A stretch of 64,000 bases of DNA from Saccharopolyspora sp. NFXS83 (GTDB lineage Bacteria > Actinomycetota > Actinomycetes > Mycobacteriales > Pseudonocardiaceae). Location: assembly GCF_026241095.1 (NCBI RefSeq), contig NZ_JAPFGB010000001.1:124001-188000 (forward strand), given 5' to 3'. The notes beneath the pieces were generated by a model, which saw only the letters and a list, made by a program, of their open reading frames with translations, was not told the origin of the DNA and ran no database searches. The position numbers were made by a program, and so were the translations under genes. Below, one piece after another: positions 1 through 64,000 of this stretch (position 1 is the stretch's first letter; the number at the start of each line of letters is the position of its first letter).

Positions 1-761
1 TGGTGCGCGACGCCGCGGACGCCCTGCTCGGCTACGCCCACCTCGACGTCGAAGGAGAACCGGGCGAGCCGCTGGTGGCGGAGCTCGCGGTGCACCCCGA
101 GCACCGGCGCCGCGGTGTCGGCACCCGGCTCGTCGAGGCGCTGCTGGAACGCGCCGACCTGGCGCCGGGCCCCGAGGGCGACAGCGGCAGGTTGCGGGTG
201 TGGTCGCACGGGGAGCACCCGGGTGCGCTGCGGCTGGCGGAGCGGTTCGGCTTCGCCCGGCCGCGCGAGCTGTGGCGGATGGGCGTGCGGCTCTCCGACG
301 CGCACCTGCCGGAGGTGTCGCTGCCGGAGTCGGTGACGATCCGTGCGTTCCGGCCGGGCGCGGACGAGCCCGAGGTGGTGCGGGTCAATCACCGTGCGTT
401 CCAGTGGCATCCGGAGCAGGGCGCGATGAGCGAGGCGGACCTGCGGGAGAAGGAGGGCGAGGACTGGTTCGACGCGGCCGGGTTCCTGCTCGCAGTGGAC
501 TCGCAGGACCGGTTGCTCGGCTTCCACTGGACGAAGGTGCACCCGGGCGGTGAGGGTGAGGTGTACGTCGTCGGCGTCGACCCGGACACGCAGGGTAACG
601 GGTTGGGGAAGTCGCTGACCGTGGCCGGATTGCGGTATTTGCGGCACGTCGGTTGTTCCTGGGTGCTGCTCTACGTGGAGGGCGACAACGTGCCTGCCAT
701 CAAGGTCTACCAGCGGTTGGGCTTCGAGCGGACGGACATCGACGTGCAATTCGGGCGCTGA
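1..761 (+). CDS. mshD: Mycothiol synthase (acetyltransferase), 5'-truncated by window edge
   Basis: MshD acetylates the cysteine amine of Cys-GlcN-Ins, the last step of mycothiol synthesis. The visible 252 residues contain two GNAT domains. The first has a degenerate acetyl-CoA loop (VHPEHRRRGVGTRLVEALL). The second carries the canonical VDPDTQGNGLGKSL loop near residue 195 and a C-terminal VYQRLGFER helix. Family members are about 290-310 residues, and the frame is open to the left edge, so roughly the first 40-50 residues lie outside. The GTG at position 3 is probably not the true start. It is followed by the pst operon on the same strand, separated by a 215-bp gap that holds a PHO box. Confidence 0.88.
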   Translation, partial: VRDAADALLGYAHLDVEGEPGEPLVAELAVHPEHRRRGVGTRLVEALLERADLAPGPEGDSGRLRVWSHGEHPGALRLAERFGFARPRELWRMGVRLSDAHLPEVSLPESVTIRAFRPGADEPEVVRVNHRAFQWHPEQGAMSEADLREKEGEDWFDAAGFLLAVDSQDRLLGFHWTKVHPGGEGEVYVVGVDPDTQGNGLGKSLTVAGLRYLRHVGCSWVLLYVEGDNVPAIKVYQRLGFERTDIDVQFGR

Positions 762-861
762 GCCGACGCCGGGCCGCTGGATCACTGGTTGCGAACGGCA
801 AGGTCACGACAAGATTGCGCGTCACCCGTTGGAACGTGGCGCTGCTTACTAAGCGTGCCAT

Positions 862-883
862 GTTCACTTCTCGTTCACTTCCT
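862..883 (+). promoter_or_regulatory. PHO box (PhoP-binding direct repeat) upstream of pstS
   Basis: Two adjacent 11-nt direct repeats, GTTCACTTCTC and GTTCACTTCCT, match the actinobacterial PhoP repeat unit, which begins G(G/T)TCA. They end about 94 bp before the pstS start, a usual place for phosphate-starvation activation of pst. Seen directly: the tandem repeat and its position. Inferred: binding by PhoP. Confidence 0.75.
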
Positions 884-976
884 GCATGGCGCCAGTCCAC
901 TCCCGCTGCTTAGCGTTCCAGGACGAGCGGCAGCGTGCCGCGTCCACGGTGTTTCCCTGATCATGGAGGAACCGAA

Positions 977-2092
977 GTGAAGATCAAGCGCCACAGTGCC
1001 GCGCTGGGCTTCCTCGCGGCGGGCACGCTCGTGCTGTCGGCCTGCGGTAGCGACCAGAACATCAAGGCCGAGGACGTCAACCCGGCGTTGTCGAACTTGA
1101 ACGTGGAATGCGGCACCAAGCCCGTCTCCTCCGAGGGCTCCTCCGCGCAGAAGAACGCCATGGACGTGTTCGCCCGCGACTACAGCTCCAAGTGCGAGGG
1201 CCAGGAGCTGCGCTACACGAAGTCCGGTTCGGGCAAGGGCGTCTCCGCCTTCAACGCCGGTCAGATCGACTTCGGCGGGTCCGACTCGCCGCTGGACGAG
1301 GAGGACGGCGAGGTCGCCAAGGCCGCCGAGCGCTGCCAGGGCAACCCCGCCTGGAACCTCCCGATGGTCTTCGGGCCGATCGCGATCTCGTACAACATCC
1401 CCGGCGTGAGCGACCTGACGCTGAACCCCGAGCTGATCGGCAAGATCTACCAGGGTCAGGTCAAGAACTGGAACGACCCGGCGATCGCGGCGCTCAACCC
1501 CGGCAAGAAGCTGCCGGACCTCGACATCGTGCCGTTCTACCGCTCCGACGAGTCCGGCACCTCGGACAACTTCCAGAAGTACCTGAAGACCGCCACCAAC
1601 GGCGCGTGGACCGGCGAGGGCAAGCAGTTCCGGGGCGGCCCCGGCGTCGGCCAGGGCAAGGAAGGCAGCGACCAGGTCTCCCAGGCGGTCCAGGCCACGC
1701 CCGGCGGCATCAGCTACATCGAATGGTCCTTCCCGAAGAACCTCGGCCTCGGCATCGCCAAGATCGACAGCGGCTCGGGCCCGGTGGAGCTCACCACCGC
1801 CAACGTCGGCAAGGCCATCAACGAGGCCAAGATCGAGGGCGAGGGCAACGACCTGCGCGTCGACCTCGACTCGATCTACGGCAACAAGGCCCCCGGCGTC
1901 TACCCGATCGTGCTCAACACCTACGAGATCGTGTGCTCGAAGGGCTACGAGCCGGAGACCGCCAAGGGCGTCAAGGCCGCGCTGACCATCGCCGCGAACG
2001 CCAACCCCACCGAACTCGAAGAAGCCGGGTACGTGCCGCTCCCGCAGGAGTTCAAGGACAAGGTGCTGACCGCGGTCAACGCCATCTCCTGA
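977..2092 (+). CDS. pstS: Phosphate ABC transporter, substrate-binding lipoprotein PstS
   Basis: High-affinity phosphate-binding lipoprotein of 371 residues. The GTG start at 977 is chosen because GGAGGA lies 6 nt upstream and the product begins with a short basic stretch, a hydrophobic segment and the lipobox LSAC (lipidated Cys23). The mature part has PstS-type segments: TKSGSGKGVSAFNAGQIDFGG, where Ser and Gly bind phosphate, FYRSDESGTSDNF, and GGISYIEWSF. It is the first gene of pstSCAB, preceded by a PHO box, so phosphate-starvation induction through PhoP is expected. Confidence 0.95.
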   Translation: MKIKRHSAALGFLAAGTLVLSACGSDQNIKAEDVNPALSNLNVECGTKPVSSEGSSAQKNAMDVFARDYSSKCEGQELRYTKSGSGKGVSAFNAGQIDFGGSDSPLDEEDGEVAKAAERCQGNPAWNLPMVFGPIAISYNIPGVSDLTLNPELIGKIYQGQVKNWNDPAIAALNPGKKLPDLDIVPFYRSDESGTSDNFQKYLKTATNGAWTGEGKQFRGGPGVGQGKEGSDQVSQAVQATPGGISYIEWSFPKNLGLGIAKIDSGSGPVELTTANVGKAINEAKIEGEGNDLRVDLDSIYGNKAPGVYPIVLNTYEIVCSKGYEPETAKGVKAALTIAANANPTELEEAGYVPLPQEFKDKVLTAVNAIS

Positions 2093-2138
2093 TGCTGAAC
2101 CTCGGCGCACGTCCCGAAGTGAGAGGCTGCGAACCGCA

Positions 2139-3212
2139 GTGACCGACTCGACCCGAGCCGATCAACGCCCCGCGGGCACCGGTGACGACACCGGCGCCCG
2201 TCGGGGCGTTCCGGCGTCCAGCTCCGGACCGGAGGCCCCCATTTCCGCTCCCGAAGCACCCGCCGCGGACGAACCGAAGAAGGTAGTCCGCGCGGGTGAT
2301 CGCGTATTCCAGTCCCTGGCCACCGGCTCCGGGATCTTCATCGTCGCGCTGATCTCGGCCGTCGGCATCTTCCTCCTGCTGCGGGCCTTCCCCTCGCTGC
2401 AGGCCAACCAGGTGAGCTTCCTGTTCAGCCGGGTCTGGGACACCAGCGACCCGAACAACCTGAAGTTCGGCATCACCGACCTGGCCTGGGTCACGGTGGC
2501 GAGCTCGCTGGTGGCGCTGGTGATCGCGATGCCGGTCTCCTGCGGCATCGCGCTGTTCCTCACCCAGTACGCGCCGCGCTCGCTGGCGCGGCCGTTCGCC
2601 TACGTCGTCGACCTGCTGGCCGCGGTGCCGTCCGTGGTCTACGGCCTGTGGGGCGTCGTAGCGCTGGCGCCGGTGCTGAACCCGGTCGCGAGCTGGTTGA
2701 ACACCAACCTGGGTTGGGTGCCGATCTTCGCCGACGGCAACGTGCCCGCCAACAGCGGTGCGAACATCTTCACCGCCGGGATCGTGCTGGCCGTGATGAT
2801 CCTGCCGACCATCACCGGCGTCACCCGCGAGGTCTTCCAGCGCACCCCCACCGCGCACATCGAAGGCGCCCAGGCGCTCGGCGCGACCCGGTGGGAGGTC
2901 GTGCGCACCACGGTGTGGCCGTTCGGCCGCAACGGCTTCATCGGCGGTTCGATGCTCGGGCTCGGGCGAGCCCTGGGCGAGACCGTCGCGCTGACGATCA
3001 TCCTCAGCGGCGTCAACATCGGCCCGAACTTCAGCATCTTCGACGCCGGCGCGACCTTCGCCTCGAAGATCGCCCTCGGCTCCGCGGAGTTCGTCAACGA
3101 CATGCAGGTCGGCGCCTACATCTCGGCCGGTCTGGTGCTGTTCGTGCTCACCTTCGCGGTGAACGCGATCGCCCGGTGGATCGAGAGCGCCAGCGGTAAG
3201 GGGAAAGCATGA
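2139..3212 (+). CDS. pstC: Phosphate ABC transporter permease PstC
   Basis: Inner-membrane permease of 357 residues that pairs with PstA. A roughly 50-residue polar N terminus precedes six predicted transmembrane segments, starting with the GSGIFIVALISAVGIFLLL helix. The cytoplasmic EAA-type loop (IEGAQALGATRWEVVRTTVWP) contacts PstB. GTG at 2139 is the likely start, 46 nt after the pstS stop. The 3' end overlaps the pstA start by ATGA, implying translational coupling. Confidence 0.94.
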   Translation: MTDSTRADQRPAGTGDDTGARRGVPASSSGPEAPISAPEAPAADEPKKVVRAGDRVFQSLATGSGIFIVALISAVGIFLLLRAFPSLQANQVSFLFSRVWDTSDPNNLKFGITDLAWVTVASSLVALVIAMPVSCGIALFLTQYAPRSLARPFAYVVDLLAAVPSVVYGLWGVVALAPVLNPVASWLNTNLGWVPIFADGNVPANSGANIFTAGIVLAVMILPTITGVTREVFQRTPTAHIEGAQALGATRWEVVRTTVWPFGRNGFIGGSMLGLGRALGETVALTIILSGVNIGPNFSIFDAGATFASKIALGSAEFVNDMQVGAYISAGLVLFVLTFAVNAIARWIESASGKGKA

Positions 3213-4123
3213 GAACGGACACCGCTGACGTGGAACGGCCCGCTGCGACACCGGCGTTCCAGCCGCTCGGGCTCGGGCGGAAGCTGAAGAACGGCGCGGC
3301 GACCACGATGTTCGGGGCGGCGTTCGTGATCGCCGTGATCCCGCTGCTGTGGGTGCTGTTCACGCTGCTGCAGAAGGGCCTCGCGCCGCTGCTGCGGCCG
3401 GACTGGTGGAGCCACTCGTTCAACGGGCTGACCGCCAACGACTTCAACGGCGGCATCTACCACGCGCTGATGGGGACGCTGCTCGAAGGCCTCGTGTGCG
3501 CGATCATCTCGGTGCCGCTGGGCGTGCTCGTCGGCGTCTACCTGATCGAGTACGGGCAGGACTCGCGCTTCGCGAAGGTCGCCACGTTCACCGTGGACAT
3601 CCTCAGCGGCCTGCCTTCGATCGTGGCCGGTCTGTTCATCTACGCGCTGTGGATCACGACCTTCGGCTTCAACCGCAGCGGTTTCGCGGTGGCGCTGTCG
3701 CTGGTGCTGCTGATGGTCCCGGTGGTCGTGCGGGTCACCGAGACGATGCTGCTGATCGTCCCGGACGAACTGCGCGAAGCCTCCTACGCGCTGGGGGTGC
3801 CGAAGTGGAAGACGATCGTCAAGATCGTGCTCCCCACCGCGCTGTCCGGCATCCTGACCGGCGTCATGCTCGGCCTGGCCCGCGTGCTCGGTGAGACCGC
3901 GCCGCTGCTGATCCTGGTGGGCTACGCGAAGGCCATCAGCTTCAACCTCTTCGATGGCGGCCTGGCCTCGTTGCCGCTGGTCATCTACACCGAGCGCAGC
4001 ACCGGCACCGAGGCGGGCGACTACCGCGTCTGGGGCGCCGCGCTCACCCTCGTTCTCGTCATCATGCTGATCAACCTCGCTGCGTCGCTGCTGTCGAGGC
4101 TGTTCGCCGTCAAGACCAAGTAG
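3209..4123 (+). CDS. pstA: Phosphate ABC transporter permease PstA
   Basis: Second permease subunit, 304 residues, six predicted transmembrane helices and an EAA loop ([19 protein letters not shown]) followed by the conserved [14 protein letters not shown] segment. Its ATG overlaps the pstC stop codon by 4 nt, and pstB follows after 10 nt, so the genes form one transcription unit. Length and segment order are normal for PstA. Confidence 0.94.
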
Positions 4124-4133
4124 GGCGGTTTTC

Positions 4134-4910
4134 ATGGCCAAGCGTCTCGATATCAAGGACCTGAACCTGTACTACGGCAAGTTCCACGCCGTGCAGGACG
4201 TGACTTTGCAGGTTCCGGCTCGCAGCGTCACCGCGTTCATCGGCCCTTCGGGCTGCGGCAAGTCGACGGTGCTGCGCTCGCTGAACCGGATGCACGAGGT
4301 CATCGCCGGTGCTCGCGTCGAGGGCAAGGTGCTCATCGACGGCGAGGACATCTACGGCGCCCACGTCGACCCGGTGCAGGTCCGCCGCACCATCGGCATG
4401 GTGTTCCAGCGGCCGAACCCGTTCCCCACGATGTCCATCCGGGACAACGTGGTGGCGGGGCTGAAGCTCGCCGGGGAGAAGAACAAGAAGCGCCTCGACG
4501 AGGTCGCAGAGCGGGCGTTGCGCGGCGCGAACCTGTGGGAAGAGGTCAAGGACAGGCTGGGCAAGCCCGGCGGCGGCCTCTCCGGCGGTCAGCAGCAGCG
4601 GCTCTGCATCGCGCGCGCCATCGCGGTGCAGCCGGACGTGCTGCTGATGGACGAGCCGTGCTCGGCGCTGGACCCGATCTCCACGCTGGCGATCGAGGAC
4701 CTGATCTCGACGCTGAAGCAGGAGTACACGATCGTCATCGTCACCCACAACATGCAGCAGGCGGCGCGCGTCAGCGACCAGACCGCGTTCTTCAACCTGC
4801 GCGCTGTGGGTGAGCCCGGTCAGCTCGTCGAGATCGACGAGACCGGCCGCATCTTCTCCAACCCCGGTCAGAAGGCCACCGAGGACTACATCTCGGGCCG
4901 CTTCGGCTGA
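4134..4910 (+). CDS. pstB: Phosphate ABC transporter ATP-binding protein PstB
   Basis: ATPase subunit of the Pst transporter, 258 residues. The Walker A motif GPSGCGKST spans residues 37-45. The signature LSGGQQQR lies near residue 150, Walker B LLMDEP near 172, and the switch histidine is in VTHNMQQA. The C terminus (EDYISGRFG) is typical of PstB. It ends the pst operon and is followed at once by a strong hairpin terminator. Confidence 0.96.
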
Positions 4911-4934
4911 TCCGCTCGGCACGCACCGCCGTCC

Positions 4935-4972
4935 GAGGCGCCCGCGACTTCACGCGAAGTCGCGGGCGCCTC
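4935..4972 (+). terminator. Hairpin terminator after pstB
   Basis: A 17-bp perfect stem (GAGGCGCCCGCGACTTC and its complement) with a 4-nt loop, 24 bp downstream of the pstB stop. There is no U tract, as is common in high-G+C actinobacteria. It also faces the 3' end of the convergent TetR gene, so it may act in both directions. Confidence 0.75.
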
Positions 4973-5047
4973 GTCGTGCGGGGCCTCAGGTCCGCTCTGG
5001 CGACAGCGCGGGAATCGTCCGCGACGTGACGACGCGTGGAGTCCGGA

Positions 5048-5722
5048 TCAAGCAGCGGTGGGTCCCAGCATCGGGACCAGGAATCGCTCGGCGACGGCGC
5101 GGACCTGCTCGTCGTCGTCGAGGTCGACGAGTTCGCTGGGGATGACCAGGAACGACGCGGAGACGCGGACCATCAGCTCGGCGACGAGTTCCACGTCCAC
5201 GTCGCCGGAGACGTGCCCGGCGCTCTGCTCGCGGCGGAGCTGCCCGGCGAGGAACCGCCGCACGGTGGCCATGGTCCGCCCGCCGTCGTTGATCATCGAG
5301 GGCAGCACCACCTCCGGCTCGACCTCCATCAGCCCGCCGATCAGCGGGTTGCGGCGGATGGCGCGCAGCGCGCTCGCGAAGCCGAGCACCACCCGGTCCG
5401 CCACCGTTTCGGCGCCTCGGACGTCGGTGCGGAACCGGTCGAAGTACCGCCGGAACTCGCGGCGGACCACCTGCTCCACCAGCGCGTCCTTGGTGGTGAA
5501 CCGGCGGTAGACGGTGATCCGGGAGACCCCCGCGCGGCGCGCCACGTCCTCCATCGTGGACCGCCGCAGGCCCAGCCGGCAGAACTGCTCGTAGGCCGCG
5601 TCCAGGACGCGCGCGGTGGCTTCGTCGGTGTCCTCGGCGCTGTCCATGGCCTCGGTGAACGCGCGCTCCAGCAGTGATTCGGAGTCCTGCGGCGTCATGG
5701 GATCGGACATTACAGGTTCCAC
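5048..5722 (-). CDS. TetR-family regulator, probable regulator of the adjacent rubber-oxygenase genes
   Basis: A 224-residue TetR/AcrR protein. An acidic N-terminal extension of about 35 residues precedes the helix-turn-helix (STMEDVARRAGVSRITVYRRF, roughly residues 55-76), then an all-helical ligand domain. GTG at 5722 is chosen because GGGAGG lies about 5 nt upstream. It is divergent from the two lcp-like genes across a 270-bp intergenic region. TetR-type regulators next to lcp are known from rubber-degrading actinobacteria (LcpR), so control of lcp is a reasonable inference. Confidence 0.82.
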   Translation of the reverse strand: MEPVMSDPMTPQDSESLLERAFTEAMDSAEDTDEATARVLDAAYEQFCRLGLRRSTMEDVARRAGVSRITVYRRFTTKDALVEQVVRREFRRYFDRFRTDVRGAETVADRVVLGFASALRAIRRNPLIGGLMEVEPEVVLPSMINDGGRTMATVRRFLAGQLRREQSAGHVSGDVDVELVAELMVRVSASFLVIPSELVDLDDDEQVRAVAERFLVPMLGPTAA

Positions 5723-5927
5723 GGTGGCCTCCCGCCACGTTCGGGACCGGTCCCCGTCGCCGGACGGCGTCGGCGAGCGGTCGATCGCCGCCGGTCGCGG
5801 ATGTGGTGCACCTGGGCTGAGCGCTTGCTCCTTTCGCCGGATCTCCAGGTCTGGATGCCGTCCGCTGGTCGGGGTATTCGCGATTCAAGCCTGGCGTCGG
5901 CGATCGTCTTGTGCTTCTCTGTGAAAC

Positions 5928-5952
5928 ACGGTGTCGGTTCGTGTATCACCGT
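5928..5952. promoter_or_regulatory. Possible TetR operator between TetR gene and lcp1
   Basis: An interrupted dyad ACGGTG-N13-CACCGT sits in the AT-richer part of the intergenic region, about 40 bp before the first lcp-like gene. It is followed by a partly overlapping repeat of GTATCA. This is only a weak symmetry; its operator role is inferred from position. Confidence 0.3.
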
Positions 5953-5992
5953 ATCAACCGGCTCTTCGCGAACTCAAGGAGGAGTTCAGGGC

Positions 5993-7216
5993 ATGGATGG
6001 GCTCAGCAGACGCAAGGTATTGGCCTCGGGTGCGGCGTTGGGAGCACTGGGCGCACTGAGCGGGGCGTCGCCGGCGATGGCCTGGACGTGGTCGCCGAGC
6101 GGTTCCATCGCGGGAACCGGAGCGGGGGCCGATCCGAGGTGGGTGTGGGACGACGAACCCGACTCGCTGGTCGCCTCGCTGCTCGACCGCGGCGACGTGC
6201 CCGACGTCAACCGGCTGTTGTGGAACTGGACGCGCAACGACCACGAGCTGCCGCAGGAGCTGCCCCAGGACCTGCGGGCGTTCATGGCGCGAGCGCGCCG
6301 CCTCCCGGACTGGGCGGACCAGCGGAAGCTGGAGCTCGCGGCCGAGTTCAACAAGTCCAGGGGTCTCTACCTCAACCTGCTCAACGGGGTCGGCGGCGGC
6401 ATGTTGAGCACCGCCATCCCGAAGGAGGCTCGCGCCGTCTACTACTCCAAGGGCGGCGCCGACATGGAGGACCGCGTCGCCAAGACGAGCATCCTCGGCT
6501 TCGCCGTCGGCGAGCCCAACGCCTACCGGCCCGACGGGTCCGTCGTGGTGGAGTCGGTCAAGACCCGGCTGGTGCACTCGGCCGTGCGGCACCTGCTGCA
6601 GAGCTCGCCGGGCTGGTCGCAGACCAGCGGCGGGCAGCGGATCCCGATCAGCCAGGAGGACATGCTGGTCACCTGGCACACCCTGCCGACCTTCGCGATG
6701 CGCCGGATGCTCGACTGGGAGGTGCCGATCACGCGGGCGGAGTCCGACGCGTACCTGCACCTGTGGCAGGTGACCGCCTACCTGCTCGGCATCCGCGAGG
6801 AGTACATCCCCGCGACCTGGGCCGCCGCCGAACGCCAGTCCGACCTGATCCTCGGCCGGAACATGGGGCCCACGCCCGAAGGCGTGGAGCTCACCGACGT
6901 CCTGCTGGGGCAGCTCGCCGAGCAGACGAGCCCGCCCCTCGGCGTGACCAGGCCGCTGTGCAACGCGCTCGCCCGCTACCTGGGCGGTGACGAGGTCGCG
7001 GCCTGGGACGCCATCCCCCGGGAGCCGGTGTGGGATCCGCTGATCAAGGAGGCCTGGCCGCTGCTGGTGAAGTTCCGGGAGAACCTCGTTCCGCTGCCCG
7101 CGGTGCCGGAGGTCGCCTGGACCCTCGACGAGGCCGCTCGGCAGTACATCCTCTTCTACCTCACCAAGGGCGAGGAAACGAAGATCGAGATCCCGACCGC
7201 GAACCGGCCCGGCTGA
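5993..7216 (+). CDS. lcp: Latex-clearing-protein-like oxygenase 1 (DUF2236 family, Tat-exported)
   Basis: Lcp proteins are secreted b-type heme dioxygenases that cleave poly(cis-1,4-isoprene) into keto-aldehyde oligomers. This 407-residue protein starts with a Tat signal (SRRKVLASG, arginines 6-7) and a likely cleavage site after AMA (residue 30). The mature N terminus WTWSP is followed by a DUF2236 fold with KTRLVHSAVRHLL and VTWHTLPTF, histidine-containing segments of the kind that carry the heme ligand. ATG at 5993 has AGGAGG about 10 nt upstream. Downstream lies a near-duplicate, then oxiB and oxiA, matching the lcp-oxiB-oxiA arrangement described in Streptomyces sp. K30. Substrate is inferred; DUF2236 also includes other oxygenases. 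Confidence 0.8.
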   Translation: MDGLSRRKVLASGAALGALGALSGASPAMAWTWSPSGSIAGTGAGADPRWVWDDEPDSLVASLLDRGDVPDVNRLLWNWTRNDHELPQELPQDLRAFMARARRLPDWADQRKLELAAEFNKSRGLYLNLLNGVGGGMLSTAIPKEARAVYYSKGGADMEDRVAKTSILGFAVGEPNAYRPDGSVVVESVKTRLVHSAVRHLLQSSPGWSQTSGGQRIPISQEDMLVTWHTLPTFAMRRMLDWEVPITRAESDAYLHLWQVTAYLLGIREEYIPATWAAAERQSDLILGRNMGPTPEGVELTDVLLGQLAEQTSPPLGVTRPLCNALARYLGGDEVAAWDAIPREPVWDPLIKEAWPLLVKFRENLVPLPAVPEVAWTLDEAARQYILFYLTKGEETKIEIPTANRPG

Positions 7217-7343
7217 ACCCCGGTCCCTCCCCGGCTCGATCGCGAGACCGCCCGGACGGCGCGTTCCCGTGCCCCGGCAGAACCTCCCCGACGCAGATTT
7301 CGAAGTCGATCCTCGATCCGCGGAACTCAAGGAGGAGTTCAGG

Positions 7344-8564
7344 ATGAGCGAACTCAGCAGGAGAAAGTTGTTGGCCACCGGAGGTGCGCTGGGCGCGCTG
7401 GGCGCGCTCGGCACCGCCTCCCCGGCGATGGCGTGGACCTGGTCGCCCGGCGGCTCGGTGCTGGGCACGGGCACCGGCGCCGACCCGAGGTGGGTGTGGG
7501 ACGAGGTGGCCGACCAGCTCGTCGGCTCGCTGCTCGAACGGGGCGAAGTGCCCCGCGTGAACGAGCTGCTGCGCCAGTGGACGAAGAACGCCCAAGAGCT
7601 GCCGGAAGGACTGCCCCCGGAGCTGCGGGACTTCATCGAGGAGGCCCGGCGGCTGCCCGCCTGGGCGGACCAGGGCAAGCTCGACCTCGCCTACACGTTC
7701 AACGAGAAGCGCGGCCTCTACCTCGGCGTCCTGTACGGCATGGCCAGCGGGATGATGAGCACCGTCATCCCCAAGGAGGCGCGCGCGGTCTACCACTCCT
7801 ACGGCGGCTCCGACATGAAGGACCGCATCACCAAGACCGCCAAGCTCGGCTACGACATCGGCACCCCGAAGGCGTTCCAGCCGGACGGCGAGATGATCGT
7901 GACCTGCGTGAAGACCAGGCTCACGCACGCCGGCGTGCGCAACCTGCTGCCGCAGTCGCCGCACTGGAGCGACGTCGCGCCCGAGGACATCCCGATCAGC
8001 CAGGCCGACATGATGGTCACCTGGCACAGCCTCGCCACGACCGTGAACCGGAAGATGGTCGAGTGGGGAGTGCCGATCCCGCCCGAGGAATCCGAGGCGT
8101 ACCTGCACTCGTGGCAGATGAGCGCGCACATGCTCGGGATCGCCGACGAGTACATCCCGGCGAGCTGGGACGAGGCCAACGCGCAGGCCGACCAGGTCCT
8201 CACGCCGATCTTGGCGCCGACCGCCGAAGGGGTCAACCTCGCCGACATCCTGATGGACTTCGGCAAGGAGATCGACGGCAGCATCCTCAGCAGGCCGGTC
8301 ATCGGCGCGCTGACCCGCTTCATGCTCGGCGACCAGGTCGCCGAGTGGCTGATGATCCCGGAGGAACCGATCTGGGATCCGCTGCTGGCCAACCTGTGGG
8401 ATCCGTTCATCGCCGTGCGCGAAGGACTGCTCGACGTGTTCCCCGGTACGCAGCAGGCCTACTGGGCGTTCGACGAGGTCCTCCGCCAGGCGGTGCTGCT
8501 GTTCCTGTCCCGCGGGGACTACCCGATCAGCATCTCGATCCCCACCGGGAACCGGCCATCCTGA
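7344..8564 (+). CDS. lcp: Latex-clearing-protein-like oxygenase 2 (tandem paralogue)
   Basis: A 406-residue tandem copy of the preceding gene, clearly homologous along its whole length. It has a Tat signal (SRRKLLATG), the same AMA-WTWSP processing region, and the segments KTRLTHAGVRNLLPQSP and VTWHSLATT. The 20 nt before the start repeat the first copy's leader almost exactly (AACTCAAGGAGGAGTTCAGG), so the duplication included the translation start region. Two paralogues may differ in chain-length preference or expression, which is unknown. The 210 bp to oxiB contain no visible gene. Confidence 0.82.
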   Translation: MSELSRRKLLATGGALGALGALGTASPAMAWTWSPGGSVLGTGTGADPRWVWDEVADQLVGSLLERGEVPRVNELLRQWTKNAQELPEGLPPELRDFIEEARRLPAWADQGKLDLAYTFNEKRGLYLGVLYGMASGMMSTVIPKEARAVYHSYGGSDMKDRITKTAKLGYDIGTPKAFQPDGEMIVTCVKTRLTHAGVRNLLPQSPHWSDVAPEDIPISQADMMVTWHSLATTVNRKMVEWGVPIPPEESEAYLHSWQMSAHMLGIADEYIPASWDEANAQADQVLTPILAPTAEGVNLADILMDFGKEIDGSILSRPVIGALTRFMLGDQVAEWLMIPEEPIWDPLLANLWDPFIAVREGLLDVFPGTQQAYWAFDEVLRQAVLLFLSRGDYPISISIPTGNRPS

Positions 8565-8774
8565 GCCTGCGCAGGACGTTGTTGAGGTGGGGCGTGGAAC
8601 GCCCGCCGGTGCGACCGCGCGGGCGCACCGGGACACCGTGGAAGCGCGTGATCGCTCGGGCGGACCGCAATCCGGGAACGGGATCGATGTCGGCGGCGGA
8701 CGTCGCGGCACCGATCCCACCCCGGTGCCCCTGCGGCGAGTGGTGCTCGAACCGGCCGGAAGTGGGAGAGATCG

Positions 8775-11087
8775 ATGACCGGCAGTGAACCCCGCTCGGA
8801 ACGCGATGCGCACGTCCTCGGGCGGCGGCGGTTCTTCGGGTACCTGGTGGCGGCCCCGACGCTGGTGGCCGCCGCGGAACTGGGCGTCCCGGAACCGGGC
8901 GCCGCGACCCCGGCGGCGGGGGTGCCGTCGCCGGGCCTGGCCGAGTTCTTCGACGCCAACGACCTGATGACCGCGGCGGCCCGCCCGACCTCGCACCTGA
9001 TCGCGGTCGCCGTGAACGCGGACGGCACGGTCTCGTTCGCGCTGCCGAGGGCCGAAACGGGGCAGGGCATCACGACCTCCACCGCGATGCTCATCGCCGA
9101 GGAACTGCGGCTGCCGGTGGACCGGGTGCGGGTCACGCTCGCCGACGCCCGCCCGGAGCTGGTGTTCAACCAGCTCACCGGCGGTTCCAACACCACGATC
9201 GCGACCTACCTGCCGGTGCGGATCGCCGCCGCGCTGGCGCGGGACGGCTTGCTGGCCGCCGCCGCGGTCGAATTCGGGGCCACGGCGGGGGAACTGGACT
9301 TGCGCGGCGGCGTCATCACCTCGCCCTCCGGGGCCCGCCTCGGGATCGGCGAGCTCGCCGGGAAGGCCGCGAGCACCCGGACGCGGCGGGCCGAGGTGGA
9401 GCTCACCCCGCGCCACGAGCACACCGTCATCGGCACCCCGCACAACCGGATCGACGGGCTCGCCGCCGTCACGGGGCGCAAGGCGTTCGCGATGGACCTG
9501 GCCGTGCCCGGTGCCGCACCGGCGATGGTCTGCCGTCCGCCGACCATCAACGGCGAGGTCCGCGCCGCGACCAACCTCGCCGAGGTGCGCGCCATGCCCG
9601 GCGTCACCGACGTCGTCGTGATCTCCACCGGGGTGGCGGTGCGGGCCGAGACCTTCGGCCAGTGCATCGACGCGGTGCGGGCGCTGGAGGTGACGTGGGA
9701 ACCCGGCTCGGCGGCGGGGAAATCGGACGAGACCGTGCTCGCGGACCTGCGCGCGGCCGAACTCCCCATCGGACCGCGACCACCGGTGGAGGTGGTGGAG
9801 GAGGAGTTCACCTTCCACTTCCGCAGCAACAGCGCGCTGGAACCGAACTGCGCCGTCGCCGACGTGCGGGCCGAGGGCGCCGAGATCTGGTCGAGCCTGA
9901 AATCCCCGATCCTCGCCCAGCAGACCATCGCCGCCGACCTGCGCCTGCCCGTGTCGGCGGTGCGGGTGCACGTCACCGAGGGCGGCGGCTCGTTCGGGCG
10001 CAAGCTGTTCTTCGACGGAGCGCGGGAGGCCGCGGAGATCTCCCGTGCGTTGGGCAAGCCCGTCAAGCTGATGTGGCACCGCGCCGACGACTCCCGGCAG
10101 GGCCGCACCCACCCGATGGCGATCTCCCGCGTGCGGCTCGCGCACGTCGGCAACCGGGTCCTCGGCTACGACCAGCGGCACACCAGCGTGGCCACCGACT
10201 GGAGCCACGGGCTCGGCGAGATCATCACCGCCCTGGTCGGCGGGGCACCCGGCGGCGACATCGCGTTCTCCGAGGTGATGTTCCAGCTCAGCCAGTCCAT
10301 GCCCTACGACTTCGGCCCCACCACGCAGCTGCTCGCCGAGACGGACGGGAGCTTCAACACCGGCAGCATGCGCAACGTCTACTCCCCGGACGTCACCTGC
10401 GGCCGGGAGCTCGTCGTCGACGGTCTCGCCGCGAAGCTGCACGCGGACCCGTACCGGTTGCGGCACGAGTTCCTGCAGGACGACCGGTCCCGCGCGGTGC
10501 TCGCGAAGGCCGCCGAAGTCGGCGACTGGGGGAGGCCGATGCCGCCCGGCACCGCCCAGGGCATCGCGTTCCACGCCGAGTACCGCTGCGCCACCGCCGC
10601 GCTGGTGGAGATCGACTGCACCCCGGAGACGGTCGAGCGGCCCATCCGGGACGGCGTGGCGGGGCCGCGGGTCACCAAGGTCGTCTTCGTCGTCGACGCC
10701 GGGCTGGTCGTGAACCCCCGAGGGCTCGAAGCGCAGCTCATGGGCGGAGCCATGGACGGCATCGCGCTGGCCCTGACCGCCGGGCTGCACCTGCGCGACG
10801 GGTACTTCCTCGAAGCCAGCTGGGACGACTACTCCTACACGAGGCAGTGGAACGTCCCGCCGGAGCTGCAGGTCGTGATCATGCCCGACACCTCGGACGA
10901 GCCGGGCGGGGCGGGCGAACTCGCCGTCTCCGCGACGGTGGCGGCCGTCGCCTGCGCCTACGGGCGCGCCACCGGGAAGCGGCCCACCACCTTCCCGATC
11001 AACCACGGCACGCTCGCCTTCGACCCGAAGCCGACGGTGCCGCCGATCCCCGAATCACCGACCGACGGGCGCGACCACGCCCGCTGA
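8775..11087 (+). CDS. oxiB: Molybdenum hydroxylase large subunit (OxiB-like, Tat-exported)
   Basis: A 770-residue xanthine-dehydrogenase-family subunit that binds the molybdopterin cofactor. It starts with a twin-arginine signal (LGRRRFFGYLV, arginines 17-19). Cofactor-binding segments include GGGSFGRK near residue 402, and the conserved catalytic-glutamate region GGAGELAV lies near residue 710. It resembles aldehyde-oxidising isoquinoline-1-oxidoreductase-type enzymes. Next to lcp it probably oxidises the aldehyde end of isoprenoid cleavage products to carboxylic acids, as proposed for OxiAB of Streptomyces K30. The 2Fe-2S partner follows after 15 bp. Confidence 0.83.
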   Translation: MTGSEPRSERDAHVLGRRRFFGYLVAAPTLVAAAELGVPEPGAATPAAGVPSPGLAEFFDANDLMTAAARPTSHLIAVAVNADGTVSFALPRAETGQGITTSTAMLIAEELRLPVDRVRVTLADARPELVFNQLTGGSNTTIATYLPVRIAAALARDGLLAAAAVEFGATAGELDLRGGVITSPSGARLGIGELAGKAASTRTRRAEVELTPRHEHTVIGTPHNRIDGLAAVTGRKAFAMDLAVPGAAPAMVCRPPTINGEVRAATNLAEVRAMPGVTDVVVISTGVAVRAETFGQCIDAVRALEVTWEPGSAAGKSDETVLADLRAAELPIGPRPPVEVVEEEFTFHFRSNSALEPNCAVADVRAEGAEIWSSLKSPILAQQTIAADLRLPVSAVRVHVTEGGGSFGRKLFFDGAREAAEISRALGKPVKLMWHRADDSRQGRTHPMAISRVRLAHVGNRVLGYDQRHTSVATDWSHGLGEIITALVGGAPGGDIAFSEVMFQLSQSMPYDFGPTTQLLAETDGSFNTGSMRNVYSPDVTCGRELVVDGLAAKLHADPYRLRHEFLQDDRSRAVLAKAAEVGDWGRPMPPGTAQGIAFHAEYRCATAALVEIDCTPETVERPIRDGVAGPRVTKVVFVVDAGLVVNPRGLEAQLMGGAMDGIALALTAGLHLRDGYFLEASWDDYSYTRQWNVPPELQVVIMPDTSDEPGGAGELAVSATVAAVACAYGRATGKRPTTFPINHGTLAFDPKPTVPPIPESPTDGRDHAR

Positions 11088-11102
11088 CCCCAGGAGAGAT
11101 CC

Positions 11103-11579
11103 GTGCCCGAGCACACCTTCCGGCTCAACGGGGAGCAGGTCACCGTCGAGGTGGCCGCGGACGTGCGCCTGCTGTGGGTCCTGCGCGACCTGCTCGGCGT
11201 CACCGGCCCGAAGTACGGCTGCGGCATCAACGTCTGCAAGGCGTGCACCAGCCACCTCAACGGCGACGCCGTGAACCCCTGCGCCATCCCGATCGGCGAC
11301 CTGGACGCCACCGACGAGGTCACCACCATCGAAGGGCTCCCGGCCACGGTGGACGCGGAACTGCACCCGATGCAGCGGGCGTGGCTCGACGGCGACGTCG
11401 TGCAGTGCGGCTACTGCCAACCCGGCCAGATCATGACCGCCGTGGCGCTGCTGCGGCGAGTCGCCGCCGAGGACCGCGAGGTCACCGAAGCCGATCTCGA
11501 CGGCATCCGCAACATCTGCCGCTGCGGCACCTACCCGCGCATCCGCGCCGCGATCAGGGACGCGGCGCGCGACATGTGA
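11103..11579 (+). CDS. oxiA: Molybdenum hydroxylase 2Fe-2S subunit (OxiA-like)
   Basis: A 158-residue electron-transfer subunit. The plant-type ferredoxin cluster uses C40, C45, C48 and C60 (CGINVCKAC...C). The second helical-domain cluster uses C102, C105, C139 and C141 (CGYC...CRC). GTG at 11103 follows AGGAGAG. It lacks its own export signal, so it is likely carried across by the Tat system with OxiB. One small oddity is that its stop is 7 bp from the stop of the convergent XRE regulator, leaving no room for a terminator. Confidence 0.86.
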   Translation: MPEHTFRLNGEQVTVEVAADVRLLWVLRDLLGVTGPKYGCGINVCKACTSHLNGDAVNPCAIPIGDLDATDEVTTIEGLPATVDAELHPMQRAWLDGDVVQCGYCQPGQIMTAVALLRRVAAEDREVTEADLDGIRNICRCGTYPRIRAAIRDAARDM

Positions 11580-11586
11580 GCCGCGA

Positions 11587-12444
11587 TCAGGCCTTCCAGT
11601 CGTCGGCCACCGCCGAGATGAAGGCGCTGGAGTCCTTCGGCGGCAGGGCGACGCCGCAAACCCGCTCGAAGGCCGTCAGGTAGTCGCCGGTGTCGGCCGG
11701 TTTGTCCAGGAAGCGCGAGCCCGCGGCGTCGCCCACGTGCACCACCTGCGGGTCGGCGTCGTCCGGGAAGGAGAACACCGAGATCCGCTCGCCCATCAGC
11801 GGATGCCCGCCGTGCCCGAACGGCAGCACCTGGATCGTCACGTTGCGGCGGTAGCCCATCAGCACCAGGTGCTCCAGCTGCTGGCGCATCACCACCGGGC
11901 CGCCGACGGACCGGCGCAGCGCCGCCTCGTCGAGCACTGCCCACAGCTCCAGCGGCTCGTTGCCCAGCAGCCGCTGCTGGCGGGTCGTGGTGACGGTGAG
12001 CCGCTCCTGGCGGTCGGACTCACCGGGCACGTGCAGTTCGGTGTCGAACAGGGCCGCGCTGTACTCCGCGGTGTGCAGCAGCTCCGGGATGGGGTCGGCA
12101 CCGAAGCAGCTCACCGCCTTCGCGGCGGTCTCCAGGCCGAGGTGCGTCTCGAAGCCGGGGCGCTGCGCGGTCGTCGGGTACCGCTGCCACCAGCCGCGCT
12201 CCTTGGAGCCCTGGGCGAGCTCGATCAGATCGGTGATCCGGTCGCCGCCGATGCCGTAGAACTCGGCCATCAACCGCACGTCGGAGGTGCGCACCGGCAC
12301 CCGGCCCAGTTCGATCTGGCTGATCTTGCCCTGGGAGCAGTCCAGGTGGGCGGCCACCTCGCGGTGCGTGCGGCCCGCCTTCTCCCGGAGCTTGCGCAGT
12401 TCGCCGCCGAGGCGCCGGCGGTGCACGGTCGGACTGTTATGCAC
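11587..12444 (-). CDS. XRE-family regulator with DUF5753-type C-terminal domain
   Basis: A 285-residue protein with an N-terminal helix-turn-helix (REVAAHLDCSQGKISQIELGR, residues ~25-46) and a C-terminal domain typical of the many actinobacterial DUF5753 regulators (HTAEYSAALF, RRQQLL-type stretch, VLPFGHGGHP, and a terminal FERVCGVAL). GTG at 12444 is preferred over upstream codons because GGAGG lies 6 nt before it. Such genes often pair with a small DUF397 protein, but none is adjacent here. A perfect GTATTAATAC palindrome at 12545-12554, 100 bp upstream, may be its operator. Target genes are unknown. Confidence 0.8.
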   Translation of the reverse strand: MHNSPTVHRRRLGGELRKLREKAGRTHREVAAHLDCSQGKISQIELGRVPVRTSDVRLMAEFYGIGGDRITDLIELAQGSKERGWWQRYPTTAQRPGFETHLGLETAAKAVSCFGADPIPELLHTAEYSAALFDTELHVPGESDRQERLTVTTTRQQRLLGNEPLELWAVLDEAALRRSVGGPVVMRQQLEHLVLMGYRRNVTIQVLPFGHGGHPLMGERISVFSFPDDADPQVVHVGDAAGSRFLDKPADTGDYLTAFERVCGVALPPKDSSAFISAVADDWKA

Positions 12445-12651
12445 CCTCGACCTCCGAGCGGACGGTGTCGGGGCGCGCCTCATCGCTGCTGGTCACGTCC
12501 ACGACGATCGCACACGGCATTCGAGTCATCGACTGGTGAGACCGAGTATTAATACGTCGGTTGCCGTATCGGGTCTGATCATTTCGGTTCCACGATCACT
12601 CGGCCACTCGCCGGAACCGGCCGCTGAGCTGCGCGAACACCCCCGGAACAC

Positions 12652-12687
12652 GACGACGCCCGCCGGGATCTCCCAGCGGGCGTCGTC
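12652..12687 (-). terminator. Hairpin terminator after phoU
   Basis: A 12-bp perfect stem GACGACGCCCGC / GCGGGCGTCGTC with a 12-nt loop, ending 12 bp beyond the phoU stop on the minus strand. No T tract. Confidence 0.65.
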
Positions 12688-12698
12688 GCTCGATCAGG

Positions 12699-13346
12699 TC
12701 AACTCGTGGGCATGCTGCCCGTCACGGTGAACACGACCCGGCGGCCGACGGCGACCGCGTGGTCGGCGAACCGCTCGTAGAACCGGCCGAGCAGGGTGAC
12801 GTCGACGGCGGCGGCCACCCCGTGCGACCAGTCGGGCCGCATCATCACGGTGAACAGGTGCCGGTGCAGGTCGTCCACGGCGTCGTCGGCGGCCTCGAGG
12901 TCGCGGGCGGCCTCGATGTCCCTGGAACGGATCACCGCGGCGGCGCGTCCGCACAGGTCCACGGCGACGCGCCCCATCTCGGCGAAGTACTCCTGCACCG
13001 GCTCGGGGAGCACGGGCTGCGGGTGCCTGCGGCGGGCCGTCTTCGCGACGTGCAGCGCCAGGTCGCCCATGCGCTCCAAGTCCTCGGCCGCGTGGATGGT
13101 GGAGATGACGGTGCGCAGGTCACCCGCGACGGGCGCCTGCAGGGCCAGCAGGCCGAAGGCCTGCTCCTCGGCACGTGCACGGGCCTCGTCGACGTGCACG
13201 TCCTCCTCGATGACCTGCTCGGCCAGAGTCAGATCGGCCTCCAGCAGCGCCTTCGTGGCACGCTCCATCGCCGTTCCGACCATGGTCGACATCGAGGCGA
13301 GCTCCTCGGCGAGATCGCCGAGCTGTTCCTGGTAGACCTCACGCAT
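12699..13346 (-). CDS. phoU: Phosphate transport regulator PhoU
   Basis: PhoU links Pst transporter activity to the PhoR/PhoP two-component system. The 215-residue all-helical protein has two PhoU repeats, each with the metal-binding region ([20 protein letters not shown] near residue 75 and [19 protein letters not shown] near 185). ATG at 13346 (MREVYQEQL) is the usual PhoU start and has AAGGTGA upstream. It is transcribed convergently to pst, 7.8 kb away, with the rubber-oxidation cluster in between. Confidence 0.93.
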
Positions 13347-13519
13347 GCCGGTCACCTTACTTCCGGGAAGAATCGGACAAGACGCACGATGGTGAATCAG
13401 CGGTGAACGGACCATGATGGGCTCGTTCGAGTGGTATCGCAGGGCTCACCATCCGATCAGAGGTGCCCGCGCCTCGACAAGGCGGAAACGGAGCAAATCG
13501 GACACCGCCGGATGTCGGC

Positions 13520-16500
13520 TCAGCCGCACATGTCGGTTCCCGCGTTCACCGTCGAGAGGTCGCTCGGCATCTCCGGCTGCGCCCCGCCGGGCGCCTGCAC
13601 CGCTCCGTCGAAGCCGGTGCCCAGCTCCAGCCGCAGCTCGTCGCCCGCCGCCGGGTCCTGCTCGGTCGTCGCGCCCGGGACCGAGGACGCCAGCAACCGG
13701 GCCGCCGCCGAGTTCGCCGCGCTGTGCCGCACGACCGTCCGCGAGCCCGGCCGCGCCAGCGTCTCCGAGCCGGACACCACGTAACCGGCCTTGCCGAGCT
13801 GATCCGCGGTGCGACCGGCCAAGCCGTCCTCACCTGAGGCGTTGACGACGCGCACCGGCACGTCGGAGGGCTTCGCCGTGGCCGCACCGGTGCCGAACGC
13901 GGCGGGAGCGGTCGACGCGGGCCCCGCGCCGCCCGCCGGCCCCGAGGCGGCGGGTTGCCGCTGCGCCACCGGGGCGTCCTCGATGATGGCGCGGAAGAGC
14001 CCGGCCGCGTCGGCCTGGTTGAGCTCCTCCATCCCCTCGTCGTTGGCGTAACCGGTGGTCGGCACCGTGATGAAGGTGATCTTGCCCGCGTCCATGCCCT
14101 GCATGGAGCGGCCCAGTTCGAGCAGCTGGTCGGTGCCGACGTTCTCGCCGAACGTGTTCGCCGCGACCGCGTCGACGAAGCCGCTGAGCTTCTGCGGATC
14201 CATCAGGACCTGGCCGGACATGGCCTTGCGCAGCAACGAGGACAGGAACAGCTGCTGGCGCTGCATCCGCCCGTAGTCCGAGGTCGGGTCGCCCTCCACG
14301 TAGCGGGCGCGCACATAGTTCAGCGCCTGCGTGCCGGTGAGGGTCTGCGGGCCCGCGTTCGGCAGCACCACGCCGAGCTTGCGGTCCACGATCGGGATGT
14401 TCGAGCAGATGTCCACGCCGTGCATCGCGTCGACCATGGACTTGAAGCCCTGGAAGTCGATGCCGAGGAAGTTCGTCACCGACAGGCCGGACAGCTGCTG
14501 CACGACCTTGGTGGTGCACTTCGGCCCACCGACCGCGTAGGCCTCGTTCAGCTTCGTCGCCGGACGCGCCGGGACCTGCTCGCCGGTGTACTCGCCGGTG
14601 TCGGGGTTCCAGCGCTCGCAGCTCGGGATGTCGACCTGCAGGTCGCGCGGGAAGGAGACGACGAGCACGCGGCTCCGGTCCGCCGGGATGTGCGCGATCA
14701 TCGTCGAGTCGGCGCGCGCGCCGGGCTCGTCGGTGGTGTCGCCGACACCGTCCGCGGCGGTCGAGCCCGCGCGGGTGTCGGAGCCCAGCAGCAGGAAGTT
14801 GCGGTCGCCGGACTGCTTCGAGATGTCCTTGATGGACGACGAGTTCGGGTCGAGCGCCGCGATGTCCTTGAACTTCGCGTCCACCCACGCCTTCGCGCTC
14901 CAGCCGATCCCGGTCGCCACGAAGATCGTCAGCGCGGCGGCCACCGCGAGCGCCTTGAGGATGCGGATGGTGCGGCGCTTGCGCTGCTCCTTCTTCCAGT
15001 CCATCCGGGAGGCGCCCGCCTCGCGGCCCTCGACGAAGTCGAACGGCATGTCGCGGCCCAGTTCGGGTTCCTTGCGCATGCCGAACAGCCACGAGTACTT
15101 CTTGCGCCGCGCGTCCTCCTCCACGGCGATCTGGTCGTGCACCGCGGAGAACCGGGCCAGCGTCGCGTCGATCTGGCGGATCTCGTCGCTGTCGCCGCTC
15201 GCGTCGTCCTCGTCGGCGTCGTCACCGGTGACCGGTGCGACGACGGCGGTCTCGTCCGCGGCCTTGTCGGGCCGCGAGCTCTTGTCGGGCCGGGCCGCCT
15301 TGTCGGGACGTCCGGGCTTGGCCCCGGGAGCGCGGGTGACCTTGGTGCCTTCGCCCGCGGCGGGTTCCGGTTCGGCGGGCACGGCGGGGACCACCGCGGT
15401 CGCCTCGGGATCTTCGGACGGGGCCGACGCCGGACGCGCGGGACCGGGCCGTCCCGGACGGCCGGGCCGCCCCTGGGGCTGGCGTTCGCCCTCGTTGGCC
15501 GGTGCCTCCCGGCGCCTGGGCGGAGCCTCGGGCTCCGCGGCCGGTTCCCCGGCGAGCGCCTGCGTGATGTGGGTGGCCTCGGCGTCCTGAGCGGCTCCCA
15601 GCGCGCCTGCGGCGGCCTGCGGCGGGGACGACGGGCGGCGGCGCTGCTGCGGCTCCTGCGGCGGACGCGGCTGGCGTCCAGGAGCGGGCTGCCTGCCGGT
15701 CTGCGGGTGACCGGGCCGACCGGGCGGACGGGCCTCGCCCTGGTCCGCCGGTGGCTCGGCGGCCCGGCGTCCACCGGGCCGCGGTTCTTGCGGAGCGGCA
15801 GGTGCGTGCGGAGCGGGCGCCCGGTTCTGCGGCCCGGCGGGGCCTTGCTGGCCGGGTCCTTGCTGCGGTCGAGCCGGTGCCGACCACTCCTGCGCCTGCC
15901 GATCTTGCGGCGCGGGCGGTTGCACCGGACCCTGCGGAGCCGCGGGCGGCTGCTGGGGGCGCTGCGGAGCCTGCCGGTTCGGCGGCGCGGGCTGCTGGGT
16001 GCCGAGCGGCTCGGAGTGCCTGCCCTCGCCGGGAGGGCGGGTCGGTGCGGCGGGCCGGGTGCGCCCGGTCGGGGGCCGGGAGGCCGACTCCGGCGGGGTC
16101 CAGTCGGACCGGCGTTCGGCGGGCTGACCGCTGCGGGTGGAACGTCCGCGGGACGGTGCCTGCGCCGACGCCTGCGGGGCGTGGTGCGAACCGGGCGACT
16201 CGGTGCCGCCCTGCGGGCTCGCCGGCGGCTGCTGCGCCGGGGGTTGCTGCGCGGAGGACTGCGGGGGCTCGGGGCGAGCGCGACGCCCGCCGCCGTTCGG
16301 CGTTTCGGGCTCGGCGGCTCGGCGGTGCGAGCCGGTGCCCGCGCCGGGCGCCTTGCCGTGCTTGGAGAGCAGGTCGAACACCCGCGTACCGCCGGTGCCG
16401 TCGTCACCTAATGCGCGACGGCGGCGCCCGGACTGCTGGTCGGGGGCGTTGTCCTCGTCCGGGCCCCCGTCTTGGTGGGGACTGTGGTGCCCGTGCTGGC

Positions 16501-16609
16501 CATGCCGGGGGTCCTGCGGCACCCGTGTTCCCTCCCCACCGTCGAAGTCGATGGTGTCGTCGTTCGGTATGGGCGTCAGCGGTCGACTCCCCGAAGTCCT
16601 ATCGCTCAA
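13520..16609 (-). CDS. LytR-CpsA-Psr family ligase with long disordered N terminus
   Basis: LCP proteins transfer undecaprenyl-linked glycopolymers to peptidoglycan; in actinobacteria they attach arabinogalactan or other wall polymers. The 1029 residues divide into a roughly 500-residue Pro/Gln/Arg-rich low-complexity region, a charged linker, one transmembrane helix (~540-563), the extracellular LCP domain (~600-790; FLLLGSDTRAG, SFPRDLQVDIP, ALNYVRARY) and a C-terminal LytR_C domain (~915-1005). Typical family length is 300-550, so the cytoplasmic extension is exceptional. The TTG start at 16609 is uncertain because its possible ribosome site is close; a start inside the extension is possible. 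Confidence 0.85.
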   Translation of the reverse strand: MSDRTSGSRPLTPIPNDDTIDFDGGEGTRVPQDPRHGQHGHHSPHQDGGPDEDNAPDQQSGRRRRALGDDGTGGTRVFDLLSKHGKAPGAGTGSHRRAAEPETPNGGGRRARPEPPQSSAQQPPAQQPPASPQGGTESPGSHHAPQASAQAPSRGRSTRSGQPAERRSDWTPPESASRPPTGRTRPAAPTRPPGEGRHSEPLGTQQPAPPNRQAPQRPQQPPAAPQGPVQPPAPQDRQAQEWSAPARPQQGPGQQGPAGPQNRAPAPHAPAAPQEPRPGGRRAAEPPADQGEARPPGRPGHPQTGRQPAPGRQPRPPQEPQQRRRPSSPPQAAAGALGAAQDAEATHITQALAGEPAAEPEAPPRRREAPANEGERQPQGRPGRPGRPGPARPASAPSEDPEATAVVPAVPAEPEPAAGEGTKVTRAPGAKPGRPDKAARPDKSSRPDKAADETAVVAPVTGDDADEDDASGDSDEIRQIDATLARFSAVHDQIAVEEDARRKKYSWLFGMRKEPELGRDMPFDFVEGREAGASRMDWKKEQRKRRTIRILKALAVAAALTIFVATGIGWSAKAWVDAKFKDIAALDPNSSSIKDISKQSGDRNFLLLGSDTRAGSTAADGVGDTTDEPGARADSTMIAHIPADRSRVLVVSFPRDLQVDIPSCERWNPDTGEYTGEQVPARPATKLNEAYAVGGPKCTTKVVQQLSGLSVTNFLGIDFQGFKSMVDAMHGVDICSNIPIVDRKLGVVLPNAGPQTLTGTQALNYVRARYVEGDPTSDYGRMQRQQLFLSSLLRKAMSGQVLMDPQKLSGFVDAVAANTFGENVGTDQLLELGRSMQGMDAGKITFITVPTTGYANDEGMEELNQADAAGLFRAIIEDAPVAQRQPAASGPAGGAGPASTAPAAFGTGAATAKPSDVPVRVVNASGEDGLAGRTADQLGKAGYVVSGSETLARPGSRTVVRHSAANSAAARLLASSVPGATTEQDPAAGDELRLELGTGFDGAVQAPGGAQPEMPSDLSTVNAGTDMCG

Positions 16610-16780
16610 CGCTCCCGAGATAGTACGGCTGATCGCCCGAACTGACGATAGTGGGCGACAATTTCTTCACAATCAGTGCACGATTCACTGAGATTGTGCG
16701 CCGTATCGGCCAACTGTGTTACGCCACCTGACCGGCGTGGACACCCAAAGTAGGTACGACCGGTTCCCGGGTGATCGCTC

Positions 16781-17671
16781 TCAGTAGCCGAGCAATCTGG
16801 CCCCGGTTCGGCGCTCGGCGGCGAGCCCGGCGATGTGGACTTCGCTGGCGGAGCGGTAGGCGACCGCGTTGCGCCCGGACTGCTTCGCCGCGTAAAGCAG
16901 GGCGTCCGCGCCGATGAGCTGCTGCTCGGCGGTGGCGGTGGGCGAGGTCTGCTGGCCCGTGTCGGGTTCGTGCGCCATCCCGATGCTCACGGTGACGCGC
17001 AGTCCCGGAGCGAGTTGTGACCAAGGGAACCGTTCGATGCGGATCCGGGCCGCTTCGCACACGGCGACGGCGCGGGCGGCGTCGATGGTGGGCAGCACGA
17101 GCACGAACTCCTCGCCGCCGTAGCGGGCGCAGAACGAGCCGGACGGCAGCGCCTCCTGCAGCAGCTCGACGACGCGTTGCAGCACGCGGTCGCCGAGCAG
17201 GTGCCCGTAGGTGTCGTTGACCTGCTTGAACCAGTCCAGGTCGACGAGCCCGACGGCGAGCCCGCCCGCGCTGTCCACGGCGAGCAGGTCGGCGAGGCGT
17301 TCGTCGAGGTACCGCCGGTTGTAGCTGGCGGTGAGGCTGTCGCGCAGGCTCTGCTCGCGGGCTTCCGCGTGCTCGCGCCGGAGCCGGTTCACCTCGTGCC
17401 GCAGCTGTTCCGGAACGCGCGGGGTGTCCTGCGTGGAGAGCAGGTCCAGCGCGGAGCGCAGGTGGTGGTAGGCCTGCCGCCACTGGCCCCGGGAGGCGAG
17501 CAGTGCCGCGATCGACTCGTGCAGTTCCACCATGCCGCCCTCGTTGGCGAGCTCGTGGCGCGTGCGTCGAGGCCCGAGATCCGGCGGTGGCGCCGGCGCG
17601 GGGCACAACGAACGCGCGACGTCCTCGCGCAGAGGTTCGGGTCCGGCGACACCGTCGCGCAATCCGGTCAT
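16781..17671 (-). CDS. GGDEF-domain diguanylate cyclase
   Basis: Synthesises c-di-GMP from two GTP. Of 296 residues, the first 125 form a predicted helical, TPR-like or coiled region (QWRQAYHHLRSALDLL) that may sense a partner. A GGDEF domain follows, with the active-site motif RYGGEEF near residue 182 and the GTP-binding segment DLDWFKQVNDTYGHLLGD. The inhibitory RxxD motif is not evident. ATG at 17671 is chosen because GGAGGTGA lies 5-6 nt upstream. No EAL domain and no transmembrane segment were seen, so it is probably cytosolic. Confidence 0.88.
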   Translation of the reverse strand: MTGLRDGVAGPEPLREDVARSLCPAPAPPPDLGPRRTRHELANEGGMVELHESIAALLASRGQWRQAYHHLRSALDLLSTQDTPRVPEQLRHEVNRLRREHAEAREQSLRDSLTASYNRRYLDERLADLLAVDSAGGLAVGLVDLDWFKQVNDTYGHLLGDRVLQRVVELLQEALPSGSFCARYGGEEFVLVLPTIDAARAVAVCEAARIRIERFPWSQLAPGLRVTVSIGMAHEPDTGQQTSPTATAEQQLIGADALLYAAKQSGRNAVAYRSASEVHIAGLAAERRTGARLLGY

Positions 17672-17933
17672 CGCTGTCACCTCCCGTCCGTGGTGTCGTC
17701 GGCTCCGGCGGGTCGCTTGAGGCGCCGGGACGCGCGTACTGCGGAATTCGCTCATCCGGCTTACCTGTCCTTGCTCCGAATTGGTGAGTGCGTCTCACGT
17801 AGCCGGACTGCCTTGGTGTGTACCGGGCCGGGAGATCGGGTGGAAGCGAATCGACGTGTCCCCACCCGCACGGACGAATCGATCACGCCGTGTTCCACAT
17901 CACTGCTGGGCAAAGCGCCGCTCTCCGCTCGTG

Positions 17934-18362
17934 TCATGAGCCGCTGCCGTTGGGGCAGGGCGCGAATCCGTGCACTCGGCCGTCGAGGAGCACGAGGTGC
18001 TGCGATCCGATCTGCCTGCCGGTGATCGTGCCCTCGTGACGGACCGTTACTTCCACGCCGATCACCCACACTTCACCGCGCGGCGGCCCGGTCTCGTCCG
18101 GCGAGTAGGCCGGGTCGGGCCGCAGCGTGCTCAGCGCCGGGTCGAGTTCCACGGTGAGCCCGTCGAGTTCGCAGGTCCGGTCCGCGTAGTCGGGGTGCTG
18201 GGTCCGGCCGAAGAAGTCCTGCTGGGCGAGCGGCCCTTGCCGCGCGGTGGCGTTGTTCGCGGCGAAGTACTCGCGGACCTGCTGTTCCCGCGGAGGTACG
18301 CCGGGCATGGCGGAGCATCCCGCGAGCGCGCACGCCGCGAGGCACAGGAGTGCGGTCCGCAT
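17934..18362 (-). CDS. Small secreted lipoprotein, function unknown
   Basis: 142 residues with a lipoprotein signal (LLCLAACALAGCS, lipidated Cys16) and a mature domain of about 125 residues that I do not recognise. It contains a cysteine pair (TCELDGL and APCPNG) that could form a disulfide. Its start is 7 bp from the dusB stop, so it is probably co-transcribed with dusB. Confidence 0.72.
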   Translation of the reverse strand: MRTALLCLAACALAGCSAMPGVPPREQQVREYFAANNATARQGPLAQQDFFGRTQHPDYADRTCELDGLTVELDPALSTLRPDPAYSPDETGPPRGEVWVIGVEVTVRHEGTITGRQIGSQHLVLLDGRVHGFAPCPNGSGS

Positions 18363-18369
18363 CGCCCGG

Positions 18370-19545
18370 TCAGCCGCCGCTGTGATCGATCTCAGCCCCC
18401 GCCGGGACGCATCTGTCCTCGGGGTCGTCGAGCCAGCCTTCCGGCAGCACGACCTTCCCCGCGGAGCCCTGCCGCCCGCGCGGACCTTCGGCGTCGGCGG
18501 GGAACGGCACGTCCGGGTCGAGCCCCGCCAGCAGGTCGTCGAGTTCGGCGAGGCTGGACACGAGCCCGAACCGGTGCCGCAGATCGGAACCGACCGGGAA
18601 GCCGCGCAGGTACTGCGCCATGTGCTTGCGCAGGTCCCGCACGCCCTTCTGCTCGCCCATGTGCTCGCTGAGCAGCTCGCCGTGCCTGCGCAGCACCCGC
18701 CGGACCTCGCCGAGGTTCGGACCGGCCGGGATCTCCCGCCCCGCGAACGCCGCCTGCAGGTCGCGGAACAGCCACGGCCGCCCGAGGCAGCCCCGCCCGA
18801 CGACGACGCCGTCGCACCCGGTCTCGGCCATCATCCGCAGCGCGTCGTCGGCGCTGAAGATGTCGCCGTTGCCCAGCACCGGGATGCCGCGAACGGTCTC
18901 CTTGAGCCGGGTGATCGTGGACCAGTCGGCCGTGCCGGAGTAGCGCTGCGCGGCGGTGCGCGCGTGCAGCGCCACGGCGGAGGCGCCGGCCTGCTCGGCG
19001 ATCCGCCCCGCGTCGAGGTAGGTGAGGTGTTCGTCGTCGATGCCGATGCGGAACTTCACGGTCACCGGGATGCCCGCAGGTTCGGCGGCCCGCACGGCGG
19101 CGGTGACGATGTCCTCGAACAGCCGCCGCTTGTACGGCAGCGCCGAGCCCCCGCCCTTGCGGGTGACCTTCGGAACGGGACAGCCGAAGTTCATGTCGAC
19201 GTGATCGGCGAGGTCCTCGTCCACGATCATCCGCACGGCCTGGCCCATGGTCACCGGATCGACGCCGTAGAGCTGCATCGAACGAGGCCGTTCATCGGCG
19301 TCGAACGTGATCATCTGCATGGTCTGCGGATGCCGCTCCACCAACGCCCGGCTCGTGATCATCTCGCAGACGTAGAGCCCCGCGCCGTACTCCCGGCACA
19401 ACCTGCGGAACGCTACGTTCGTGATCCCGGCCATGGGAGCGAGCACCACGGGCGGATCCACGGCGTACGGCCCGATCCGCAGCCCATGCTGAGGCGGGCG
19501 TTCAGCGGTCGGCACCATCGAATCGAGCACGGTCACGCGGACCAT
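18370..19545 (-). CDS. dusB: tRNA-dihydrouridine synthase DusB
   Basis: A flavoenzyme that reduces uridines in the tRNA D-loop. It has 391 residues with the FMN-binding TIM-barrel start (PVVLAPMAGITNVAFRRL), the catalytic cysteine in MNFGCPVPKVTRKGGGSAL (about residue 118), VKFRIGIDD, HARTAAQRYSG and the phosphate-binding GNGDIFS / GVVVGRGCLGRPW segments. This is the NifR3/DusB family. The C-terminal helical domain is normal, followed by a short acidic tail. The neighbouring tRNA-Lys is on the opposite strand, so the link is positional only. Confidence 0.93.
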   Translation of the reverse strand: MVRVTVLDSMVPTAERPPQHGLRIGPYAVDPPVVLAPMAGITNVAFRRLCREYGAGLYVCEMITSRALVERHPQTMQMITFDADERPRSMQLYGVDPVTMGQAVRMIVDEDLADHVDMNFGCPVPKVTRKGGGSALPYKRRLFEDIVTAAVRAAEPAGIPVTVKFRIGIDDEHLTYLDAGRIAEQAGASAVALHARTAAQRYSGTADWSTITRLKETVRGIPVLGNGDIFSADDALRMMAETGCDGVVVGRGCLGRPWLFRDLQAAFAGREIPAGPNLGEVRRVLRRHGELLSEHMGEQKGVRDLRKHMAQYLRGFPVGSDLRHRFGLVSSLAELDDLLAGLDPDVPFPADAEGPRGRQGSAGKVVLPEGWLDDPEDRCVPAGAEIDHSGG

Positions 19546-19714
19546 TGTCCCTGACGCCGCAGTCGACCTTGCAGTCCCGGTTCGAGGCCCGCGATGTGAT
19601 CACCGCGGCGGCATCGCCCCCGCGGCGCGGCGCCGCTGCCCTGCTAACACCGCGCCCCACCGACTTCGGCCCACCGTCACACGAGATGACCACGCCCTTG
19701 TAGGCTGCCCCTGC

Positions 19715-19790
19715 GGGGCGTTAGCTCAACTGGCAGAGCAACGGACTTTTAATCCGTGGGTTCTGGGTTCGATCCCCAGGCGCCCCACCA
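19715..19790 (+). tRNA. tRNA-Lys (anticodon TTT), AICE integration site
   Basis: A complete cloverleaf is readable: acceptor stem GGGGCGT paired with GCGCCCC, anticodon stem ACGGA/TCCGT around loop CTTTTAA (anticodon TTT at loop positions 34-36), T-arm CTGGG-TTCGATC-CCCAG, discriminator A and an encoded CCA. The 3' 37 nt, from within the anticodon stem to CCA, are repeated at 33089-33125, which marks it as the attachment site of the downstream element. Confidence 0.95.
19754..19790 (+). repeat. attL, 37-bp direct repeat within tRNA-Lys
   Basis: Identical over 37 bp to 33089-33125; the flanking base differs on both sides (T versus A before, T versus C after). It contains the T-arm and acceptor 3' strand, so insertion rebuilds the tRNA. 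The intact integrase stop lies 52 bp away, the usual geometry. Confidence 0.93.
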
Positions 19791-19841
19791 TCCCGCCTGG
19801 TCAGGGACTTGGAGAATCTCGCTACCGAGCCCGGTTGCCAA

Positions 19842-21041
19842 CTAATTGCCAACTTCGCCGGTTTGCCCGTCGGAGTCCACGAACGCCAGCGCGTCAGCGC
19901 TCGCGCGAGACTGCTGGCCCCTGCCGAAGTAGACATCCTGGGTCATCGACACTCGGGAGTGGCCGAGCAGGTCGGCCACCTGGCGGGCGGTGAGCCCTGC
20001 CTCATCGAGCAGTGTCGCCACGGTCTTGCGCATGGTGTGGAAGGTGACCCACTCGTAGCCCGCACGCTTGCGGAACGGGATCCAGGTCCGGTTGCCGACG
20101 TTCGACGAGTTGAGGTAGCCGCCCTGGGTGTTGACGAAGATGGGCTTCGCCGGGTCGACGTCGCCGAGCTGTTCGGCTCGTTCCGAGAGCATCCGCACGG
20201 CCCAGTCCGGCAACGCGATGTCGCGAGCCGAGCCGTCGCTCTTGCCGTCGTTGCGGCGCGTGCCCTGACCACGTGCCCGGATCAGGTTGCCGCTCATCCG
20301 CAGCTTCTTGGCCGCCGGGTCGAAGTCCTCCCAGTGGGCTCCGAGAGCTTCGCCGATGCGTTCGCCGGTGGCGATGAAGAACCGCACCAGGTCAGGCAGG
20401 TCGCGCCGCTTCGCTTCCTCATCGGCGTCGAGCTTGCCCAGCAGGTCGCGGAGTTCATCCTTGGTCAACGCGCGGGGCTTCTTGCGCTTGACCTTGGCGC
20501 GGCGCTCGCTCAAGGCAGCGATCCCCTTCGCCGGGTTCTGCTCCACGGCGCCGGCCTGGATAGCGAAGGCCATGATGTTGCTGATCACGGCCTTGACGAG
20601 CTTAGCCAAGGTCAGGCTGTTGGCCTTGAGCTTGCGCTGACACAGGTTGCTGACCGCTGGTGTCTTCACCTCGAACAGCCGGAAGTTCTGGAACTCGGGC
20701 TTGACGTGGTTTGCGTAGACGTTCTCGTAGGTGTCCAGCGTGGTCAGCGAGTAGATGCCGTTCTCAGCGTCGTCGCGGAACTGAGTCAGCCACTGCGCGG
20801 CGGCTTCACCGAACGGGGAAGACGCGGTCAGGTCGGCACCGGGAGCCGCCGGTGGAGCGAGGTTGTTGACCGCGTCCCGGACCGCTTGCTTCGCCTTTTC
20901 CTTGGTCTTTCCCCGGCGGCGAACGTCCACATAGCTGCCGTCCTCGCGCCGGTACCAGGCCCGAGCTGAATAGGACTTGCCGACCGGTTTGACCGTGATC
21001 TCTCCCATGCTGCCCAGCGGCAGCGGAAGCCGACCGGACAT
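19842..21041 (-). CDS. int: Tyrosine site-specific integrase of the AICE
   Basis: Catalyses integration at tRNA-Lys and, with Xis, excision. It has 399 residues: an N-terminal arm-binding region with a basic YRREDGSYVDVRRRGKTKEK stretch, a SAM-like core-binding domain (~70-170) and the catalytic domain. Catalytic residues are visible: Arg228 in TGERIGEAL, His335 and Arg338 in HTMRK, a His in LGHSR near 361, and Tyr371 in TQDVYFG. ATG at 21041 shares one base with the xis stop (TGATG), so the two are translationally coupled. The longer open frame upstream of this ATG overlaps xis and is rejected. Confidence 0.93.
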   Translation of the reverse strand: MSGRLPLPLGSMGEITVKPVGKSYSARAWYRREDGSYVDVRRRGKTKEKAKQAVRDAVNNLAPPAAPGADLTASSPFGEAAAQWLTQFRDDAENGIYSLTTLDTYENVYANHVKPEFQNFRLFEVKTPAVSNLCQRKLKANSLTLAKLVKAVISNIMAFAIQAGAVEQNPAKGIAALSERRAKVKRKKPRALTKDELRDLLGKLDADEEAKRRDLPDLVRFFIATGERIGEALGAHWEDFDPAAKKLRMSGNLIRARGQGTRRNDGKSDGSARDIALPDWAVRMLSERAEQLGDVDPAKPIFVNTQGGYLNSSNVGNRTWIPFRKRAGYEWVTFHTMRKTVATLLDEAGLTARQVADLLGHSRVSMTQDVYFGRGQQSRASADALAFVDSDGQTGEVGN

Positions 21042-21220
21042 CAGATCACCCCCTCGGGTTGTGCGTCGAACCAGGCTTCGACGTCTTCGGGCCGGTAGCG
21101 GACGTGCTTGCCGACTCGCTTGCCGGTGGGTCCGGTTCCTCGGGTGCGCCATTGGTAGACGGTGCCGACCGGGACGCCGAAGTAGTCGGCCACGTCCTGC
21201 GGTCCCCAGAGTTTCTGCAT
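21041..21220 (-). CDS. xis: Excisionase-like MerR/helix-turn-helix protein
   Basis: 59 residues, a winged-helix excisionase of the HTH_17 type: LWGPQDVADYFGVPVGTVYQW followed by a wing with GKHVRYRPEDVEAWFDAQ. Directly upstream of int and overlapping it as TGATG. Small size, motif and position are those of AICE Xis proteins, which bend the attachment DNA and favour excision. Confidence 0.88.
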   Translation of the reverse strand: MQKLWGPQDVADYFGVPVGTVYQWRTRGTGPTGKRVGKHVRYRPEDVEAWFDAQPEGVI

Positions 21221-21225
21221 CGGGA

Positions 21226-22506
21226 TCAGTCCTTTCGTTCGGTGGAGTGCCGGTGTTTGCGGGTGTCGCGTCGTCGTTGGGCGATGCCTTCGGCGATGTC
21301 GCGTTCCTCTGGGGTGCGGTGTCCGACTGAGGTCATGTCCCAGTGGTTGACCACGGTTACCGACTCTTCGGTGACGCCGAGTTCGTCCAGGGCGGCTTCG
21401 AGGCGGAAGCGCTGCCGGTCGCCACGGATCTGCTTGAACGTCGTGGAGTAGGCCTTGCTCTTGGACAGGAAGTGGCCGCGGAAGGCGAGCATGTGGCACC
21501 AGCGCCGCAGGTTGAGGTGATCCAGCTCCGGGCGGTCGCCGAGTGCCCAGGCGGTGCGCATGAGCTGCTTGTAGTGCTCGTTGATCCGCAACTGTTCGAT
21601 GTGGGCATCGGAGCGGATCGGCCGGTCGGCCGCTTCGGACTTGCCGGTGCCTTTGGTGGCGTACTTCGCGACGTAGGAGGACAGGCGGTCGTCGGTGATC
21701 TCGCCGTCGCCGTCCTCGAAGTCCGGGGCGTTCGCGGCCTTGATGGTGCGGACGTCGATCTGACGGCCCCACGCCAGTTCTCGCGCCTGGCCGTCGATCT
21801 CCGGTGTCGTGATCTGGACCTGCGCGTGCGCCGCACGGATGGCATCGCCCAGCAGGTCCGGAGTCGCCCACGCCGGTGCCTGGTCGGTGGCGCCGTTGGG
21901 TCCGTCGAGGCGGATCACGGCGTGGAAGTGGATCGCTCCGCGTCGCTGGTATTCGGCGACCTTGGCGTAGGAGAGCCGGGCGTGGTCGGCGAAGTCGCGG
22001 ACGCGGATTCCGGCGGCTTTAGCGAGGTGGCGGCGTAGAGCGATGACGAATCGGTGCCAGAGCTGTCCGGCGTGTGCGTTGAACAGGACGTGCCCGGTGT
22101 AGTCGTACCGAGTCGGGAACCGAGGCTGCCCGTCGTCACGGACCGGGCCGAACGAGGGCGCGGTGAGGGTGAGGAACACCCTCGGGCGTTCGGTGACGTG
22201 CTCGGGGACGCCTTTGGTTCCGCCGGACAGGCCCGCGCGGAGGAGGTGGAAGGCGTCGGCGGCGTAGCGGTCGGAGCAGGCGGCACAGACCGATTCGCGG
22301 CGGTTTCCGCAGGGCACCATCACGTGCCCGCCTTTGTGCGCGAGGACCTGACTGGTGGCGGTGTCGGTGACGGTCCAGGCGCCGGTCATGCGGACGGGGT
22401 GGGTGCATCCGCCGGTGGCTTCGACCTGTTCACGCCAGCGGCCGTAATCGGTGCTGTGGAGTCGTCGTTGGTAGCGGTCCACGACCGCCGGATCAGTGCG
22501 CACCAT
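21226..22506 (-). CDS. Rolling-circle replication initiator (RepSA-like, HUH family)
   Basis: A 426-residue initiator that nicks the double-strand origin so that the excised element can replicate. The HUH metal-binding motif is H193-F-H195 in GAIHFHAVIRLDG, and the nicking tyrosines are Y278 and Y282 in YVAKYATK. The N terminus has paired cysteines (CTHP; CGNRRESVCAACSDR) resembling a zinc site. ATG at 22506 is preferred over the longer frame because AAAGGGAAC lies about 8 nt upstream. It follows a strong inverted repeat that separates it from the spd gene and precedes xis by 5 bp. Confidence 0.88.
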   Translation of the reverse strand: MVRTDPAVVDRYQRRLHSTDYGRWREQVEATGGCTHPVRMTGAWTVTDTATSQVLAHKGGHVMVPCGNRRESVCAACSDRYAADAFHLLRAGLSGGTKGVPEHVTERPRVFLTLTAPSFGPVRDDGQPRFPTRYDYTGHVLFNAHAGQLWHRFVIALRRHLAKAAGIRVRDFADHARLSYAKVAEYQRRGAIHFHAVIRLDGPNGATDQAPAWATPDLLGDAIRAAHAQVQITTPEIDGQARELAWGRQIDVRTIKAANAPDFEDGDGEITDDRLSSYVAKYATKGTGKSEAADRPIRSDAHIEQLRINEHYKQLMRTAWALGDRPELDHLNLRRWCHMLAFRGHFLSKSKAYSTTFKQIRGDRQRFRLEAALDELGVTEESVTVVNHWDMTSVGHRTPEERDIAEGIAQRRRDTRKHRHSTERKD

Positions 22507-22531
22507 CTGGTGTGTTCCCTTTCGAACATGA

Positions 22532-22580
22532 CGAAGGCGGAGCACCACCGATGTCGTTCGGTGGTGGTGCTCCGCCTTCG
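22532..22580. repeat. 18-bp inverted repeat upstream of rep (terminator or origin)
   Basis: Arms CGAAGGCGGAGCACCACC (22532-22549) and its exact complement (22563-22580) with a 13-nt loop, lying between the spd gene stop and the rep start. It could terminate the transfer operon, attenuate rep, or be part of the rolling-circle origin. The sequence alone does not choose between these. Confidence 0.7.
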
Positions 22581-22619
22581 TGTGGTTGTGCTTATTCAGT
22601 TGTGGCAACGGTTTTTCGG

Positions 22620-23459
22620 TCAGGTGGCGATGAGATCGGCGTGGATGGCGGTGGCCATCGCGTCCGGGACCTTCACCACCTGTTGCACGTCCGCCGGAGC
22701 GAACCCACGGCCCTCTTCAGCCGCCTGATCCCGAGCACGCTTGAGCGCGTCGACAACGTGCGAGGGCAGACGCGGGCCACGCTTCACCGGCTCAGCCGGG
22801 ACTACCGGAGGCATCGGCGTGGGTGCTTCCGGCGCGGTGGGAGCCGGGGCCGGCTGCGGGACTACTTCCCTGGTTTCCGCAGGTGAGTCATGCCCTGCTG
22901 CGTCGGCGTAGCCCTGCATCACGACTTGCCGTGACCGGGCCTGAATCACCGGGATCACCTCGGCCAGGCCGTAGACGACCACCGGAATGATCAGGTGCAC
23001 CGCCAGCGACCCGAGCTGAAACCGGGTTGGATCGAGCTGCGGGATCACATTCATGAACAACGTCGTGCCGAGTAGGACCCGCTTGATCCGCGTCCACCAA
23101 TGGTGACCCGGCTCAACGCCGTGGGACAAGATGACGGCTTCGAAGTTGAGCAGCAGGATCAGCAGCCCGGCGAACATCGGTTCCACCGTCCAGGCCGCCC
23201 ACCACACCGGGTCACCAGACGTGGCGTCACCGGCGAGGAACGCCTGAACCCCGGTAGTGGTGAACGAGAGGCCGAGAGCGAGGAAGAACCACAGCCCGGC
23301 CACGGTGCGCCGCCGGGTGCGTTCCATCGCGACAGCGATCAAATCGGGATCGAGGGACAGGGGACGCAGCCGTTTGGACTCGGCGATGCGTGCCCCTAGC
23401 CGCTCCACTCGCCGGGTTTTCCCGGCGTCCTGGTCGGTGTTCTTGCGGAACGGCCACAT
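22620..23459 (-). CDS. Spread-type membrane protein (SpdB2 / DUF2637-like)
   Basis: 279 residues. A basic N-terminal 55 residues is followed by four predicted membrane helices (GLWFFLALGLSFTTTGVQAFL; PMFAGLLILLLNFEAVIL; a weaker helix near LLGTTLFMNVIP; LIIPVVVYGLAEVIPVI) and a Pro-rich cytoplasmic tail. The layout resembles SpdB2-like proteins, which help intramycelial spread of conjugated DNA. ATG at 23459 has a GGAAGGGAGGG site upstream; the longer frame to 23579 runs into the preceding gene and is rejected. Confidence 0.72.
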   Translation of the reverse strand: MWPFRKNTDQDAGKTRRVERLGARIAESKRLRPLSLDPDLIAVAMERTRRRTVAGLWFFLALGLSFTTTGVQAFLAGDATSGDPVWWAAWTVEPMFAGLLILLLNFEAVILSHGVEPGHHWWTRIKRVLLGTTLFMNVIPQLDPTRFQLGSLAVHLIIPVVVYGLAEVIPVIQARSRQVVMQGYADAAGHDSPAETREVVPQPAPAPTAPEAPTPMPPVVPAEPVKRGPRLPSHVVDALKRARDQAAEEGRGFAPADVQQVVKVPDAMATAIHADLIAT

Positions 23460-23476
23460 CGCCCGTCCCTCCCTTC

Positions 23477-23662
23477 CTATTCCTCGGTTGTGGTGGTGAT
23501 CAGGGCTTTGACGCCTTGCACGATCAGCGCCAGGACGAGCAGCACCAGGAGCCCGGCGGCAGGACCGGCCAGCGCCCACACCAGCGCCACCAGGCCCACA
23601 GCCAGCAGCCCGGCCAGGGCCAGCGCGGCTAACGAACCCAGGGTCAAATGCACGTGGAACAT
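23477..23662 (-). CDS. Small two-helix membrane protein in the transfer operon
   Basis: 61 residues, nearly all hydrophobic. Two transmembrane helices (SLAALALAGLLAVGLVALVW and AGLLVLLVLALIVQGVKAL) end in a Thr/Glu tail. It lies between traB and the SpdB-like gene in the same direction, with GGAGA before the ATG. AICE transfer operons often hold such small Spd proteins; no specific function can be assigned. Confidence 0.65.
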   Translation of the reverse strand: MFHVHLTLGSLAALALAGLLAVGLVALVWALAGPAAGLLVLLVLALIVQGVKALITTTTEE

Positions 23663-23704
23663 GGCAAATCTCCTTAGACAGAAGGAAAAAACGGAACTTC
23701 GGAT

Positions 23705-25153
23705 TCAGGCGGCGTCGTGGTCTTCGTCGTCGCCGTCGAAGGAGTCGATGTGTTCGATGTCGGCTTCGGTGATCTCCGCGATCGCGGTGCGCCGGGGCGC
23801 CGGGCGTCGCTCGGTACGGCGGATCGGGGTGACCGTGCAGTAGGTGACCAGGGCGGCGATGTCGTCGTCGCTGGTGAACGCGGCGCGCACGCGGAGGGGT
23901 TCGCGGCGGCCGTCGTGTTTGACGTAGCCGGCGCCGGGCATGATCTCCGGAATCTGATCCGCGAGTGCCCCGCGGTCGCGGACGCCTTCGCCCAAGGTCA
24001 TGTCGACGTACGAGGCTTCGTCGAGGCGTAGGGCGATCTTGGTGGGGAACAGGCCCCGCATCGGCACGTTGTCCTTATGCGGCTCCTGCACCGCCCCCAC
24101 CACCCGGCCCAGCACCGCCCGGTACTGCGTCAGAGCCTTGCCCAGCAGCGGTTCGAACTCACGGGCAATGTCACGCGTGCAGTACTGCGTCATCGCAGCC
24201 AGCTCATCCACGATCAACACATCCATCGGCGTCTCGACCGACGCCGTCGCGGTCCGGATTCCTCGGCGGCCGAGGTCTTCCTTCCGCGCGTCCAAGGTCT
24301 TGACGTACTCGCGCATGAGTTCCAGGCCGGTTTCGTCGCTGTCGGCGAACCGGTGGAACATCTCCCGCCCGGCCCCGAACTCCATGCCGCCCTTGGGGTC
24401 GATCACCCACAACCGCACCGACCCCGCCCGGATCAACGGCGCCAACTGCCTGATCAAGCCCCACAACCACGAGCCCTTCCCCGAACCGGTGGCTCCGGCC
24501 AACAGGATGTGCAGGCCGCCCAAGAGATCGAGGGCGAAGTCTCGGCCGTACTCCGTCCGCCCGATCACCAGGCGACCCAGATCCACCGACTCAACCGACT
24601 CCGGCAACGCAGGCAGCGGGACGGGCATCTCATCGAACGGTTCGCGGCGCTGGAAATCCAGACTGATCACACCCGGCTTCAGCGTGCGCACCGTCGCCCG
24701 ACGAGCCCGGTAGGCGTTGGCGAGGCGTTCCAGGACGGCTTCGAAGTCGCCGGGTTCCTGGGTCTTGACCATGCGAATCCGCACGTGGTCCCAGCACCAC
24801 GACGACGACACCCGCACCACCTTCGGCGCCCACGACCGCCCCCGATGATCAGTGACCACGAGACCCGCGCGATAGGCGAGGTCGAACCACTGACGCTGAT
24901 AGACCGCCCACCGTCTCCACCACGCCCGCAACAACCGCCCCGCGAACCGATCGAACGTCGGACGATCCAACAAGCACCAGGAGGCACCGGCCACCACAGC
25001 GACACCGGCGGCACTGAGCACTACGAGGTAGCCCAGCCACACCACCGATGCCCCCAGCACGACCGTGCTCGTCATGGAACGCGGATGCCGAGCCACCCAC
25101 TTCCCCGCTGCCCGTGCCGGAGTCGTTCCGACTGCTACCCGTGTGTCCGTCAT
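23705..25153 (-). CDS. traB: TraB/TraSA FtsK-like conjugative DNA translocase
   Basis: 482-residue septal DNA pump that alone transfers double-stranded element DNA between hyphae. Two membrane helices occur near residues 28-60 (TSTVVLGASVVWLGYLVVL; AGVAVVAGASWCLL). An FtsK/SpoIIIE ATPase core follows, with Walker A GATGSGKGS near residue 220 and Walker B DVLIVDEL near 315. The C-terminal region should recognise the clt repeats. It is the first gene of the minus-strand transfer block. Confidence 0.88.
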   Translation of the reverse strand: MTDTRVAVGTTPARAAGKWVARHPRSMTSTVVLGASVVWLGYLVVLSAAGVAVVAGASWCLLDRPTFDRFAGRLLRAWWRRWAVYQRQWFDLAYRAGLVVTDHRGRSWAPKVVRVSSSWCWDHVRIRMVKTQEPGDFEAVLERLANAYRARRATVRTLKPGVISLDFQRREPFDEMPVPLPALPESVESVDLGRLVIGRTEYGRDFALDLLGGLHILLAGATGSGKGSWLWGLIRQLAPLIRAGSVRLWVIDPKGGMEFGAGREMFHRFADSDETGLELMREYVKTLDARKEDLGRRGIRTATASVETPMDVLIVDELAAMTQYCTRDIAREFEPLLGKALTQYRAVLGRVVGAVQEPHKDNVPMRGLFPTKIALRLDEASYVDMTLGEGVRDRGALADQIPEIMPGAGYVKHDGRREPLRVRAAFTSDDDIAALVTYCTVTPIRRTERRPAPRRTAIAEITEADIEHIDSFDGDDEDHDAA

Positions 25154-25239
25154 AATCTGCTCCCCGGAAACGAAAACGGGGCGCCGGACTCCGATGTGGA
25201 ATCCGGCACCCCGGTGCCGATGTGTTCTGTTCTGCTGGT

Positions 25240-25419
25240 CTAGCTGCGTCGTTCGGCCATCTCCAACTGGGCGATGACCTCACCGACAGCGGTTTTCACC
25301 GCCTTCAGTTCGGAAGCGACTTCTTTCGGTGTCCCGAATTTGCGCAGGACGCGGTTCATCGCGGCCATCGAGGAATCGATCCGCCGCACCGTCCCGTACA
25401 CACTCTCGCCCCGTGTCAT
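25240..25419 (-). CDS. Hypothetical AICE protein, 59 aa
   Basis: Small, mainly helical, charged protein (heptad-like AAMNRVLRKFG..EVASELKAVKTAVGEVIAQLEMAE). Its ATG overlaps the upstream gene's stop as TGATG, so it is coupled to it. A two-gene unit of short coiled-coil proteins ahead of traB is consistent with an accessory transfer role, which is inference. Confidence 0.55.
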   Translation of the reverse strand: MTRGESVYGTVRRIDSSMAAMNRVLRKFGTPKEVASELKAVKTAVGEVIAQLEMAERRS

Positions 25420-25673
25420 CACTTGTATCCCTTCGCCACCACGGCACCACCGTGCTCAGCCAGCGCGTCCCGCAACCGCGTCAACGCCACCTGCGCCTGC
25501 TGCGCCTGGTCCTCGATATCCGCGAACCGACGGGCGTCGACGATGTCGTCTTCCAGGAACGCCACCCGGCCCAAGTCCTGGTCCAGCTCATCCACGAACC
25601 GCGCCAACACCTCCAGACGCGTCACCGCCGCCGACGCCGGACCCACCCGCTTCAACGCCTGCTCCATCGCCAT
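25419..25673 (-). CDS. Hypothetical AICE protein, 84 aa, helical
   Basis: Predicted all-helical protein with alternating hydrophobic and charged positions (LEVLARFVDELDQDLGRVAFLEDD). ATG at 25673 is preferred over the two TTG codons just before it because GGAAGGGG lies about 10 nt upstream. Coupled to the next gene by TGATG. No family recognised. Confidence 0.55.
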   Translation of the reverse strand: MAMEQALKRVGPASAAVTRLEVLARFVDELDQDLGRVAFLEDDIVDARRFADIEDQAQQAQVALTRLRDALAEHGGAVVAKGYK

Positions 25674-26001
25674 CAACAACCACCCCTTCCTTTCTCGTCA
25701 CTCGCCGTTGTCGGCGAGATGCCACCGGCCACCCACGCAGCCGGAACCGTGAAACCAGAAATCCCGATCAGAACGAACCCGCATCATCTGGTCCTTTCGA
25801 CATGGACAAGGCCATGAAGACCCCCGAACCGCCATTGAAAACCGGCGACTCGGGGACCAACAAAGCCCTACCGGCACGCGCATTCGTGCCGGAAAAAGGC
25901 ATAGATCGGCCCACTATGGAATTCACTAAAGAACAAGCAGCCCACGAAAACGGCTTGAAAAATGCTTTAGATAAAGACCGTCACACCCAGCGGGGCGGAG
26001 A
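25674..26001. other. Intergenic region in AICE without a convincing gene
   Basis: About 330 bp between two minus-strand genes. An 83-codon plus-strand frame (ATG 25803) has protein-like composition but no ribosome site and runs into the opposite gene, so it is not called. This region probably carries the promoter of the transfer operon. Confidence 0.5.
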
Positions 26002-26352
26002 TCAGACCAGCGGGGTCACGCCCGCCGCGCGGTACGCAAGCCCGGAGGCGTAGCGGCCGTTGCGCTCGGTCTGCCACGGCGACACCGTCGCGTCGATCAA
26101 CTGCACGTACGTGCCCTCCTCGAACCCGTCACCGGGGTCAGTGGTCAGGGTCACCTTGATCTCTTCACCCTTCTCCGCGAACTGACCTTCCTGCGGGCGC
26201 TTCTTCGCGAACAGCGACACCACGAAGTGCTGAACCCCCGAGCGGTCCGTCACCGGCTCCTCGACGCCGTTGTCGTTCTCCCGCATCTTCAACGCCGGAG
26301 ACTCCGTCACCATCAGCTTGTAGCCCTGCAAGTTCACCGGGATGTTCCGCAC
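26002..26352 (-). CDS. Conserved AICE-type hypothetical protein, 116 aa
   Basis: Begins (V/M)RNIPVNLQGYKLMVTESP and ends in a RYASGLAYRAAG segment; predicted mostly beta, possibly an OB-like fold. GTG at 26352 is chosen because GGAGG lies 6 nt upstream and because a hairpin (26363-26382) separates it from ATG 26397, the alternative start, which lacks a ribosome site. It is the first minus-strand gene next to the operator cluster, so the GntR regulator may control it. Proteins of this look occur upstream of traB in other AICEs from memory; function unknown. Confidence 0.6.
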   Translation of the reverse strand: MRNIPVNLQGYKLMVTESPALKMRENDNGVEEPVTDRSGVQHFVVSLFAKKRPQEGQFAEKGEEIKVTLTTDPGDGFEEGTYVQLIDATVSPWQTERNGRYASGLAYRAAGVTPLV

Positions 26353-26362
26353 TTTGACCTCC

Positions 26363-26382
26363 AAGCCCCGTCTTCGGGGCTT
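26363..26382 (-). terminator. Small hairpin in the leader of the transfer block
   Basis: AAGCCCCG-tctt-CGGGGCTT, an 8-bp perfect stem lying just before the GGAGG of the next gene on the minus strand. It could attenuate transfer-operon transcription or shield the ribosome site. Confidence 0.45.
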
Positions 26383-26410
26383 TCGACTGCCTGACATCAA
26401 TCAACATACA

Positions 26411-26506
26411 GGTGTTCTAGTACACCGTCAACTGGTGTTCTGATACAGCATCAATAGGGCTTGTACCAGGAAAGATGCCGCGAGTAGGGTTCTGTCCTAG
26501 AACACC
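26411..26506. promoter_or_regulatory. Three operator-like sites sharing GGTGTTCT, between transfer block and gntR
   Basis: Site 1 at 26411-26426 is GGTGTTCTAGTACACC, a near-perfect palindrome. Site 2 at 26434-26449 is GGTGTTCTGATACAGC. Site 3, on the opposite strand at 26487-26506, reads GGTGTTCTAGGACAGAACCC. They lie in the divergent promoter region between the minus-strand transfer genes and the GntR gene, the arrangement of KorSA-type autorepression in pSAM2. Seen: the repeated motif. Inferred: the GntR protein binds it. Confidence 0.7.
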
Positions 26507-26530
26507 GCGATCCTCTAGCTAGGAGCTGAA

Positions 26531-27283
26531 GTGCCGACGATCGACCGCGCCGAGCCGCCTTACCTCCAGGTGGTCCGGCACATCCGGGACCGCATCACCA
26601 GCGGTGAGCTCAAGGACGGCGACATGATCCCGTCGGCTCGCCAGATCGCGCGGGAGTGGGACGTCAGCCTGGCTACGGCGACGAAGGCTCTGAGCACGCT
26701 CCGGACGAGCGGGCTGGTGCGAGGCGTCAAGGGCGTCGGCACGGTCGTGCACACCGAGGGGCAGGCGCATCAGTCCGCGCGTGACCGCACCGTCTCGATC
26801 AACCGAACCGGCAAGATCTACCCGCCAGGCCACTACGCCAAGATCCGGTCGGCGCAACTGGTCTCGGCCACGAAGCGGGCCGCCGATGCATTGGGGATCG
26901 AGGAAGGCGCACCGGCCATCCGCCGCCAGCGGACCACCTACCGCGAGGACCACAGCCCGATCTCCACATCGGTGTCGTGGTTCGCGGGTGATCTCGCGGC
27001 CCTGGCCCCGTTGCTGCTGACGACCGGCCGCATCGTCCAGGGCACGACGCAGTACGTCGAGGAGCAGACCGGCCGGGGGATCGTCGCGACCTACGTTGAG
27101 CACGCCGCAGGCACCGCTTCAGCCGACGACGCGGGAGAACTTGGGGTTCCCGAGGGTTCCCCGGTCCTGCTGAGCCGGAACAGGTTCATCGACGGCAACG
27201 GCGCGGTGATCGAGTACGGCGAGTCGACGGCACAGCCGGATCACTGGATTTTCTACGAGTACAGCATCGAAGACGGCGAATAG
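26531..27283 (+). CDS. GntR/HutC-family regulator (KorSA-like)
   Basis: 250 residues. A winged helix (PPYLQVVRHIRDRITSGEL...IPSARQIAREWDVSLATATKAL, ~9-75) is followed by a UTRA ligand domain (~95-240). GTG at 26531 is supported by AGGAGC 5 nt upstream. In pSAM2, KorSA of this family represses transfer and replication genes and keeps the element integrated. The same role is likely here because the three operator-like repeats lie immediately upstream. Confidence 0.85.
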   Translation: MPTIDRAEPPYLQVVRHIRDRITSGELKDGDMIPSARQIAREWDVSLATATKALSTLRTSGLVRGVKGVGTVVHTEGQAHQSARDRTVSINRTGKIYPPGHYAKIRSAQLVSATKRAADALGIEEGAPAIRRQRTTYREDHSPISTSVSWFAGDLAALAPLLLTTGRIVQGTTQYVEEQTGRGIVATYVEHAAGTASADDAGELGVPEGSPVLLSRNRFIDGNGAVIEYGESTAQPDHWIFYEYSIEDGE

Positions 27284-27360
27284 TAGTCGAACCAATCCAC
27301 TGAACAATCGAATCAGCTAACCAGCGACACCAGTAATGGTGCCGCCGGGGGGAGTTTGTC

Positions 27361-27825
27361 TTGGATACGACCTATTTTCAGTATCGTGCGGGAGTCGTGT
27401 CGCAGTCTCGCCGGATTGTGCACAGCGCTTTCGTTGAGGAATCGGAGGAGTCCGCCGCTTGGACTTCATGGTGCCGACGTGAATTCCCCGGCCACCTGGT
27501 CGAGATCACTGCAAAGCCGGGGGAGCGCCCCGAAGCCGGTCAAGCGACACCGTGCGCGCCCTGCGTTCAGTGCCTCCTGGTGTTCACGGCTGCCATCGAA
27601 GTCCCGGCAGACGATCCGATGCCGGTCCGTGCTCCTGATGAGAAGCCCGTAGCCGTCATCTTGCGCAGGGCTCAGTGGTTGCTCGATGACGCTGCCGACC
27701 ACATCAACCAGGGGCGATGCGGGAAGGCCGAATACGCCGAGTTGGCGACAACGTTGGACGACTTGGCGAAGATGATGCGAGAGCGGGCCGAGGTTCCTCG
27801 TGTCGTCGAAGAACCGCACGATTGA
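27361..27825 (+). CDS. Hypothetical AICE protein with a Cys cluster, 154 aa
   Basis: TTG at 27361 is chosen because a GGGGGGAG site lies 7 nt before it. The central TPCAPCVQC segment (CxxCxxC) suggests a metal site. The C-terminal third is helical (ILRRAQWLLDDAADHI). No family recognised. It overlaps the next gene by 26 nt in another frame, implying coupled translation. Confidence 0.6.
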   Translation: MDTTYFQYRAGVVSQSRRIVHSAFVEESEESAAWTSWCRREFPGHLVEITAKPGERPEAGQATPCAPCVQCLLVFTAAIEVPADDPMPVRAPDEKPVAVILRRAQWLLDDAADHINQGRCGKAEYAELATTLDDLAKMMRERAEVPRVVEEPHD

Positions 27826-28030
27826 CCGGCGGCGGCACGTCATGGGCAGGCACAGCCAGAGCAAACGCATCATCGGCTACATGACGGTTTGGACCGGCGA
27901 CCTCAGCAGTGACCTTGCCGAGCCGGTTCCGCCCCGAGAACCGCAGCGTCCGGCCGCACTGGGCGGAGAGTGGGCGGAGCCGACTCCGGAGCTGCTACGC
28001 GCGGTGCTCGAAGGTTTGCAAGAACTCTGA
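27800..28030 (+). CDS. Hypothetical AICE protein, 76 aa
   Basis: GTG at 27800 with GAGG 6 nt upstream, inside the end of the preceding gene. A very basic N terminus (KNRTIDRRRHVMGRHSQSKR) is followed by an acidic, helical C terminus (TPELLRAVLEGLQEL). ATG at 27842 is an alternative start. No function recognised. Confidence 0.5.
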   Translation: MSSKNRTIDRRRHVMGRHSQSKRIIGYMTVWTGDLSSDLAEPVPPREPQRPAALGGEWAEPTPELLRAVLEGLQEL

Positions 28031-28178
28031 TTTCTATAATTCTTCTTTCTGCTTCTGAAGTATCCCGCTCTTAATTCCGGGTAGCCCATCAGCGCGCACG
28101 ATGGCGACAAGCCCGTGTAGTAGGATGCGCAGGTCAGAGCCGCCGAGGTGCCCGCGATGAGAGCAGTCGAGGAATTCA

Positions 28179-29027
28179 ATGAAGCACATTCACGCCGGTA
28201 AGGTCCGGGACCTTTACGAACTGGACGGCGACATCATCTTGGTCGCGTCCGACCGGGTCTCTGTCTATGACGTGACGCTGCCCACGGCGATCCCCGACAA
28301 GGGCGCTCTGCTGACCCAGCTCTCCGCCTGGTGGTTCCGTGAACTCGGCGACGTCGTCCCGAACCACGTCATCTCGACCACCGATGTCCCCGCGGAGTTC
28401 GGCCGGAACGCGCTGCGCTGCAAGCCGCTGGAGATGATCCAGGTCGAGTGCATCGCTCGCGGCTACTTGGCCGGCCTCGGCCTCCGCGAGTACCAGAAGT
28501 ACGGCACCGTCTCCGGCGTCCCGCTGCCCGCCGGCCTGGTCGAGGGCAGCAAGCTGCCCGAGCCGATCTTCACGCCGACCACCAAGATCTCCGATACCGG
28601 TCACGACGAGTTCATCACCTTCGACGACGTGGTGAACCAGGTCGGCCGCGAGACCGCCGAACGCCTCCGGGATCTCACGATCGAGATCTACCAGCGGGGC
28701 GCGGCGCGTGCGGAGCAGAAGGGCATCATCATCGCCGACACGAAGTTCGAGTTCGGCCGCGACGCGGACGGAACTCTGACGCTCGGGGACGAGGTGCTGA
28801 CGTCGGACTCCTCCCGGTTCTGGCCCGCCGACCAGTGGAAGCCCGGCGGCCCCCAGTTCGCCTTCGACAAGCAGTTCGTCCGCGACTGGTCGAGCACGCT
28901 GGAGTGGGACCGCACCCCGCCCGGCCCGGAGGTTCCGGCGGACATCGTCAAGGCCACCCGCCAGCGGTACACCGAAGTCTTCGAACGCATCACCGGCGAA
29001 ACATGGACCCCCGGGAGCCAGTCATGA
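28179..29027 (+). CDS. purC: SAICAR synthase (phosphoribosylaminoimidazole-succinocarboxamide synthase), AICE cargo
   Basis: Ligates aspartate to CAIR in de novo purine synthesis. 282 residues, the normal bacterial length, with all signature segments present: GKVRDLY (residues 7-13, ATP loop), SDRVSVYD, IARGYLAGLG, PIFTPTTK, the DTKFEFG metal-binding region near 188 and DEVLTSDSSRFWP. ATG at 28179 has GAGGAA upstream. It lies inside the AICE, well away from other pur genes, and is coupled by ATGA to a 76-aa gene. The catalytic segments look intact, so it is probably active; whether it duplicates a chromosomal purC cannot be seen here. Confidence 0.95.
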   Translation: MKHIHAGKVRDLYELDGDIILVASDRVSVYDVTLPTAIPDKGALLTQLSAWWFRELGDVVPNHVISTTDVPAEFGRNALRCKPLEMIQVECIARGYLAGLGLREYQKYGTVSGVPLPAGLVEGSKLPEPIFTPTTKISDTGHDEFITFDDVVNQVGRETAERLRDLTIEIYQRGAARAEQKGIIIADTKFEFGRDADGTLTLGDEVLTSDSSRFWPADQWKPGGPQFAFDKQFVRDWSSTLEWDRTPPGPEVPADIVKATRQRYTEVFERITGETWTPGSQS

Positions 29028-29254
29028 CCGAACCTTGGGACACCTACCCAGCCGCCAAACTCGTCAACGACGTCGCCCAACTCCTCCAGGAGCGCGGCGT
29101 GACGCCCCACCCGGACGACGACCGCGAGCCCGAACGCATCCAGGCAGCCCGCAAACTCCTGTCCAGCCTCGGAGTTACCCCCACGCTCTCCCCTGAGCAG
29201 AGCTTGGACTTGAACGGCCACGCTGGCTACAACGCTCGCGTTCACGGGGACTGA
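29024..29254 (+). CDS. Hypothetical protein translationally coupled to purC, 76 aa
   Basis: Starts at the ATGA overlap with the purC stop, so the two are translated together. Short, polar, helical (AKLVNDVAQLLQERG; ERIQAARKLLSSLG); no signal or membrane segment. No family recognised. Coupling to purC suggests a shared role, for example a small regulatory partner, but nothing in the sequence proves it. Confidence 0.6.
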   Translation: MTEPWDTYPAAKLVNDVAQLLQERGVTPHPDDDREPERIQAARKLLSSLGVTPTLSPEQSLDLNGHAGYNARVHGD

Positions 29255-29418
29255 GCCAACAACGCATACCGCAGACGTCGAACGCCTCGCGCCGATCAGG
29301 TGCGAGGCGTTCTGCTTGCTCGGTCCCGAGAAATCGTTTCGAACTCGGGAGCACACGAGCCCGCTCGCGCGTTGATCACGTGGACGTGTCAGTCATCAAC
29401 CCGATGAAGGGGTGGATT

Positions 29419-29793
29419 TTGTCTGATCGAAACCGGCTCATGACACTGATGAGCCTGGTCCCGTGGGATGACGCTGAGGCGGCGGACGAGCTGTTTTCGG
29501 TGGTCGATTCCGATCGGTGGTCACTGCTCATCAACGGCCTGATCGACTACCGAACCGCTCGCGACACTGAAAAATACGGTGATCCTGTCGATCGTTTGAG
29601 TGTGTACGTGCTCGATGTGTTTGAGGGCGCACCAAGGGTGCTGATCACTGCGGTGGGGGCGCTCGTAGCCGACGGACTCGGGCTCGACAGGCAGGTAGAC
29701 GGGCTTGCCGCAGCAGTCGGCCAACGGTGGGTCAACGAACTCTGCTCCATCGCTTGGCAGTTGCGCATCGATCTCGTAGCCGATCGGCCCTGA
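29419..29793 (+). CDS. Hypothetical AICE protein, 124 aa
   Basis: TTG at 29419 is chosen because AAGGGG lies 7 nt upstream; an in-frame GTG at 29380 is possible but lacks a site. The product is acidic and helical (DDAEAADELFSVVDSDRWSLLINGLIDYR...ITAVGALVADGLGLD). No family recognised. It is followed 26 bp later by another unknown gene on the same strand, and the two probably form a cargo unit. Confidence 0.55.
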   Translation: MSDRNRLMTLMSLVPWDDAEAADELFSVVDSDRWSLLINGLIDYRTARDTEKYGDPVDRLSVYVLDVFEGAPRVLITAVGALVADGLGLDRQVDGLAAAVGQRWVNELCSIAWQLRIDLVADRP

Positions 29794-29819
29794 CAACCGC
29801 GAGACGAGAGGACAGCGAC

Positions 29820-30308
29820 ATGCAAGCACCTGACACCCCCGAGGACCGCGCCGACTTGTGGCGGCTGGTCGACCTGGTCGGGCTGCTCGTCTGGTCCGAT
29901 GACGCGAACGGCGCCGGAATCCGTTTCCAATCAGACAAGCAAAAGCAAGACCTTGAGTCTACTGGCGAATTGGTCTCGGTCTTCCAACTAGCCCAATACA
30001 TCCGAGGAGCGGGCGAGTGGGTTGAGGGCACCAACCGGACCAGAGAAGCGGGGAAGGACGCCATGGACCTCCCTGCCGTCGCCTTCAACGTTGCTACAGG
30101 GATGGGCGACGTCACCCGGCGGATCCTTGGCGAAATTATCGGAACTGAAGCACTGCTCGATGCATGGATTCAAACCTCTGGTGGCAATGCAATCAGCACC
30201 TTTGACGCCTGGTCCGCAGAGGTTCGCCCACTGGCGTTCCGGCTGTCGATGATGTGCAGAGGCCACGGTCAAGGCAAGTCACCAAAGCCATGGGACAAGC
30301 ACGCCTGA
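29820..30308 (+). CDS. Hypothetical AICE protein, 162 aa
   Basis: ATG at 29820 with GAGAGGA upstream. Soluble, helical; Trp-rich N terminus (DLWRLVDLVGLLVWSDDANG) and a Lys-rich tail. A/T-ending codons are commoner than in the housekeeping genes, a sign of separate ancestry. No family recognised. Confidence 0.58.
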   Translation: MQAPDTPEDRADLWRLVDLVGLLVWSDDANGAGIRFQSDKQKQDLESTGELVSVFQLAQYIRGAGEWVEGTNRTREAGKDAMDLPAVAFNVATGMGDVTRRILGEIIGTEALLDAWIQTSGGNAISTFDAWSAEVRPLAFRLSMMCRGHGQGKSPKPWDKHA

Positions 30309-30463
30309 CGTGAAAACCAGAGCACGCGGGGTCCGCATCTCGACAGGTGTGGACCCCGCGTCGTTGCCTATGAGCATCGCGGCACCTGTGCGCTGAGTGC
30401 TTGCCGGAACTCGTCTCATCCAGGCTGCGCCACGGCGCTCGTGTTCAGAGTTTCTTTTCTTCA

Positions 30464-30601
30464 TCAAGGGCGGCCCCTGCGGGGCCGCCTGCCAGCTGTA
30501 TGCGAGCCCGGCCAAGCCGGCCGCGGGGCGTGCGGCTGGCGCCGGTCCCAGCGGCCGGCGGCCGGGCGCAAAGCGGAAGGCAGGCGGCCAGGAACCACGC
30601 A
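30464..30601 (+). repeat. Structured 138-bp repeat, copy A (inside the AICE)
   Basis: Over 90% identical by eye to 33755-33890. It can fold along its whole length: GGCCGCCTGCC (30483-30493) pairs with GGCAGGCGGCC (30579-30589). Inside that, a near-continuous 17-bp stem is formed by 30506-30513/30560-30567 and 30516-30524/30551-30559 with an AA bulge. An alternative 9-bp hairpin GGCGGCCCC-TGC-GGGGCCGCC (30469-30489) competes for the first arm. Open frames on both strands here are by-products of composition. Nature unknown. Confidence 0.85.
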
Positions 30602-30714
30602 GGGCCGCATGATGAATGTCGGGCCCGAATAGGGCCACAGGAATGCATTGCGCGGACTCACGGACCTGACAACGCCTCAGTCCCCGGATGCCTGCATCTG
30701 TAGATACACCAGGA

Positions 30715-30802
30715 CAGTGCTGGGCACGTTGCCAGGCTGGTCGCCCTACTACTTCTGTTTTTACACGTATCGCCAGTTCCGACGTGGTCAACTGCTTGTG
30801 GT
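30715..30802 (+). repeat. Second conserved non-coding block, copy A
   Basis: Starts CAGTGCTGGGCACG and ends GTGGTCAACTGCTTGTGG. The same two boundary words, 68-69 bp apart, recur at 34040-34127 downstream of repeat copy B, with weaker similarity between them. Together with the 138-bp repeat this suggests a shared ~340-bp non-coding module. Copy A ends 24 bp before the XRE-ImmA stop. Confidence 0.55.
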
Positions 30803-30825
30803 TTTTTGCCGTAGTTCAAAAATTT

Positions 30826-31923
30826 CTAACTATTGATTACGCGCAAATCGGGACGGACCGGATTAGAACGCTGGCCGCCGCCAGATATTTGAACAGGAAC
30901 TAGTCCAAATACGTGCTCGCTCAATTCTGATGAGTAAATATTTAGCTCTTGAGCCACCTCTGCCGGCTTTACGCCCCTTCGGCGAAGCTCCTTAAATACC
31001 TTGGCCAGCAACTCACTTGTTTCTCTGCCTAGCGAAGATCCAGGCTCCGATTTTCTATAGCCACGCCGGGCTAGCTCCTTTACGATCTGATTGTACTTCC
31101 ACTCGGAAATTATACTTAGATCTCGAAGTCGATAGGTTAGCGCCATTGCGGACACGCCCCATACGCGCTTTGCGCTCAAGATCCGTTCGATGGAAGCATT
31201 TTCTAGGCCTTGAGAGAAAAGGGCTGAGCGCGGCATTAGAAAAGCGGAGGCAAACTTGTTCGCTTCGGATTCAGCGGCAGGACCATGTGGAATTCGGTAT
31301 TCGCAGTGGAGTACCAAGTGTCCAAGCTCGTGGGCTGCATCGAATCGCCCACGCTCGCCCGTCTTTTTGATGCTCAAAAAGACGAAAGGAACACCGGATC
31401 TGATTGCCGAAAATGCATCCGCATCTTCACAGTCGGACGAAAGTGAAAAAACGCGAACGCCGTTAGATTCTAGAATTCTTACCATATTGGGGACTGGGGA
31501 TTCGCCCAGTCCCCAGGAAGCGCGGACCCTCTCGGCAGCTTCTTCTGGAGAACAATCAGGGTAGGTCGGAACATTTGGTTTCGGAAGCCTAAAACGTTCC
31601 TCAATCCATGAATTGAGCATGAGCGCGACAGCACCCGATGCTAGGGTGCTGTCGCGCTCAATTGCACTCATCTTGGATAGCGCCCTGAAGCTTGCCGCGT
31701 CGGCCTGGATCTCTTCATGGGCGCCACCGTAGAAGAAATCAACTGGGTACGAGAGAGCCTTAGCGAGAGAAAGTAGCGTTTCATCCGAAGGAACTTTTCG
31801 GCTATTCTCGAAAGCGGTTATGCTCTGAGCCGAAACATCGGAAGCTCGGGAAAGCGCGGCCAACGTTAGTCGCCGACGCTTTCGGGCCAAGATTAGCCGC
31901 TCGGGTGTAAACACCTTCCTCAA
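30826..31923 (-). CDS. XRE helix-turn-helix plus ImmA/IrrE metallopeptidase fusion
   Basis: 365 residues. An N-terminal XRE domain (LILARKRRRLTLAALSRASDVSAQSITAFEN, ~10-60) is followed by an ImmA/IrrE (COG2856) zinc peptidase domain with HELGH at His198-His202 and a downstream Glu in ESEANKFASAFLMP. The last 100 residues form a helical region. TTG at 31923 follows AGGAGA. Such fusions control mobile elements or act as antitoxin-like regulators by cleaving a repressor. Codon use is much more A/T-rich than in neighbouring host genes. It lies 20 bp downstream of a partner gene in the same operon. Confidence 0.85.
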   Translation of the reverse strand: MRKVFTPERLILARKRRRLTLAALSRASDVSAQSITAFENSRKVPSDETLLSLAKALSYPVDFFYGGAHEEIQADAASFRALSKMSAIERDSTLASGAVALMLNSWIEERFRLPKPNVPTYPDCSPEEAAERVRASWGLGESPVPNMVRILESNGVRVFSLSSDCEDADAFSAIRSGVPFVFLSIKKTGERGRFDAAHELGHLVLHCEYRIPHGPAAESEANKFASAFLMPRSALFSQGLENASIERILSAKRVWGVSAMALTYRLRDLSIISEWKYNQIVKELARRGYRKSEPGSSLGRETSELLAKVFKELRRRGVKPAEVAQELNIYSSELSEHVFGLVPVQISGGGQRSNPVRPDLRVINS

Positions 31924-31943
31924 TCTCTACTCTCCTGTGATCA

Positions 31944-32585
31944 TTATTGGCTCTCGCGGAACTCCACCACCACCTCGGTGTCATCGCCGCGAGTGTCCAA
32001 TGGGGTATCGACCATCGGCGCCCTATTTCCAGGCTCGCCAAGGTCAGGAAGATTCAACGGAATGCGTTCGTGCCACTCGTTGATGTACTTCCCGTTCATC
32101 TTTTTCGGGAGCGAAAGCTCGGCCTTGATTTCCTTGCTTCGACGGTAGAGGAGGATCCACGTCGGGATGTCGTCCAACTCCTTGCCGAAGCGAACAACGT
32201 CCTCGCTGAGAAGGACGAGCTGGCCGGTCTTCTCCACGAGCTTGCTGACTTCAGAGCCCTTGGGGTTTTTGGAGCGCACGCGCTTCGTCAGGTCGCCAAC
32301 ACCGCCAGCAGCACTCATGACGGTGATCGCATGGCTTCGCGTTGGGTGGATCACGCGAAGGATGCTGTCCTTCGGTGTGTGGAGCCACTGCTGAGGGCGC
32401 AGTCCCTCGGCCAGGTAGCGGTTAGCGCGGCTCCAGAAGGTGGTGCCCTTCATGCTGGGGGCGTCGAACTTGGTACAAGCACGTGCGTCAGCCGCTGCCT
32501 TGTCCAGAACCTCGTGGAACAGGTCGTGAGACACGCCCAGCTCCTCCAAGCGGTCCCAGGGCCCTTCGTCGTCGAAGCGCTGCAA
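31944..32585 (-). CDS. Unknown partner protein of the XRE-ImmA gene, 213 aa
   Basis: TTG at 32585 is preferred because GGAGG sits 7 nt upstream; the TTG two codons earlier is too close. The soluble protein has conserved-looking segments MKGTTFWSRANRYLAEGL and RVIHPTRSHAITVMSAAGGVGD, a basic centre and an acidic tail (GDDTEVVVEFRES). I recognise no domain. Being first in an operon with an XRE-ImmA regulator, it may be a toxin, an effector or the peptidase substrate; this is inference from layout only. Confidence 0.6.
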   Translation of the reverse strand: MQRFDDEGPWDRLEELGVSHDLFHEVLDKAAADARACTKFDAPSMKGTTFWSRANRYLAEGLRPQQWLHTPKDSILRVIHPTRSHAITVMSAAGGVGDLTKRVRSKNPKGSEVSKLVEKTGQLVLLSEDVVRFGKELDDIPTWILLYRRSKEIKAELSLPKKMNGKYINEWHERIPLNLPDLGEPGNRAPMVDTPLDTRGDDTEVVVEFRESQ

Positions 32586-33088
32586 GAGCAAACCTCCAGT
32601 TGGTCAGTTTCAAGAACTCTACCTCATCCGAGGTGGGATCTATGAAACCTCCCAGGGCGCGCTTCGATGAAGTCGAAATATCTAGGCTGACTATAGGTCA
32701 ACCGAGAAGTGGGGTTGTGTCGATGTAAGGAGTATCACACTATCGTGCGTTCGTTGCTGCCCTGGATGAGCCTGACGTGAAGCTAGCGGTGTTCCCGCTG
32801 GGAGTGCGCCTGGCGCAAGCCAACTTTTCATGATCATCTTGGCATACTGACTTAGGTCCACTGGTCCGACGGCTCGACCTGACTGGCTTGAGGAAGTGGT
32901 GCGTGCGGGCGCCGGTCGCAGGTACGGACGTTCGCCGACGCGTGGAAGTTGCCAATGAAGTGCCAAAAATCAGGTGGCAACGGCGTCATGTGATGGCAGA
33001 TGACTGCGTTCATGGTGGCGAGGTCTTCGCAGGTGACAGGCCCATGCTGTCAGGTGACGGCAGATGTCGACGAGCACGGACGCCAGAA
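32586..33088. other. Non-coding right end of the AICE
   Basis: About 500 bp between the operon start and attR. No open frame has a ribosome site. It should hold the promoter for the minus-strand operon and integrase arm-binding sites. An ATTTCGACTTCAT-type A/T-rich stretch near 32670-32700 is visible, but no clear -10/-35 could be fixed. Confidence 0.45.
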
Positions 33089-33125
33089 CCGTGGGTTCTG
33101 GGTTCGATCCCCAGGCGCCCCACCA
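33089..33125 (+). repeat. attR, 37-bp copy of the tRNA-Lys 3' end
   Basis: Exact copy of 19754-19790, including TTCGATCC and the CCA end, but without the 5' half of a tRNA, so it is not a functional tRNA gene. It is followed after 67 bp by the stop of a truncated integrase pointing towards it, which suggests it also served as attL of an older element. Confidence 0.92.
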
Positions 33126-33192
33126 CCACCGCAGGTCAGAGCGTTGTTCGGTTCTCGGATCAAGATCGCGTCCACACAGAACCCACACGAAA

Positions 33193-33760
33193 CTAGTGTG
33201 ACTCTTTAGCGAAGGCGGCTTCGAGCGCGGTCGCAGCGTCCCGGCTGACCGTCTTCCGAGCCATGTAGACATCCTGCGTGAGCGACGGCCGAGAGTGGCC
33301 GAGCTGGTCGGCGACGAGCCGCGGAGTCAACCTCGCTTCGTCCAGGATGGTCGCCGCTGTCTTCCGGAACACGTGCGAAGTCACCCAGGCGAATCCCTCG
33401 CTTCCGCGAGCGTTGCGGAGATCGCGAAGGGTGTTCGACGGATCGCGGAGTCCGCCGATGCTGTCCGGGAAGATCGGCCCCTCTTCGCCCTCTGCCAGGT
33501 AGTAGCGCCGCCGGAGCATGTCGACGGCCCACGAGGGCAGCGGCAGCGTCCGTTCGCCCGCGATGGTTTTGGTGGACTTGCGGATGAGTCCCTTCCTCTT
33601 TCGCCGGGCCACGGTGAAGTTCACCGCGATCGTTCCGGCCGTCAGGTCGAGATCGGGCCAGCACACGGCCAGCGCCTCACCGATCCGGACTCCGGTGGCG
33701 AGCATGAAGCGGGACAAGTCCGGCAGATCTTTCCGAGAAGCGACCTCATCGGCTTCAAGG
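33193..33760 (-). pseudogene. Truncated tyrosine integrase (catalytic domain only)
   Basis: About 188 residues from LEADEVASRKDLPDL to the C terminus, homologous to the catalytic half of the intact AICE integrase. Catalytic residues remain: Arg in TGVRIGEAL, His/Arg in SHVFRKTA, His in GHSRPS and Tyr in TQDVYMA. The frame is interrupted at its 5' side exactly where repeat copy B begins, and no arm-binding or core-binding domain is found beyond. It is therefore a relic of a second tRNA-Lys element. The open frame continues through the repeat only by chance. Confidence 0.85.
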
Positions 33761-33890
33761 GCGGCCCCTGCGGGGCCGCCTGCCTGCTGTATGCGAGCCC
33801 GGCCGCCGACCGCCGGGCGTGCGGCTGGCGCCGGTCGCAGCGGCCGGCGGCCGGGCGCAGAGCGGAAGGCAGGCGGCCAGGAACCACGCA
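33755..33890 (+). repeat. Structured 138-bp repeat, copy B (at the broken integrase)
   Basis: 136 bp matching copy A from TCAAGGGCGGCCCC to GGAACCACGCA. The outer arms (33774-33784 / 33868-33878) and the GCCCGGCC/GGCCGGGC stem (33797-33804 / 33849-33856) are conserved. The inner stem has one A:C mismatch and lacks the AA bulge. Its left end coincides with the truncation point of the integrase relic. Confidence 0.85.
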
Positions 33891-34039
33891 AGGGGCCTCA
33901 GTTAGGAACCGAACCTAAACGAGCACCAGTACGACGACCAGGAACACGGCGAGGTCGCCGAGGCGCGAATAGGCGATCCGCGGAATCCGTGCCTAAGACG
34001 CCGGCACGTCGAGTGCCCTCCCGGGCAGATTCAACGGAC

Positions 34040-34127
34040 CAGTGCTGGGCACGCTGTGACGGTAGGCACCTTGCCGCTCCCGTTACTTACGCCGCCCCGT
34101 TTGCTCAGGTGGTTAACTGGCTGTGGT
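34040..34127 (+). repeat. Second conserved non-coding block, copy B
   Basis: Counterpart of 30715-30802: begins CAGTGCTGGGCACG and ends GGTTAACTGGCTGTGG with equal spacing. No gene is visible from 33890 to 34273. A short TTAGG-N7-CCTAA dyad at 33902-33918 is present. Confidence 0.5.
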
Positions 34128-34273
34128 CCCGAGCCTTCATTTATCCGCGTATCCCGCTCCCGTGACCAGTTTCCTGCGCCAAGCGCCCACGAGCCGTGGG
34201 TAGACCGCCAAGACGGCGCGTCCACCCGTTTGCTCCCCACCGCCAACTTTCGGAGGCGTCAGGAATCGGAGCA

Positions 34274-34307
34274 CTACGAAAGTTGCAGATGTTCGCAACT
34301 CTCGTAG
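34274..34307. promoter_or_regulatory. 34-bp imperfect palindrome upstream of the secreted-protein gene
   Basis: CTACGA-a-AGTTGC-N8-GCAACT-c-TCGTAG: two 6-bp arms separated by a single mismatch, centred about 130 bp before the ATG at 34424. It may be an operator or the terminator of a lost gene. Confidence 0.5.
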
Positions 34308-34423
34308 CTTCGAGCCTCGACTTTCCGCCGTCGCAGCCCCAGCCGTAGTTCATGTTGAATTGGGGAGATCGAAAGTTTCGAGCAAAGAAACAAGCAAGCT
34401 AAAACCTGCCGAGGAGTAGAACT

Positions 34424-34846
34424 ATGTTGAGGCGACTGCTTGCACTTCCCGTTGTCGTAGCGGCTGCTGTCGCACTGTCGGCCGCACCCGCAGGAGCTAC
34501 TCAGGCCAAAGGGGCAGGGTGGGATTACAAAGGAAGCTATGACTTTATAAATAAGGGAAACGAGTACTATCCCTATGAGACTAACGCCGTCAATTCCGGA
34601 GGTGGCAGCTTTAAGGTCTGCATCGGTACCTCTAACACCGAGGATAATTGGTACGTGCTTAAGGAGTGGGACCCTGGGGCGAACGCCGACGAGGAAGTTG
34701 TCTCGTGGTGGAGCGGAAGCGGCGACAGTAGCGGATGTAAGGTCATTAGCAATCTCAACAAGTATGTTGACGGAAGTAACGGACGAGCGGAATTCTATGT
34801 CGGCACGCAAGACCCAGCCGCCATCCATGCCCAGTATTGGGACTGA
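34424..34846 (+). CDS. Small secreted protein, function unknown
   Basis: 140 residues with a Sec signal peptide (MLRRLLALPVVVAAAVALSA, cleavage near AGA-TQA at residue 26) and a mature domain of about 115 residues rich in Tyr, Trp, Ser, Gly and Asn. It has two cysteines (FKVCIGT, SSGCKVI) likely disulfide-linked. ATG has GAGGAG upstream. Codons are clearly more A/T-rich than the chromosomal average, consistent with transfer. The small exported beta-rich shape resembles other short streptomycete secreted proteins, but I cannot name a family. Confidence 0.72.
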   Translation: MLRRLLALPVVVAAAVALSAAPAGATQAKGAGWDYKGSYDFINKGNEYYPYETNAVNSGGGSFKVCIGTSNTEDNWYVLKEWDPGANADEEVVSWWSGSGDSSGCKVISNLNKYVDGSNGRAEFYVGTQDPAAIHAQYWD

Positions 34847-35280
34847 CGCGCTGTGATGTGCTGTGGAGCGGTCACTACCTGGCGGGCGCCCGGTGGCGGG
34901 TCATCGTCGGCTGCGCCCACGCTTTACCTCCACAAAACAACCTCGAGTGACCGGAAACAACCACAGGCCACGTCATTTGTGATTGCAATTCTTACAGGTC
35001 ATGCGCAGTAATGAGAAGTGGCCGGTGACAATCGAGGGCGTGGCCTCAGAATCCGTCGGTCTAGGTTCGTCGACGACGCAGCGGGGGCCACTCGTGGGGT
35101 ACGTGCGGAGCACAGACGACCGAGAGCGACGGCAACTAACCAATGCGGCACGGCAGGCCATCGCGGTGGTGGCCTGCCGCGCCGCAGGTAGACGACGCGG
35201 CTGGAACGCCCTCCGGAGGCAGGGTTCAGCCGTGAGGGACAAGGTCCTGGTTCGCTAGGTGATCTTGAGTCCCGCACCCA
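34847..35280. other. Non-coding decayed region
   Basis: About 430 bp after the secreted-protein gene. A 91-codon frame at 34983-35258 has no ribosome site and no recognisable sequence, and I do not call it. Nothing else is visible. Confidence 0.5.
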
Positions 35281-35352
35281 TGGTCGCGTCGCGGTCTTCC
35301 TGGACGTCGCCGGGAACCGGTGGGACCTCCTCGGTCCGCTCGGCCCGAACTG
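35281..35352 (+). pseudogene. Possible C-terminal scrap of a VOC/glyoxalase-family protein
   Basis: A 23-codon stretch reading RVAVFLDVAGNRWDLLGP and ending in TGA matches the usual last strand of VOC proteins (DPxGNxWDL). Nothing upstream in any frame continues it. Short match, so low confidence. Confidence 0.3.
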
Positions 35353-35518
35353 AGAGCACCGGTGCGCGGCGTCGTCGCCGCTCGCGGATGCGGCCGGTGC
35401 AGGGCCCGCAGCAACGGGAAAGCGGCTGATCCGCTGGCGACCACTGGGCAGGATGAGGTCATGTTGGTTGACCACTTCCCGTTGCTCGGGTCGCGGCTGA
35501 CGACTCCGAGGCTCGAAC

Positions 35519-35756
35519 GAGCTGTGGGGAAAGATCGCGTGCACCGAAGTGGTGGTGCACGGCTGGGACCTCGCCCAGGCCACCGGGCAGCTCTTCGACC
35601 TGCCGGAGCGGACGTTGCGCACCTGCCTGGAGCACGGTCGCCTACTTCGTGCCGAACGCCCCGCTGCCGGACCTGTGGGGTGCCGCCGTCACCGTCCCCG
35701 CCGGGGCTCCGCTGATCGATCGGATCGTGGCCGTCACCGGCCGTCGTCCGGGCTGA
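35519..35756 (+). pseudogene. Remnant of a TIGR03086/mycothiol-dependent maleylpyruvate-isomerase-like protein
   Basis: Reads ELWGKIACTEVVVHGWDLAQ, then ATGQLFDLPERTLRTCLEH. After a one-base shift near 35636 it continues VAYFVPNAPLPDLWGAAVTV and ends in GRRPG-stop. The VVHGWDLA signature with its His is typical of DinB/MDMPI-type TIGR03086 proteins. The N-terminal half is missing and a frameshift is present, so it is a broken gene. Confidence 0.55.
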
Positions 35757-36121
35757 GGGGCGCGGGTCCACACGACAGCCGATCCGTCAGGACCGTGCCG
35801 GACGGCAGCGGTCGTCCCGAAGGCTGACCGGCTCCTACCGCCTCATGGCGAGTGCTTCCGCAGCAAGGAAGGCGATGGCCGGAACAGCCGGCGGCCTGCC
35901 ATTGCGTGCGCGACCTGGTCGACGGCGGACAGTCGCCCGAGTGCAGCGGTCGTTCCCCAGGGGGCGGCCGTACGTAGCGGAGGCGCTGACGTGGTCGTAT
36001 CCGGCGATTTCGCCTGATCGGCCGCCGCGGTCGCACCATTGCCCGCCGGTCGCGCGAAGGCGGCGCGGCTGCGCGAAAGCGCGGGCGGGTGGGTGGTGTG
36101 AGGAGATCCCCGCGCCCTGCT
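35757..36121. other. Non-coding region before the TetR-P450 locus
   Basis: About 365 bp with no supported gene; open frames on both strands lack ribosome sites and are composition artefacts. Confidence 0.5.
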
Positions 36122-36153
36122 CCGTACATGTACATTAGTTCGTACATGTACGG
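36122..36153. promoter_or_regulatory. Double-palindrome operator upstream of TetR-P450
   Basis: CCGTACATGTAC (36122-36133) and GTACATGTACGG (36142-36153) are mirror copies separated by ATTAGTTC; each contains the perfect palindrome GTACATGTAC. It lies 25 bp before the TetR start, a typical autorepressor site for a TetR dimer pair. Confidence 0.75.
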
Positions 36154-36177
36154 AGCCCAGCTGGGAAGGGGTGCGGT

Positions 36178-36780
36178 GTGCCACCGAGGACGGCGAGGGA
36201 ACGGGTTCGCGGCGAGGTCCGTCAGGAGATCCTCGACGAGGCCGAGCGGCTCATCCGGGAGGAAGGTCTTGCGGGCCTGACGATGCGCAAGCTCGCCTCC
36301 CGGCTCGGGTACGCGCCGATGTCGCTGTACTCGTACTTCGCCGACAAGCAGGCGCTGCTGCACGAACTCGGGCGGCAGGGGTTCGAGGTGATCGCGCGCC
36401 GCCTCGCGGGGGCGGTCGAGCGGGGCGGCGTCGACGGCGTTCGCGAGCTGCTGGTGGAGTTCGTGCGCTACGCGCACGAGGACCCGGTGCACTACCGGTC
36501 GCTGTTCCTGGGCGAGAAGCCCATCACCGATCGGCCGGAGTGCCCGGACGCGGTGAACCCGGCGTTCGCGCTGCTGTCCGAGCACGTGGCGGAATGCGTC
36601 GCGCGCGGAGCTCTCAGCGGCGACGTGCTCGCGACGAGCACGGTGCTGTGGACGGCGGTGCACGGTGTCGCCACCGTGGTCGTCACCTTCGAGCATTGTC
36701 CATTCGGGTCCTGGGAAACCTATGCGGAAACGATGGTGGACACGGCGTTGGCCGGAGTTCGCGCCCGCGCGGGCGGCTGA
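36178..36780 (+). CDS. TetR-family repressor, probable regulator of the P450 fusion
   Basis: 200 residues with an N-terminal helix-turn-helix (LTMRKLASRLGYAPMSLYSYFADK, ~38-61) and a TetR_C ligand domain. GTG at 36178 has AAGGGG about 7 nt upstream. The P450-reductase gene follows after 73 bp on the same strand. In Bacillus megaterium the CYP102A1 gene is likewise preceded by a TetR-type repressor (Bm3R1) that senses fatty acids, so the pairing is functionally plausible. Confidence 0.85.
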   Translation: MPPRTARERVRGEVRQEILDEAERLIREEGLAGLTMRKLASRLGYAPMSLYSYFADKQALLHELGRQGFEVIARRLAGAVERGGVDGVRELLVEFVRYAHEDPVHYRSLFLGEKPITDRPECPDAVNPAFALLSEHVAECVARGALSGDVLATSTVLWTAVHGVATVVVTFEHCPFGSWETYAETMVDTALAGVRARAGG

Positions 36781-36853
36781 ACCGTCGCCGCGAGAGCGAG
36801 ACGGAGTCGAAGCAGCGGGTTCCGGCGAACCCGATCCCCACTGGAGGGTTGAG

Positions 36854-39800
36854 ATGACCACGCCCCAGGAACTTGTGGCGATCCCGCGCCCGAAGCCGAA
36901 ACCGATCGTCGGCAACCTCCCGGAGCTCGACGCGGACAAGGGCGTCTTCCGCTTCGTGGAGCTGGCCGAGCAGTACGGTCCGATCTTCCGGTTGCAGCTG
37001 CTGAACCGGAAGCTGGTCGTCGTGCAGTCGCAGGAACTGGTCGACGAGCTCTGCGATGAGGACCGGTTCGACAAGGCGCTCAACACGCCGCTGCTCAACG
37101 TCCGGGACTTCGCGGGCGACGGGCTGTTCACCTCGTGGACCGACGAGCCGAACTGGCAGGCGGCGCACCGGATCCTGATGCCCGCGTTCGGCCCGGCGTC
37201 GTTGCGCGACATGTTCGACGGCATGGCCGACATCGCCGAGCAGCTGCTGCTGATGTGGGAGCGGCGCGGGCCGGAGCACCGCATCGACGTCGCCGACGAC
37301 ACCACGCGGCTCACGCTGGACACGATCGCGCTGTGCTCGTTCAGCCACCGCTTCAACAGCTTCTACACGGAGCGGATGAACCCGTTCGTCGAGTCGATGG
37401 TGCGGGCGCTGGTCGAATCCGGTGCGCGCGGCAGGCGGCTGCCGGGGCAGGAACTCCTGATGCGCGGCACCCGCAAGCAGTACGCGGCGGACAAGGAGCT
37501 GATGCACCGGGTCGCCGACCAGCTCATCGCCGACCGCCGGGAGCACCCGCTTCCCGAAGGACAGCACGACATCCTGGACACGATGCTCACCGCCACCGAC
37601 CCGAAGACAGGGGCGCGGCTGCCCGACGAGAACGTGCGCTACCAGCTGGTCACCTTCCTCATCGCCGGGCACGAAACCACCAGCGGGCTGCTCACGTTCA
37701 CCTTGCATGAACTGCTGCGGAACCCGGACGTGCTGGCGAAGGCGCAGGCCGAAGTGGACCGGGTGCTGGGCACCGAGGCGCCGCGGTTCGAGCACCTGAG
37801 CGGGCTCGGCTACCTCGACCAGATCTTCAAGGAGTCGCTGCGGCTGTGGCCGACGGCGCCCGCGTTCGCCGTCACCCCGCGCGCGGACGGCACCGTGCTC
37901 GGCGGGCGCTACGAGCTGGACCGGGACGACACGCTGCTGGTCGTGGCACCCGGCCTGCACCGGGATCCGGCGGTGTGGGGAGCGGACGCGGACACCTTCG
38001 ACCCGGACCGGTTCTCCTTCGAGCGCGCGGAAGTGCTGCCGCCGAACGCGTGGAAGCCGTTCGGCAACGGGCAGCGCTCCTGCATCGGACGCGGATTCGC
38101 GTTGCAGGAAGCCACGTTGTTCCTCGCGATGCTGTTGCAGCGCTTCGACATCTCCGCGGCCGACCCGGACTACCGGCTCAAGATCAAGCAGACGTTGACG
38201 ATCAAACCGGAGGGCCTGCACCTGCACGCCCGCAGGCGCGACCGGCGGATCAGCTCCGCGGAACCCGCCGAGCGGACCGCTCCCGCCACCGTGCGGGCCG
38301 AGCCGAACGGCGTGCCGGTGCGGGTGCTCTACGGCTCGAACGCGGGCACCGCGCAGGCGTTCGCGCAGCGCATCGCCAACGACGCCGCCTCTCGCGGCTA
38401 CACCGGAAGCCTCGATCCGCTCGACAGCGCCGTCGACGACCTCGCGGGCGACGGCGTGGTCGTCATCGTCACCGCGTCCTACGAGGGGCAGCCGCCGGAC
38501 AACGCGCGGGAGTTCGTGCGCTGGCTGCGGGAGCAGCCGGACGGGGCGCTGGCCGGGCTGCGGTACGTGGTGTTCGGCTGCGGCAACACCGATTGGGCGC
38601 GCACCTACCAGGCCGTTCCGTCCGAAGTGGACGAACAGCTCGCGCGGGCCGGGGCGACCCGGCTCGTCGAACGCGGCCGGGCCGACGCGCGCGACGACTT
38701 CTTCGGGCAGTTCGACGACTGGTACTCCGGGTTCTGGGGGCCGGTCGCGGCCGAGTTCGGGTTGGCGGACACCGCTCCGGAGACCGCCGGGCAGCTGTCG
38801 GTGGAGTTCGCCGGGACCACCCGCGACCCGATCGTGCGGGCCAACGACCTGCAGTGGGGCACCGTCGTCGAGAACCGCGAGCTCACCGACCTCTCCGCCG
38901 GGTCCAAGCGGCACTTGGAGATCGCGCTGCCGGAAGGCGTGCGCTACCGCGCCGGGGACTACCTCGCGGTGCTGCCGGTCAACCCGCCCGCCGTGGTGGC
39001 GCGGGCGCTGAGCCGGTTCGAACTCGCCCACGACGACCAGGTGGTGCTGCGCGGCGAGCGGACCTTCCTGCCGACCGGCGCCCACGTCGCCGCCGGTGAA
39101 CTGCTGAGCAGCTACGTCGAACTCGCCCAGCCCGCGACGCGCAGGCAGATCGAGCTGCTCGCCGACGCCGCCGCATGCCCGCCCGACGTGCGCGCGCTGC
39201 ACGCGCTGAGCCGGGACGCCGACGCGCACGCCGAGCAGGTCCTGCAGCCGCGGGTGACCCTGCTCGACCTGTTGGAGCGCTTCCCGTCCTGCGGGCTCAC
39301 CTTCGGCGGGTTCCTGCGGTTGCTGAGCCCGCTGACGCCGCGGCAGTACTCCATCTCCAGCTCACCCCGGTGGGATCCGGCGCACGCCACGCTGACCGTG
39401 GCCGTGCTCAACGAGCCCGCGCGCTCCGGCAGCGGGATCTACGAGGGCGCCGCGTCGAACCACCTCGCGCAGGCCCGGCCGGGCACGAAGGTCGCGGTGA
39501 CGGTGCGGCCGTCGAACGTGGCGTTCCACCCGCCGGAGTCGTTGGAGGCGCCGCTGGTGCTGGCCTGCGCGGGCAGCGGAATCGCGCCGTTCCGCGGCTT
39601 CCTGCAGGACCGCGCGCTCGCCGCGCGGGAGCAGGGCGTGACTCCGGCGCCCGCGCTGCTGTTCTTCGGTTGCCACGGCCCGGAATCCGACCACCTGTAC
39701 CGCGAGGAGCTCGCGGCGTGGGTGGCGGACGGCGTGGTCGACGTGCGGCCCGCGTACTCCGCGGAACCGGTCGACGGCGTCCGCTACGTGCAGGACCGGC

Positions 39801-40012
39801 TCTGGGCGGACCGCGCCGACGTGATCGACCTGGTGGAGCGGGGGGCGACGGTGTTCGTGTGTGGCGACGGGCAGCGGATGGCTCCGGCCGTGCACCGGAC
39901 CTGCGCCCGCATCTACGAGGAAGCCACCGGCGCCACCGCGGAGCAGGCGGAGCAGTGGATGGTCGCGATGGAGCGCGACCACGCCCGCTACGTCGCCGAC
40001 GTCTTCGCCTGA
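36854..40012 (+). CDS. Self-sufficient cytochrome P450 / NADPH-P450 reductase (CYP102-type)
   Basis: Single-chain monooxygenase of 1052 residues, close to CYP102A1 (1049). P450 domain (1-470): I-helix AGHETTSG near 268, ExxR in KESLRLW, heme loop FGNGQRSCIG with Cys410. FMN domain (~490-640) starts LYGSNAGTAQAF. FAD/NADPH domain (~675-1052) has RQYSISSSP for FAD and GSGIAPFRGF for NADPH, ending YVADVFA. It probably hydroxylates medium or long fatty acids at subterminal positions. ATG at 36854 has GGAGGG upstream. All domains are uninterrupted. Confidence 0.93.
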   Translation: MTTPQELVAIPRPKPKPIVGNLPELDADKGVFRFVELAEQYGPIFRLQLLNRKLVVVQSQELVDELCDEDRFDKALNTPLLNVRDFAGDGLFTSWTDEPNWQAAHRILMPAFGPASLRDMFDGMADIAEQLLLMWERRGPEHRIDVADDTTRLTLDTIALCSFSHRFNSFYTERMNPFVESMVRALVESGARGRRLPGQELLMRGTRKQYAADKELMHRVADQLIADRREHPLPEGQHDILDTMLTATDPKTGARLPDENVRYQLVTFLIAGHETTSGLLTFTLHELLRNPDVLAKAQAEVDRVLGTEAPRFEHLSGLGYLDQIFKESLRLWPTAPAFAVTPRADGTVLGGRYELDRDDTLLVVAPGLHRDPAVWGADADTFDPDRFSFERAEVLPPNAWKPFGNGQRSCIGRGFALQEATLFLAMLLQRFDISAADPDYRLKIKQTLTIKPEGLHLHARRRDRRISSAEPAERTAPATVRAEPNGVPVRVLYGSNAGTAQAFAQRIANDAASRGYTGSLDPLDSAVDDLAGDGVVVIVTASYEGQPPDNAREFVRWLREQPDGALAGLRYVVFGCGNTDWARTYQAVPSEVDEQLARAGATRLVERGRADARDDFFGQFDDWYSGFWGPVAAEFGLADTAPETAGQLSVEFAGTTRDPIVRANDLQWGTVVENRELTDLSAGSKRHLEIALPEGVRYRAGDYLAVLPVNPPAVVARALSRFELAHDDQVVLRGERTFLPTGAHVAAGELLSSYVELAQPATRRQIELLADAAACPPDVRALHALSRDADAHAEQVLQPRVTLLDLLERFPSCGLTFGGFLRLLSPLTPRQYSISSSPRWDPAHATLTVAVLNEPARSGSGIYEGAASNHLAQARPGTKVAVTVRPSNVAFHPPESLEAPLVLACAGSGIAPFRGFLQDRALAAREQGVTPAPALLFFGCHGPESDHLYREELAAWVADGVVDVRPAYSAEPVDGVRYVQDRLWADRADVIDLVERGATVFVCGDGQRMAPAVHRTCARIYEEATGATAEQAEQWMVAMERDHARYVADVFA

Positions 40013-40099
40013 GCCGGTGCCGGGGCCTTTGGCCCCTGGGACGGCGCTTCCCGATGGGCGCACCGTGGTTGCCGGGCGTGTCCGTGCGGGAGGTGAGTC

Positions 40100-40738
40100 G
40101 TGGGCCTGCAGATCCTGCCGTTGGCCATCACCATGCTGGCCGGGCCGCAGATCATGTCGGCGATCGTGTTCGTGACGACCGCGCGACCGGTGCGGGTCTC
40201 GGTGGCGTTCGTGCTCGGCGTGCTCGTGGCGACGACGTTCGGCGTGCTCGTGGCCAGCGGGCTGGCCGCGCTGCTGGGCGGCGCTTTCCCGGTCGACGGC
40301 GAATCGCACGCGGCGGGAACGCTGGGCAAGGTCGTCCAGATCGCGTTGATGGCCCTGCTGGCCCTGCTGGCGCTGCGCAACTGGCTCCGGCGCAAGACGG
40401 CCGAGCCGCCGAAGTGGCTGGGCGCCCTGCTCGCGGCCGGTCCGGGCACCGCGCTCAAGACGGGGCTGCTGGTGGTGCTCGCGATGCCGTCCGACATCGT
40501 GATCATGCTGACGGTCGGGGTGAACCTCCAGCACCACGACGCCGGGCCGGTCGCCGCGGTCCCGTTCATCGCGGCCACCACGTTGATCGCGGCTCTGCCG
40601 CTGCTGCTGTACCTGCTGTTCCACCGGCGTGCGGTGACGGCGATGCCGAAGCTGCGGGACTGGATGAACACCCGCAGCTGGCTGGTCAACATCATCGTGT
40701 GCCTGTTCTTCATCGTCCTGATCGCCACCGGCGGCTGA
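40100..40738 (+). CDS. GAP/Sap-family integral membrane protein
   Basis: 212 residues with six predicted helices, starting LQILPLAITMLAGPQIMSAIVF. Features are those of the GAP family (Sap, sulfolipid-addressing protein of mycobacteria), which export glycolipids or peptidolipids. A conserved internal segment PGTALKTGLLVVLAMPSD is visible. GTG at 40100 follows GGGAGG. The gene is 87 bp after the P450 fusion on the same strand and may be co-transcribed. Substrate unknown. Confidence 0.75.
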   Translation: MGLQILPLAITMLAGPQIMSAIVFVTTARPVRVSVAFVLGVLVATTFGVLVASGLAALLGGAFPVDGESHAAGTLGKVVQIALMALLALLALRNWLRRKTAEPPKWLGALLAAGPGTALKTGLLVVLAMPSDIVIMLTVGVNLQHHDAGPVAAVPFIAATTLIAALPLLLYLLFHRRAVTAMPKLRDWMNTRSWLVNIIVCLFFIVLIATGG

Positions 40739-40769
40739 TCCGGACGACCTCCCCCCCGGCGAGGAAACC

Positions 40770-40783
40770 GCTGAGGTTCCGCT
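40770..40783 (+). repeat. Dispersed intergenic motif GCTGAGGTTCCGCT, copy 1
   Basis: One of four intergenic copies in the window (also 55994, 58360 reverse, 61988). It lies between two convergent genes. See findings for the larger shared module. Confidence 0.5.
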
Positions 40784-40824
40784 ACCCGACCTGCTGCGCG
40801 GACCGAGTTCAAGGACTGGGGCGG

Positions 40825-41799
40825 TCAGGAGTGTTCGGCTCCGTTGAAGGGCGGGCTGGGGACGCACGGGGGTTCGACGGCGTTGTCCGGGTCCAGGGCG
40901 TTGACCACGTACTGCTCGGCGCGGCGGTCGAACGCGATGCCGATGTGGTCGGTGAGGTTGATCTCGCAGCCGTCCTGCAGCAGGACGTTGGTCACCTGCG
41001 GGCCTTCCATGAAGGCCGAGGTGTGCGGGGTGACGACCTCGTCGTACTTGGTCTGGATGACGGTGTAGTCGACGCCGGGCACCGCGTCGTCGCCGGCGTT
41101 GAGCTCGGCCATGAACTCGGAGTCCGCCAGCTGGTCGCGCACCGAGTCGCCCAGGCCGGCCTGCAGCAGTTCGGGGACGCCGGGCAGCTTCGAGAGCCCG
41201 AGCACGTCGGTGCCGTGGTTGGACGGGGACAGGCCCACCAGGTGCTCGACCTCGTCCGCGCCGCCGAGTTCGCCGAGGTAGTAGCGGGGCAGCATGCCGC
41301 CCTGCGAGTGCCCCACGATGTCGACCTTCTCGCTGCCGGTGGTGTCGCGGACCTCGTCGACGAACTCGGCGAGCTCGACGGCGGAGTCGGGTATCGCGGC
41401 GGTGCCGCCGGTGGGGAAGGCGCCGGGAGCACCGACGCCGAGCCCGCTGTCCTGGCCGTAGTTGAACGCGAACACGCAATAGCCCTCGTTGGCCAGGCGC
41501 GGCGACAGCGAATACCAGTTGAAGGTCATGTTCTCGACGGTCCCGTGCACCAGGACCACCGGTCGCGGGTGTTCCGGTGAGGGCGTGCAGGAGTCGTCGT
41601 TGGAGCCCGCGGGGGACGTTTCGGGGTGGGCCGCGGCGTGGGCGAAGGCCGCCGCCCCCGAGTTGATCACCGGGAGTTCGTCGTCGGCCGCCGCGTTCGC
41701 CGGGAAGGTCGCGCTCGCCGCCACGGCGGCCAGCACGACACCGAGCCGTCGTCTTCTCCGAGCGGTTCGCGCGGAGCCGTCACGAGTCCGGTTCGCCAT
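40825..41799 (-). CDS. Secreted alpha/beta-hydrolase lipase (EstA-like)
   Basis: 324 residues with a signal peptide (basic RRRRLGVVLAAVAASATFPA, cleavage near ANA-ADD). The alpha/beta-hydrolase fold shows the oxyanion HGTVEN (PVVLVHGT), the nucleophile motif GHSQGG (Ser about 170), and a probable acid/His region with DHIGIAFD near the end. Four cysteines suggest disulfides. ATG at 41799 is chosen for AGAGGTGG upstream. Likely an extracellular triacylglycerol lipase or esterase. Confidence 0.85.
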   Translation of the reverse strand: MANRTRDGSARTARRRRRLGVVLAAVAASATFPANAAADDELPVINSGAAAFAHAAAHPETSPAGSNDDSCTPSPEHPRPVVLVHGTVENMTFNWYSLSPRLANEGYCVFAFNYGQDSGLGVGAPGAFPTGGTAAIPDSAVELAEFVDEVRDTTGSEKVDIVGHSQGGMLPRYYLGELGGADEVEHLVGLSPSNHGTDVLGLSKLPGVPELLQAGLGDSVRDQLADSEFMAELNAGDDAVPGVDYTVIQTKYDEVVTPHTSAFMEGPQVTNVLLQDGCEINLTDHIGIAFDRRAEQYVVNALDPDNAVEPPCVPSPPFNGAEHS

Positions 41800-42313
41800 T
41801 GAACCCACCACCTCTTCTGAGCGTCGTCGCACAGATCAGGGGGTTCAACTTTTGCGCGCTCAACAAAGGAGCGTTCGTGTGACCCTATTCACATGTTCGT
41901 ATCCGGGAGGGCGCGTTGCCCGAGTCGACCCCGATGCGACTCGGGCAACGCGCGGGTCACCGCGGCCCCGTCGCGCGGTGACGTCTTCGGCCGGATCCCG
42001 TCAGGTGTGGTGGTGGGCCGCCGGGTGGCCGGTGCCGGAATTCTCCGCCGTTTCCGCGGTGGGCGATATCGCCGGATATCCGTGGAACTCGTCGAACATC
42101 CGGATGCGTCCGCGGCGCCGAGTTCGCTGCCGCGGAATCGGCGCGGTGCGCAGTCCTGGGGCATCCACCGCGTCGGCCACCTCGTCGCGTCGCGCAGTCG
42201 TCGGTGCGCGATAGCCGGAAGGCATTGCCCGGTCCCTCCGGCTCTGGATGCGAGTGCTCGCTGGGGAGAATAATGCCGCGGTATCGGCGAGAGGAAAACG
42301 CACGGATGCGGGT
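41800..42313. other. Intergenic region between lipase and Crp-like genes
   Basis: About 510 bp. It contains the lipase promoter and a possible 74-codon minus-strand gene (see 42001-42225). No other supported feature. Confidence 0.45.
42001..42225 (-). CDS. Possible small protein or peptide, 74 aa
   Basis: ATG at 42225 has GGAGGG 8 nt upstream. The product is Arg-rich at first, then ends in an acidic, Gly/His/Thr-rich tail (MFDEFHGYPAIS...GHPAAHHHT). The third-position G+C is moderate. It lies 89 bp downstream of the Crp-like gene on the same strand. No homology recognised. It could be a real small protein or a chance frame. Confidence 0.3.
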   Translation of the reverse strand: MPSGYRAPTTARRDEVADAVDAPGLRTAPIPRQRTRRRGRIRMFDEFHGYPAISPTAETAENSGTGHPAAHHHT

Positions 42314-42973
42314 TTAGCCGGAATAATCTGAGATTTCTCTTAGCCGCGGTAGATCCGTCACGACGATGCTGCGGTAGCCGCGCTGCAGCACGTCTTGTTC
42401 GTGCAGGTCGCGCAGCGCCTTCTCCACCGTGCGCAGCCGGACCCCGGCCAGCGTCGCCAGCTCCTCGTGGTTGAGCGGCGGGCCGATCCGCCAGTTGCCG
42501 TCGGAGTCCTGCTCGCCGTAGGTGTCCACGACCTCCAGCAGCACGCGCGGCACCCGCTTGGTCGCCGAGAGGTTCGCGTTGTCGATCCGGCGGCGGTTCG
42601 CCCAGCGCAACCGGGCGTTGACCATGAGGATCATCGCGACCGCCGCATCCGCGTGCTCGCTCAGGAAGCGGCGGAAATCGGTCGACTTGATCAGCCGGGC
42701 CCTGGTGTGCGCCCCCGCGATGACCGTGGCCGACCGGGCGCGGCGTTCCAGTGCGGCCATCTCGCCCACCAGGTCACCGCCGAAGCGGATGCCGAGCAGC
42801 GTCGGGCCGCCCGACTCCGACAGCGCCTGCACCTTCGCCGAGCCGCTCAGCAGCAGCACCACGTGCGAACTGTCGTCGCCTTGGCGAAGAATCGTGTGCC
42901 CCGCTTCGAAGATGACTTCGGGGCCGAGGTCGAGCAACGTCCGCTGGGTTTCGCGGCGCAGCCGGGCGAGCAA
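42314..42973 (-). CDS. Crp/Fnr-family transcriptional regulator
   Basis: About 219 residues: a cyclic-nucleotide-binding jelly roll (ILRQGDDSSHVVLLLSGSAKV; FGGDLVGEMAAL) and a C-terminal winged helix (LNHEELATLAGVRLRTVEKALRDL, ~165-190). The cAMP-contacting Arg is replaced in the RARSATV segment, which follows the family pattern loosely. The TTG at 42973 is the first usable codon but lacks a clear ribosome site, so the true start may be slightly upstream after GGAGGAGAGG. Effector unknown. Confidence 0.82.
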   Translation of the reverse strand: MLARLRRETQRTLLDLGPEVIFEAGHTILRQGDDSSHVVLLLSGSAKVQALSESGGPTLLGIRFGGDLVGEMAALERRARSATVIAGAHTRARLIKSTDFRRFLSEHADAAVAMILMVNARLRWANRRRIDNANLSATKRVPRVLLEVVDTYGEQDSDGNWRIGPPLNHEELATLAGVRLRTVEKALRDLHEQDVLQRGYRSIVVTDLPRLREISDYSG

Positions 42974-43343
42974 GCTGAACTCCGGCCACTGCGCCTGAGG
43001 TGGATCAGTGATGACCGCTCCTCTCCTCCCGAAGCGCGAGGTGGCGTTCGGCCGAACGCGAATTCAGCCGAATGCGGTGCGTCCGCGGTCGCCGGTCGCC
43101 GTTCATTCTCGACCCGGCCGGGCTAAACCAGTCACCGCTGACCGGGTGGTCGCGCTCGGCGAGCGGCGGTGGAAACATCGGTCCCCCTCGCGGGGCGTTC
43201 GATTCAGCGGAGATCTTCACGAATCCCACCGCCGGATCGGGCCATTCCGGCACCAACTCACTCGTTCGGGCTAACGATTGTGTGGCTGGTGAAGCATTCG
43301 AGGCAGATCCGCCCGCCTGAAACTCCCTAGAAAGGAACCCAAA
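42974..43343. other. Intergenic, promoter region of the Crp-like gene
   Basis: 370 bp without a gene. A purine-rich GGAGGAGAGGAG stretch on the minus strand just before the Crp frame is the only notable signal. Confidence 0.45.
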
Positions 43344-43370
43344 GCGGCGGCCACCACCCGTGACCGCCGC
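43344..43370 (-). terminator. Hairpin terminator after the NmrA-like gene
   Basis: GCGGCGGcCAC...GTGaCCGCCGC stem with one mismatch, beginning 12 bp beyond the NmrA-like stop on the minus strand. Confidence 0.6.
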
Positions 43371-43382
43371 CGGTTGATCGGG

Positions 43383-44192
43383 TTACGACAACTCCGCCAG
43401 ATGGGCGCGGGCGAATTCGCGGAAGGACCGCGGCGGCCGTCCCAGGATCTCCGCGGCGGTCGCGGTCGAACAGTCCTCCGCGCCGTCGCGAATACCGGCG
43501 TCGACCGCCCCCAAGGCCGCCGCGAACGATTCCGGCATCCCCGTGGCGCGGAACATTTCGGCGCGCTCGGCGACGCTCACCGCACGATGCCGGATCCGGC
43601 GACCGGTGACCTCGCTGAGCACCTCGGCGACCTCCGGGTACGACAGCGCCTCCGGCCCGGTGAGCAGGTGCTCGCCTTCCGGGGCGGGGCCGGTGAGCAA
43701 CCGGGCGGCGACCGCGGCGATGTCCTCGGCGTCGATCCAGCCGAGCCTGCCGTCGCCTGCCGCGCTGACGAGCTCGTCGTGCTCGCGCAGGCCGACGGCC
43801 AGCGGGTGGTCCCCGAGCACGTTCTGCATGAAGCCCGATGGCCGCAGCACCGCGGACTCCGGCATCCGCCGCACCGCCCGCACCAGCTCGTCCACCCCCG
43901 GCGCTCCGGGCAGCACGATGAGCGAACCCAGCAGCACCACCCGGCGCACCCCGGCGGCGGTCGCCTCCGCCAGGAACGGCGCGACGAGCCGCATCGGTTC
44001 GAGCTCGGCCAGCGGCGGCACCAGGTACGCGGCCCGGACGCCCGCGAGCGCGGGCCGGAAGGTCGCGGGGTCGTTCCAGTCGAACCGGACCTGGCCGGGG
44101 CCGGGGTTGCGGGAGGCGACCCTGGCCTCCGGCAGCAGCCGGGACAGCGGGCGGCCGGTCTTGCCGGTTCCGCCGGTCAGCAGCACCGTCAT
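43383..44192 (-). CDS. NmrA/SDR-like NAD(P)-binding protein
   Basis: 269 residues with a Rossmann motif at the start (MTVLLTGGTGKTGRPL, GxxGxxG) and an atypical-SDR body (LRPSGFMQNVLGD, WIDAEDIAAVAARLL, YPEVAEVLSEVTGR) typical of NmrA-like quinone oxidoreductase QorB-type proteins. Its ATG overlaps the stop of the SnoaL gene (ATGA), so both are made together. Probably a redox sensor or small-molecule reductase. Confidence 0.83.
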   Translation of the reverse strand: MTVLLTGGTGKTGRPLSRLLPEARVASRNPGPGQVRFDWNDPATFRPALAGVRAAYLVPPLAELEPMRLVAPFLAEATAAGVRRVVLLGSLIVLPGAPGVDELVRAVRRMPESAVLRPSGFMQNVLGDHPLAVGLREHDELVSAAGDGRLGWIDAEDIAAVAARLLTGPAPEGEHLLTGPEALSYPEVAEVLSEVTGRRIRHRAVSVAERAEMFRATGMPESFAAALGAVDAGIRDGAEDCSTATAAEILGRPPRSFREFARAHLAELS

Positions 44193-44629
44193 GCCCGCGC
44201 CTCCAGCGATTCGACCAGCGCGGGCAGCTCCCCGGCTGCCTGCGCCGCCAGCACCGGGCTCCAGTAGTCCCGGTAGTGGGTGATCAGCCCGTCCCGCACG
44301 GTCAGCACCGCGATGTAGTGCATGACGTACGGCTCGCCGGTGCGCACGGTGCGGCCGTGCGCGGTGAACTCGGCGATCACCTTCTCCGGGTCGGTCGTCT
44401 CGTGCAGCTCGTAGGCGGGGAAACCGGTGATGTCCACGCGGTCCGGGTAGCCGTCGAGGTACTCGCGCATCCCGTCGCGCCCGTCGACGCGGGCGGGCGT
44501 GCCCGCGGCGAACGGGGCTTCGAAGACGATGTCCGGCGCGAACAGGTCGATCGCGCCGGCCATGTCCTTGGCCAGCAGCAGTGTGGTGAACCGGTCGATC
44601 ACGTCGGCCGGTGTGGTCGGGGTGGTCAC
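44189..44629 (-). CDS. SnoaL-like / NTF2-fold protein
   Basis: 146 residues of the SnoaL_2 or nuclear-transport-factor-2 fold (DVIDRFTTLLLAKDMAGAIDLFAPDIVFE; DGLITHYRDYWSP). GTG at 44629 is chosen because GGAGGAGCG lies upstream. These proteins act as isomerases, cyclases or hydrolases on hydrophobic substrates. Coupled to the NmrA-like gene; a XRE regulator of the MmyB type is transcribed divergently 126 bp away and likely controls the pair. Confidence 0.8.
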   Translation of the reverse strand: MTTPTTPADVIDRFTTLLLAKDMAGAIDLFAPDIVFEAPFAAGTPARVDGRDGMREYLDGYPDRVDITGFPAYELHETTDPEKVIAEFTAHGRTVRTGEPYVMHYIAVLTVRDGLITHYRDYWSPVLAAQAAGELPALVESLEARA

Positions 44630-44754
44630 GGGTCGCTCCTCCGCGTCGGTGTCGCCGTCCACGTTCGGCGCGGCGGCGTGGCGCGGGAACGTCCGGTTCA
44701 GCCCCGGACCGGCGGTCCGTGGATGGCGGCCGGAGTCCGTGCCAGGCTGGCTCG

Positions 44755-45582
44755 GTGAGCAAACGGGACCTCGGCGATTTCCTGCGCACCAGGCGCGAAG
44801 CGCGCACGCCCGCGGCGGCCGGCCTGCCCCCGGGGCAGCGCAGGCGCACCCCCGGTCTGCGGCGCGAGGAGGTCGCGGTGCTGGCCGGGGTGTCGGCGAA
44901 CTACTACGAGCGGCTGGAGCAGGCCCGCGGTCCGCATCCTTCGCCGCAGGTGCTGGACGCGCTGGCCGCCGCGCTGGGCATGTCCGCGACCGAGCGGGAG
45001 CACCTGGCCAGGCTCGCCGAGCACGCCCCGGCGCGCTCCGATCCGCCGGAGGAGCTGCCGTCGGCCGTGCGGCGGCTGCTGGATCGGCTCGGGACGGTGC
45101 CCGCCTACGTGCTCAACGCCCGCCACGACGTGCTCGCGTGGAACCCGGCCGCCGCGGCGCTGCTGGTGGACTTCGCCGCGCTGCCCGCGCCGGAGCGCAA
45201 CATCCTCCGGCTGGCGATGAGCGGGGGCCCGCTGCGCTGCGAACCGTCCGGGGACGGCTTCACCAGGCAGGCGGCCTCCGAGCTGCGGCAGGCGTCCGCG
45301 CGCTACCCCGCGGACCGGCGGCTCGGCGAGCTGGTGCGGGATTTCGCCGCGCACAGCCCGGAATTCGCCGCGCACTGGCGGGACCAGGAGCTGGGCGTCG
45401 GCGAGGCCGTGCCCAAGCGCATCCGGCATCCCCGGCTCGGCCTGGTCGAGCTGGAGATCCTGGAACTGCGCGTGCCCGGCCACGACCACCGGGTGGTGCT
45501 GCTGACCGCCGAACCGGGGTCCGCGTCGGCCGCGAAGCTCGACGCCCTCCAGGCCGGGCCGCGGCTGCGCGCCGTGCCGTGA
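44755..45582 (+). CDS. XRE regulator with MmyB-like ligand domain
   Basis: 275 residues. Helix-turn-helix with the characteristic RRTPGLRREEVAVLAGVSANYY (~30-51) and YERLEQARG, then the MmyB-like PAS-related domain (VPAYVLNARHDVLAWNPAAAALL; RFAAHSPEFAAHW-type stretch; HPRLGLVELEILELRVPG). MmyB domains bind fatty acids or similar ligands. GTG at 44755 gives the normal family start. Divergent from the SnoaL/NmrA pair, which is the usual regulator-target arrangement in this family. Confidence 0.88.
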   Translation: MSKRDLGDFLRTRREARTPAAAGLPPGQRRRTPGLRREEVAVLAGVSANYYERLEQARGPHPSPQVLDALAAALGMSATEREHLARLAEHAPARSDPPEELPSAVRRLLDRLGTVPAYVLNARHDVLAWNPAAAALLVDFAALPAPERNILRLAMSGGPLRCEPSGDGFTRQAASELRQASARYPADRRLGELVRDFAAHSPEFAAHWRDQELGVGEAVPKRIRHPRLGLVELEILELRVPGHDHRVVLLTAEPGSASAAKLDALQAGPRLRAVP

Positions 45583-45662
45583 TCGATCGTTCCCGCGCGC
45601 GTCCCCTCGCCGAGCCGGTTCTTGGGTGATCATGGGGGTTCGGGCGGGAACGGGGAGGGCGG

Positions 45663-46301
45663 ATGGCCGACATCGATGCGGGACCGGGCGAGAGCGCCGG
45701 TCTCGAAGGCGCAGCGCGGCGGCCCGGTGACCTGGTCGCGCGGGTGCTCACCGAGGTGTTCTCCCCGGCGGTGATCGTCCTGCTGCTGCCGATCGCCGTG
45801 GCCTGGCGCGCGACGCACTCGCCGGGACCCGCGCTGGGCTGGGGCGTGTTCGTCGCGCTCACCAGCAGCGTGCTGCCGATGGCGGGGATCGTCGCGGGCT
45901 CCCGGCTGGGCTGGTGGGACGGCCACCACGTGCGCGATCGGGAGGGCAGGCTGGTGCCGTTCGGGCTGCTGATCGTGCTCAGCTCGCTCGGCCTGGTCGT
46001 GCTGGTGCTCGCGGGCGCGCCGCGGCTGATGGTGGCGCTGGACGTGGCGATGCTGTCGGCGCTGCTGGTCGTCGGCCTGATCACGGTGTGGTGGAAGGTC
46101 TCGGTGCACGCCGCCGTGGCGGCGGGAGCGACGGCGATCCTGGCCGTGGTGTTCTCGGTGTGGCTGCTGCTGCTGTGGCTGCTGACGGCGGCGGTGGGGT
46201 GGTCGCGGGTCAGGCTCGGCGACCACACCCCCGCGCAGGTGGCCGTCGGCGCCGTCATCGGCGTCGCGGCGGGCGCGGCCGGTTATCTCCTGGTCATGTG
46301 A
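45663..46301 (+). CDS. PAP2-like integral membrane protein
   Basis: 212 residues, six predicted membrane helices. Late segments VSVHAAVAAGATAIL and WSRVRLGDHTPAQVAVGAVIG resemble the second and third phosphatase motifs of the PAP2 family (SxxH and SRxxxxxHxxxD). The first motif (KxxxxxxRP) is represented only by REGRLVPFG, so catalytic competence is uncertain. ATG at 45663. Confidence 0.68.
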   Translation: MADIDAGPGESAGLEGAARRPGDLVARVLTEVFSPAVIVLLLPIAVAWRATHSPGPALGWGVFVALTSSVLPMAGIVAGSRLGWWDGHHVRDREGRLVPFGLLIVLSSLGLVVLVLAGAPRLMVALDVAMLSALLVVGLITVWWKVSVHAAVAAGATAILAVVFSVWLLLLWLLTAAVGWSRVRLGDHTPAQVAVGAVIGVAAGAAGYLLVM

Positions 46302-46314
46302 GGCCGCCCGCGCG

Positions 46315-46941
46315 TCAGAGCGGGACCTCCGCGTGGACGAGCTCACCGCGCACGGCCTCGGCCGCCCCGCCGGTGGCCTCGGCGAGCCACACGTCGAAGG
46401 CGTCGAGCTCCTGCTCCGGGACCTGGACCACGAACCTGACGTGCTCCGAGTAGTCCACATCGGACACCAGGAATCCCTGCGATCGCAGGTCGTTCTCCAG
46501 CTTCCCCGCCACCAGGTAGTCCACGGCGGTCGACATCAGCCGCATCGGGCGCAGTTCGGCGAGCGCCACGTGATCCAACGCCGCCGAGACGGCCCCGCCG
46601 TAGGCGCGCACCAGGCCGCCCGCGCCGAGCAGCGTGCCGCCGAAGTACCGCGACACCACCGCGACCACGTGCGTGATCTCGTTGTGCCGCAGCACTTCCA
46701 GCATCGGCACCCCGGCCGTGCCGCCCGGCTCGCCGTCGTCGCTGGAGCGCTGGGTCCGGCCGTCCGCGCCCAGCACGTAGGCCGAGCAGTGGTGCCGCGC
46801 GTCGTGGTGCAGCCTGCGCCGCTGCGCGATGAACTCCCGCGCCTGCTCCTCCGACTCGGCTCGGGACAGCGCGCAGAGGAACCGGGACCGCTTGATCTCC
46901 AGCTCGAATTCGCCTGATCGCCGGATTGCGCGCACCCGCAC
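46315..46941 (-). CDS. YigZ/IMPACT-family protein
   Basis: 208 residues with the UPF0029 N-terminal domain (KRSRFLCALSRAESEEQAREFI; DARHHCSAYVLG; SSDDGEPGGTAGVPML; RYFGGTLLGAGGLVRAYG) and the DUF1949 C-terminal domain. GTG at 46941. Bacterial members bind nucleic acid and may act in translation control; the precise role is unsettled. Convergent with the PAP2-like gene with only 13 bp between stops. Confidence 0.88.
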   Translation of the reverse strand: MRVRAIRRSGEFELEIKRSRFLCALSRAESEEQAREFIAQRRRLHHDARHHCSAYVLGADGRTQRSSDDGEPGGTAGVPMLEVLRHNEITHVVAVVSRYFGGTLLGAGGLVRAYGGAVSAALDHVALAELRPMRLMSTAVDYLVAGKLENDLRSQGFLVSDVDYSEHVRFVVQVPEQELDAFDVWLAEATGGAAEAVRGELVHAEVPL

Positions 46942-47119
46942 CCCTTCCCATTCGCAACGCTTCTACCTGCAGTTATGGTGACCTCGATCACCTGAACACG
47001 CTCGATTCCCGTGATCCGGGCCGGTGCGCGAGGTCGATACCGCAGGTCACGGTATTCATGTGGACGTCACTCGGACGCGGTTTTCCGTTCCGCCGCCACG
47101 ACACGTAACGTCCTCCCTC

Positions 47120-47323
47120 ATGGAGCAGTCATCGAGTCCGCTGGAGCCTGGCACGCGGGTGCGTGCCTCGTTCGGCCGGTTCCGCGATCAGGTCGGCACG
47201 GTGGTTGAGACGGCATCGGGACTTCCCGAGGTCTTCGACGGCCCAGTGCTGTGGGTCCGGTTCGACGGCAGCGAGGAGCCGGGCCTGGTAGCGGGCCGCT
47301 TCCTGGAGGAAGCAGCCGCCTGA
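47120..47323 (+). CDS. Small hypothetical protein, KOW-like
   Basis: 67 residues. GTRVRASFGRFRDQVGTVVETASG followed by VLWVRFDGSEEPGLV suggests a single beta-barrel of the KOW/SH3 type. ATG at 47120; the upstream TCCTCC is not a ribosome site in this orientation. Isolated gene; function unknown. Confidence 0.55.
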   Translation: MEQSSSPLEPGTRVRASFGRFRDQVGTVVETASGLPEVFDGPVLWVRFDGSEEPGLVAGRFLEEAAA

Positions 47324-47416
47324 CCTCCGAACGCCGGCCTCCCGCAACGGTCGGCGGCGGAACCTCCCGGCCCGCGCACGCCGAATCCGGCGAGCCACGA
47401 GCCGGGCGCCCCGGAG

Positions 47417-48538
47417 TCACCCCCAGATCTGCTCGGCCGCGCGCACGACCAGGCTCAGCTTCGCCACTTCCTGTTCGTAGCTCAGGGCGTTGCCCTCCTG
47501 GGTGGAGGCGAAGCCGCACTGCGGCGACAGGCACAGCTGGTCCAGGTCGACGTAGCGGGACGCCTCGTCGACGCGCCGCTTGAGGTCGTCGACGGACTCC
47601 AGCTCGGCGCTCTTGGTGGTGACCAGCCCGAGCACGACGTGCTTGCCCTTCGGCACGAAGCGCAGCGGCGCGAACCCGCCGGAGCGGGCGTCGTCGAACT
47701 CCAGGAAGAACCCGTCCACGTCGAGCTGGTTGAACAGGGCTTCGGCGACGAAGTCGTAGCCGCCCTCGGCCACCCACGACGAGCGGTAGTTCCCGCGGCA
47801 CAGGTGCGTGGTCACGGCCATCGACGCGGGCCGGTCCCGGATCGAGGCGTTGATCAGCTCGATGGTGCGCAGGTGCTCGTGCTCGGCGTCGTCGCCGCGG
47901 GCGGCGAGCTGCTCGCGCTGCTTCGGGTCGTTCAAGTAGGCGAGGCTGGTGTCGTCGAGCTGCAGGTAGTGGCAGCCCAGCCCGGCCAGCGCGTGCACCT
48001 CGGCGCGGTAGGCGGCGGCGAGGTCGGCGCGGAACTCGGCGAGGTCCGGGTACACCTCCGGGTCGATCGAGGCGCGACCCCCTCGGTAGAGCACCATGCC
48101 CGGCGACGGGATGGTCAGCTTCGGCGTGGCGGTCCGGGCGCGGTCGGCGAGCGCCTTGAACGCGCCCTCGAAGATCGTGTGGTCGAGGCCGATCTTCTCA
48201 TCGATCCGCATGTCGGGGGTGGCGAACTCGACGTCCCCGTCGGCGTTGTGGAACCGCACGGTCAGCGAGGAGTCCTCGACCCGGTTGATGCCGCGCAGCT
48301 GGTACAGGAAGTCCATGTGCCAGGACGCGCGGCGGAATTCGCCGTCGGTGGCGCTGGAGAGGCCGATCTCCTCCTGCATGGCCACGACGTCGGTGATGGC
48401 CTCGTCCTCGATCCGCTCCAGCTCGGCGGCGTCGATGCGCCCGGCGGTGAACTCGTCGCGGGCCGCCAGCAGGTGGGGTGGGCGGAGGAGGCTGCCGACG
48501 TGGTCGGCGCGGAACGGTGGGGCTACGCGAGGACTCAT
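47417..48538 (-). CDS. MetE-like cobalamin-independent methionine synthase family II protein
   Basis: 373 residues corresponding to the C-terminal catalytic half of MetE, as in Bacillus YxjG/YxjH. It starts PPFRADHVGSLLRP. Zinc ligands are visible in THLCRGNYRSS (His, Cys) and CLSPQCGFAS (Cys); LDDTSLAYL is in the substrate region. It probably transfers a methyl group to homocysteine or a related thiol. No SAM or cobalamin riboswitch was recognised in the 184 bp upstream, which it shares with the divergent FAD monooxygenase. Confidence 0.87.
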   Translation of the reverse strand: MSPRVAPPFRADHVGSLLRPPHLLAARDEFTAGRIDAAELERIEDEAITDVVAMQEEIGLSSATDGEFRRASWHMDFLYQLRGINRVEDSSLTVRFHNADGDVEFATPDMRIDEKIGLDHTIFEGAFKALADRARTATPKLTIPSPGMVLYRGGRASIDPEVYPDLAEFRADLAAAYRAEVHALAGLGCHYLQLDDTSLAYLNDPKQREQLAARGDDAEHEHLRTIELINASIRDRPASMAVTTHLCRGNYRSSWVAEGGYDFVAEALFNQLDVDGFFLEFDDARSGGFAPLRFVPKGKHVVLGLVTTKSAELESVDDLKRRVDEASRYVDLDQLCLSPQCGFASTQEGNALSYEQEVAKLSLVVRAAEQIWG

Positions 48539-48722
48539 GCCCCGGCAACCTACTTCCCCGCGGAGCGGGTGACCGCACCCCGCTGTCGCCCAGTGGATTA
48601 CCCTCGCGCATTACTCCATTCGAGAGATGTTCATCACTGTATGTGAGGAGCGACAACTCGGATCCGCCGGACGCTTGGGTAAAATCGGCGAGCCAGCCAG
48701 CTTCGCAGGACGGATGGATACG

Positions 48723-49853
48723 ATGCGCGTTCTCGTCATCGGAGCCGGGATCGGTGGTCTCGCGGTGGCCAAAGGTCTCATCGACGCCGGTCACGACGTT
48801 GCGGTCTTCGAGCACGCGGACGCGCTACGCGACGGTGGCGCCGCGGTGACCGTGTGGAGCAACGGAACCGCCGCGCTCGGCCAGCTCGGCGTCACTCTGG
48901 AGGATGTCGGGCGCCCGCTGCACTCCTTGAAGTCCATCACCGACACCGGGCGGCTGCTGTGGGAAGCCGACCTGGCCGATGTCACCGAACGCCTCGGCTC
49001 GCCCACCATCGAAACCCCGCGCCGCCTGCTCACCGGCAAGATCGCCGCGGCGCTGCCCGCGCACGCGCTGCACTTCGGCCGCCGCTGCATCGCCGTCACC
49101 GAGACCCCCGAGCGGGTCATCGTGGACTTCGCCGACGGCACCAGCGCCGAAGGCGACGTGCTGATCGGCGCCGACGGGCAGCGGTCCGTGGTGCGCCGCG
49201 AAGTGCTCGGCGGCAGTCCCGCGCGTCTGACCGGCTGGGCCAGCTGGCAAGGCCTCACCCGCAGCGAGCTGCCGGTGGCGCACGGGCACCAGACCGTGAA
49301 CATCGCTGGCCGCGTGGCGCACTGCGGTTTCATCCCCGCCGGTGACGGGCTGCTGCACTGGTGGTTCGACCTGCCGTGGCGGGAAGGCGACACCCCGCTG
49401 TCGTTGCGGGACCTGCGCCGCATGTTCGCCGGCTGGGCGGACCCCGTGCGCCCGCTGCTGGCCGAGGTTGGGCCGGACGACCTCGGTTTCTTCCCGCACA
49501 TCCGCCACGTCGTGCCCCGCGTCTGGGGCGGAGCGCGCAGCACGCTGCTCGGCGACGCGGTGCACGCGATGCCGCCCGCGGTGGCGCAGGCCGCGAACCA
49601 GACGCTGGAGGACGCCTGGCTGCTCTCGCACCGGCTCGCCGAGGTGGAGGGCGCGCCGGAGGAGGCCCTGCGGGCCTACGAGCAGGAGCGGCGTTCCCGC
49701 GTGCTCAAGGTCTCGCGCACCGCCGCGTTCACCTCCGCGCAGCGCAGCACCCCGCTGCAGCGCGTCGGCAGGCTCCCGAAGTGGATCGCCACCCGCAGCC
49801 AGGTCGCCTCGCTGCGCTCGGGCAGCACCGTCCTCCGCCCCGTTCCTGCCTGA
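48723..49853 (+). CDS. FAD-dependent monooxygenase (PHBH fold)
   Basis: 376 residues. Class A flavoprotein hydroxylase motifs: GAGIGGLAVAKGL (FAD ADP-binding), LIGADGQRSVVRR (DG motif) and GDAVHAMPPAVAQAANQTLED (GD motif). It resembles zeaxanthin-epoxidase/salicylate-hydroxylase-like enzymes; substrate unknown. ATG at 48723 has GGATGG upstream; an in-frame ATG three codons earlier is also possible. Confidence 0.88.
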   Translation: MRVLVIGAGIGGLAVAKGLIDAGHDVAVFEHADALRDGGAAVTVWSNGTAALGQLGVTLEDVGRPLHSLKSITDTGRLLWEADLADVTERLGSPTIETPRRLLTGKIAAALPAHALHFGRRCIAVTETPERVIVDFADGTSAEGDVLIGADGQRSVVRREVLGGSPARLTGWASWQGLTRSELPVAHGHQTVNIAGRVAHCGFIPAGDGLLHWWFDLPWREGDTPLSLRDLRRMFAGWADPVRPLLAEVGPDDLGFFPHIRHVVPRVWGGARSTLLGDAVHAMPPAVAQAANQTLEDAWLLSHRLAEVEGAPEEALRAYEQERRSRVLKVSRTAAFTSAQRSTPLQRVGRLPKWIATRSQVASLRSGSTVLRPVPA

Positions 49854-49855
49854 GC

Positions 49856-50257
49856 TCACGCGTTCGTGCTGTGAGTTCCCTCGTGGTGGCGCTGGAAGTC
49901 GATCAACGCGTCGAGCCGGGCGGCGGGTAGTTCGACCCCCAAGCCGGGGAGGAGCCTGCCCAGGGACTCGGGGGCGATGGTGGTGCTCTCCCGGGGGGCG
50001 GTCGGGCGCTCCACCGTGGACGTCCGGCCCCCCAGGCGGTTTCACCGGCTCGTCGGCGATCACGTCGAGTCCGTGGCCGGGGTGCGGTCCGAGGATCGCG
50101 TCGATGTTCTCGAACGGGATCGTGCGCACGTGCGCTTCGTGCAGGCCCCGCAGCGCTTCCGCCGACGGAGGCAGTCGCGGCTGGTCGATCCGGCGCAGGT
50201 AGGCCTCGACGTCGAGGGAGCCGGTGGACCACGGGTCGTCGGTGCTGTCGTGTTCAC
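49856..50257 (-). pseudogene. Remnant of an arylamine N-acetyltransferase
   Basis: The N-terminal piece reads LDVEAYLRRIDQPRLPPSAE, LRGLHEAHVRTIPFENIDAIL and GPHPGHGLD, a clear NAT start. It then jumps to SLGRLLPGLGVELPAARLDA and LIDFQRHHEGTHSTNA-stop, the NAT C terminus. About 130 central residues, including the catalytic Cys-His-Asp, are missing, and the frame changes between the pieces. This is a deletion remnant, not a gene. Confidence 0.72.
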
Positions 50258-50311
50258 GGCATCGATGCTGAACTTTCGAGTCCGCTGCGAGTCAACCCGC
50301 TCCGGACGTGC

Positions 50312-50346
50312 GAAAGCCCGCTCGACGCGAGGTCGAGCGGGCTTTC
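50312..50346. terminator. Hairpin terminator after the aldo/keto reductase gene
   Basis: 15-bp perfect stem GAAAGCCCGCTCGAC / GTCGAGCGGGCTTTC with a 5-nt loop, 14 bp from the reductase stop. The A-tract/T-tract flanks make it look like a bidirectional rho-independent terminator. Confidence 0.8.
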
Positions 50347-50360
50347 CGGCCGCTGCGGGA

Positions 50361-51191
50361 TCAGGCGCCGAGGACGTCCGGGTCCGGGCCGACGCGGGTC
50401 CCGGTGTCCAGGCCCGCGATGACCGCGAGGTCGTCGTCGGCGAGCTCGAAGTCGAACACCTGGATGTTCTCCCGGATGCGCGACGGTGTCGCCGACTTCG
50501 GGATGACCACGTTGCCGAGCTGGATGTGCCAGCGCAGCACGATCTGCGCGGGGCTCTTGCCGTACTTCTCCGCCAGCGAACCCAGCGTCGGGTCCTCCAG
50601 CAGTCCCTTGCCCTGGCCGATCGGGCTCCACGCCTCGGTGAGGATGCCGTGCTCGCGGTGGAACGCGCGCAGGTCGCCCTGCTGGAGGTTCGGGTGCAGC
50701 TCGATCTGGTTCAGGGCGGGCACCACGTCGGTCTCCTCGAACAACCGGCGCAGGTGCGGGATCTGGAAGTTCGAGACGCCGATGGACTTCGCGCGGCCGT
50801 CGGCGCGCAGCTTCTCGAACGCCTTCCACGTGTCGACGTACTTGTCCTGGCCGGCGGCGGGCCAGTGGATCAAGTACAGGTCGACGTAGTCCAAGCCGAG
50901 CTTGCCGATGCTGTCGTCGAACGCCTTCAGGGTGCTGTCGTAGCCCTGCTGGTCGTTCCACAGCTTGGTGGTGACGAACAGGTCCTCACGCCGCACACCT
51001 GATTCGGCGATCGCCTTGCCGACGCCTTCCTCGTTGCCGTAAACAGCAGCGGTGTCGATGCTGCGGTACCCGGCCTCGATAGCCGTGGCCACCGGCTCGA
51101 TCACTTCGTCCGGCGGCACCTGGAAGACGCCGAAGCCGAGTTGCGGGATCGCCGCGCCGGTGTTGAGGGTGAGGTTCGGAACCTGGGTCAT
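50361..51191 (-). CDS. Aldo/keto reductase (AKR5-type)
   Basis: 276 residues. NADPH-dependent carbonyl reductase with the catalytic tetrad visible: Asp in GYRSIDTAAVYGNE, Tyr in AVYGNE, Lys in VTTKLWN, His in LIHWP. The cofactor-binding C-terminal IPKSATPSRIRENIQVFDF is intact. Resembles 2,5-diketo-D-gluconate reductases. Substrate not determinable. ATG at 51191 with a GGAGGAACG-like region upstream. Confidence 0.92.
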   Translation of the reverse strand: MTQVPNLTLNTGAAIPQLGFGVFQVPPDEVIEPVATAIEAGYRSIDTAAVYGNEEGVGKAIAESGVRREDLFVTTKLWNDQQGYDSTLKAFDDSIGKLGLDYVDLYLIHWPAAGQDKYVDTWKAFEKLRADGRAKSIGVSNFQIPHLRRLFEETDVVPALNQIELHPNLQQGDLRAFHREHGILTEAWSPIGQGKGLLEDPTLGSLAEKYGKSPAQIVLRWHIQLGNVVIPKSATPSRIRENIQVFDFELADDDLAVIAGLDTGTRVGPDPDVLGA

Positions 51192-51397
51192 CTACTCGTT
51201 CCTCCCAAGGGGTCGAACGTTGCCGGGGCATCCGCGACCTCGCCCGCGGATCACCACTCGGTGCAACCCGCCCGCCGGGCCGCGGATTCCCGGTTCGAGG
51301 CGCCCTCCATCACAGCACGCACCCCGACCGGAAGCTATCCGGCGAACCAGCGGCGCCCCTGCCTCCGAGCGGTTTCAGGACCTTCGTCCCGGACGCG

Positions 51398-51434
51398 AAC
51401 GGGGCCGGCCACCGCGTGGGTGACCGGCCCCGTT
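51398..51434 (-). terminator. Hairpin terminator after the MFS gene
   Basis: AACGGGGCCGG / CCGGCCCCGTT 11-bp stem, extended inward by CAC/GTG with a mismatch, 14 bp past the MFS stop on the minus strand. Confidence 0.7.
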
Positions 51435-51448
51435 TCGTTCGAGGGTGC

Positions 51449-52669
51449 TCAGTGCGCGGGGGTGGCCGCCGGGGCCTCCGCCCGCTCGGTCTCGCAGCGG
51501 TGCGAGGCGACGACGTCGCCGGAGCGCGGCGTCCGGTCCAGCCAACCGGACAGCAGCGCGAAGCCGAGCCCGATCACGGCCAGGATCGCACCGACCCAGC
51601 TGGGCGCCGTCAAGCCGAACCCGCCCGCGATGACCAGGCCGCCGAGGTAGGCGCCGAGCGAGTTGGCGATGTTGAACGTGGACTGGATGCTCGCCGAGCC
51701 CAGCGCGGGGGCCTCCTTGGCCTTGTCCAGGATGCGCGCCTGGATGCTGGGGATCGCGGCGAAACCGGCCAGCCCGACCACGAACACGTTGATCGAGGTC
51801 AGCGCCATGCTCTGCGCGGTGACCAGGAAGGTCAGCAGCGACACCGCGAGCAGCGAGAGGAAGACGTACAGCGTCCGCATCGGAGCCCGGTCGGCGAGCC
51901 GCCCGCCGATGATGGTGCCCGCGGTCATGCCCACGCCGAACAGCGCCAGCAGTGCCGTGGCCATCGTGGGCGTGAAGCCGGTGACGTCGGTGAGCAGCGG
52001 CTTGATGTAGCTGTAGAAGGAGAACGTGGCGGCGAAGCCGAACACGACGACGGCGAACGCCAGCCACACCTGCGGGCGCTTGAAGGCGACGAGCTCGCCG
52101 CGCAGGCTCACGTCGGTCGGCTTGGGCTGCTGCGGCACCAGGGCGGCGACGGCGATCAGGGCGATCACGCCGATGACCGCGACCACGCCGAAGGTGAAGC
52201 GCCATCCGAAGGACTGGCCGAGCAGGGTGCCGAGCGGGACGCCGACGATGTTGGCGACGGTGAGGCCGATGAACATCATCGAGATGGCCTGGGCGCGCTT
52301 GTCCCGCGCGACCAGCCCGGCGGCGACGACCGCGCCGACGCCGAAGAAGGTGCCGTGCGGCAGCCCGGCGATGAACCGGGAGGCCAGCAGCGTCTCGTGA
52401 GTGGGGGCGAACGCGGAGGCCAGGTTCCCGACGACGAACAGGGCCATCATGCTGATCAGCATGGTCTTGCGCCGGACGCGCATGCCGCCCGCGGTGAGCA
52501 GCGGCGCACCGACGACGACGCCCAGCGCGTACAGCGAGATGTAGCCGCTGGCGTCGGACAGGGACACGTGCAGGTTCGAGGCCACTTCGGGCAGCAGCCC
52601 CATCATGACGAACTCGGTGGTTCCAATGCCGAAAGCTGCGATGGCCAGTGCCAACAGGGCAATGGGCAA
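51449..52669 (-). CDS. MFS transporter, DHA1 drug/sugar exporter type
   Basis: 406 residues with 12 predicted helices, beginning LLALAIAAFGIGTTEFVMMG, a signature of the AraJ/SotB/chloramphenicol-exporter group. Motif A-like RVRRKTML follows helix 2 and motif C-like GLTVANIVGVPLGTLLG lies in helix 5. TTG at 52669 has AGGAGA 5 nt upstream. Likely a proton-coupled exporter; substrate unknown. Confidence 0.88.
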   Translation of the reverse strand: MPIALLALAIAAFGIGTTEFVMMGLLPEVASNLHVSLSDASGYISLYALGVVVGAPLLTAGGMRVRRKTMLISMMALFVVGNLASAFAPTHETLLASRFIAGLPHGTFFGVGAVVAAGLVARDKRAQAISMMFIGLTVANIVGVPLGTLLGQSFGWRFTFGVVAVIGVIALIAVAALVPQQPKPTDVSLRGELVAFKRPQVWLAFAVVVFGFAATFSFYSYIKPLLTDVTGFTPTMATALLALFGVGMTAGTIIGGRLADRAPMRTLYVFLSLLAVSLLTFLVTAQSMALTSINVFVVGLAGFAAIPSIQARILDKAKEAPALGSASIQSTFNIANSLGAYLGGLVIAGGFGLTAPSWVGAILAVIGLGFALLSGWLDRTPRSGDVVASHRCETERAEAPAATPAH

Positions 52670-53181
52670 GGAGGTCTCCTGAATGCGAAAGTGCCGGACC
52701 GGGTCAGTGCCCCGAACCCGCCTTCCGGCTGAGGGCGCGCGTGATCCCCGCTGCTGTGGCGGTCGTCGGTGCTCGGAGCTCTCTCAGGAAGACCGGCTGT
52801 CGCTGGCGGCTCCCCGGGCACGTTCAACACTAGTGCCCGCCGATGGTGTTCCCGGCGGGACTATGAAGCGGACCACTGCCGCGCGGGCCGGTTTCCACTC
52901 GTTCGGTTCAGTGCGAACGCGCCATGGGAGGCATCGGCCACAGTGGAGCGGGCGTTACGGTTCCGACCCTTACTTGAAACGATTTGTGCGAGGTCAGTTC
53001 GTCGGGCGTGCCGCGTTGTGCAGTGTGCCCAATTCGTCCCGTTGTCCTTTGTGGACGTTTGAATCCCGATAGCGGAGGCGCCTCGAGATGATCCATTGCG
53101 ACGGGTCCGCGAGTTGATCTGTGAATGCGCCGCGCACCGCGCGGGAATCGTTTCCCGGAGATCACCGCGCGATTCGCGAGA
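52670..53181. other. Intergenic region between MFS and ctaD genes
   Basis: 510 bp without a supported gene. A GAGGCGCCTC palindrome occurs at 53075-53084. The MFS promoter should lie at the left end. Confidence 0.45.
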
Positions 53182-54891
53182 TCACACCTCTTCGGAAGCG
53201 GAGTGCCGGCCGCCCACGTGCGCCTCCACCTCCATCCGGCGCCGCATGTGCGGGTAGTGCAGCTCGAACGCGGGCCGGACCGACCGGATGCGCGGCAGCT
53301 CCGTGAAGTTGTGCCGAGGCGGCGGGCAGGACGTCGCCCACTCCAGCGAGTTCCCGTGCCCCCACGGGTCGTCCACGTCGGCCTTCGTCCCGAACCGGTA
53401 GCTGGCGAACACGTTCCACAGGAACGGCAGCATCGAGGCGCCCAGGATGAACGCGCCCACGGTCGAGGCGACGTTCATGCCGGTGAAGCCGTCCGTGGGC
53501 AGGTAGTCCGCGTAGCGCCGCGGCATGCCCGCCCCGCCCAGCCAGTGCTGCACCAGGAACGTCGTGTGGAAACCGATGAACGTGAGCCAGAAGTGGATCT
53601 TGCCGAGGCGTTCGTCCATCATCCGGCCGGTCATCTTCGGGAACCAGAAGTACATGCCGGCGAACACCGCGAACACGATCGTCCCGAACAGCACGTAGTG
53701 GAAGTGCGCCACCACGAAGTACGTGTCGTGCACGTGGAAGTCCAGCGGCGGCGCGGCCAGCAGCACACCGGTGAGCCCGCCCAGCAGGAACGTCGCCAGG
53801 AACCCGACGGCGAACAGCATGGGCGTCTCGAACGTGATCTGCCCGCGCCACATCGTGCCGATCCAGTTGAAGAACTTCACCCCCGTCGGCACCGCGATCA
53901 GGAACGTCGTGAACGAGAAGAACGGCAGCAGCACCGCGCCGGTCGCGAACATGTGGTGCGCCCACACCACCACCGACAGCACCCCGATGAGCAGCGTCGC
54001 GTACACCAGGCCGGTGTAGCCGAACAGGGGTTTGCGGCTGAACACGGGGAGGATCTCGGTGACGATGCCGAAGAACGGCAGCGCCACGATGTAGACCTCC
54101 GGATGCCCGAAGAACCAGAACAGGTGCTGGTAGGCGATCGCCCCGCCGGTGGCCGGGTCGAACACGTGCGCCCCGAAGTGCCGGTCCGCTAGCAACCCGA
54201 ACAGCGCGGCGGTCAGGATCGGGAACGCCATCAGGATCAGGATGCTGGTCACCAGGATGTTCCAGGTGAAGATCGGCATCCGCCACATCGTCATGCCCGG
54301 AGCGCGCATGCACACCGTCGTCGTGATCATGTTGACCCCGCCGAGGATGGTGCCCAGCCCGCTGACCAGCAGTCCCGTGATCCACAGGTCGCCGCCGAGG
54401 CCCCCGCTGTAGATCGAGCGCGACAGCGGCGCGTACGCGGTCCAGCCGAAGTCCGCCGCCCCGCCCGGCATCACCAGCCCGCTCACGACCATCAGCCCGC
54501 CGAACAGGAACAACCAGTACGAGAACGCGTTGAGCCGCGGGAACGCCACGTCGGGGGCGCCGATCTGCAGCGGCAGGATGATGTTCGCGAAGCCGAACAC
54601 GATCGGCGTCGCGAACAGCAGCAGCATGATCGTGCCGTGCATGGTGAACAGCTGGTTGTACTGCTCCTGGGACAGGAACTGGAGTCCCGGCTGGGCCAGT
54701 TCGCCGCGGATGAGCAGGGCCATCGCTCCGCCGACGATGAAGAAGCCGAAGGCCGTGGCCAGGTAGAGCTTGCCGATCTCCTTCGGGTCGGTGGTGCCCA
54801 GCATGCCGAGGAGCTTGGCGCCCTTCGCCGGGTGCTCGACGCTGTGCGCGCGGGTCGGGATCGGGGACGGCCGTTCGTGCACGGTGGCCAT
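53182..54891 (-). CDS. ctaD: Cytochrome c oxidase subunit I
   Basis: 569 residues, catalytic subunit of the aa3 oxidase, 12 helices. The heme a ligand His is in [15 protein letters not shown], and the CuB site is in [15 protein letters not shown] (His, crosslinked Tyr) and WAHHMFATG. Heme a3/a ligands are in [14 protein letters not shown] at 54891 follows GAGGAGCACGC. Proton channel residues MWRMPIF/WNILVTS are present. No ctaC, ctaE or ctaF is adjacent, as is usual for actinobacterial ctaD genes, which stand alone. Confidence 0.95.
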
Positions 54892-55115
54892 GCGTGCTCC
54901 TCTGGAAGTGGGCTCCGCTGATCGGCTAGGTCGCTGCTGAGCTGCGCGAACGAGGCCTCGTCGTCCAGTCTTGACCCGGTCCGGAGGAGCGGCAATCCGG
55001 TCCGCGGCCGGACTCGGGACGACCGGTCCTTGAGCGGGAGCGCCCGGTCTGCTCGGCTCGTCATCGACGCCGCCGCGCCGCCTGGTGCGGCGGGCAGGAA
55101 CTCGGAGGGAACCAC

Positions 55116-55913
55116 ATGGCACTGACCTTGGGCGGCGGACCGCTCATGACTCGCCCGCCGGAGGCGGTCAACTACCGGATCGACGGACCCCCGCACCGGT
55201 TGTTCCTGCACGACTTCCCGCGCAGGGTCCGGGCGCTGTTCGGAGGTGAGGTGGTGCTCGACAGCGATCGCGCGCGGCTGCTGCACGAGAGCAACCTGCT
55301 CCCGCAGCTCTACGTGCCCGCCGAGGACGTGCGGACGGACCTGCTGCAACCGACCTCGCACAGCACGCACTGCCCGTTCAAGGGCGACGCGGCGTACCAC
55401 TCGGTGCGGGCGGGCGATCGGATCGCGGAGAACGCGATGTGGCACTACCCGCGGCCGACGGAGGCGGCGCCGTGGCTGGAGGGCCTCGTCGCCCTCTACT
55501 GGGGCTCGATGGACGCCTGGTTCGACGAGGACGAGGAGGTCTTCGCCCACATCCGCGACCCGTACCACCGGGTCGACGTCCGCGGCACCGGCAGGCACGT
55601 GCGGGTGCTGGCCGGGGACGTGGTCGTCGCGGAGAGCAGGCGCGCGAAGCTGCTGTCCGAGACGGGGTTGCCGAACCGCTACTACCTGCCCCGCGAGGAC
55701 GTGCGCACCGAGCTGCTGGAGCCGAGCGCGACGCACACCACCTGCCCGTACAAGGGCACCGCCTCCTACGCGACGCTGCGGGCGGGCGAGCAGCGCCTGC
55801 CGGACGCGGCGTGGTCGTACCCGGAGCCGCTCGACGGCGCCCTCGCCATCGCCGACCGGCTCTGCTTCCTGGCCGAGGGCCTCACCACCGAGATCGACGG
55901 CGAACCGTTTTGA
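55116..55913 (+). CDS. Two-domain DUF427 protein
   Basis: 265 residues made of two homologous DUF427 units (about 25-120 and 150-245). Each has a [20 protein letters not shown] / [20 protein letters not shown] half, a [12 protein letters not shown] / [12 protein letters not shown] strand and a final [11 protein letters not shown] / [11 protein letters not shown] signature. ATG at 55116 with GGAGG upstream. The biochemical role of DUF427 is not established. Head-to-head with ctaD, 224 bp apart. Confidence 0.82.
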
Positions 55914-55946
55914 GGTCCTGTCCGTGAGCGTGATCGTTGGCTCGTC

Positions 55947-56007
55947 AGCGGCGAAGCCGCTGAGCAGCGACCACTCTGCCCACCGGTACCGCAGCTGAGG
56001 TTCCGCC
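55947..56007 (+). repeat. Dispersed intergenic repeat, copy 2
   Basis: Hairpin AGCGGC-GAA-GCCGCT, then GAGCAGCGACCAC, a 22-nt variable part and TGAGGTTCCGCC. The same word order is found inverted at 58360-58416. Confidence 0.6.
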
Positions 56008-56042
56008 ACCCGGCCGCCCGAGCGACGAGACCAGCGGACGCC

Positions 56043-56612
56043 TCAGCCGGTCAGTGCGGACATGGCCATGCGGTGCAGCAGCGCGGTCATGGCGGCGGTG
56101 CCGAGGTGCGCGCTGTAAGGCGTGGAGTTGATCAGGCCGAGCACCGCGTGCACGGTGGCGCGCGCGGTGGCCGGATCGAGCTCGGGCCGCGCCAGGCGCA
56201 GCACTTCCACCCACACCTCCACGTAGCCGCGCTGGGCCTCTCGAACGCGGTGCCGCTCGTCCGCGGCGAGGCTGTCCAGGTCGCGCAGGTGCACGCTGAT
56301 GAGCGCCGGGTTGGTGAGGGCGAACTCGACGTGCCTGCGCACCAGTTCGTCCAGCGTGCGCAGCGGTTCGGCGGTGGAGCTCGCCCGGCTGCGCCCGGCG
56401 TCGAGCAGTCGGTCGCTGATGCCGGTGAGCATCTCGGCGAGCATCGCGTCCTTGCCGCGGAAGTGCCGGTACAGCGCAGGGCCGGAGATGCCGACGGCCC
56501 GGCCGATGTCGTCGATGCCCACGCCGTGGAATCCGTAGCGCGCGAACAGCTCCGCCGCGGCGTCGAGGATCTGCTCGCGGCGGCTCGGTCGGGAGGTGGC
56601 CGGTTCGGTCAT
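56043..56612 (-). CDS. TetR-family regulator of the acyl-CoA carboxylase operon
   Basis: 189 residues. Helix-turn-helix VGIDDIGRAVGISGPALYRHF (~32-52), then a C-terminal domain of the TetR_C type with a conserved RTLDELVRRHVEFALTNPAL. It is divergent from the carboxylase genes with a long inverted repeat between the two starts, so it probably represses them and itself. A mycobacterial leucine-catabolism locus has a similar TetR gene near accD1-accA1. Confidence 0.85.
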   Translation of the reverse strand: MTEPATSRPSRREQILDAAAELFARYGFHGVGIDDIGRAVGISGPALYRHFRGKDAMLAEMLTGISDRLLDAGRSRASSTAEPLRTLDELVRRHVEFALTNPALISVHLRDLDSLAADERHRVREAQRGYVEVWVEVLRLARPELDPATARATVHAVLGLINSTPYSAHLGTAAMTALLHRMAMSALTG

Positions 56613-56635
56613 CGGCGCCGATACTAGACGCCGAG

Positions 56636-56679
56636 GTTAGTCGTCGTTAACATCTGGGCAGCAGTTAACGATGACTAAC
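56636..56679. promoter_or_regulatory. 16-bp inverted-repeat operator in the divergent promoter
   Basis: GTTAGTCGTCGTTAAC (56636-56651) and GTTAACGATGACTAAC (56664-56679), complementary at 15 of 16 positions with a 12-nt spacer, midway between the TetR and carboxylase starts. Likely the TetR binding site. Confidence 0.75.
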
Positions 56680-56713
56680 TCGACCGGATTCAGCCTGAGC
56701 GGGAGGAACGTCG

Positions 56714-58327
56714 GTGGATGCGCCCGTCCTGACCAGCACGATCGATGCGGAGGCCGAACGGCCCGCCCGGTTCGCCGCCGAGCACGCGGCGCTGGTCGAC
56801 GACCTCAACGCCCGGCTCGCGACGACCCGGCTCGGCGGCCCGGAGAAGTCCCGCCTGCGTCACGTCGACCGCGGCAAGCTGCTGCCCCGCGACCGGGTGG
56901 ACGCGCTGCTGGACCGGGGCTCGCCGTTCCTGGAGCTGTCCCCGCTGGCCGCGCACGAGCTCTACGACGGGGACGCGCCATCGGCGGGGATCATCACCGG
57001 CATCGGCCGCGTCTCCGGGCGCGAATGCGTGATCGTCGCCAACGACGCCACCGTCAAGGGCGGCACCTACTACCCGATGACGGTCAAGAAGCACCTGCGC
57101 GCCCAAGAGGTCGCGCTGCACAACAACCTGCCCTGCTTGTACCTGGTGGACTCCGGTGGCGCGTTCCTACCCAGGCAGGACGAGGTGTTCCCGGACCGCG
57201 AGCACTTCGGGCGGATCTTCTTCAACCAGGCCACCATGTCCGCGCGCGGCATCCCGCAGATCGCCGCCGTGCTCGGCTCCTGCACCGCAGGCGGCGCCTA
57301 CGTGCCCGCGATGAGCGATGAAGCGGTGATCGTGCGCGAGCAGGGCACGATCTTCCTCGGCGGCCCGCCGCTGGTGAAGGCCGCGACCGGCGCCGAGGTG
57401 ACCGCCGAGGAGCTCGGCGGCGGCGACCTGCACTCGCGGACCTCCGGCGTCACCGACCACCTCGCGGAGGACGACGCGGACGCGCTGCGCATCGTGCGCT
57501 CCATCGTCGACACCCTCGGTCCGCGCGCGCCGCGGCCGTGGGAGGTGCTGGCGCCCGAGGAGCCCGCGGTGTCCCCGGACGACCTCTACGCCGCCGTGCC
57601 CACTGACAGCCGCACCCCCTACGACGTGCACGAGGTCATCGCGCGGATCGTCGACGGCAGCCGGTTCCAGGAGTTCAAGCGCGACTACGGCACCACGCTG
57701 GTCACCGGCTTCGCCCGGCTGCACGGGCATCCGGTGGGGATCGTCGCCAACAACGGGATCTTGTTCGGCGAGTCGGCGCTCAAGGGCGCGCACTTCATCG
57801 AGCTCTGCGACAAGCGCTCGATCCCGCTGGTGTTCCTGCAGAACATCTCCGGGTTCATGGTCGGCCAGGAGTACGAGGCGGGCGGCATCGCCAAGCACGG
57901 CGCGAAGATGGTCACCGCCGTGGCCTGCGCGCGGGTGCCGAAGTTCACCGTGGTCATCGGCGGCTCGTTCGGCGCGGGCAACTACTCGATGTGCGGGCGC
58001 GCGTATTCGCCGCGGTTCCTGTGGATGTGGCCGAACGCGCGGGTCTCCGTGATGGGTGGGGAGCAGGCCGCGTCGGTGCTGGCCACCGTGCGCCGCGACC
58101 AGTTCGACGCGCGCGGCGAGCACTGGTCCGACGAGGCCGAGGACGAGTTCAAGAACCCCATCCGCGAGCAGTACGAGCAGCAGGGGCATCCGTACTACTC
58201 GACGGCGCGGTTGTGGGACGACGGCGTGATCGACCCGAAGCAGACCCGGTCCGTGCTGGGGCTTGCGCTGTCGGTCGCGGCGAACGCGCCGCTGGACCCG
58301 GTCGGCTACGGCGTCTTCCGGATGTGA
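56714..58327 (+). CDS. accD1: Acyl-CoA carboxylase beta (carboxyltransferase) subunit, methylcrotonyl-type
   Basis: 537 residues, transfers carboxyl from carboxybiotin to an acyl-CoA. Segments follow the methylcrotonyl-CoA carboxylase group: [46 protein letters not shown], and [23 protein letters not shown] at 56714 with GGGAGG upstream. Followed by the biotin-carrying alpha subunit and an acyl-CoA dehydrogenase; the set suggests leucine/isovalerate catabolism. Confidence 0.9.
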
Positions 58328-58359
58328 CTTCTCGGAATGGTCTGCGTAGCTGGTCGCTC

Positions 58360-58416
58360 AGCGGAACCTCAACCGCTGAGACCCGCCGGTGGTCGCTGCT
58401 CAGCGGTTCCGCCGCT
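58360..58416 (-). repeat. Dispersed intergenic repeat, copy 3 (inverted)
   Basis: On the minus strand reads hairpin AGCGGCGGAACCGCT, GAGCAGCGACCAC, a variable part and TGAGGTTCCGCT. Same module as 55947-56007. It lies between accD1 and accA1 within an apparent operon. Confidence 0.6.
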
Positions 58417-58491
58417 GGCAGGGCGAACGACCGGGATCGAGCTGGGTTCAACGGGATTGTCCATGTGTGCCAACGGAACGAGGTGAGTGCG

Positions 58492-60513
58492 GTGGCGAGC
58501 GAGGCGGTGCCGGCCGAGGGTGGCCGGATCGATGCGGTGCTGGTGGCGAACCGCGGTGAGATCGCGGTGCGGGTGATCCGCACCCTGCGTGCGCTGGGCA
58601 TCCGGGCCATCGCCGTGCACAGCGACGCCGATCGCGACGCCCGGCACGTCGCCGAAGCCGACACCTCCGTCCACATCGGACCGAGCAGCGCCGCGCAGAG
58701 CTACCTGTCCGTGCGGCGGGTCGTGGACGCGGCGGTGCGCTCCGGGGCGCAGGCCGTGCACCCCGGCTACGGATTCCTGTCCGAGAACACCGAGTTCGCG
58801 CGAGCCTGCGCCGAAGCCGGGCTCCTGTTCATCGGGCCACCGGCCGCGGCGATCGAGGCGATGGGCGACAAGATCCGCGCCAAGGCCACCGTCACCGAAG
58901 CCGGCGTGCCCGTCGTGCCCGGCCGCAGCGACCCGGACATGACCGACGCCGACCTGGTCGGCGCCGCGCGCGACGTGGGGTTCCCGGTGCTGCTCAAGCC
59001 TTCCGCGGGTGGCGGCGGGAAGGGCATGCGGCTGGTGTCGGACCCCGCGGAGCTGCCCGCGCAGATCGTCTCGGCCCGGCGGGAGGCGGGCGCGGCCTTC
59101 GGCGACGACACGCTGTTCGTGGAGCGCTTCGTAGCCCGTCCCCGGCACATCGAGGTGCAGGTCCTCGCCGACGCGCACGGCGGCGTGGTGCACCTCGGTG
59201 AACGCGAGTGCAGCCTGCAGCGCCGCCACCAGAAGATCATCGAAGAGGCGCCGTCGGCGTTGCTCGACGAGCAGACCCGGCAGCGCATCGGGGCCGCCGC
59301 GGTCTCCGTCGCGCGCTCGGTCGGCTACGTCGGCGCGGGCACCGTGGAGTTCATCGTCTCCGCCGACCGGCCGGAGGACTTCTTCTTCATGGAGATGAAC
59401 ACCCGGCTGCAGGTGGAGCACCCGGTGACCGAGCTCGTCACCACCGTCGGCGGCCGGCGCGGCTTCGACCTCGTCGAGTGGCAGGTCCGGATCGCCGGGG
59501 GCGAGCGGCTGCCGTTCGCGCAGGAGGACCTGTCGCTGGAGGGTCACGCCGTGGAGGCCCGCGTCTACGCCGAAGACCCCGCCCGCGGTTTCCTGCCCAG
59601 CGGCGGGCGGGTGCTGGCGGTGCACGAACCCGCCGGTGCGCGGGTCGATTCCGGCATCTCGGCGGGCACGATCGTCGGCTCGGACTACGACCCGATGCTG
59701 GCCAAGGTGATCACCTGGGGCCCGGATCGCGGCGCTGCGCTGCGCAGGCTCGACGCCGCGCTGGCCGAGACCGCGGTGCTCGGCGTGACCACGAACGTCG
59801 CGTTCCTGCGAGCGCTGCTCGGCCACCCCGAGGTGCGCGCGGGCGAACTCGACACCGGGCTCGTCGAGCGGAACCTGGCGGAGCTCTCCGCCGACCCGGT
59901 GCGCCCGGAGGTGCTGGTCGCCGCGGCGCTCGCCGACCTCGCCGCCGCCGAACCCGCCGCCGTCGTCGACCCGTGGGACGTGCCCGGCGGTTGGCGGCTC
60001 GGCGAACCCGCCTGGAGCGTGTGGCGCTACGCCGACGCCGAGGTCCGGGTGCGCGGTCGCGCGGCCGACGCGGAGGTCTCGCTGGACGGCGAGGCGGGAC
60101 CGGCGAGCGCGGTGCTGCACGGCGACCGGCTCACCGTCACCTACCGCTCCCTCGTCCGCCGCTACCGCTGGGCGCGCGACGGCGACACCACCTGGCTCGC
60201 CGCGGACGGCCGCACCTGGGCCGTCACCGAGCACCGGCTGCTCGCCGAACGCGCCGAACGCGGCGCCGGTTCGGGCGGTGCGATCACCAGCCCGATGCCG
60301 GGGACCGTGCTGTCCGTCGAGATCACCGCGGGCCAAGAAGTCCGAAAAGGACAGACGTTGTTCGTGGTGGAGGCGATGAAGATGGAGCACACCGTCACCG
60401 CCCCGCTGGACGGGACCGTCACCTCGGTCGCCGCCCGCACCGGAACACCGGTGGCGCTCGACGAAGCGCTCGCCGTGCTCACCGCCCACCCCTCTCATCC
60501 CGAGGAGCCCTGA
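58492..60513 (+). CDS. accA1: Acyl-CoA carboxylase alpha subunit (biotin carboxylase + carrier)
   Basis: 673 residues. Biotin-carboxylase domain (~15-460) with [20 protein letters not shown]-grasp loop [10 protein letters not shown], and [16 protein letters not shown] central linker follows, and a C-terminal biotinyl domain with EAMKMEH carries biotinyl-Lys630. GTG at 58492 is preferred because GAGGTGA lies 5 nt before it; an in-frame GTG at 58483 lies within that site. Works with the beta subunit encoded just upstream. The 164-bp gap to accD1 contains a dispersed repeat, so a secondary promoter is possible. Confidence 0.92.
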
Positions 60514-60514
60514 C

Positions 60515-61666
60515 ATGATCGACCACCGGCTCGGCGAAGACCACGAAGCGCTGCGCGACTCGGTGCGGACCTTCGCGCGCAAGGAGATCGCGCCCGTCAT
60601 CGGCGGCTACTACGAGCGCGAGGAGTTCCCGTACCCGCTGGTGCGGACCATGGGATCGATGGGCCTGTTCGGGCTGCCCGTCGACGAGGAGCACGGCGGC
60701 ATGGGCGGCGACTACTTCACGCTGTGCCTGGCGCTGGAAGAGCTCGCGCGGGTCGACTCGTCGGTGGCGATCACGCTCGAAGCGGGCGTGTCCCTCGGCA
60801 CCATGCCGATCTACCGCTTCGGCACCGCCGAGCAGCAGCGGGAGTGGCTGCCCAGGCTGTGCGGAGCGGAGGTCCTCGGCGCGTTCGGGCTCACCGAACC
60901 CGGCGGTGGCTCCGACGCCGGAGCCACCCGCACCACCGCTGTGCTCGACGGCGACCAGTGGGTCCTCAACGGTTCCAAGGCGTTCATCACGAACTCCGGA
61001 ACGGACATCACCGCGTTCGTCACCGTCACCGCCGTCACCGGCACCAAACCCGACGGCGGCAAGGAGATCTCCACGATCATCGTGCCCTCCGGCACGCCCG
61101 GGTTCACCGTCGCGCCCAAGTACTCCAAGGTCGGCTGGAACGCCTCCGACACTCACGAGCTGGCCTTCGACGACTGCCGCGTGCCCGCCGCGAACCTGCT
61201 CGGCGAACGCGGCCGGGGCTACGCGCAGTTCCTGTCCATCCTCAGCGAGGGCCGCATCGCCATCGCCGCGCTCGGCACCGGGCTCGCCCAGGGATGCGTG
61301 GACGAGTGCCTGCGCTACGCGGGCGAACGCGAAGCGTTCGGCCACCACATCGGCGAGTACCAGGCGATCCAGTTCAAGATCGCCGACATGGAGCTGCGCG
61401 CGTACAACGCGCGGCTCGCCTACTACGACGCCGCGTCCCGGATGCTGCGCGGCGAACCGTTCCGCAAGCAGGCCGCGCTGGCGAAGCTCACCTCGTCCAA
61501 CGCCGCGATGGACAACGCCCGCGACGCCACTCAGATCTTCGGCGGCTACGGCTTCATGAACGAAACCCCCGTGGGCCGCTTCTACCGCGACGCCAAGATC
61601 CTGGAGATCGGCGAAGGAACCAGCGAGGTCCAACGCATGCTGATCGCCCGAGAACTCGGCCTGTGA
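60515..61666 (+). CDS. Acyl-CoA dehydrogenase, short/branched-chain type
   Basis: 383 residues, FAD enzyme that makes an enoyl-CoA. Signature AFGLTEPGGGSDAGAT and the C-terminal QIFGGYGFMNE are present. The catalytic base position holds Glu367 in IGEGTSEVQR, the canonical place in SCAD, MCAD and branched-chain enzymes. Classic isovaleryl-CoA dehydrogenases have Ala or Gly there and use another Glu, so substrate may be 2-methyl-branched rather than isovaleryl. ATG at 60515 is 1 nt after the accA1 stop, implying coupling. Confidence 0.92.
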   Translation: MIDHRLGEDHEALRDSVRTFARKEIAPVIGGYYEREEFPYPLVRTMGSMGLFGLPVDEEHGGMGGDYFTLCLALEELARVDSSVAITLEAGVSLGTMPIYRFGTAEQQREWLPRLCGAEVLGAFGLTEPGGGSDAGATRTTAVLDGDQWVLNGSKAFITNSGTDITAFVTVTAVTGTKPDGGKEISTIIVPSGTPGFTVAPKYSKVGWNASDTHELAFDDCRVPAANLLGERGRGYAQFLSILSEGRIAIAALGTGLAQGCVDECLRYAGEREAFGHHIGEYQAIQFKIADMELRAYNARLAYYDAASRMLRGEPFRKQAALAKLTSSNAAMDNARDATQIFGGYGFMNETPVGRFYRDAKILEIGEGTSEVQRMLIARELGL

Positions 61667-61711
61667 CCCGCGCGGCGACGTAGCCCCACAAGAAAGCAGA
61701 AGCCGTGCCCA

Positions 61712-61857
61712 GCGGCCGAAGGCCGTGCCTTTGCGGCGAAGCCATGCAGTGGGCGAGCGAAGCGATGCCTGCCTTGCGGCCGAAGGCCGTGCCTTTGCGG
61801 CGAAGCCGTGCAGTGGGCAAGCGAAGCGATGCCTGCCTCGCGGCCGAAGGCCGTGCC
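61712..61857 (+). repeat. 64-bp tandem repeat, about 2.3 copies
   Basis: Units begin at 61712, 61776 and 61840 (GCGGCCGAAGGCCGTGCC). Each contains micro-hairpins with a GAA loop: GGCC-GAA-GGCC and GGC-GAA-GCC. A third such hairpin, ATGCGC-GAA-GCGCAT, follows at 61861-61875. No ribosome site or coding signal. Confidence 0.75.
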
Positions 61858-61908
61858 TGGATGCGCGAAGCGCATAGCCCACGTCGAAAACTCGGTCACT
61901 CGCGGGTT

Positions 61909-61993
61909 CTCAGCGTCCTTCTCGCGAGGACGGCTTTTTCCCTCGTGGCGGAGCCACTTGGGAAAAAGATCCCGCAGCGAGAAGGACGCTGAG
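61909..61993 (+). repeat. Nested 85-bp inverted repeat (cruciform or strong terminator)
   Basis: Outer arms CTCAGCGTCCTTCTCGC (61909-61925) and its exact complement (61977-61993). Inside, CTTTTTCCC pairs with GGGAAAAAG (61934-61942 / 61960-61968), and an inner GTGGC-GGA-GCCAC hairpin lies at 61945-61957. Could terminate the carboxylase operon. Confidence 0.75.
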
Positions 61994-62001
61994 GTTCCGC
62001 T
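61988..62001 (+). repeat. Dispersed intergenic motif GCTGAGGTTCCGCT, copy 4
   Basis: Overlaps the right arm of the 85-bp inverted repeat and is followed by GAACGACCAC, echoing the GCGACCAC word of copies 2 and 3. Confidence 0.5.
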
Positions 62002-62051
62002 GAACGACCACCCAAGCAGAACGAGCCCAGCCCCCTCAAACACCAACAAAA

Positions 62052-62090
62052 CTGCCGGCAGAGGCGGTCGGGGGGCGCCTCTGCCGGCAG
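62052..62090. terminator. Bidirectional hairpin terminator
   Basis: Perfect 15-bp stem CTGCCGGCAGAGGCG / CGCCTCTGCCGGCAG with a 9-nt G-rich loop, between the dehydrogenase gene and a convergent hypothetical gene. Confidence 0.75.
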
Positions 62091-62174
62091 AGCCGGAGGT
62101 TTTCGGGGGGTGTAGTCGGGTTTCGGGGGTTTGGTCGGGGGTATCGGCCGCCCGTCAGGGCGCGCGGTCGGGGA

Positions 62175-62657
62175 TCAGCGGATGCGTTCGCGCGGGACCG
62201 TGATCTCGGCGTCGGTCTCGCCGCCGTAGGCGTAGGCGTAGGGGTCGTAGCCGGGCTGCTGCCCGTAACCCGCTTCCTGCTGGGGCCAAGCGGGCGTCCC
62301 GTCGGGCTGCCCGTGCTGCACCGGGCCGCGCGGCGGTTCCGGCAGCACCGGTTCCGGTTCGGCGGCTTGCGACAGGTGCTGCATCACCCAGTCCCGAGCC
62401 AGCGCACCAGGCGAGGTGCCTTGCCGGGCCGCGAGCTCCTTGAGCTGCTCGTTGGCCATCAGCGGCAACCGCAGCTGGTGGACCTCCGCCCCGCCGAAAC
62501 CACGGCCGGTGCCGGTGGTTTCGAGGTCGTCCTTCGGGGCCAGGGCCGCGAGGTACGAGTCGAGTTCGTGATCCGGCTCGTTGGCCTGCTGCTGGTTGGC
62601 GGACTTGCCCCGCTGATCCTGCTGCCGGCGTCCGGTCTTGATTCGTCCTAGAGCCAC
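62175..62657 (-). CDS. Hypothetical protein with a possible DNA-binding helix pair
   Basis: About 160 residues. The middle (EVHQLRLPLMANEQLKELAARQGTSP...LARDWVMQHL) looks like a ribbon-helix-helix or similar small DNA-binding fold; the tail is Pro/Gln/Tyr-rich (YDPYAYAYGG). GTG at 62657 is a tentative start because no clear ribosome site is seen. Regulatory role inferred only. Confidence 0.6.
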   Translation of the reverse strand: MALGRIKTGRRQQDQRGKSANQQQANEPDHELDSYLAALAPKDDLETTGTGRGFGGAEVHQLRLPLMANEQLKELAARQGTSPGALARDWVMQHLSQAAEPEPVLPEPPRGPVQHGQPDGTPAWPQQEAGYGQQPGYDPYAYAYGGETDAEITVPRERIR

Positions 62658-62768
62658 GCGCACACGATAACGGTTCTGTTGCGAAACATGGAGTGCTGTG
62701 TCCGCATTCATGGCGGCGTGTCGGACGTACCGCGCCCCCGCGGGCGGCCGGAGTGGGAGTCTCCACGG

Positions 62769-64000
62769 GTGAACGAGCCGCCCCCGCGCATCCGCGCGAG
62801 CGCCGCGCCGCTTCCGCTGCGTTCGGGATCGTCGCTGGTGATCGGCGTTCTCGGCGTGCTCGCCGCGCTGCTGCTGCCGTTCGCACCGGTGCTCGCCGAC
62901 GAGACCACGGTGACGTGGCCGCGAGCGGGAGCCGCCCCGGAATCGACCACGGCTTTTTTTCGTGCCCTACGCGCCCGCCGAGACGCACCTCGACGTGCCG
63001 TGCCCGGTCGTGCGCGCAGGGCAACGGGAATCGGGGCCGACGACGTTGGTCGCGAGCACCCGGCCGGGCGCGCCGTCGACGGGCTTCGCGGTGCTCACCG
63101 CGGACGGTGATCTGCTGGTGCAGGTCGGTGGCAAACAAGTGCACCGCGGACCGATCCCCGCCGGTGACTGCTCGGTGCGGCTCGACGCCGCCGGCGCGGG
63201 GAGCACGTTGCGGATCGGCCCGGACACCACGGCGCTGCCCGGTGACCGGGTGCGGGAGGTCTTCGCGTTCACCACGGACCTCCCCGCGTAGCAGGCCCGC
63301 GGCCTGGCGGTGCGCGCCCGCACCAGCACCTGGTTCGAGAACTCGCCCACCGGCGCGAAGATCGCGCTGATCGGCGCGCAGCTCGCCCTCGCCGGCGCCG
63401 CGCTCACCCTGCTCGCCCGCGTCGACCGGCGCCGCAGGCCCGCGGACCGGTCCGGCGACGAGCCCCTCCCCGGCGGAAGTGCGCGAGCCGATCAGCACGT
63501 ACCTGCCGACGCGGCCGGAGCCGCCGGGCGGCGTCGGCGGATCGGTTCCTGACCGCTGGACCTCGGCGTGCTCGCCACCTTGCTGATCTGGGCGGTGCTC
63601 GGCCCCCGCACCCCCGACGACGGCTTCACCGAGGGCATCGAGCGCACCGCGCTGCACTCCGGCGCGTTCACGAACTACTACCGCTGGGAGAACGGTGCCG
63701 AATCCCCGTTCACCGCGGTGCTCCTCCTCGTCGAACCGCTGATCTCCCTGCAGGCGAACCCGCTGGTGCTGCGGCTGCCGAGCCTCATCGCCGGATTCCT
63801 GACCTGGCTGCTGCCGAGCCGCGGCGCGCTGCCGGTGCTGCTGCCCGGACACGCCCGCCTCGGCCGCGTGCGCTCGCTGCTCGCCGGCGCGTTGCTGCTC
63901 TGGTGGCTGCCGTTCGACCTCGGAGTGCGCCCGGAGCCGTTCGTCGCGTTCGGCGCCACTGTCGTGCTGACCTGCGTGCTGCGCGGTACCCGGCGGGAGA
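62769..64000 (+). pseudogene. Emb-type arabinosyltransferase-like gene, frameshifted and cut by the window edge
   Basis: The first 60 codons give a cytosolic start and a membrane helix (SSLVIGVLGVLAALLLPF) and VTWP, as in EmbC/EmbA/EmbB. After a 7-T run at 62954-62960 the frame shifts to PYAPAETHLDVPCPVVRA. A stop interrupts at 63289-63291, then RTSTWFENSPTGAKIALIG continues, another stop lies at 63550-63552, and LIWAVLGPRTPDDGFTEGI follows with TNYYRWENGAESPF and LRPEPFVAFG, all Emb-like. The DDG motif fits the GT53 glycosyltransferase. Several lesions point to a pseudogene unless the sequence has errors. Confidence 0.72.

Follow-up and report, generated by a model that had tools for sequence, protein, structure and literature searches.

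Why should a gene for SAICAR synthase, a central purine enzyme, reside inside an integrated element of an actinomycete? The question is raised by a stretch of 64,000 nucleotides from Saccharopolyspora sp. NFXS83 (hereafter the window, meaning the whole stretch analysed, from genome G000), in which an initial annotation described a full-length purC coupled to a 76-aa gene. Both ORFs are present, purC at 28179..29027 (+; 282 aa) and orf76b at 29024..29254 (+; 76 aa), and they share an ATGA overlap. The strongest signal of the locus had escaped that annotation: purC forms a unit with the gene of a Kor-type GntR regulator, accompanied by operator-like palindromes and found in several families and gene orders.

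The element is 13.4 kb long and, according to a repeat search, lies between a tRNA-Lys gene (19715..19790, +; ARAGORN), the 3′ part of which represents attL, and a 37-bp copy of the tRNA 3′ end, attR (33089..33125, +). This repeat rules out a wrong att call. Encoded on the minus strand are a tyrosine integrase (ORF 19842..21152; Phage_integrase PF00589, 62.9 bits), with the true start likely nearer 21041; a small helix-turn-helix protein, labelled excisionase-like by eye from its translation (21041..21220); the replication initiator RepSA (21226..22608; PF20199, 462.8 bits); an SpdB-like membrane protein (22620..23579), which matched no Pfam family and was labelled by eye, with BLAST kin in G120 and Kutzneria; and a Tra protein of the FtsK/SpoIIIE type (23705..25153; PF01580, 46.5 bits). 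The plus strand carries the Kor-type regulator gene (26531..27283), two small ORFs, orf154 (27361..27825; 154 aa) and orf76a (27800..28030; 76 aa), which among the loci compared occur in the window and in G120 only, and then purC and orf76b. Flanked by direct repeats that mark insertion at the 3′ end of a tRNA gene, and possessing an integrase, a replication initiator and an FtsK-type Tra recognised by Pfam, the element is an AICE as judged by gene content and att sites, and the initial placement of purC between AICE genes and att holds. The DNA 5′ of the element was matched in all six genomes of the genus that we searched. A second copy of the att repeat is listed for G000, G120 and G137 but not for G046, G079 or G101, so the tRNA-Lys site looks free in the latter three.

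Between the purC cassette and attR, PADLOC matched RmrA (476.7 bits) to an XRE/ImmA-type protein (30826-31923, −) and RmrT (162.4 bits) to its partner (31944-32591, −), a candidate anti-phage pair; we found no paper on RmrAT in the open-access literature. To the right of attR (33126-33759) there is a truncated integrase, which shares about 94% identity with the G120 element at its integrase end; it is probably what remains of a second element inserted at this tRNA-Lys. Two direct repeats, each about 140 bp long (30464-30604 and 33755-33893) and comprising blocks of 50 and 89 bp that match at 98% and 94%, stand 3.3 kb apart, the right copy being the end of the integrase remnant.

The initial description of a full-length synthase with intact motifs proved correct. 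The element PurC scored 236.2 bits against PF01259 (cut-off 20) and 389.7 bits against the NCBIfam equivalog NF010568 (cut-off 251), and by sequence its nearest counterparts among solved structures are 3r9r and 6yvq. Invariant in 16 PurC sequences are K8, R10, H63, E90, D143, K189, E191, D204, D210-S211-S212-R213, K231 and R235, which, mapped by motif onto excerpts of PMC9376930, would be the published ATP, Mg and substrate residues. Comparing G000 with G120 gave dN/dS values of 0.092 (element purC), 0.09 (resident purC) and 0.19 (orf76b), and GntR shows zero amino-acid changes (the value for orf154 was discarded as an alignment artefact caused by unequal lengths). The open frame and the dN/dS of 0.092, a mark of purifying selection, exclude a pseudogene. 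Since PurC of the element lineage is the sole PurC in some genomes, the element enzyme probably works, as far as its sequence allows us to judge.

The initial annotation also advised looking for a chromosomal purC and building a tree with both copies. Such a gene exists at G000:C1:78586-79422, about 74 kb from the element purC and immediately downstream of purB, an ORF in which both adenylosuccinate-lyase domains are recognised; thus, the element copy is not the only purC of the genome. The two proteins belong to the same enzyme family and share 57-58% identity, but a tree of 87 rows, built without the purC fragments L188 and L189, separated the resident purC (type A) from that of the element (type B) at 100/99, and the type-A copies examined also differ in having neither GntR nor an operator-like site upstream. 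Such identity and such separate clades rule out a recent duplicate of the host purC. Within type B, the five element rows do not form one group. A second tree, of 54 rows, united all 24 GntR-linked copies in one clade (100/99) together with 14 unlinked ones; the other purC genes of families f90, f91 and f7 and of G764 (f92) stayed outside it, and the second copy of G794 (f92, L268) fell inside.

In some genomes the type-B gene stands alone. A single PF01259 gene was found in 23 of 26 genomes, nearly all of which had been chosen as type-B carriers, and as far as the loci were read, all of these 23 except Thermocrispum agreste have no gntR adjoining it. In T. agreste and in G762, it is the cassette purC that is the sole purC. 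A further PF01259 match is retained by 34 of the 35 named cassette carriers searched, and two PF01259 genes are present in 7 genomes of a set of 12. Take-over by the type-B purC happens, yet it is not the rule. In Amycolatopsis sp. 2-2 (locus L129), the other purC was matched as two overlapping pieces (G655:C1:3107965-3108706), perhaps through a frameshift or a sequencing error, and the cassette purC is intact.

We now turn to the regulator. Its assignment to the KorSA-type GntR/HutC proteins rests on the GntR helix-turn-helix and UTRA domains found by Pfam and on kinship to plasmid GntRs: at E 1e-20 it has kin in 81 plasmid records, of which 69 are from Streptomyces, with a best identity of 49.8%. 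Scanning one genome per species (84,980 genomes) with a GntR alignment gave 42 named loci. At 36 of them purC comes directly after gntR, with the gntR stop and the purC start overlapping by 4 nt in 35 cases and the genes abutting in L154; an orf76b match accompanies 35 of the 36, the match being weak in L140 and part of a fusion protein at two loci. The six loci without purC are L125, L151, L153, L155, L156 and L158. In L125 and L151, both from Actinokineospora, the operators and element-like surroundings are present without purC; in L153 the contig ends within gntR, and L156 and L158 are partial GntR matches. In the window itself, 895 bp and two small ORFs separate gntR from purC, so the link is loosened there and co-transcription is putative; in G120, too, the two ORFs stand between these genes.

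A class-level search (394 genomes) gave 35 GntR matches in 33 genomes, of which 30 yielded a locus. In 11 of these 30, the window included, purC lies within about 1.5 kb, and in 19 there is none near; together with the two Actinokineospora loci, these 19 indicate that Kor does not need PurC. The purC-linked regulators are at least 41.9% identical to the window GntR, and the unlinked ones at most 41.5% in 18 of 19 cases, the other reaching 47.8%. Far from being the isolated oddity implied at the outset, the pair recurs in four families, including Pseudonocardiaceae, and in three gene orders. The order gntR then purC is seen in six class-level loci of genus g310 of family f90 (in three of them, G909, G711 and G1032, orf76b-like ORFs were recognised by eye); purC lies upstream of gntR on the same strand in G764 and G794 (f92) and G387 (f7); and the two genes are divergent in G996 (f90). 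No other pur gene accompanies the cassette in the loci read. Near purC in both f92 elements there are similar two-gene pairs (L284 11091-11662 and L285 14099-14715), which by eye resemble PIN-type toxin-antitoxin genes.

An array of CTAG palindromes with the consensus GYGTNCTAGNACRC precedes gntR, near positions −125, −100 and −43. In the window, it comprises GTGTTCTAGTACAC (26412..26425), an exact match; the degenerate middle site GTGTTCTGATACAG (26435..26448), which has three mismatches and was placed via the G120 site and the sequence; and CTGTCCTAGAACAC (26492..26505), with one mismatch. At least three sites with at most two mismatches were found in 39 of 43 regions before gntR, many of which are Amycolatopsis near-copies; the exceptions are the window and L152 with two sites, G082 with one and L155 with none. 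Eighteen representatives, a set leaving out G120 as a near-copy, L155 as having no site and most Amycolatopsis near-copies, held 47 sites with at most one mismatch, against a shuffle mean of 0.05 and a maximum of 2 in 300 rounds. Taken alone, the window has two such sites, both before gntR, and at least as many turned up in 10 of 100 shuffled versions. When 20 whole genomes were scanned, 16 of which had a match, exact sites were mostly less frequent than those of the reversed control pattern; hence, the motif is informative as an array and not through counts. All three exact matches of Actinosynnema G246 and Kutzneria G126 precede gntR, and extra sites elsewhere in Amycolatopsis are no commoner than the reversed-pattern control.

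Before the window purC there is just a degenerate site at 28115, with two mismatches and a changed core. Where purC comes first, a palindrome with one mismatch stands some 6 bp or less from where the homologous purC begins in all three cases, and exact sites precede gntR; in the divergent G996, no such palindrome was found. Amycolatopsis G213, with a single purC and no adjoining gntR, has one exact site starting 49 bp before purC, and the other unlinked type-B copies checked have no CTAG site (up to two mismatches) within 400 bp. We regard the CTAG palindromes as putative GntR operators.

As for orf76b, the coupling to purC claimed initially stood the test, since orf76b recurs as the third gene and, in two species, forms one protein with PurC; the main conserved partner of purC, though, is the upstream GntR gene, which that annotation had missed. 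Matches to orf76b at E 0.01, some of them partial, occur in 25 of 249 family genomes. A type-B purC adjoins in 19 of the 24 places fetched besides the window, the remaining five being partial matches without purC; gntR is upstream in 18 of these 19, not adjacent in G120, and is missing in G071. Thermocrispum agreste and Pseudonocardia spinosispora encode PurC and orf76b as one protein of 358 and 359 aa, respectively. These fusions offer a first testable partner for a small uncharacterised protein. The predicted structure of orf76b (mean pLDDT 74.7) has no PDB fold match at E 0.001, and in the model of a fusion pLDDT falls below 70 in seven of the last eight ten-residue blocks, so we claim no interface. 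A joint alignment of the fusions with the orf76b rows misplaced the small proteins and was not used. A phylum search gave matches in 2 of 396 genomes, with at most 14 candidates scored per genome; given the orf76b-like ORFs seen by eye in f90, it is no evidence of absence. Small proteins in L025, L028 and L116, with no purC nearby, contain a stretch weakly like orf76b, and judging from such sequences orf76b could be one member of a broader family of domains.

Both att copies could be located in seven elements carrying the gntR-purC pair, all with a Pfam-supported integrase. Besides the window, these are G120 (repeat of 41 bp), Lentzea atacamensis (tRNA-Ser, 55 bp), Actinosynnema pretiosum (tRNA-Ser, 54 bp), Saccharothrix coeruleofusca (tRNA-Thr, exact over 17 bp and continuing imperfectly), G764 (tRNA-Ser, 53 bp) and G794 (tRNA-Gly, 44 bp). 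RepSA is found in the window, G764, G794 and, by BLAST, G120; L. atacamensis has a Prim-Pol protein instead, and A. pretiosum and S. coeruleofusca a DUF3987 protein. A Tra recognised by Pfam is encoded in the window, L. atacamensis and G764; that of G120 resembles the window's and that of G794 resembles G764's (28%). The Tra of A. pretiosum is doubtful, and a scan of two ORFs from S. coeruleofusca revealed none, so the latter element may be unable to transfer itself. Across all 10 Amycolatopsis genomes fetched, the cassette lies between the same core genes.

What could such a cassette do? KorSA binds its own promoter, according to excerpts of PMC8584621. We propose that the cassette pairs a Kor-type GntR/UTRA repressor with an active SAICAR synthase, to which a small partner protein of PurC is often added. 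GntR would bind the palindromes before its own gene and, where purC comes first, also those before purC, holding the cassette down while the element is quiescent. Once Kor repression is lifted, PurC would be produced along with the transfer programme and would boost the CAIR-to-SAICAR step, and thereby purine synthesis for replication and spread of the element; Kor, in turn, may sense how much of the PurC substrate or product is present. Should the resident purC decay, the cassette-lineage copy would remain as the sole purC, and such stabilisation by replacement is likely a consequence of carrying the cassette. That a functional SAICAR synthase under Kor autoregulation, made on derepression, ties element activation to purine metabolism is a proposition to which we give about an even chance. 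It incorporates the initial suggestion that purC could relieve purine limitation during transfer. The same gene beside the same type of transfer-control gene across families suggests a link between DNA transfer and purine metabolism.

It is tempting to regard PurC as a signal enzyme and not a supplier: it would set the level of SAICAR (or CAIR or AICAR) as the effector of the Kor UTRA domain, closing a loop from Kor through PurC and ligand back to Kor. The UTRA-domain regulator is the only partner kept through the three gene orders, and the ligand of KorSA and its homologue SCO3932 is reported as unknown in excerpts of PMC8584621; since Kor-type GntRs without purC exist, we consider this possible at best. 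Equally tentative is the fuller version, in which a purine intermediate is the Kor effector, the element PurC writes the signal, purine state gates conjugation and orf76b is a PurC adaptor. It is unlikely that stabilisation is the whole purpose, that is, that an extra copy of an essential gene prevents the host from losing the element after the resident purC has decayed, with Kor regulation merely limiting the cost of a second copy. The single-gene genomes among those picked as type-B carriers, the lone cassette purC of T. agreste and G762 and the one operator retained before the sole purC of Amycolatopsis G213 all fit this idea; yet a second PF01259 match is present in nearly all cassette carriers searched, neither gntR nor operator accompanies most single type-B copies (one adjoins purB), and the gene may have moved from element to chromosome or the reverse. 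If purC had simply been caught once beside kor and inherited with no role for the element, one old event would account for the several groupings that the GntR and PurC trees share within Pseudonocardiaceae. From the three arrangements of one pair we infer that neutral linkage is hard to sustain, and the 4-nt overlap in 35 of 36 loci, the dN/dS of 0.09 and the orf76b fusions likewise make such a passive ride very unlikely.

The initial annotation had considered a defence or immunity role similar to that of Pif, the Nudix immunity factor of pSAM2, and in this case PurC-orf76b would act like Pif or against phage. Pif and PurC are both enzymes of nucleotide chemistry on an AICE, the element also bears the RmrA/RmrT pair, and AICEs often carry nucleotide-metabolism enzymes, namely Nudix and HD hydrolases and, in Frankia, a PurN-like protein (excerpts of PMC3218068). 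Unlike Pif, PurC is a housekeeping-type enzyme without a Nudix domain: Pfam matched none in PurC, orf76b or eight other proteins scanned, and PADLOC left PurC and orf76b unmatched at E 0.01, which makes this role highly improbable. There is also resistance to an aspartate analogue to consider. L-alanosine is such an analogue and is said to be activated by PurC, and actinomycetes, the hosts here, make compounds of this kind. The motifs putatively holding aspartate, mapped onto excerpts of PMC9376930, are nevertheless unchanged between types A and B, and we deem this explanation extremely improbable.

In comparison with the pSAM2-type AICE and its KorSA kil-kor system, the window element shares the tRNA 3′-end site, tyrosine integrase, RepSA, FtsK-type Tra and GntR/UTRA regulator; it differs in having purC and orf76b downstream of the kor gene. 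Among the papers covered as excerpts (PMC3218068, PMC8584621, PMC11706625, PMC3364876, PMC6501894 and PMC9376930), those on AICEs describe no kor-purC-orf76b cassette, and a search of the open-access literature, subscription journals lying outside our scope, brought up no report of purC in an AICE. KorSA-type repressors control the transfer of actinomycete elements, and the pairing of Kor with PurC in three gene orders and four families would provide a short list of candidate ligands for them. A core biosynthetic gene that travels with integrative elements and is the sole copy in some genomes also bears on the replacement of essential genes.

Finally, we would like to comment on other possible vehicles. 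A phage origin of the element purC was rejected: 184 phage records match PurC, none at 60% identity or more and the best at 45.7%, and viral contigs gave one distant locus (37%). Spread by plasmids was rejected as well, since none of 72,556 plasmid records matched orf76b at E 0.01; three records with DNA similar to purC-orf76b do not support it, being one of chromosome size (11.85 Mb), one with pur genes around purC and one short match. In Nonomuraea, NZ_LT559118.1 (L004), filed as a plasmid, is 11.85 Mb long and has the size of a chromosome. Cyanophages are likewise mobile elements with a single purine-pathway gene; among the 184 phage records, 126 are named Synechococcus and 43 Cyanophage, and their PurC differs from the element PurC, the named cyanophages shown having about 30% identity.
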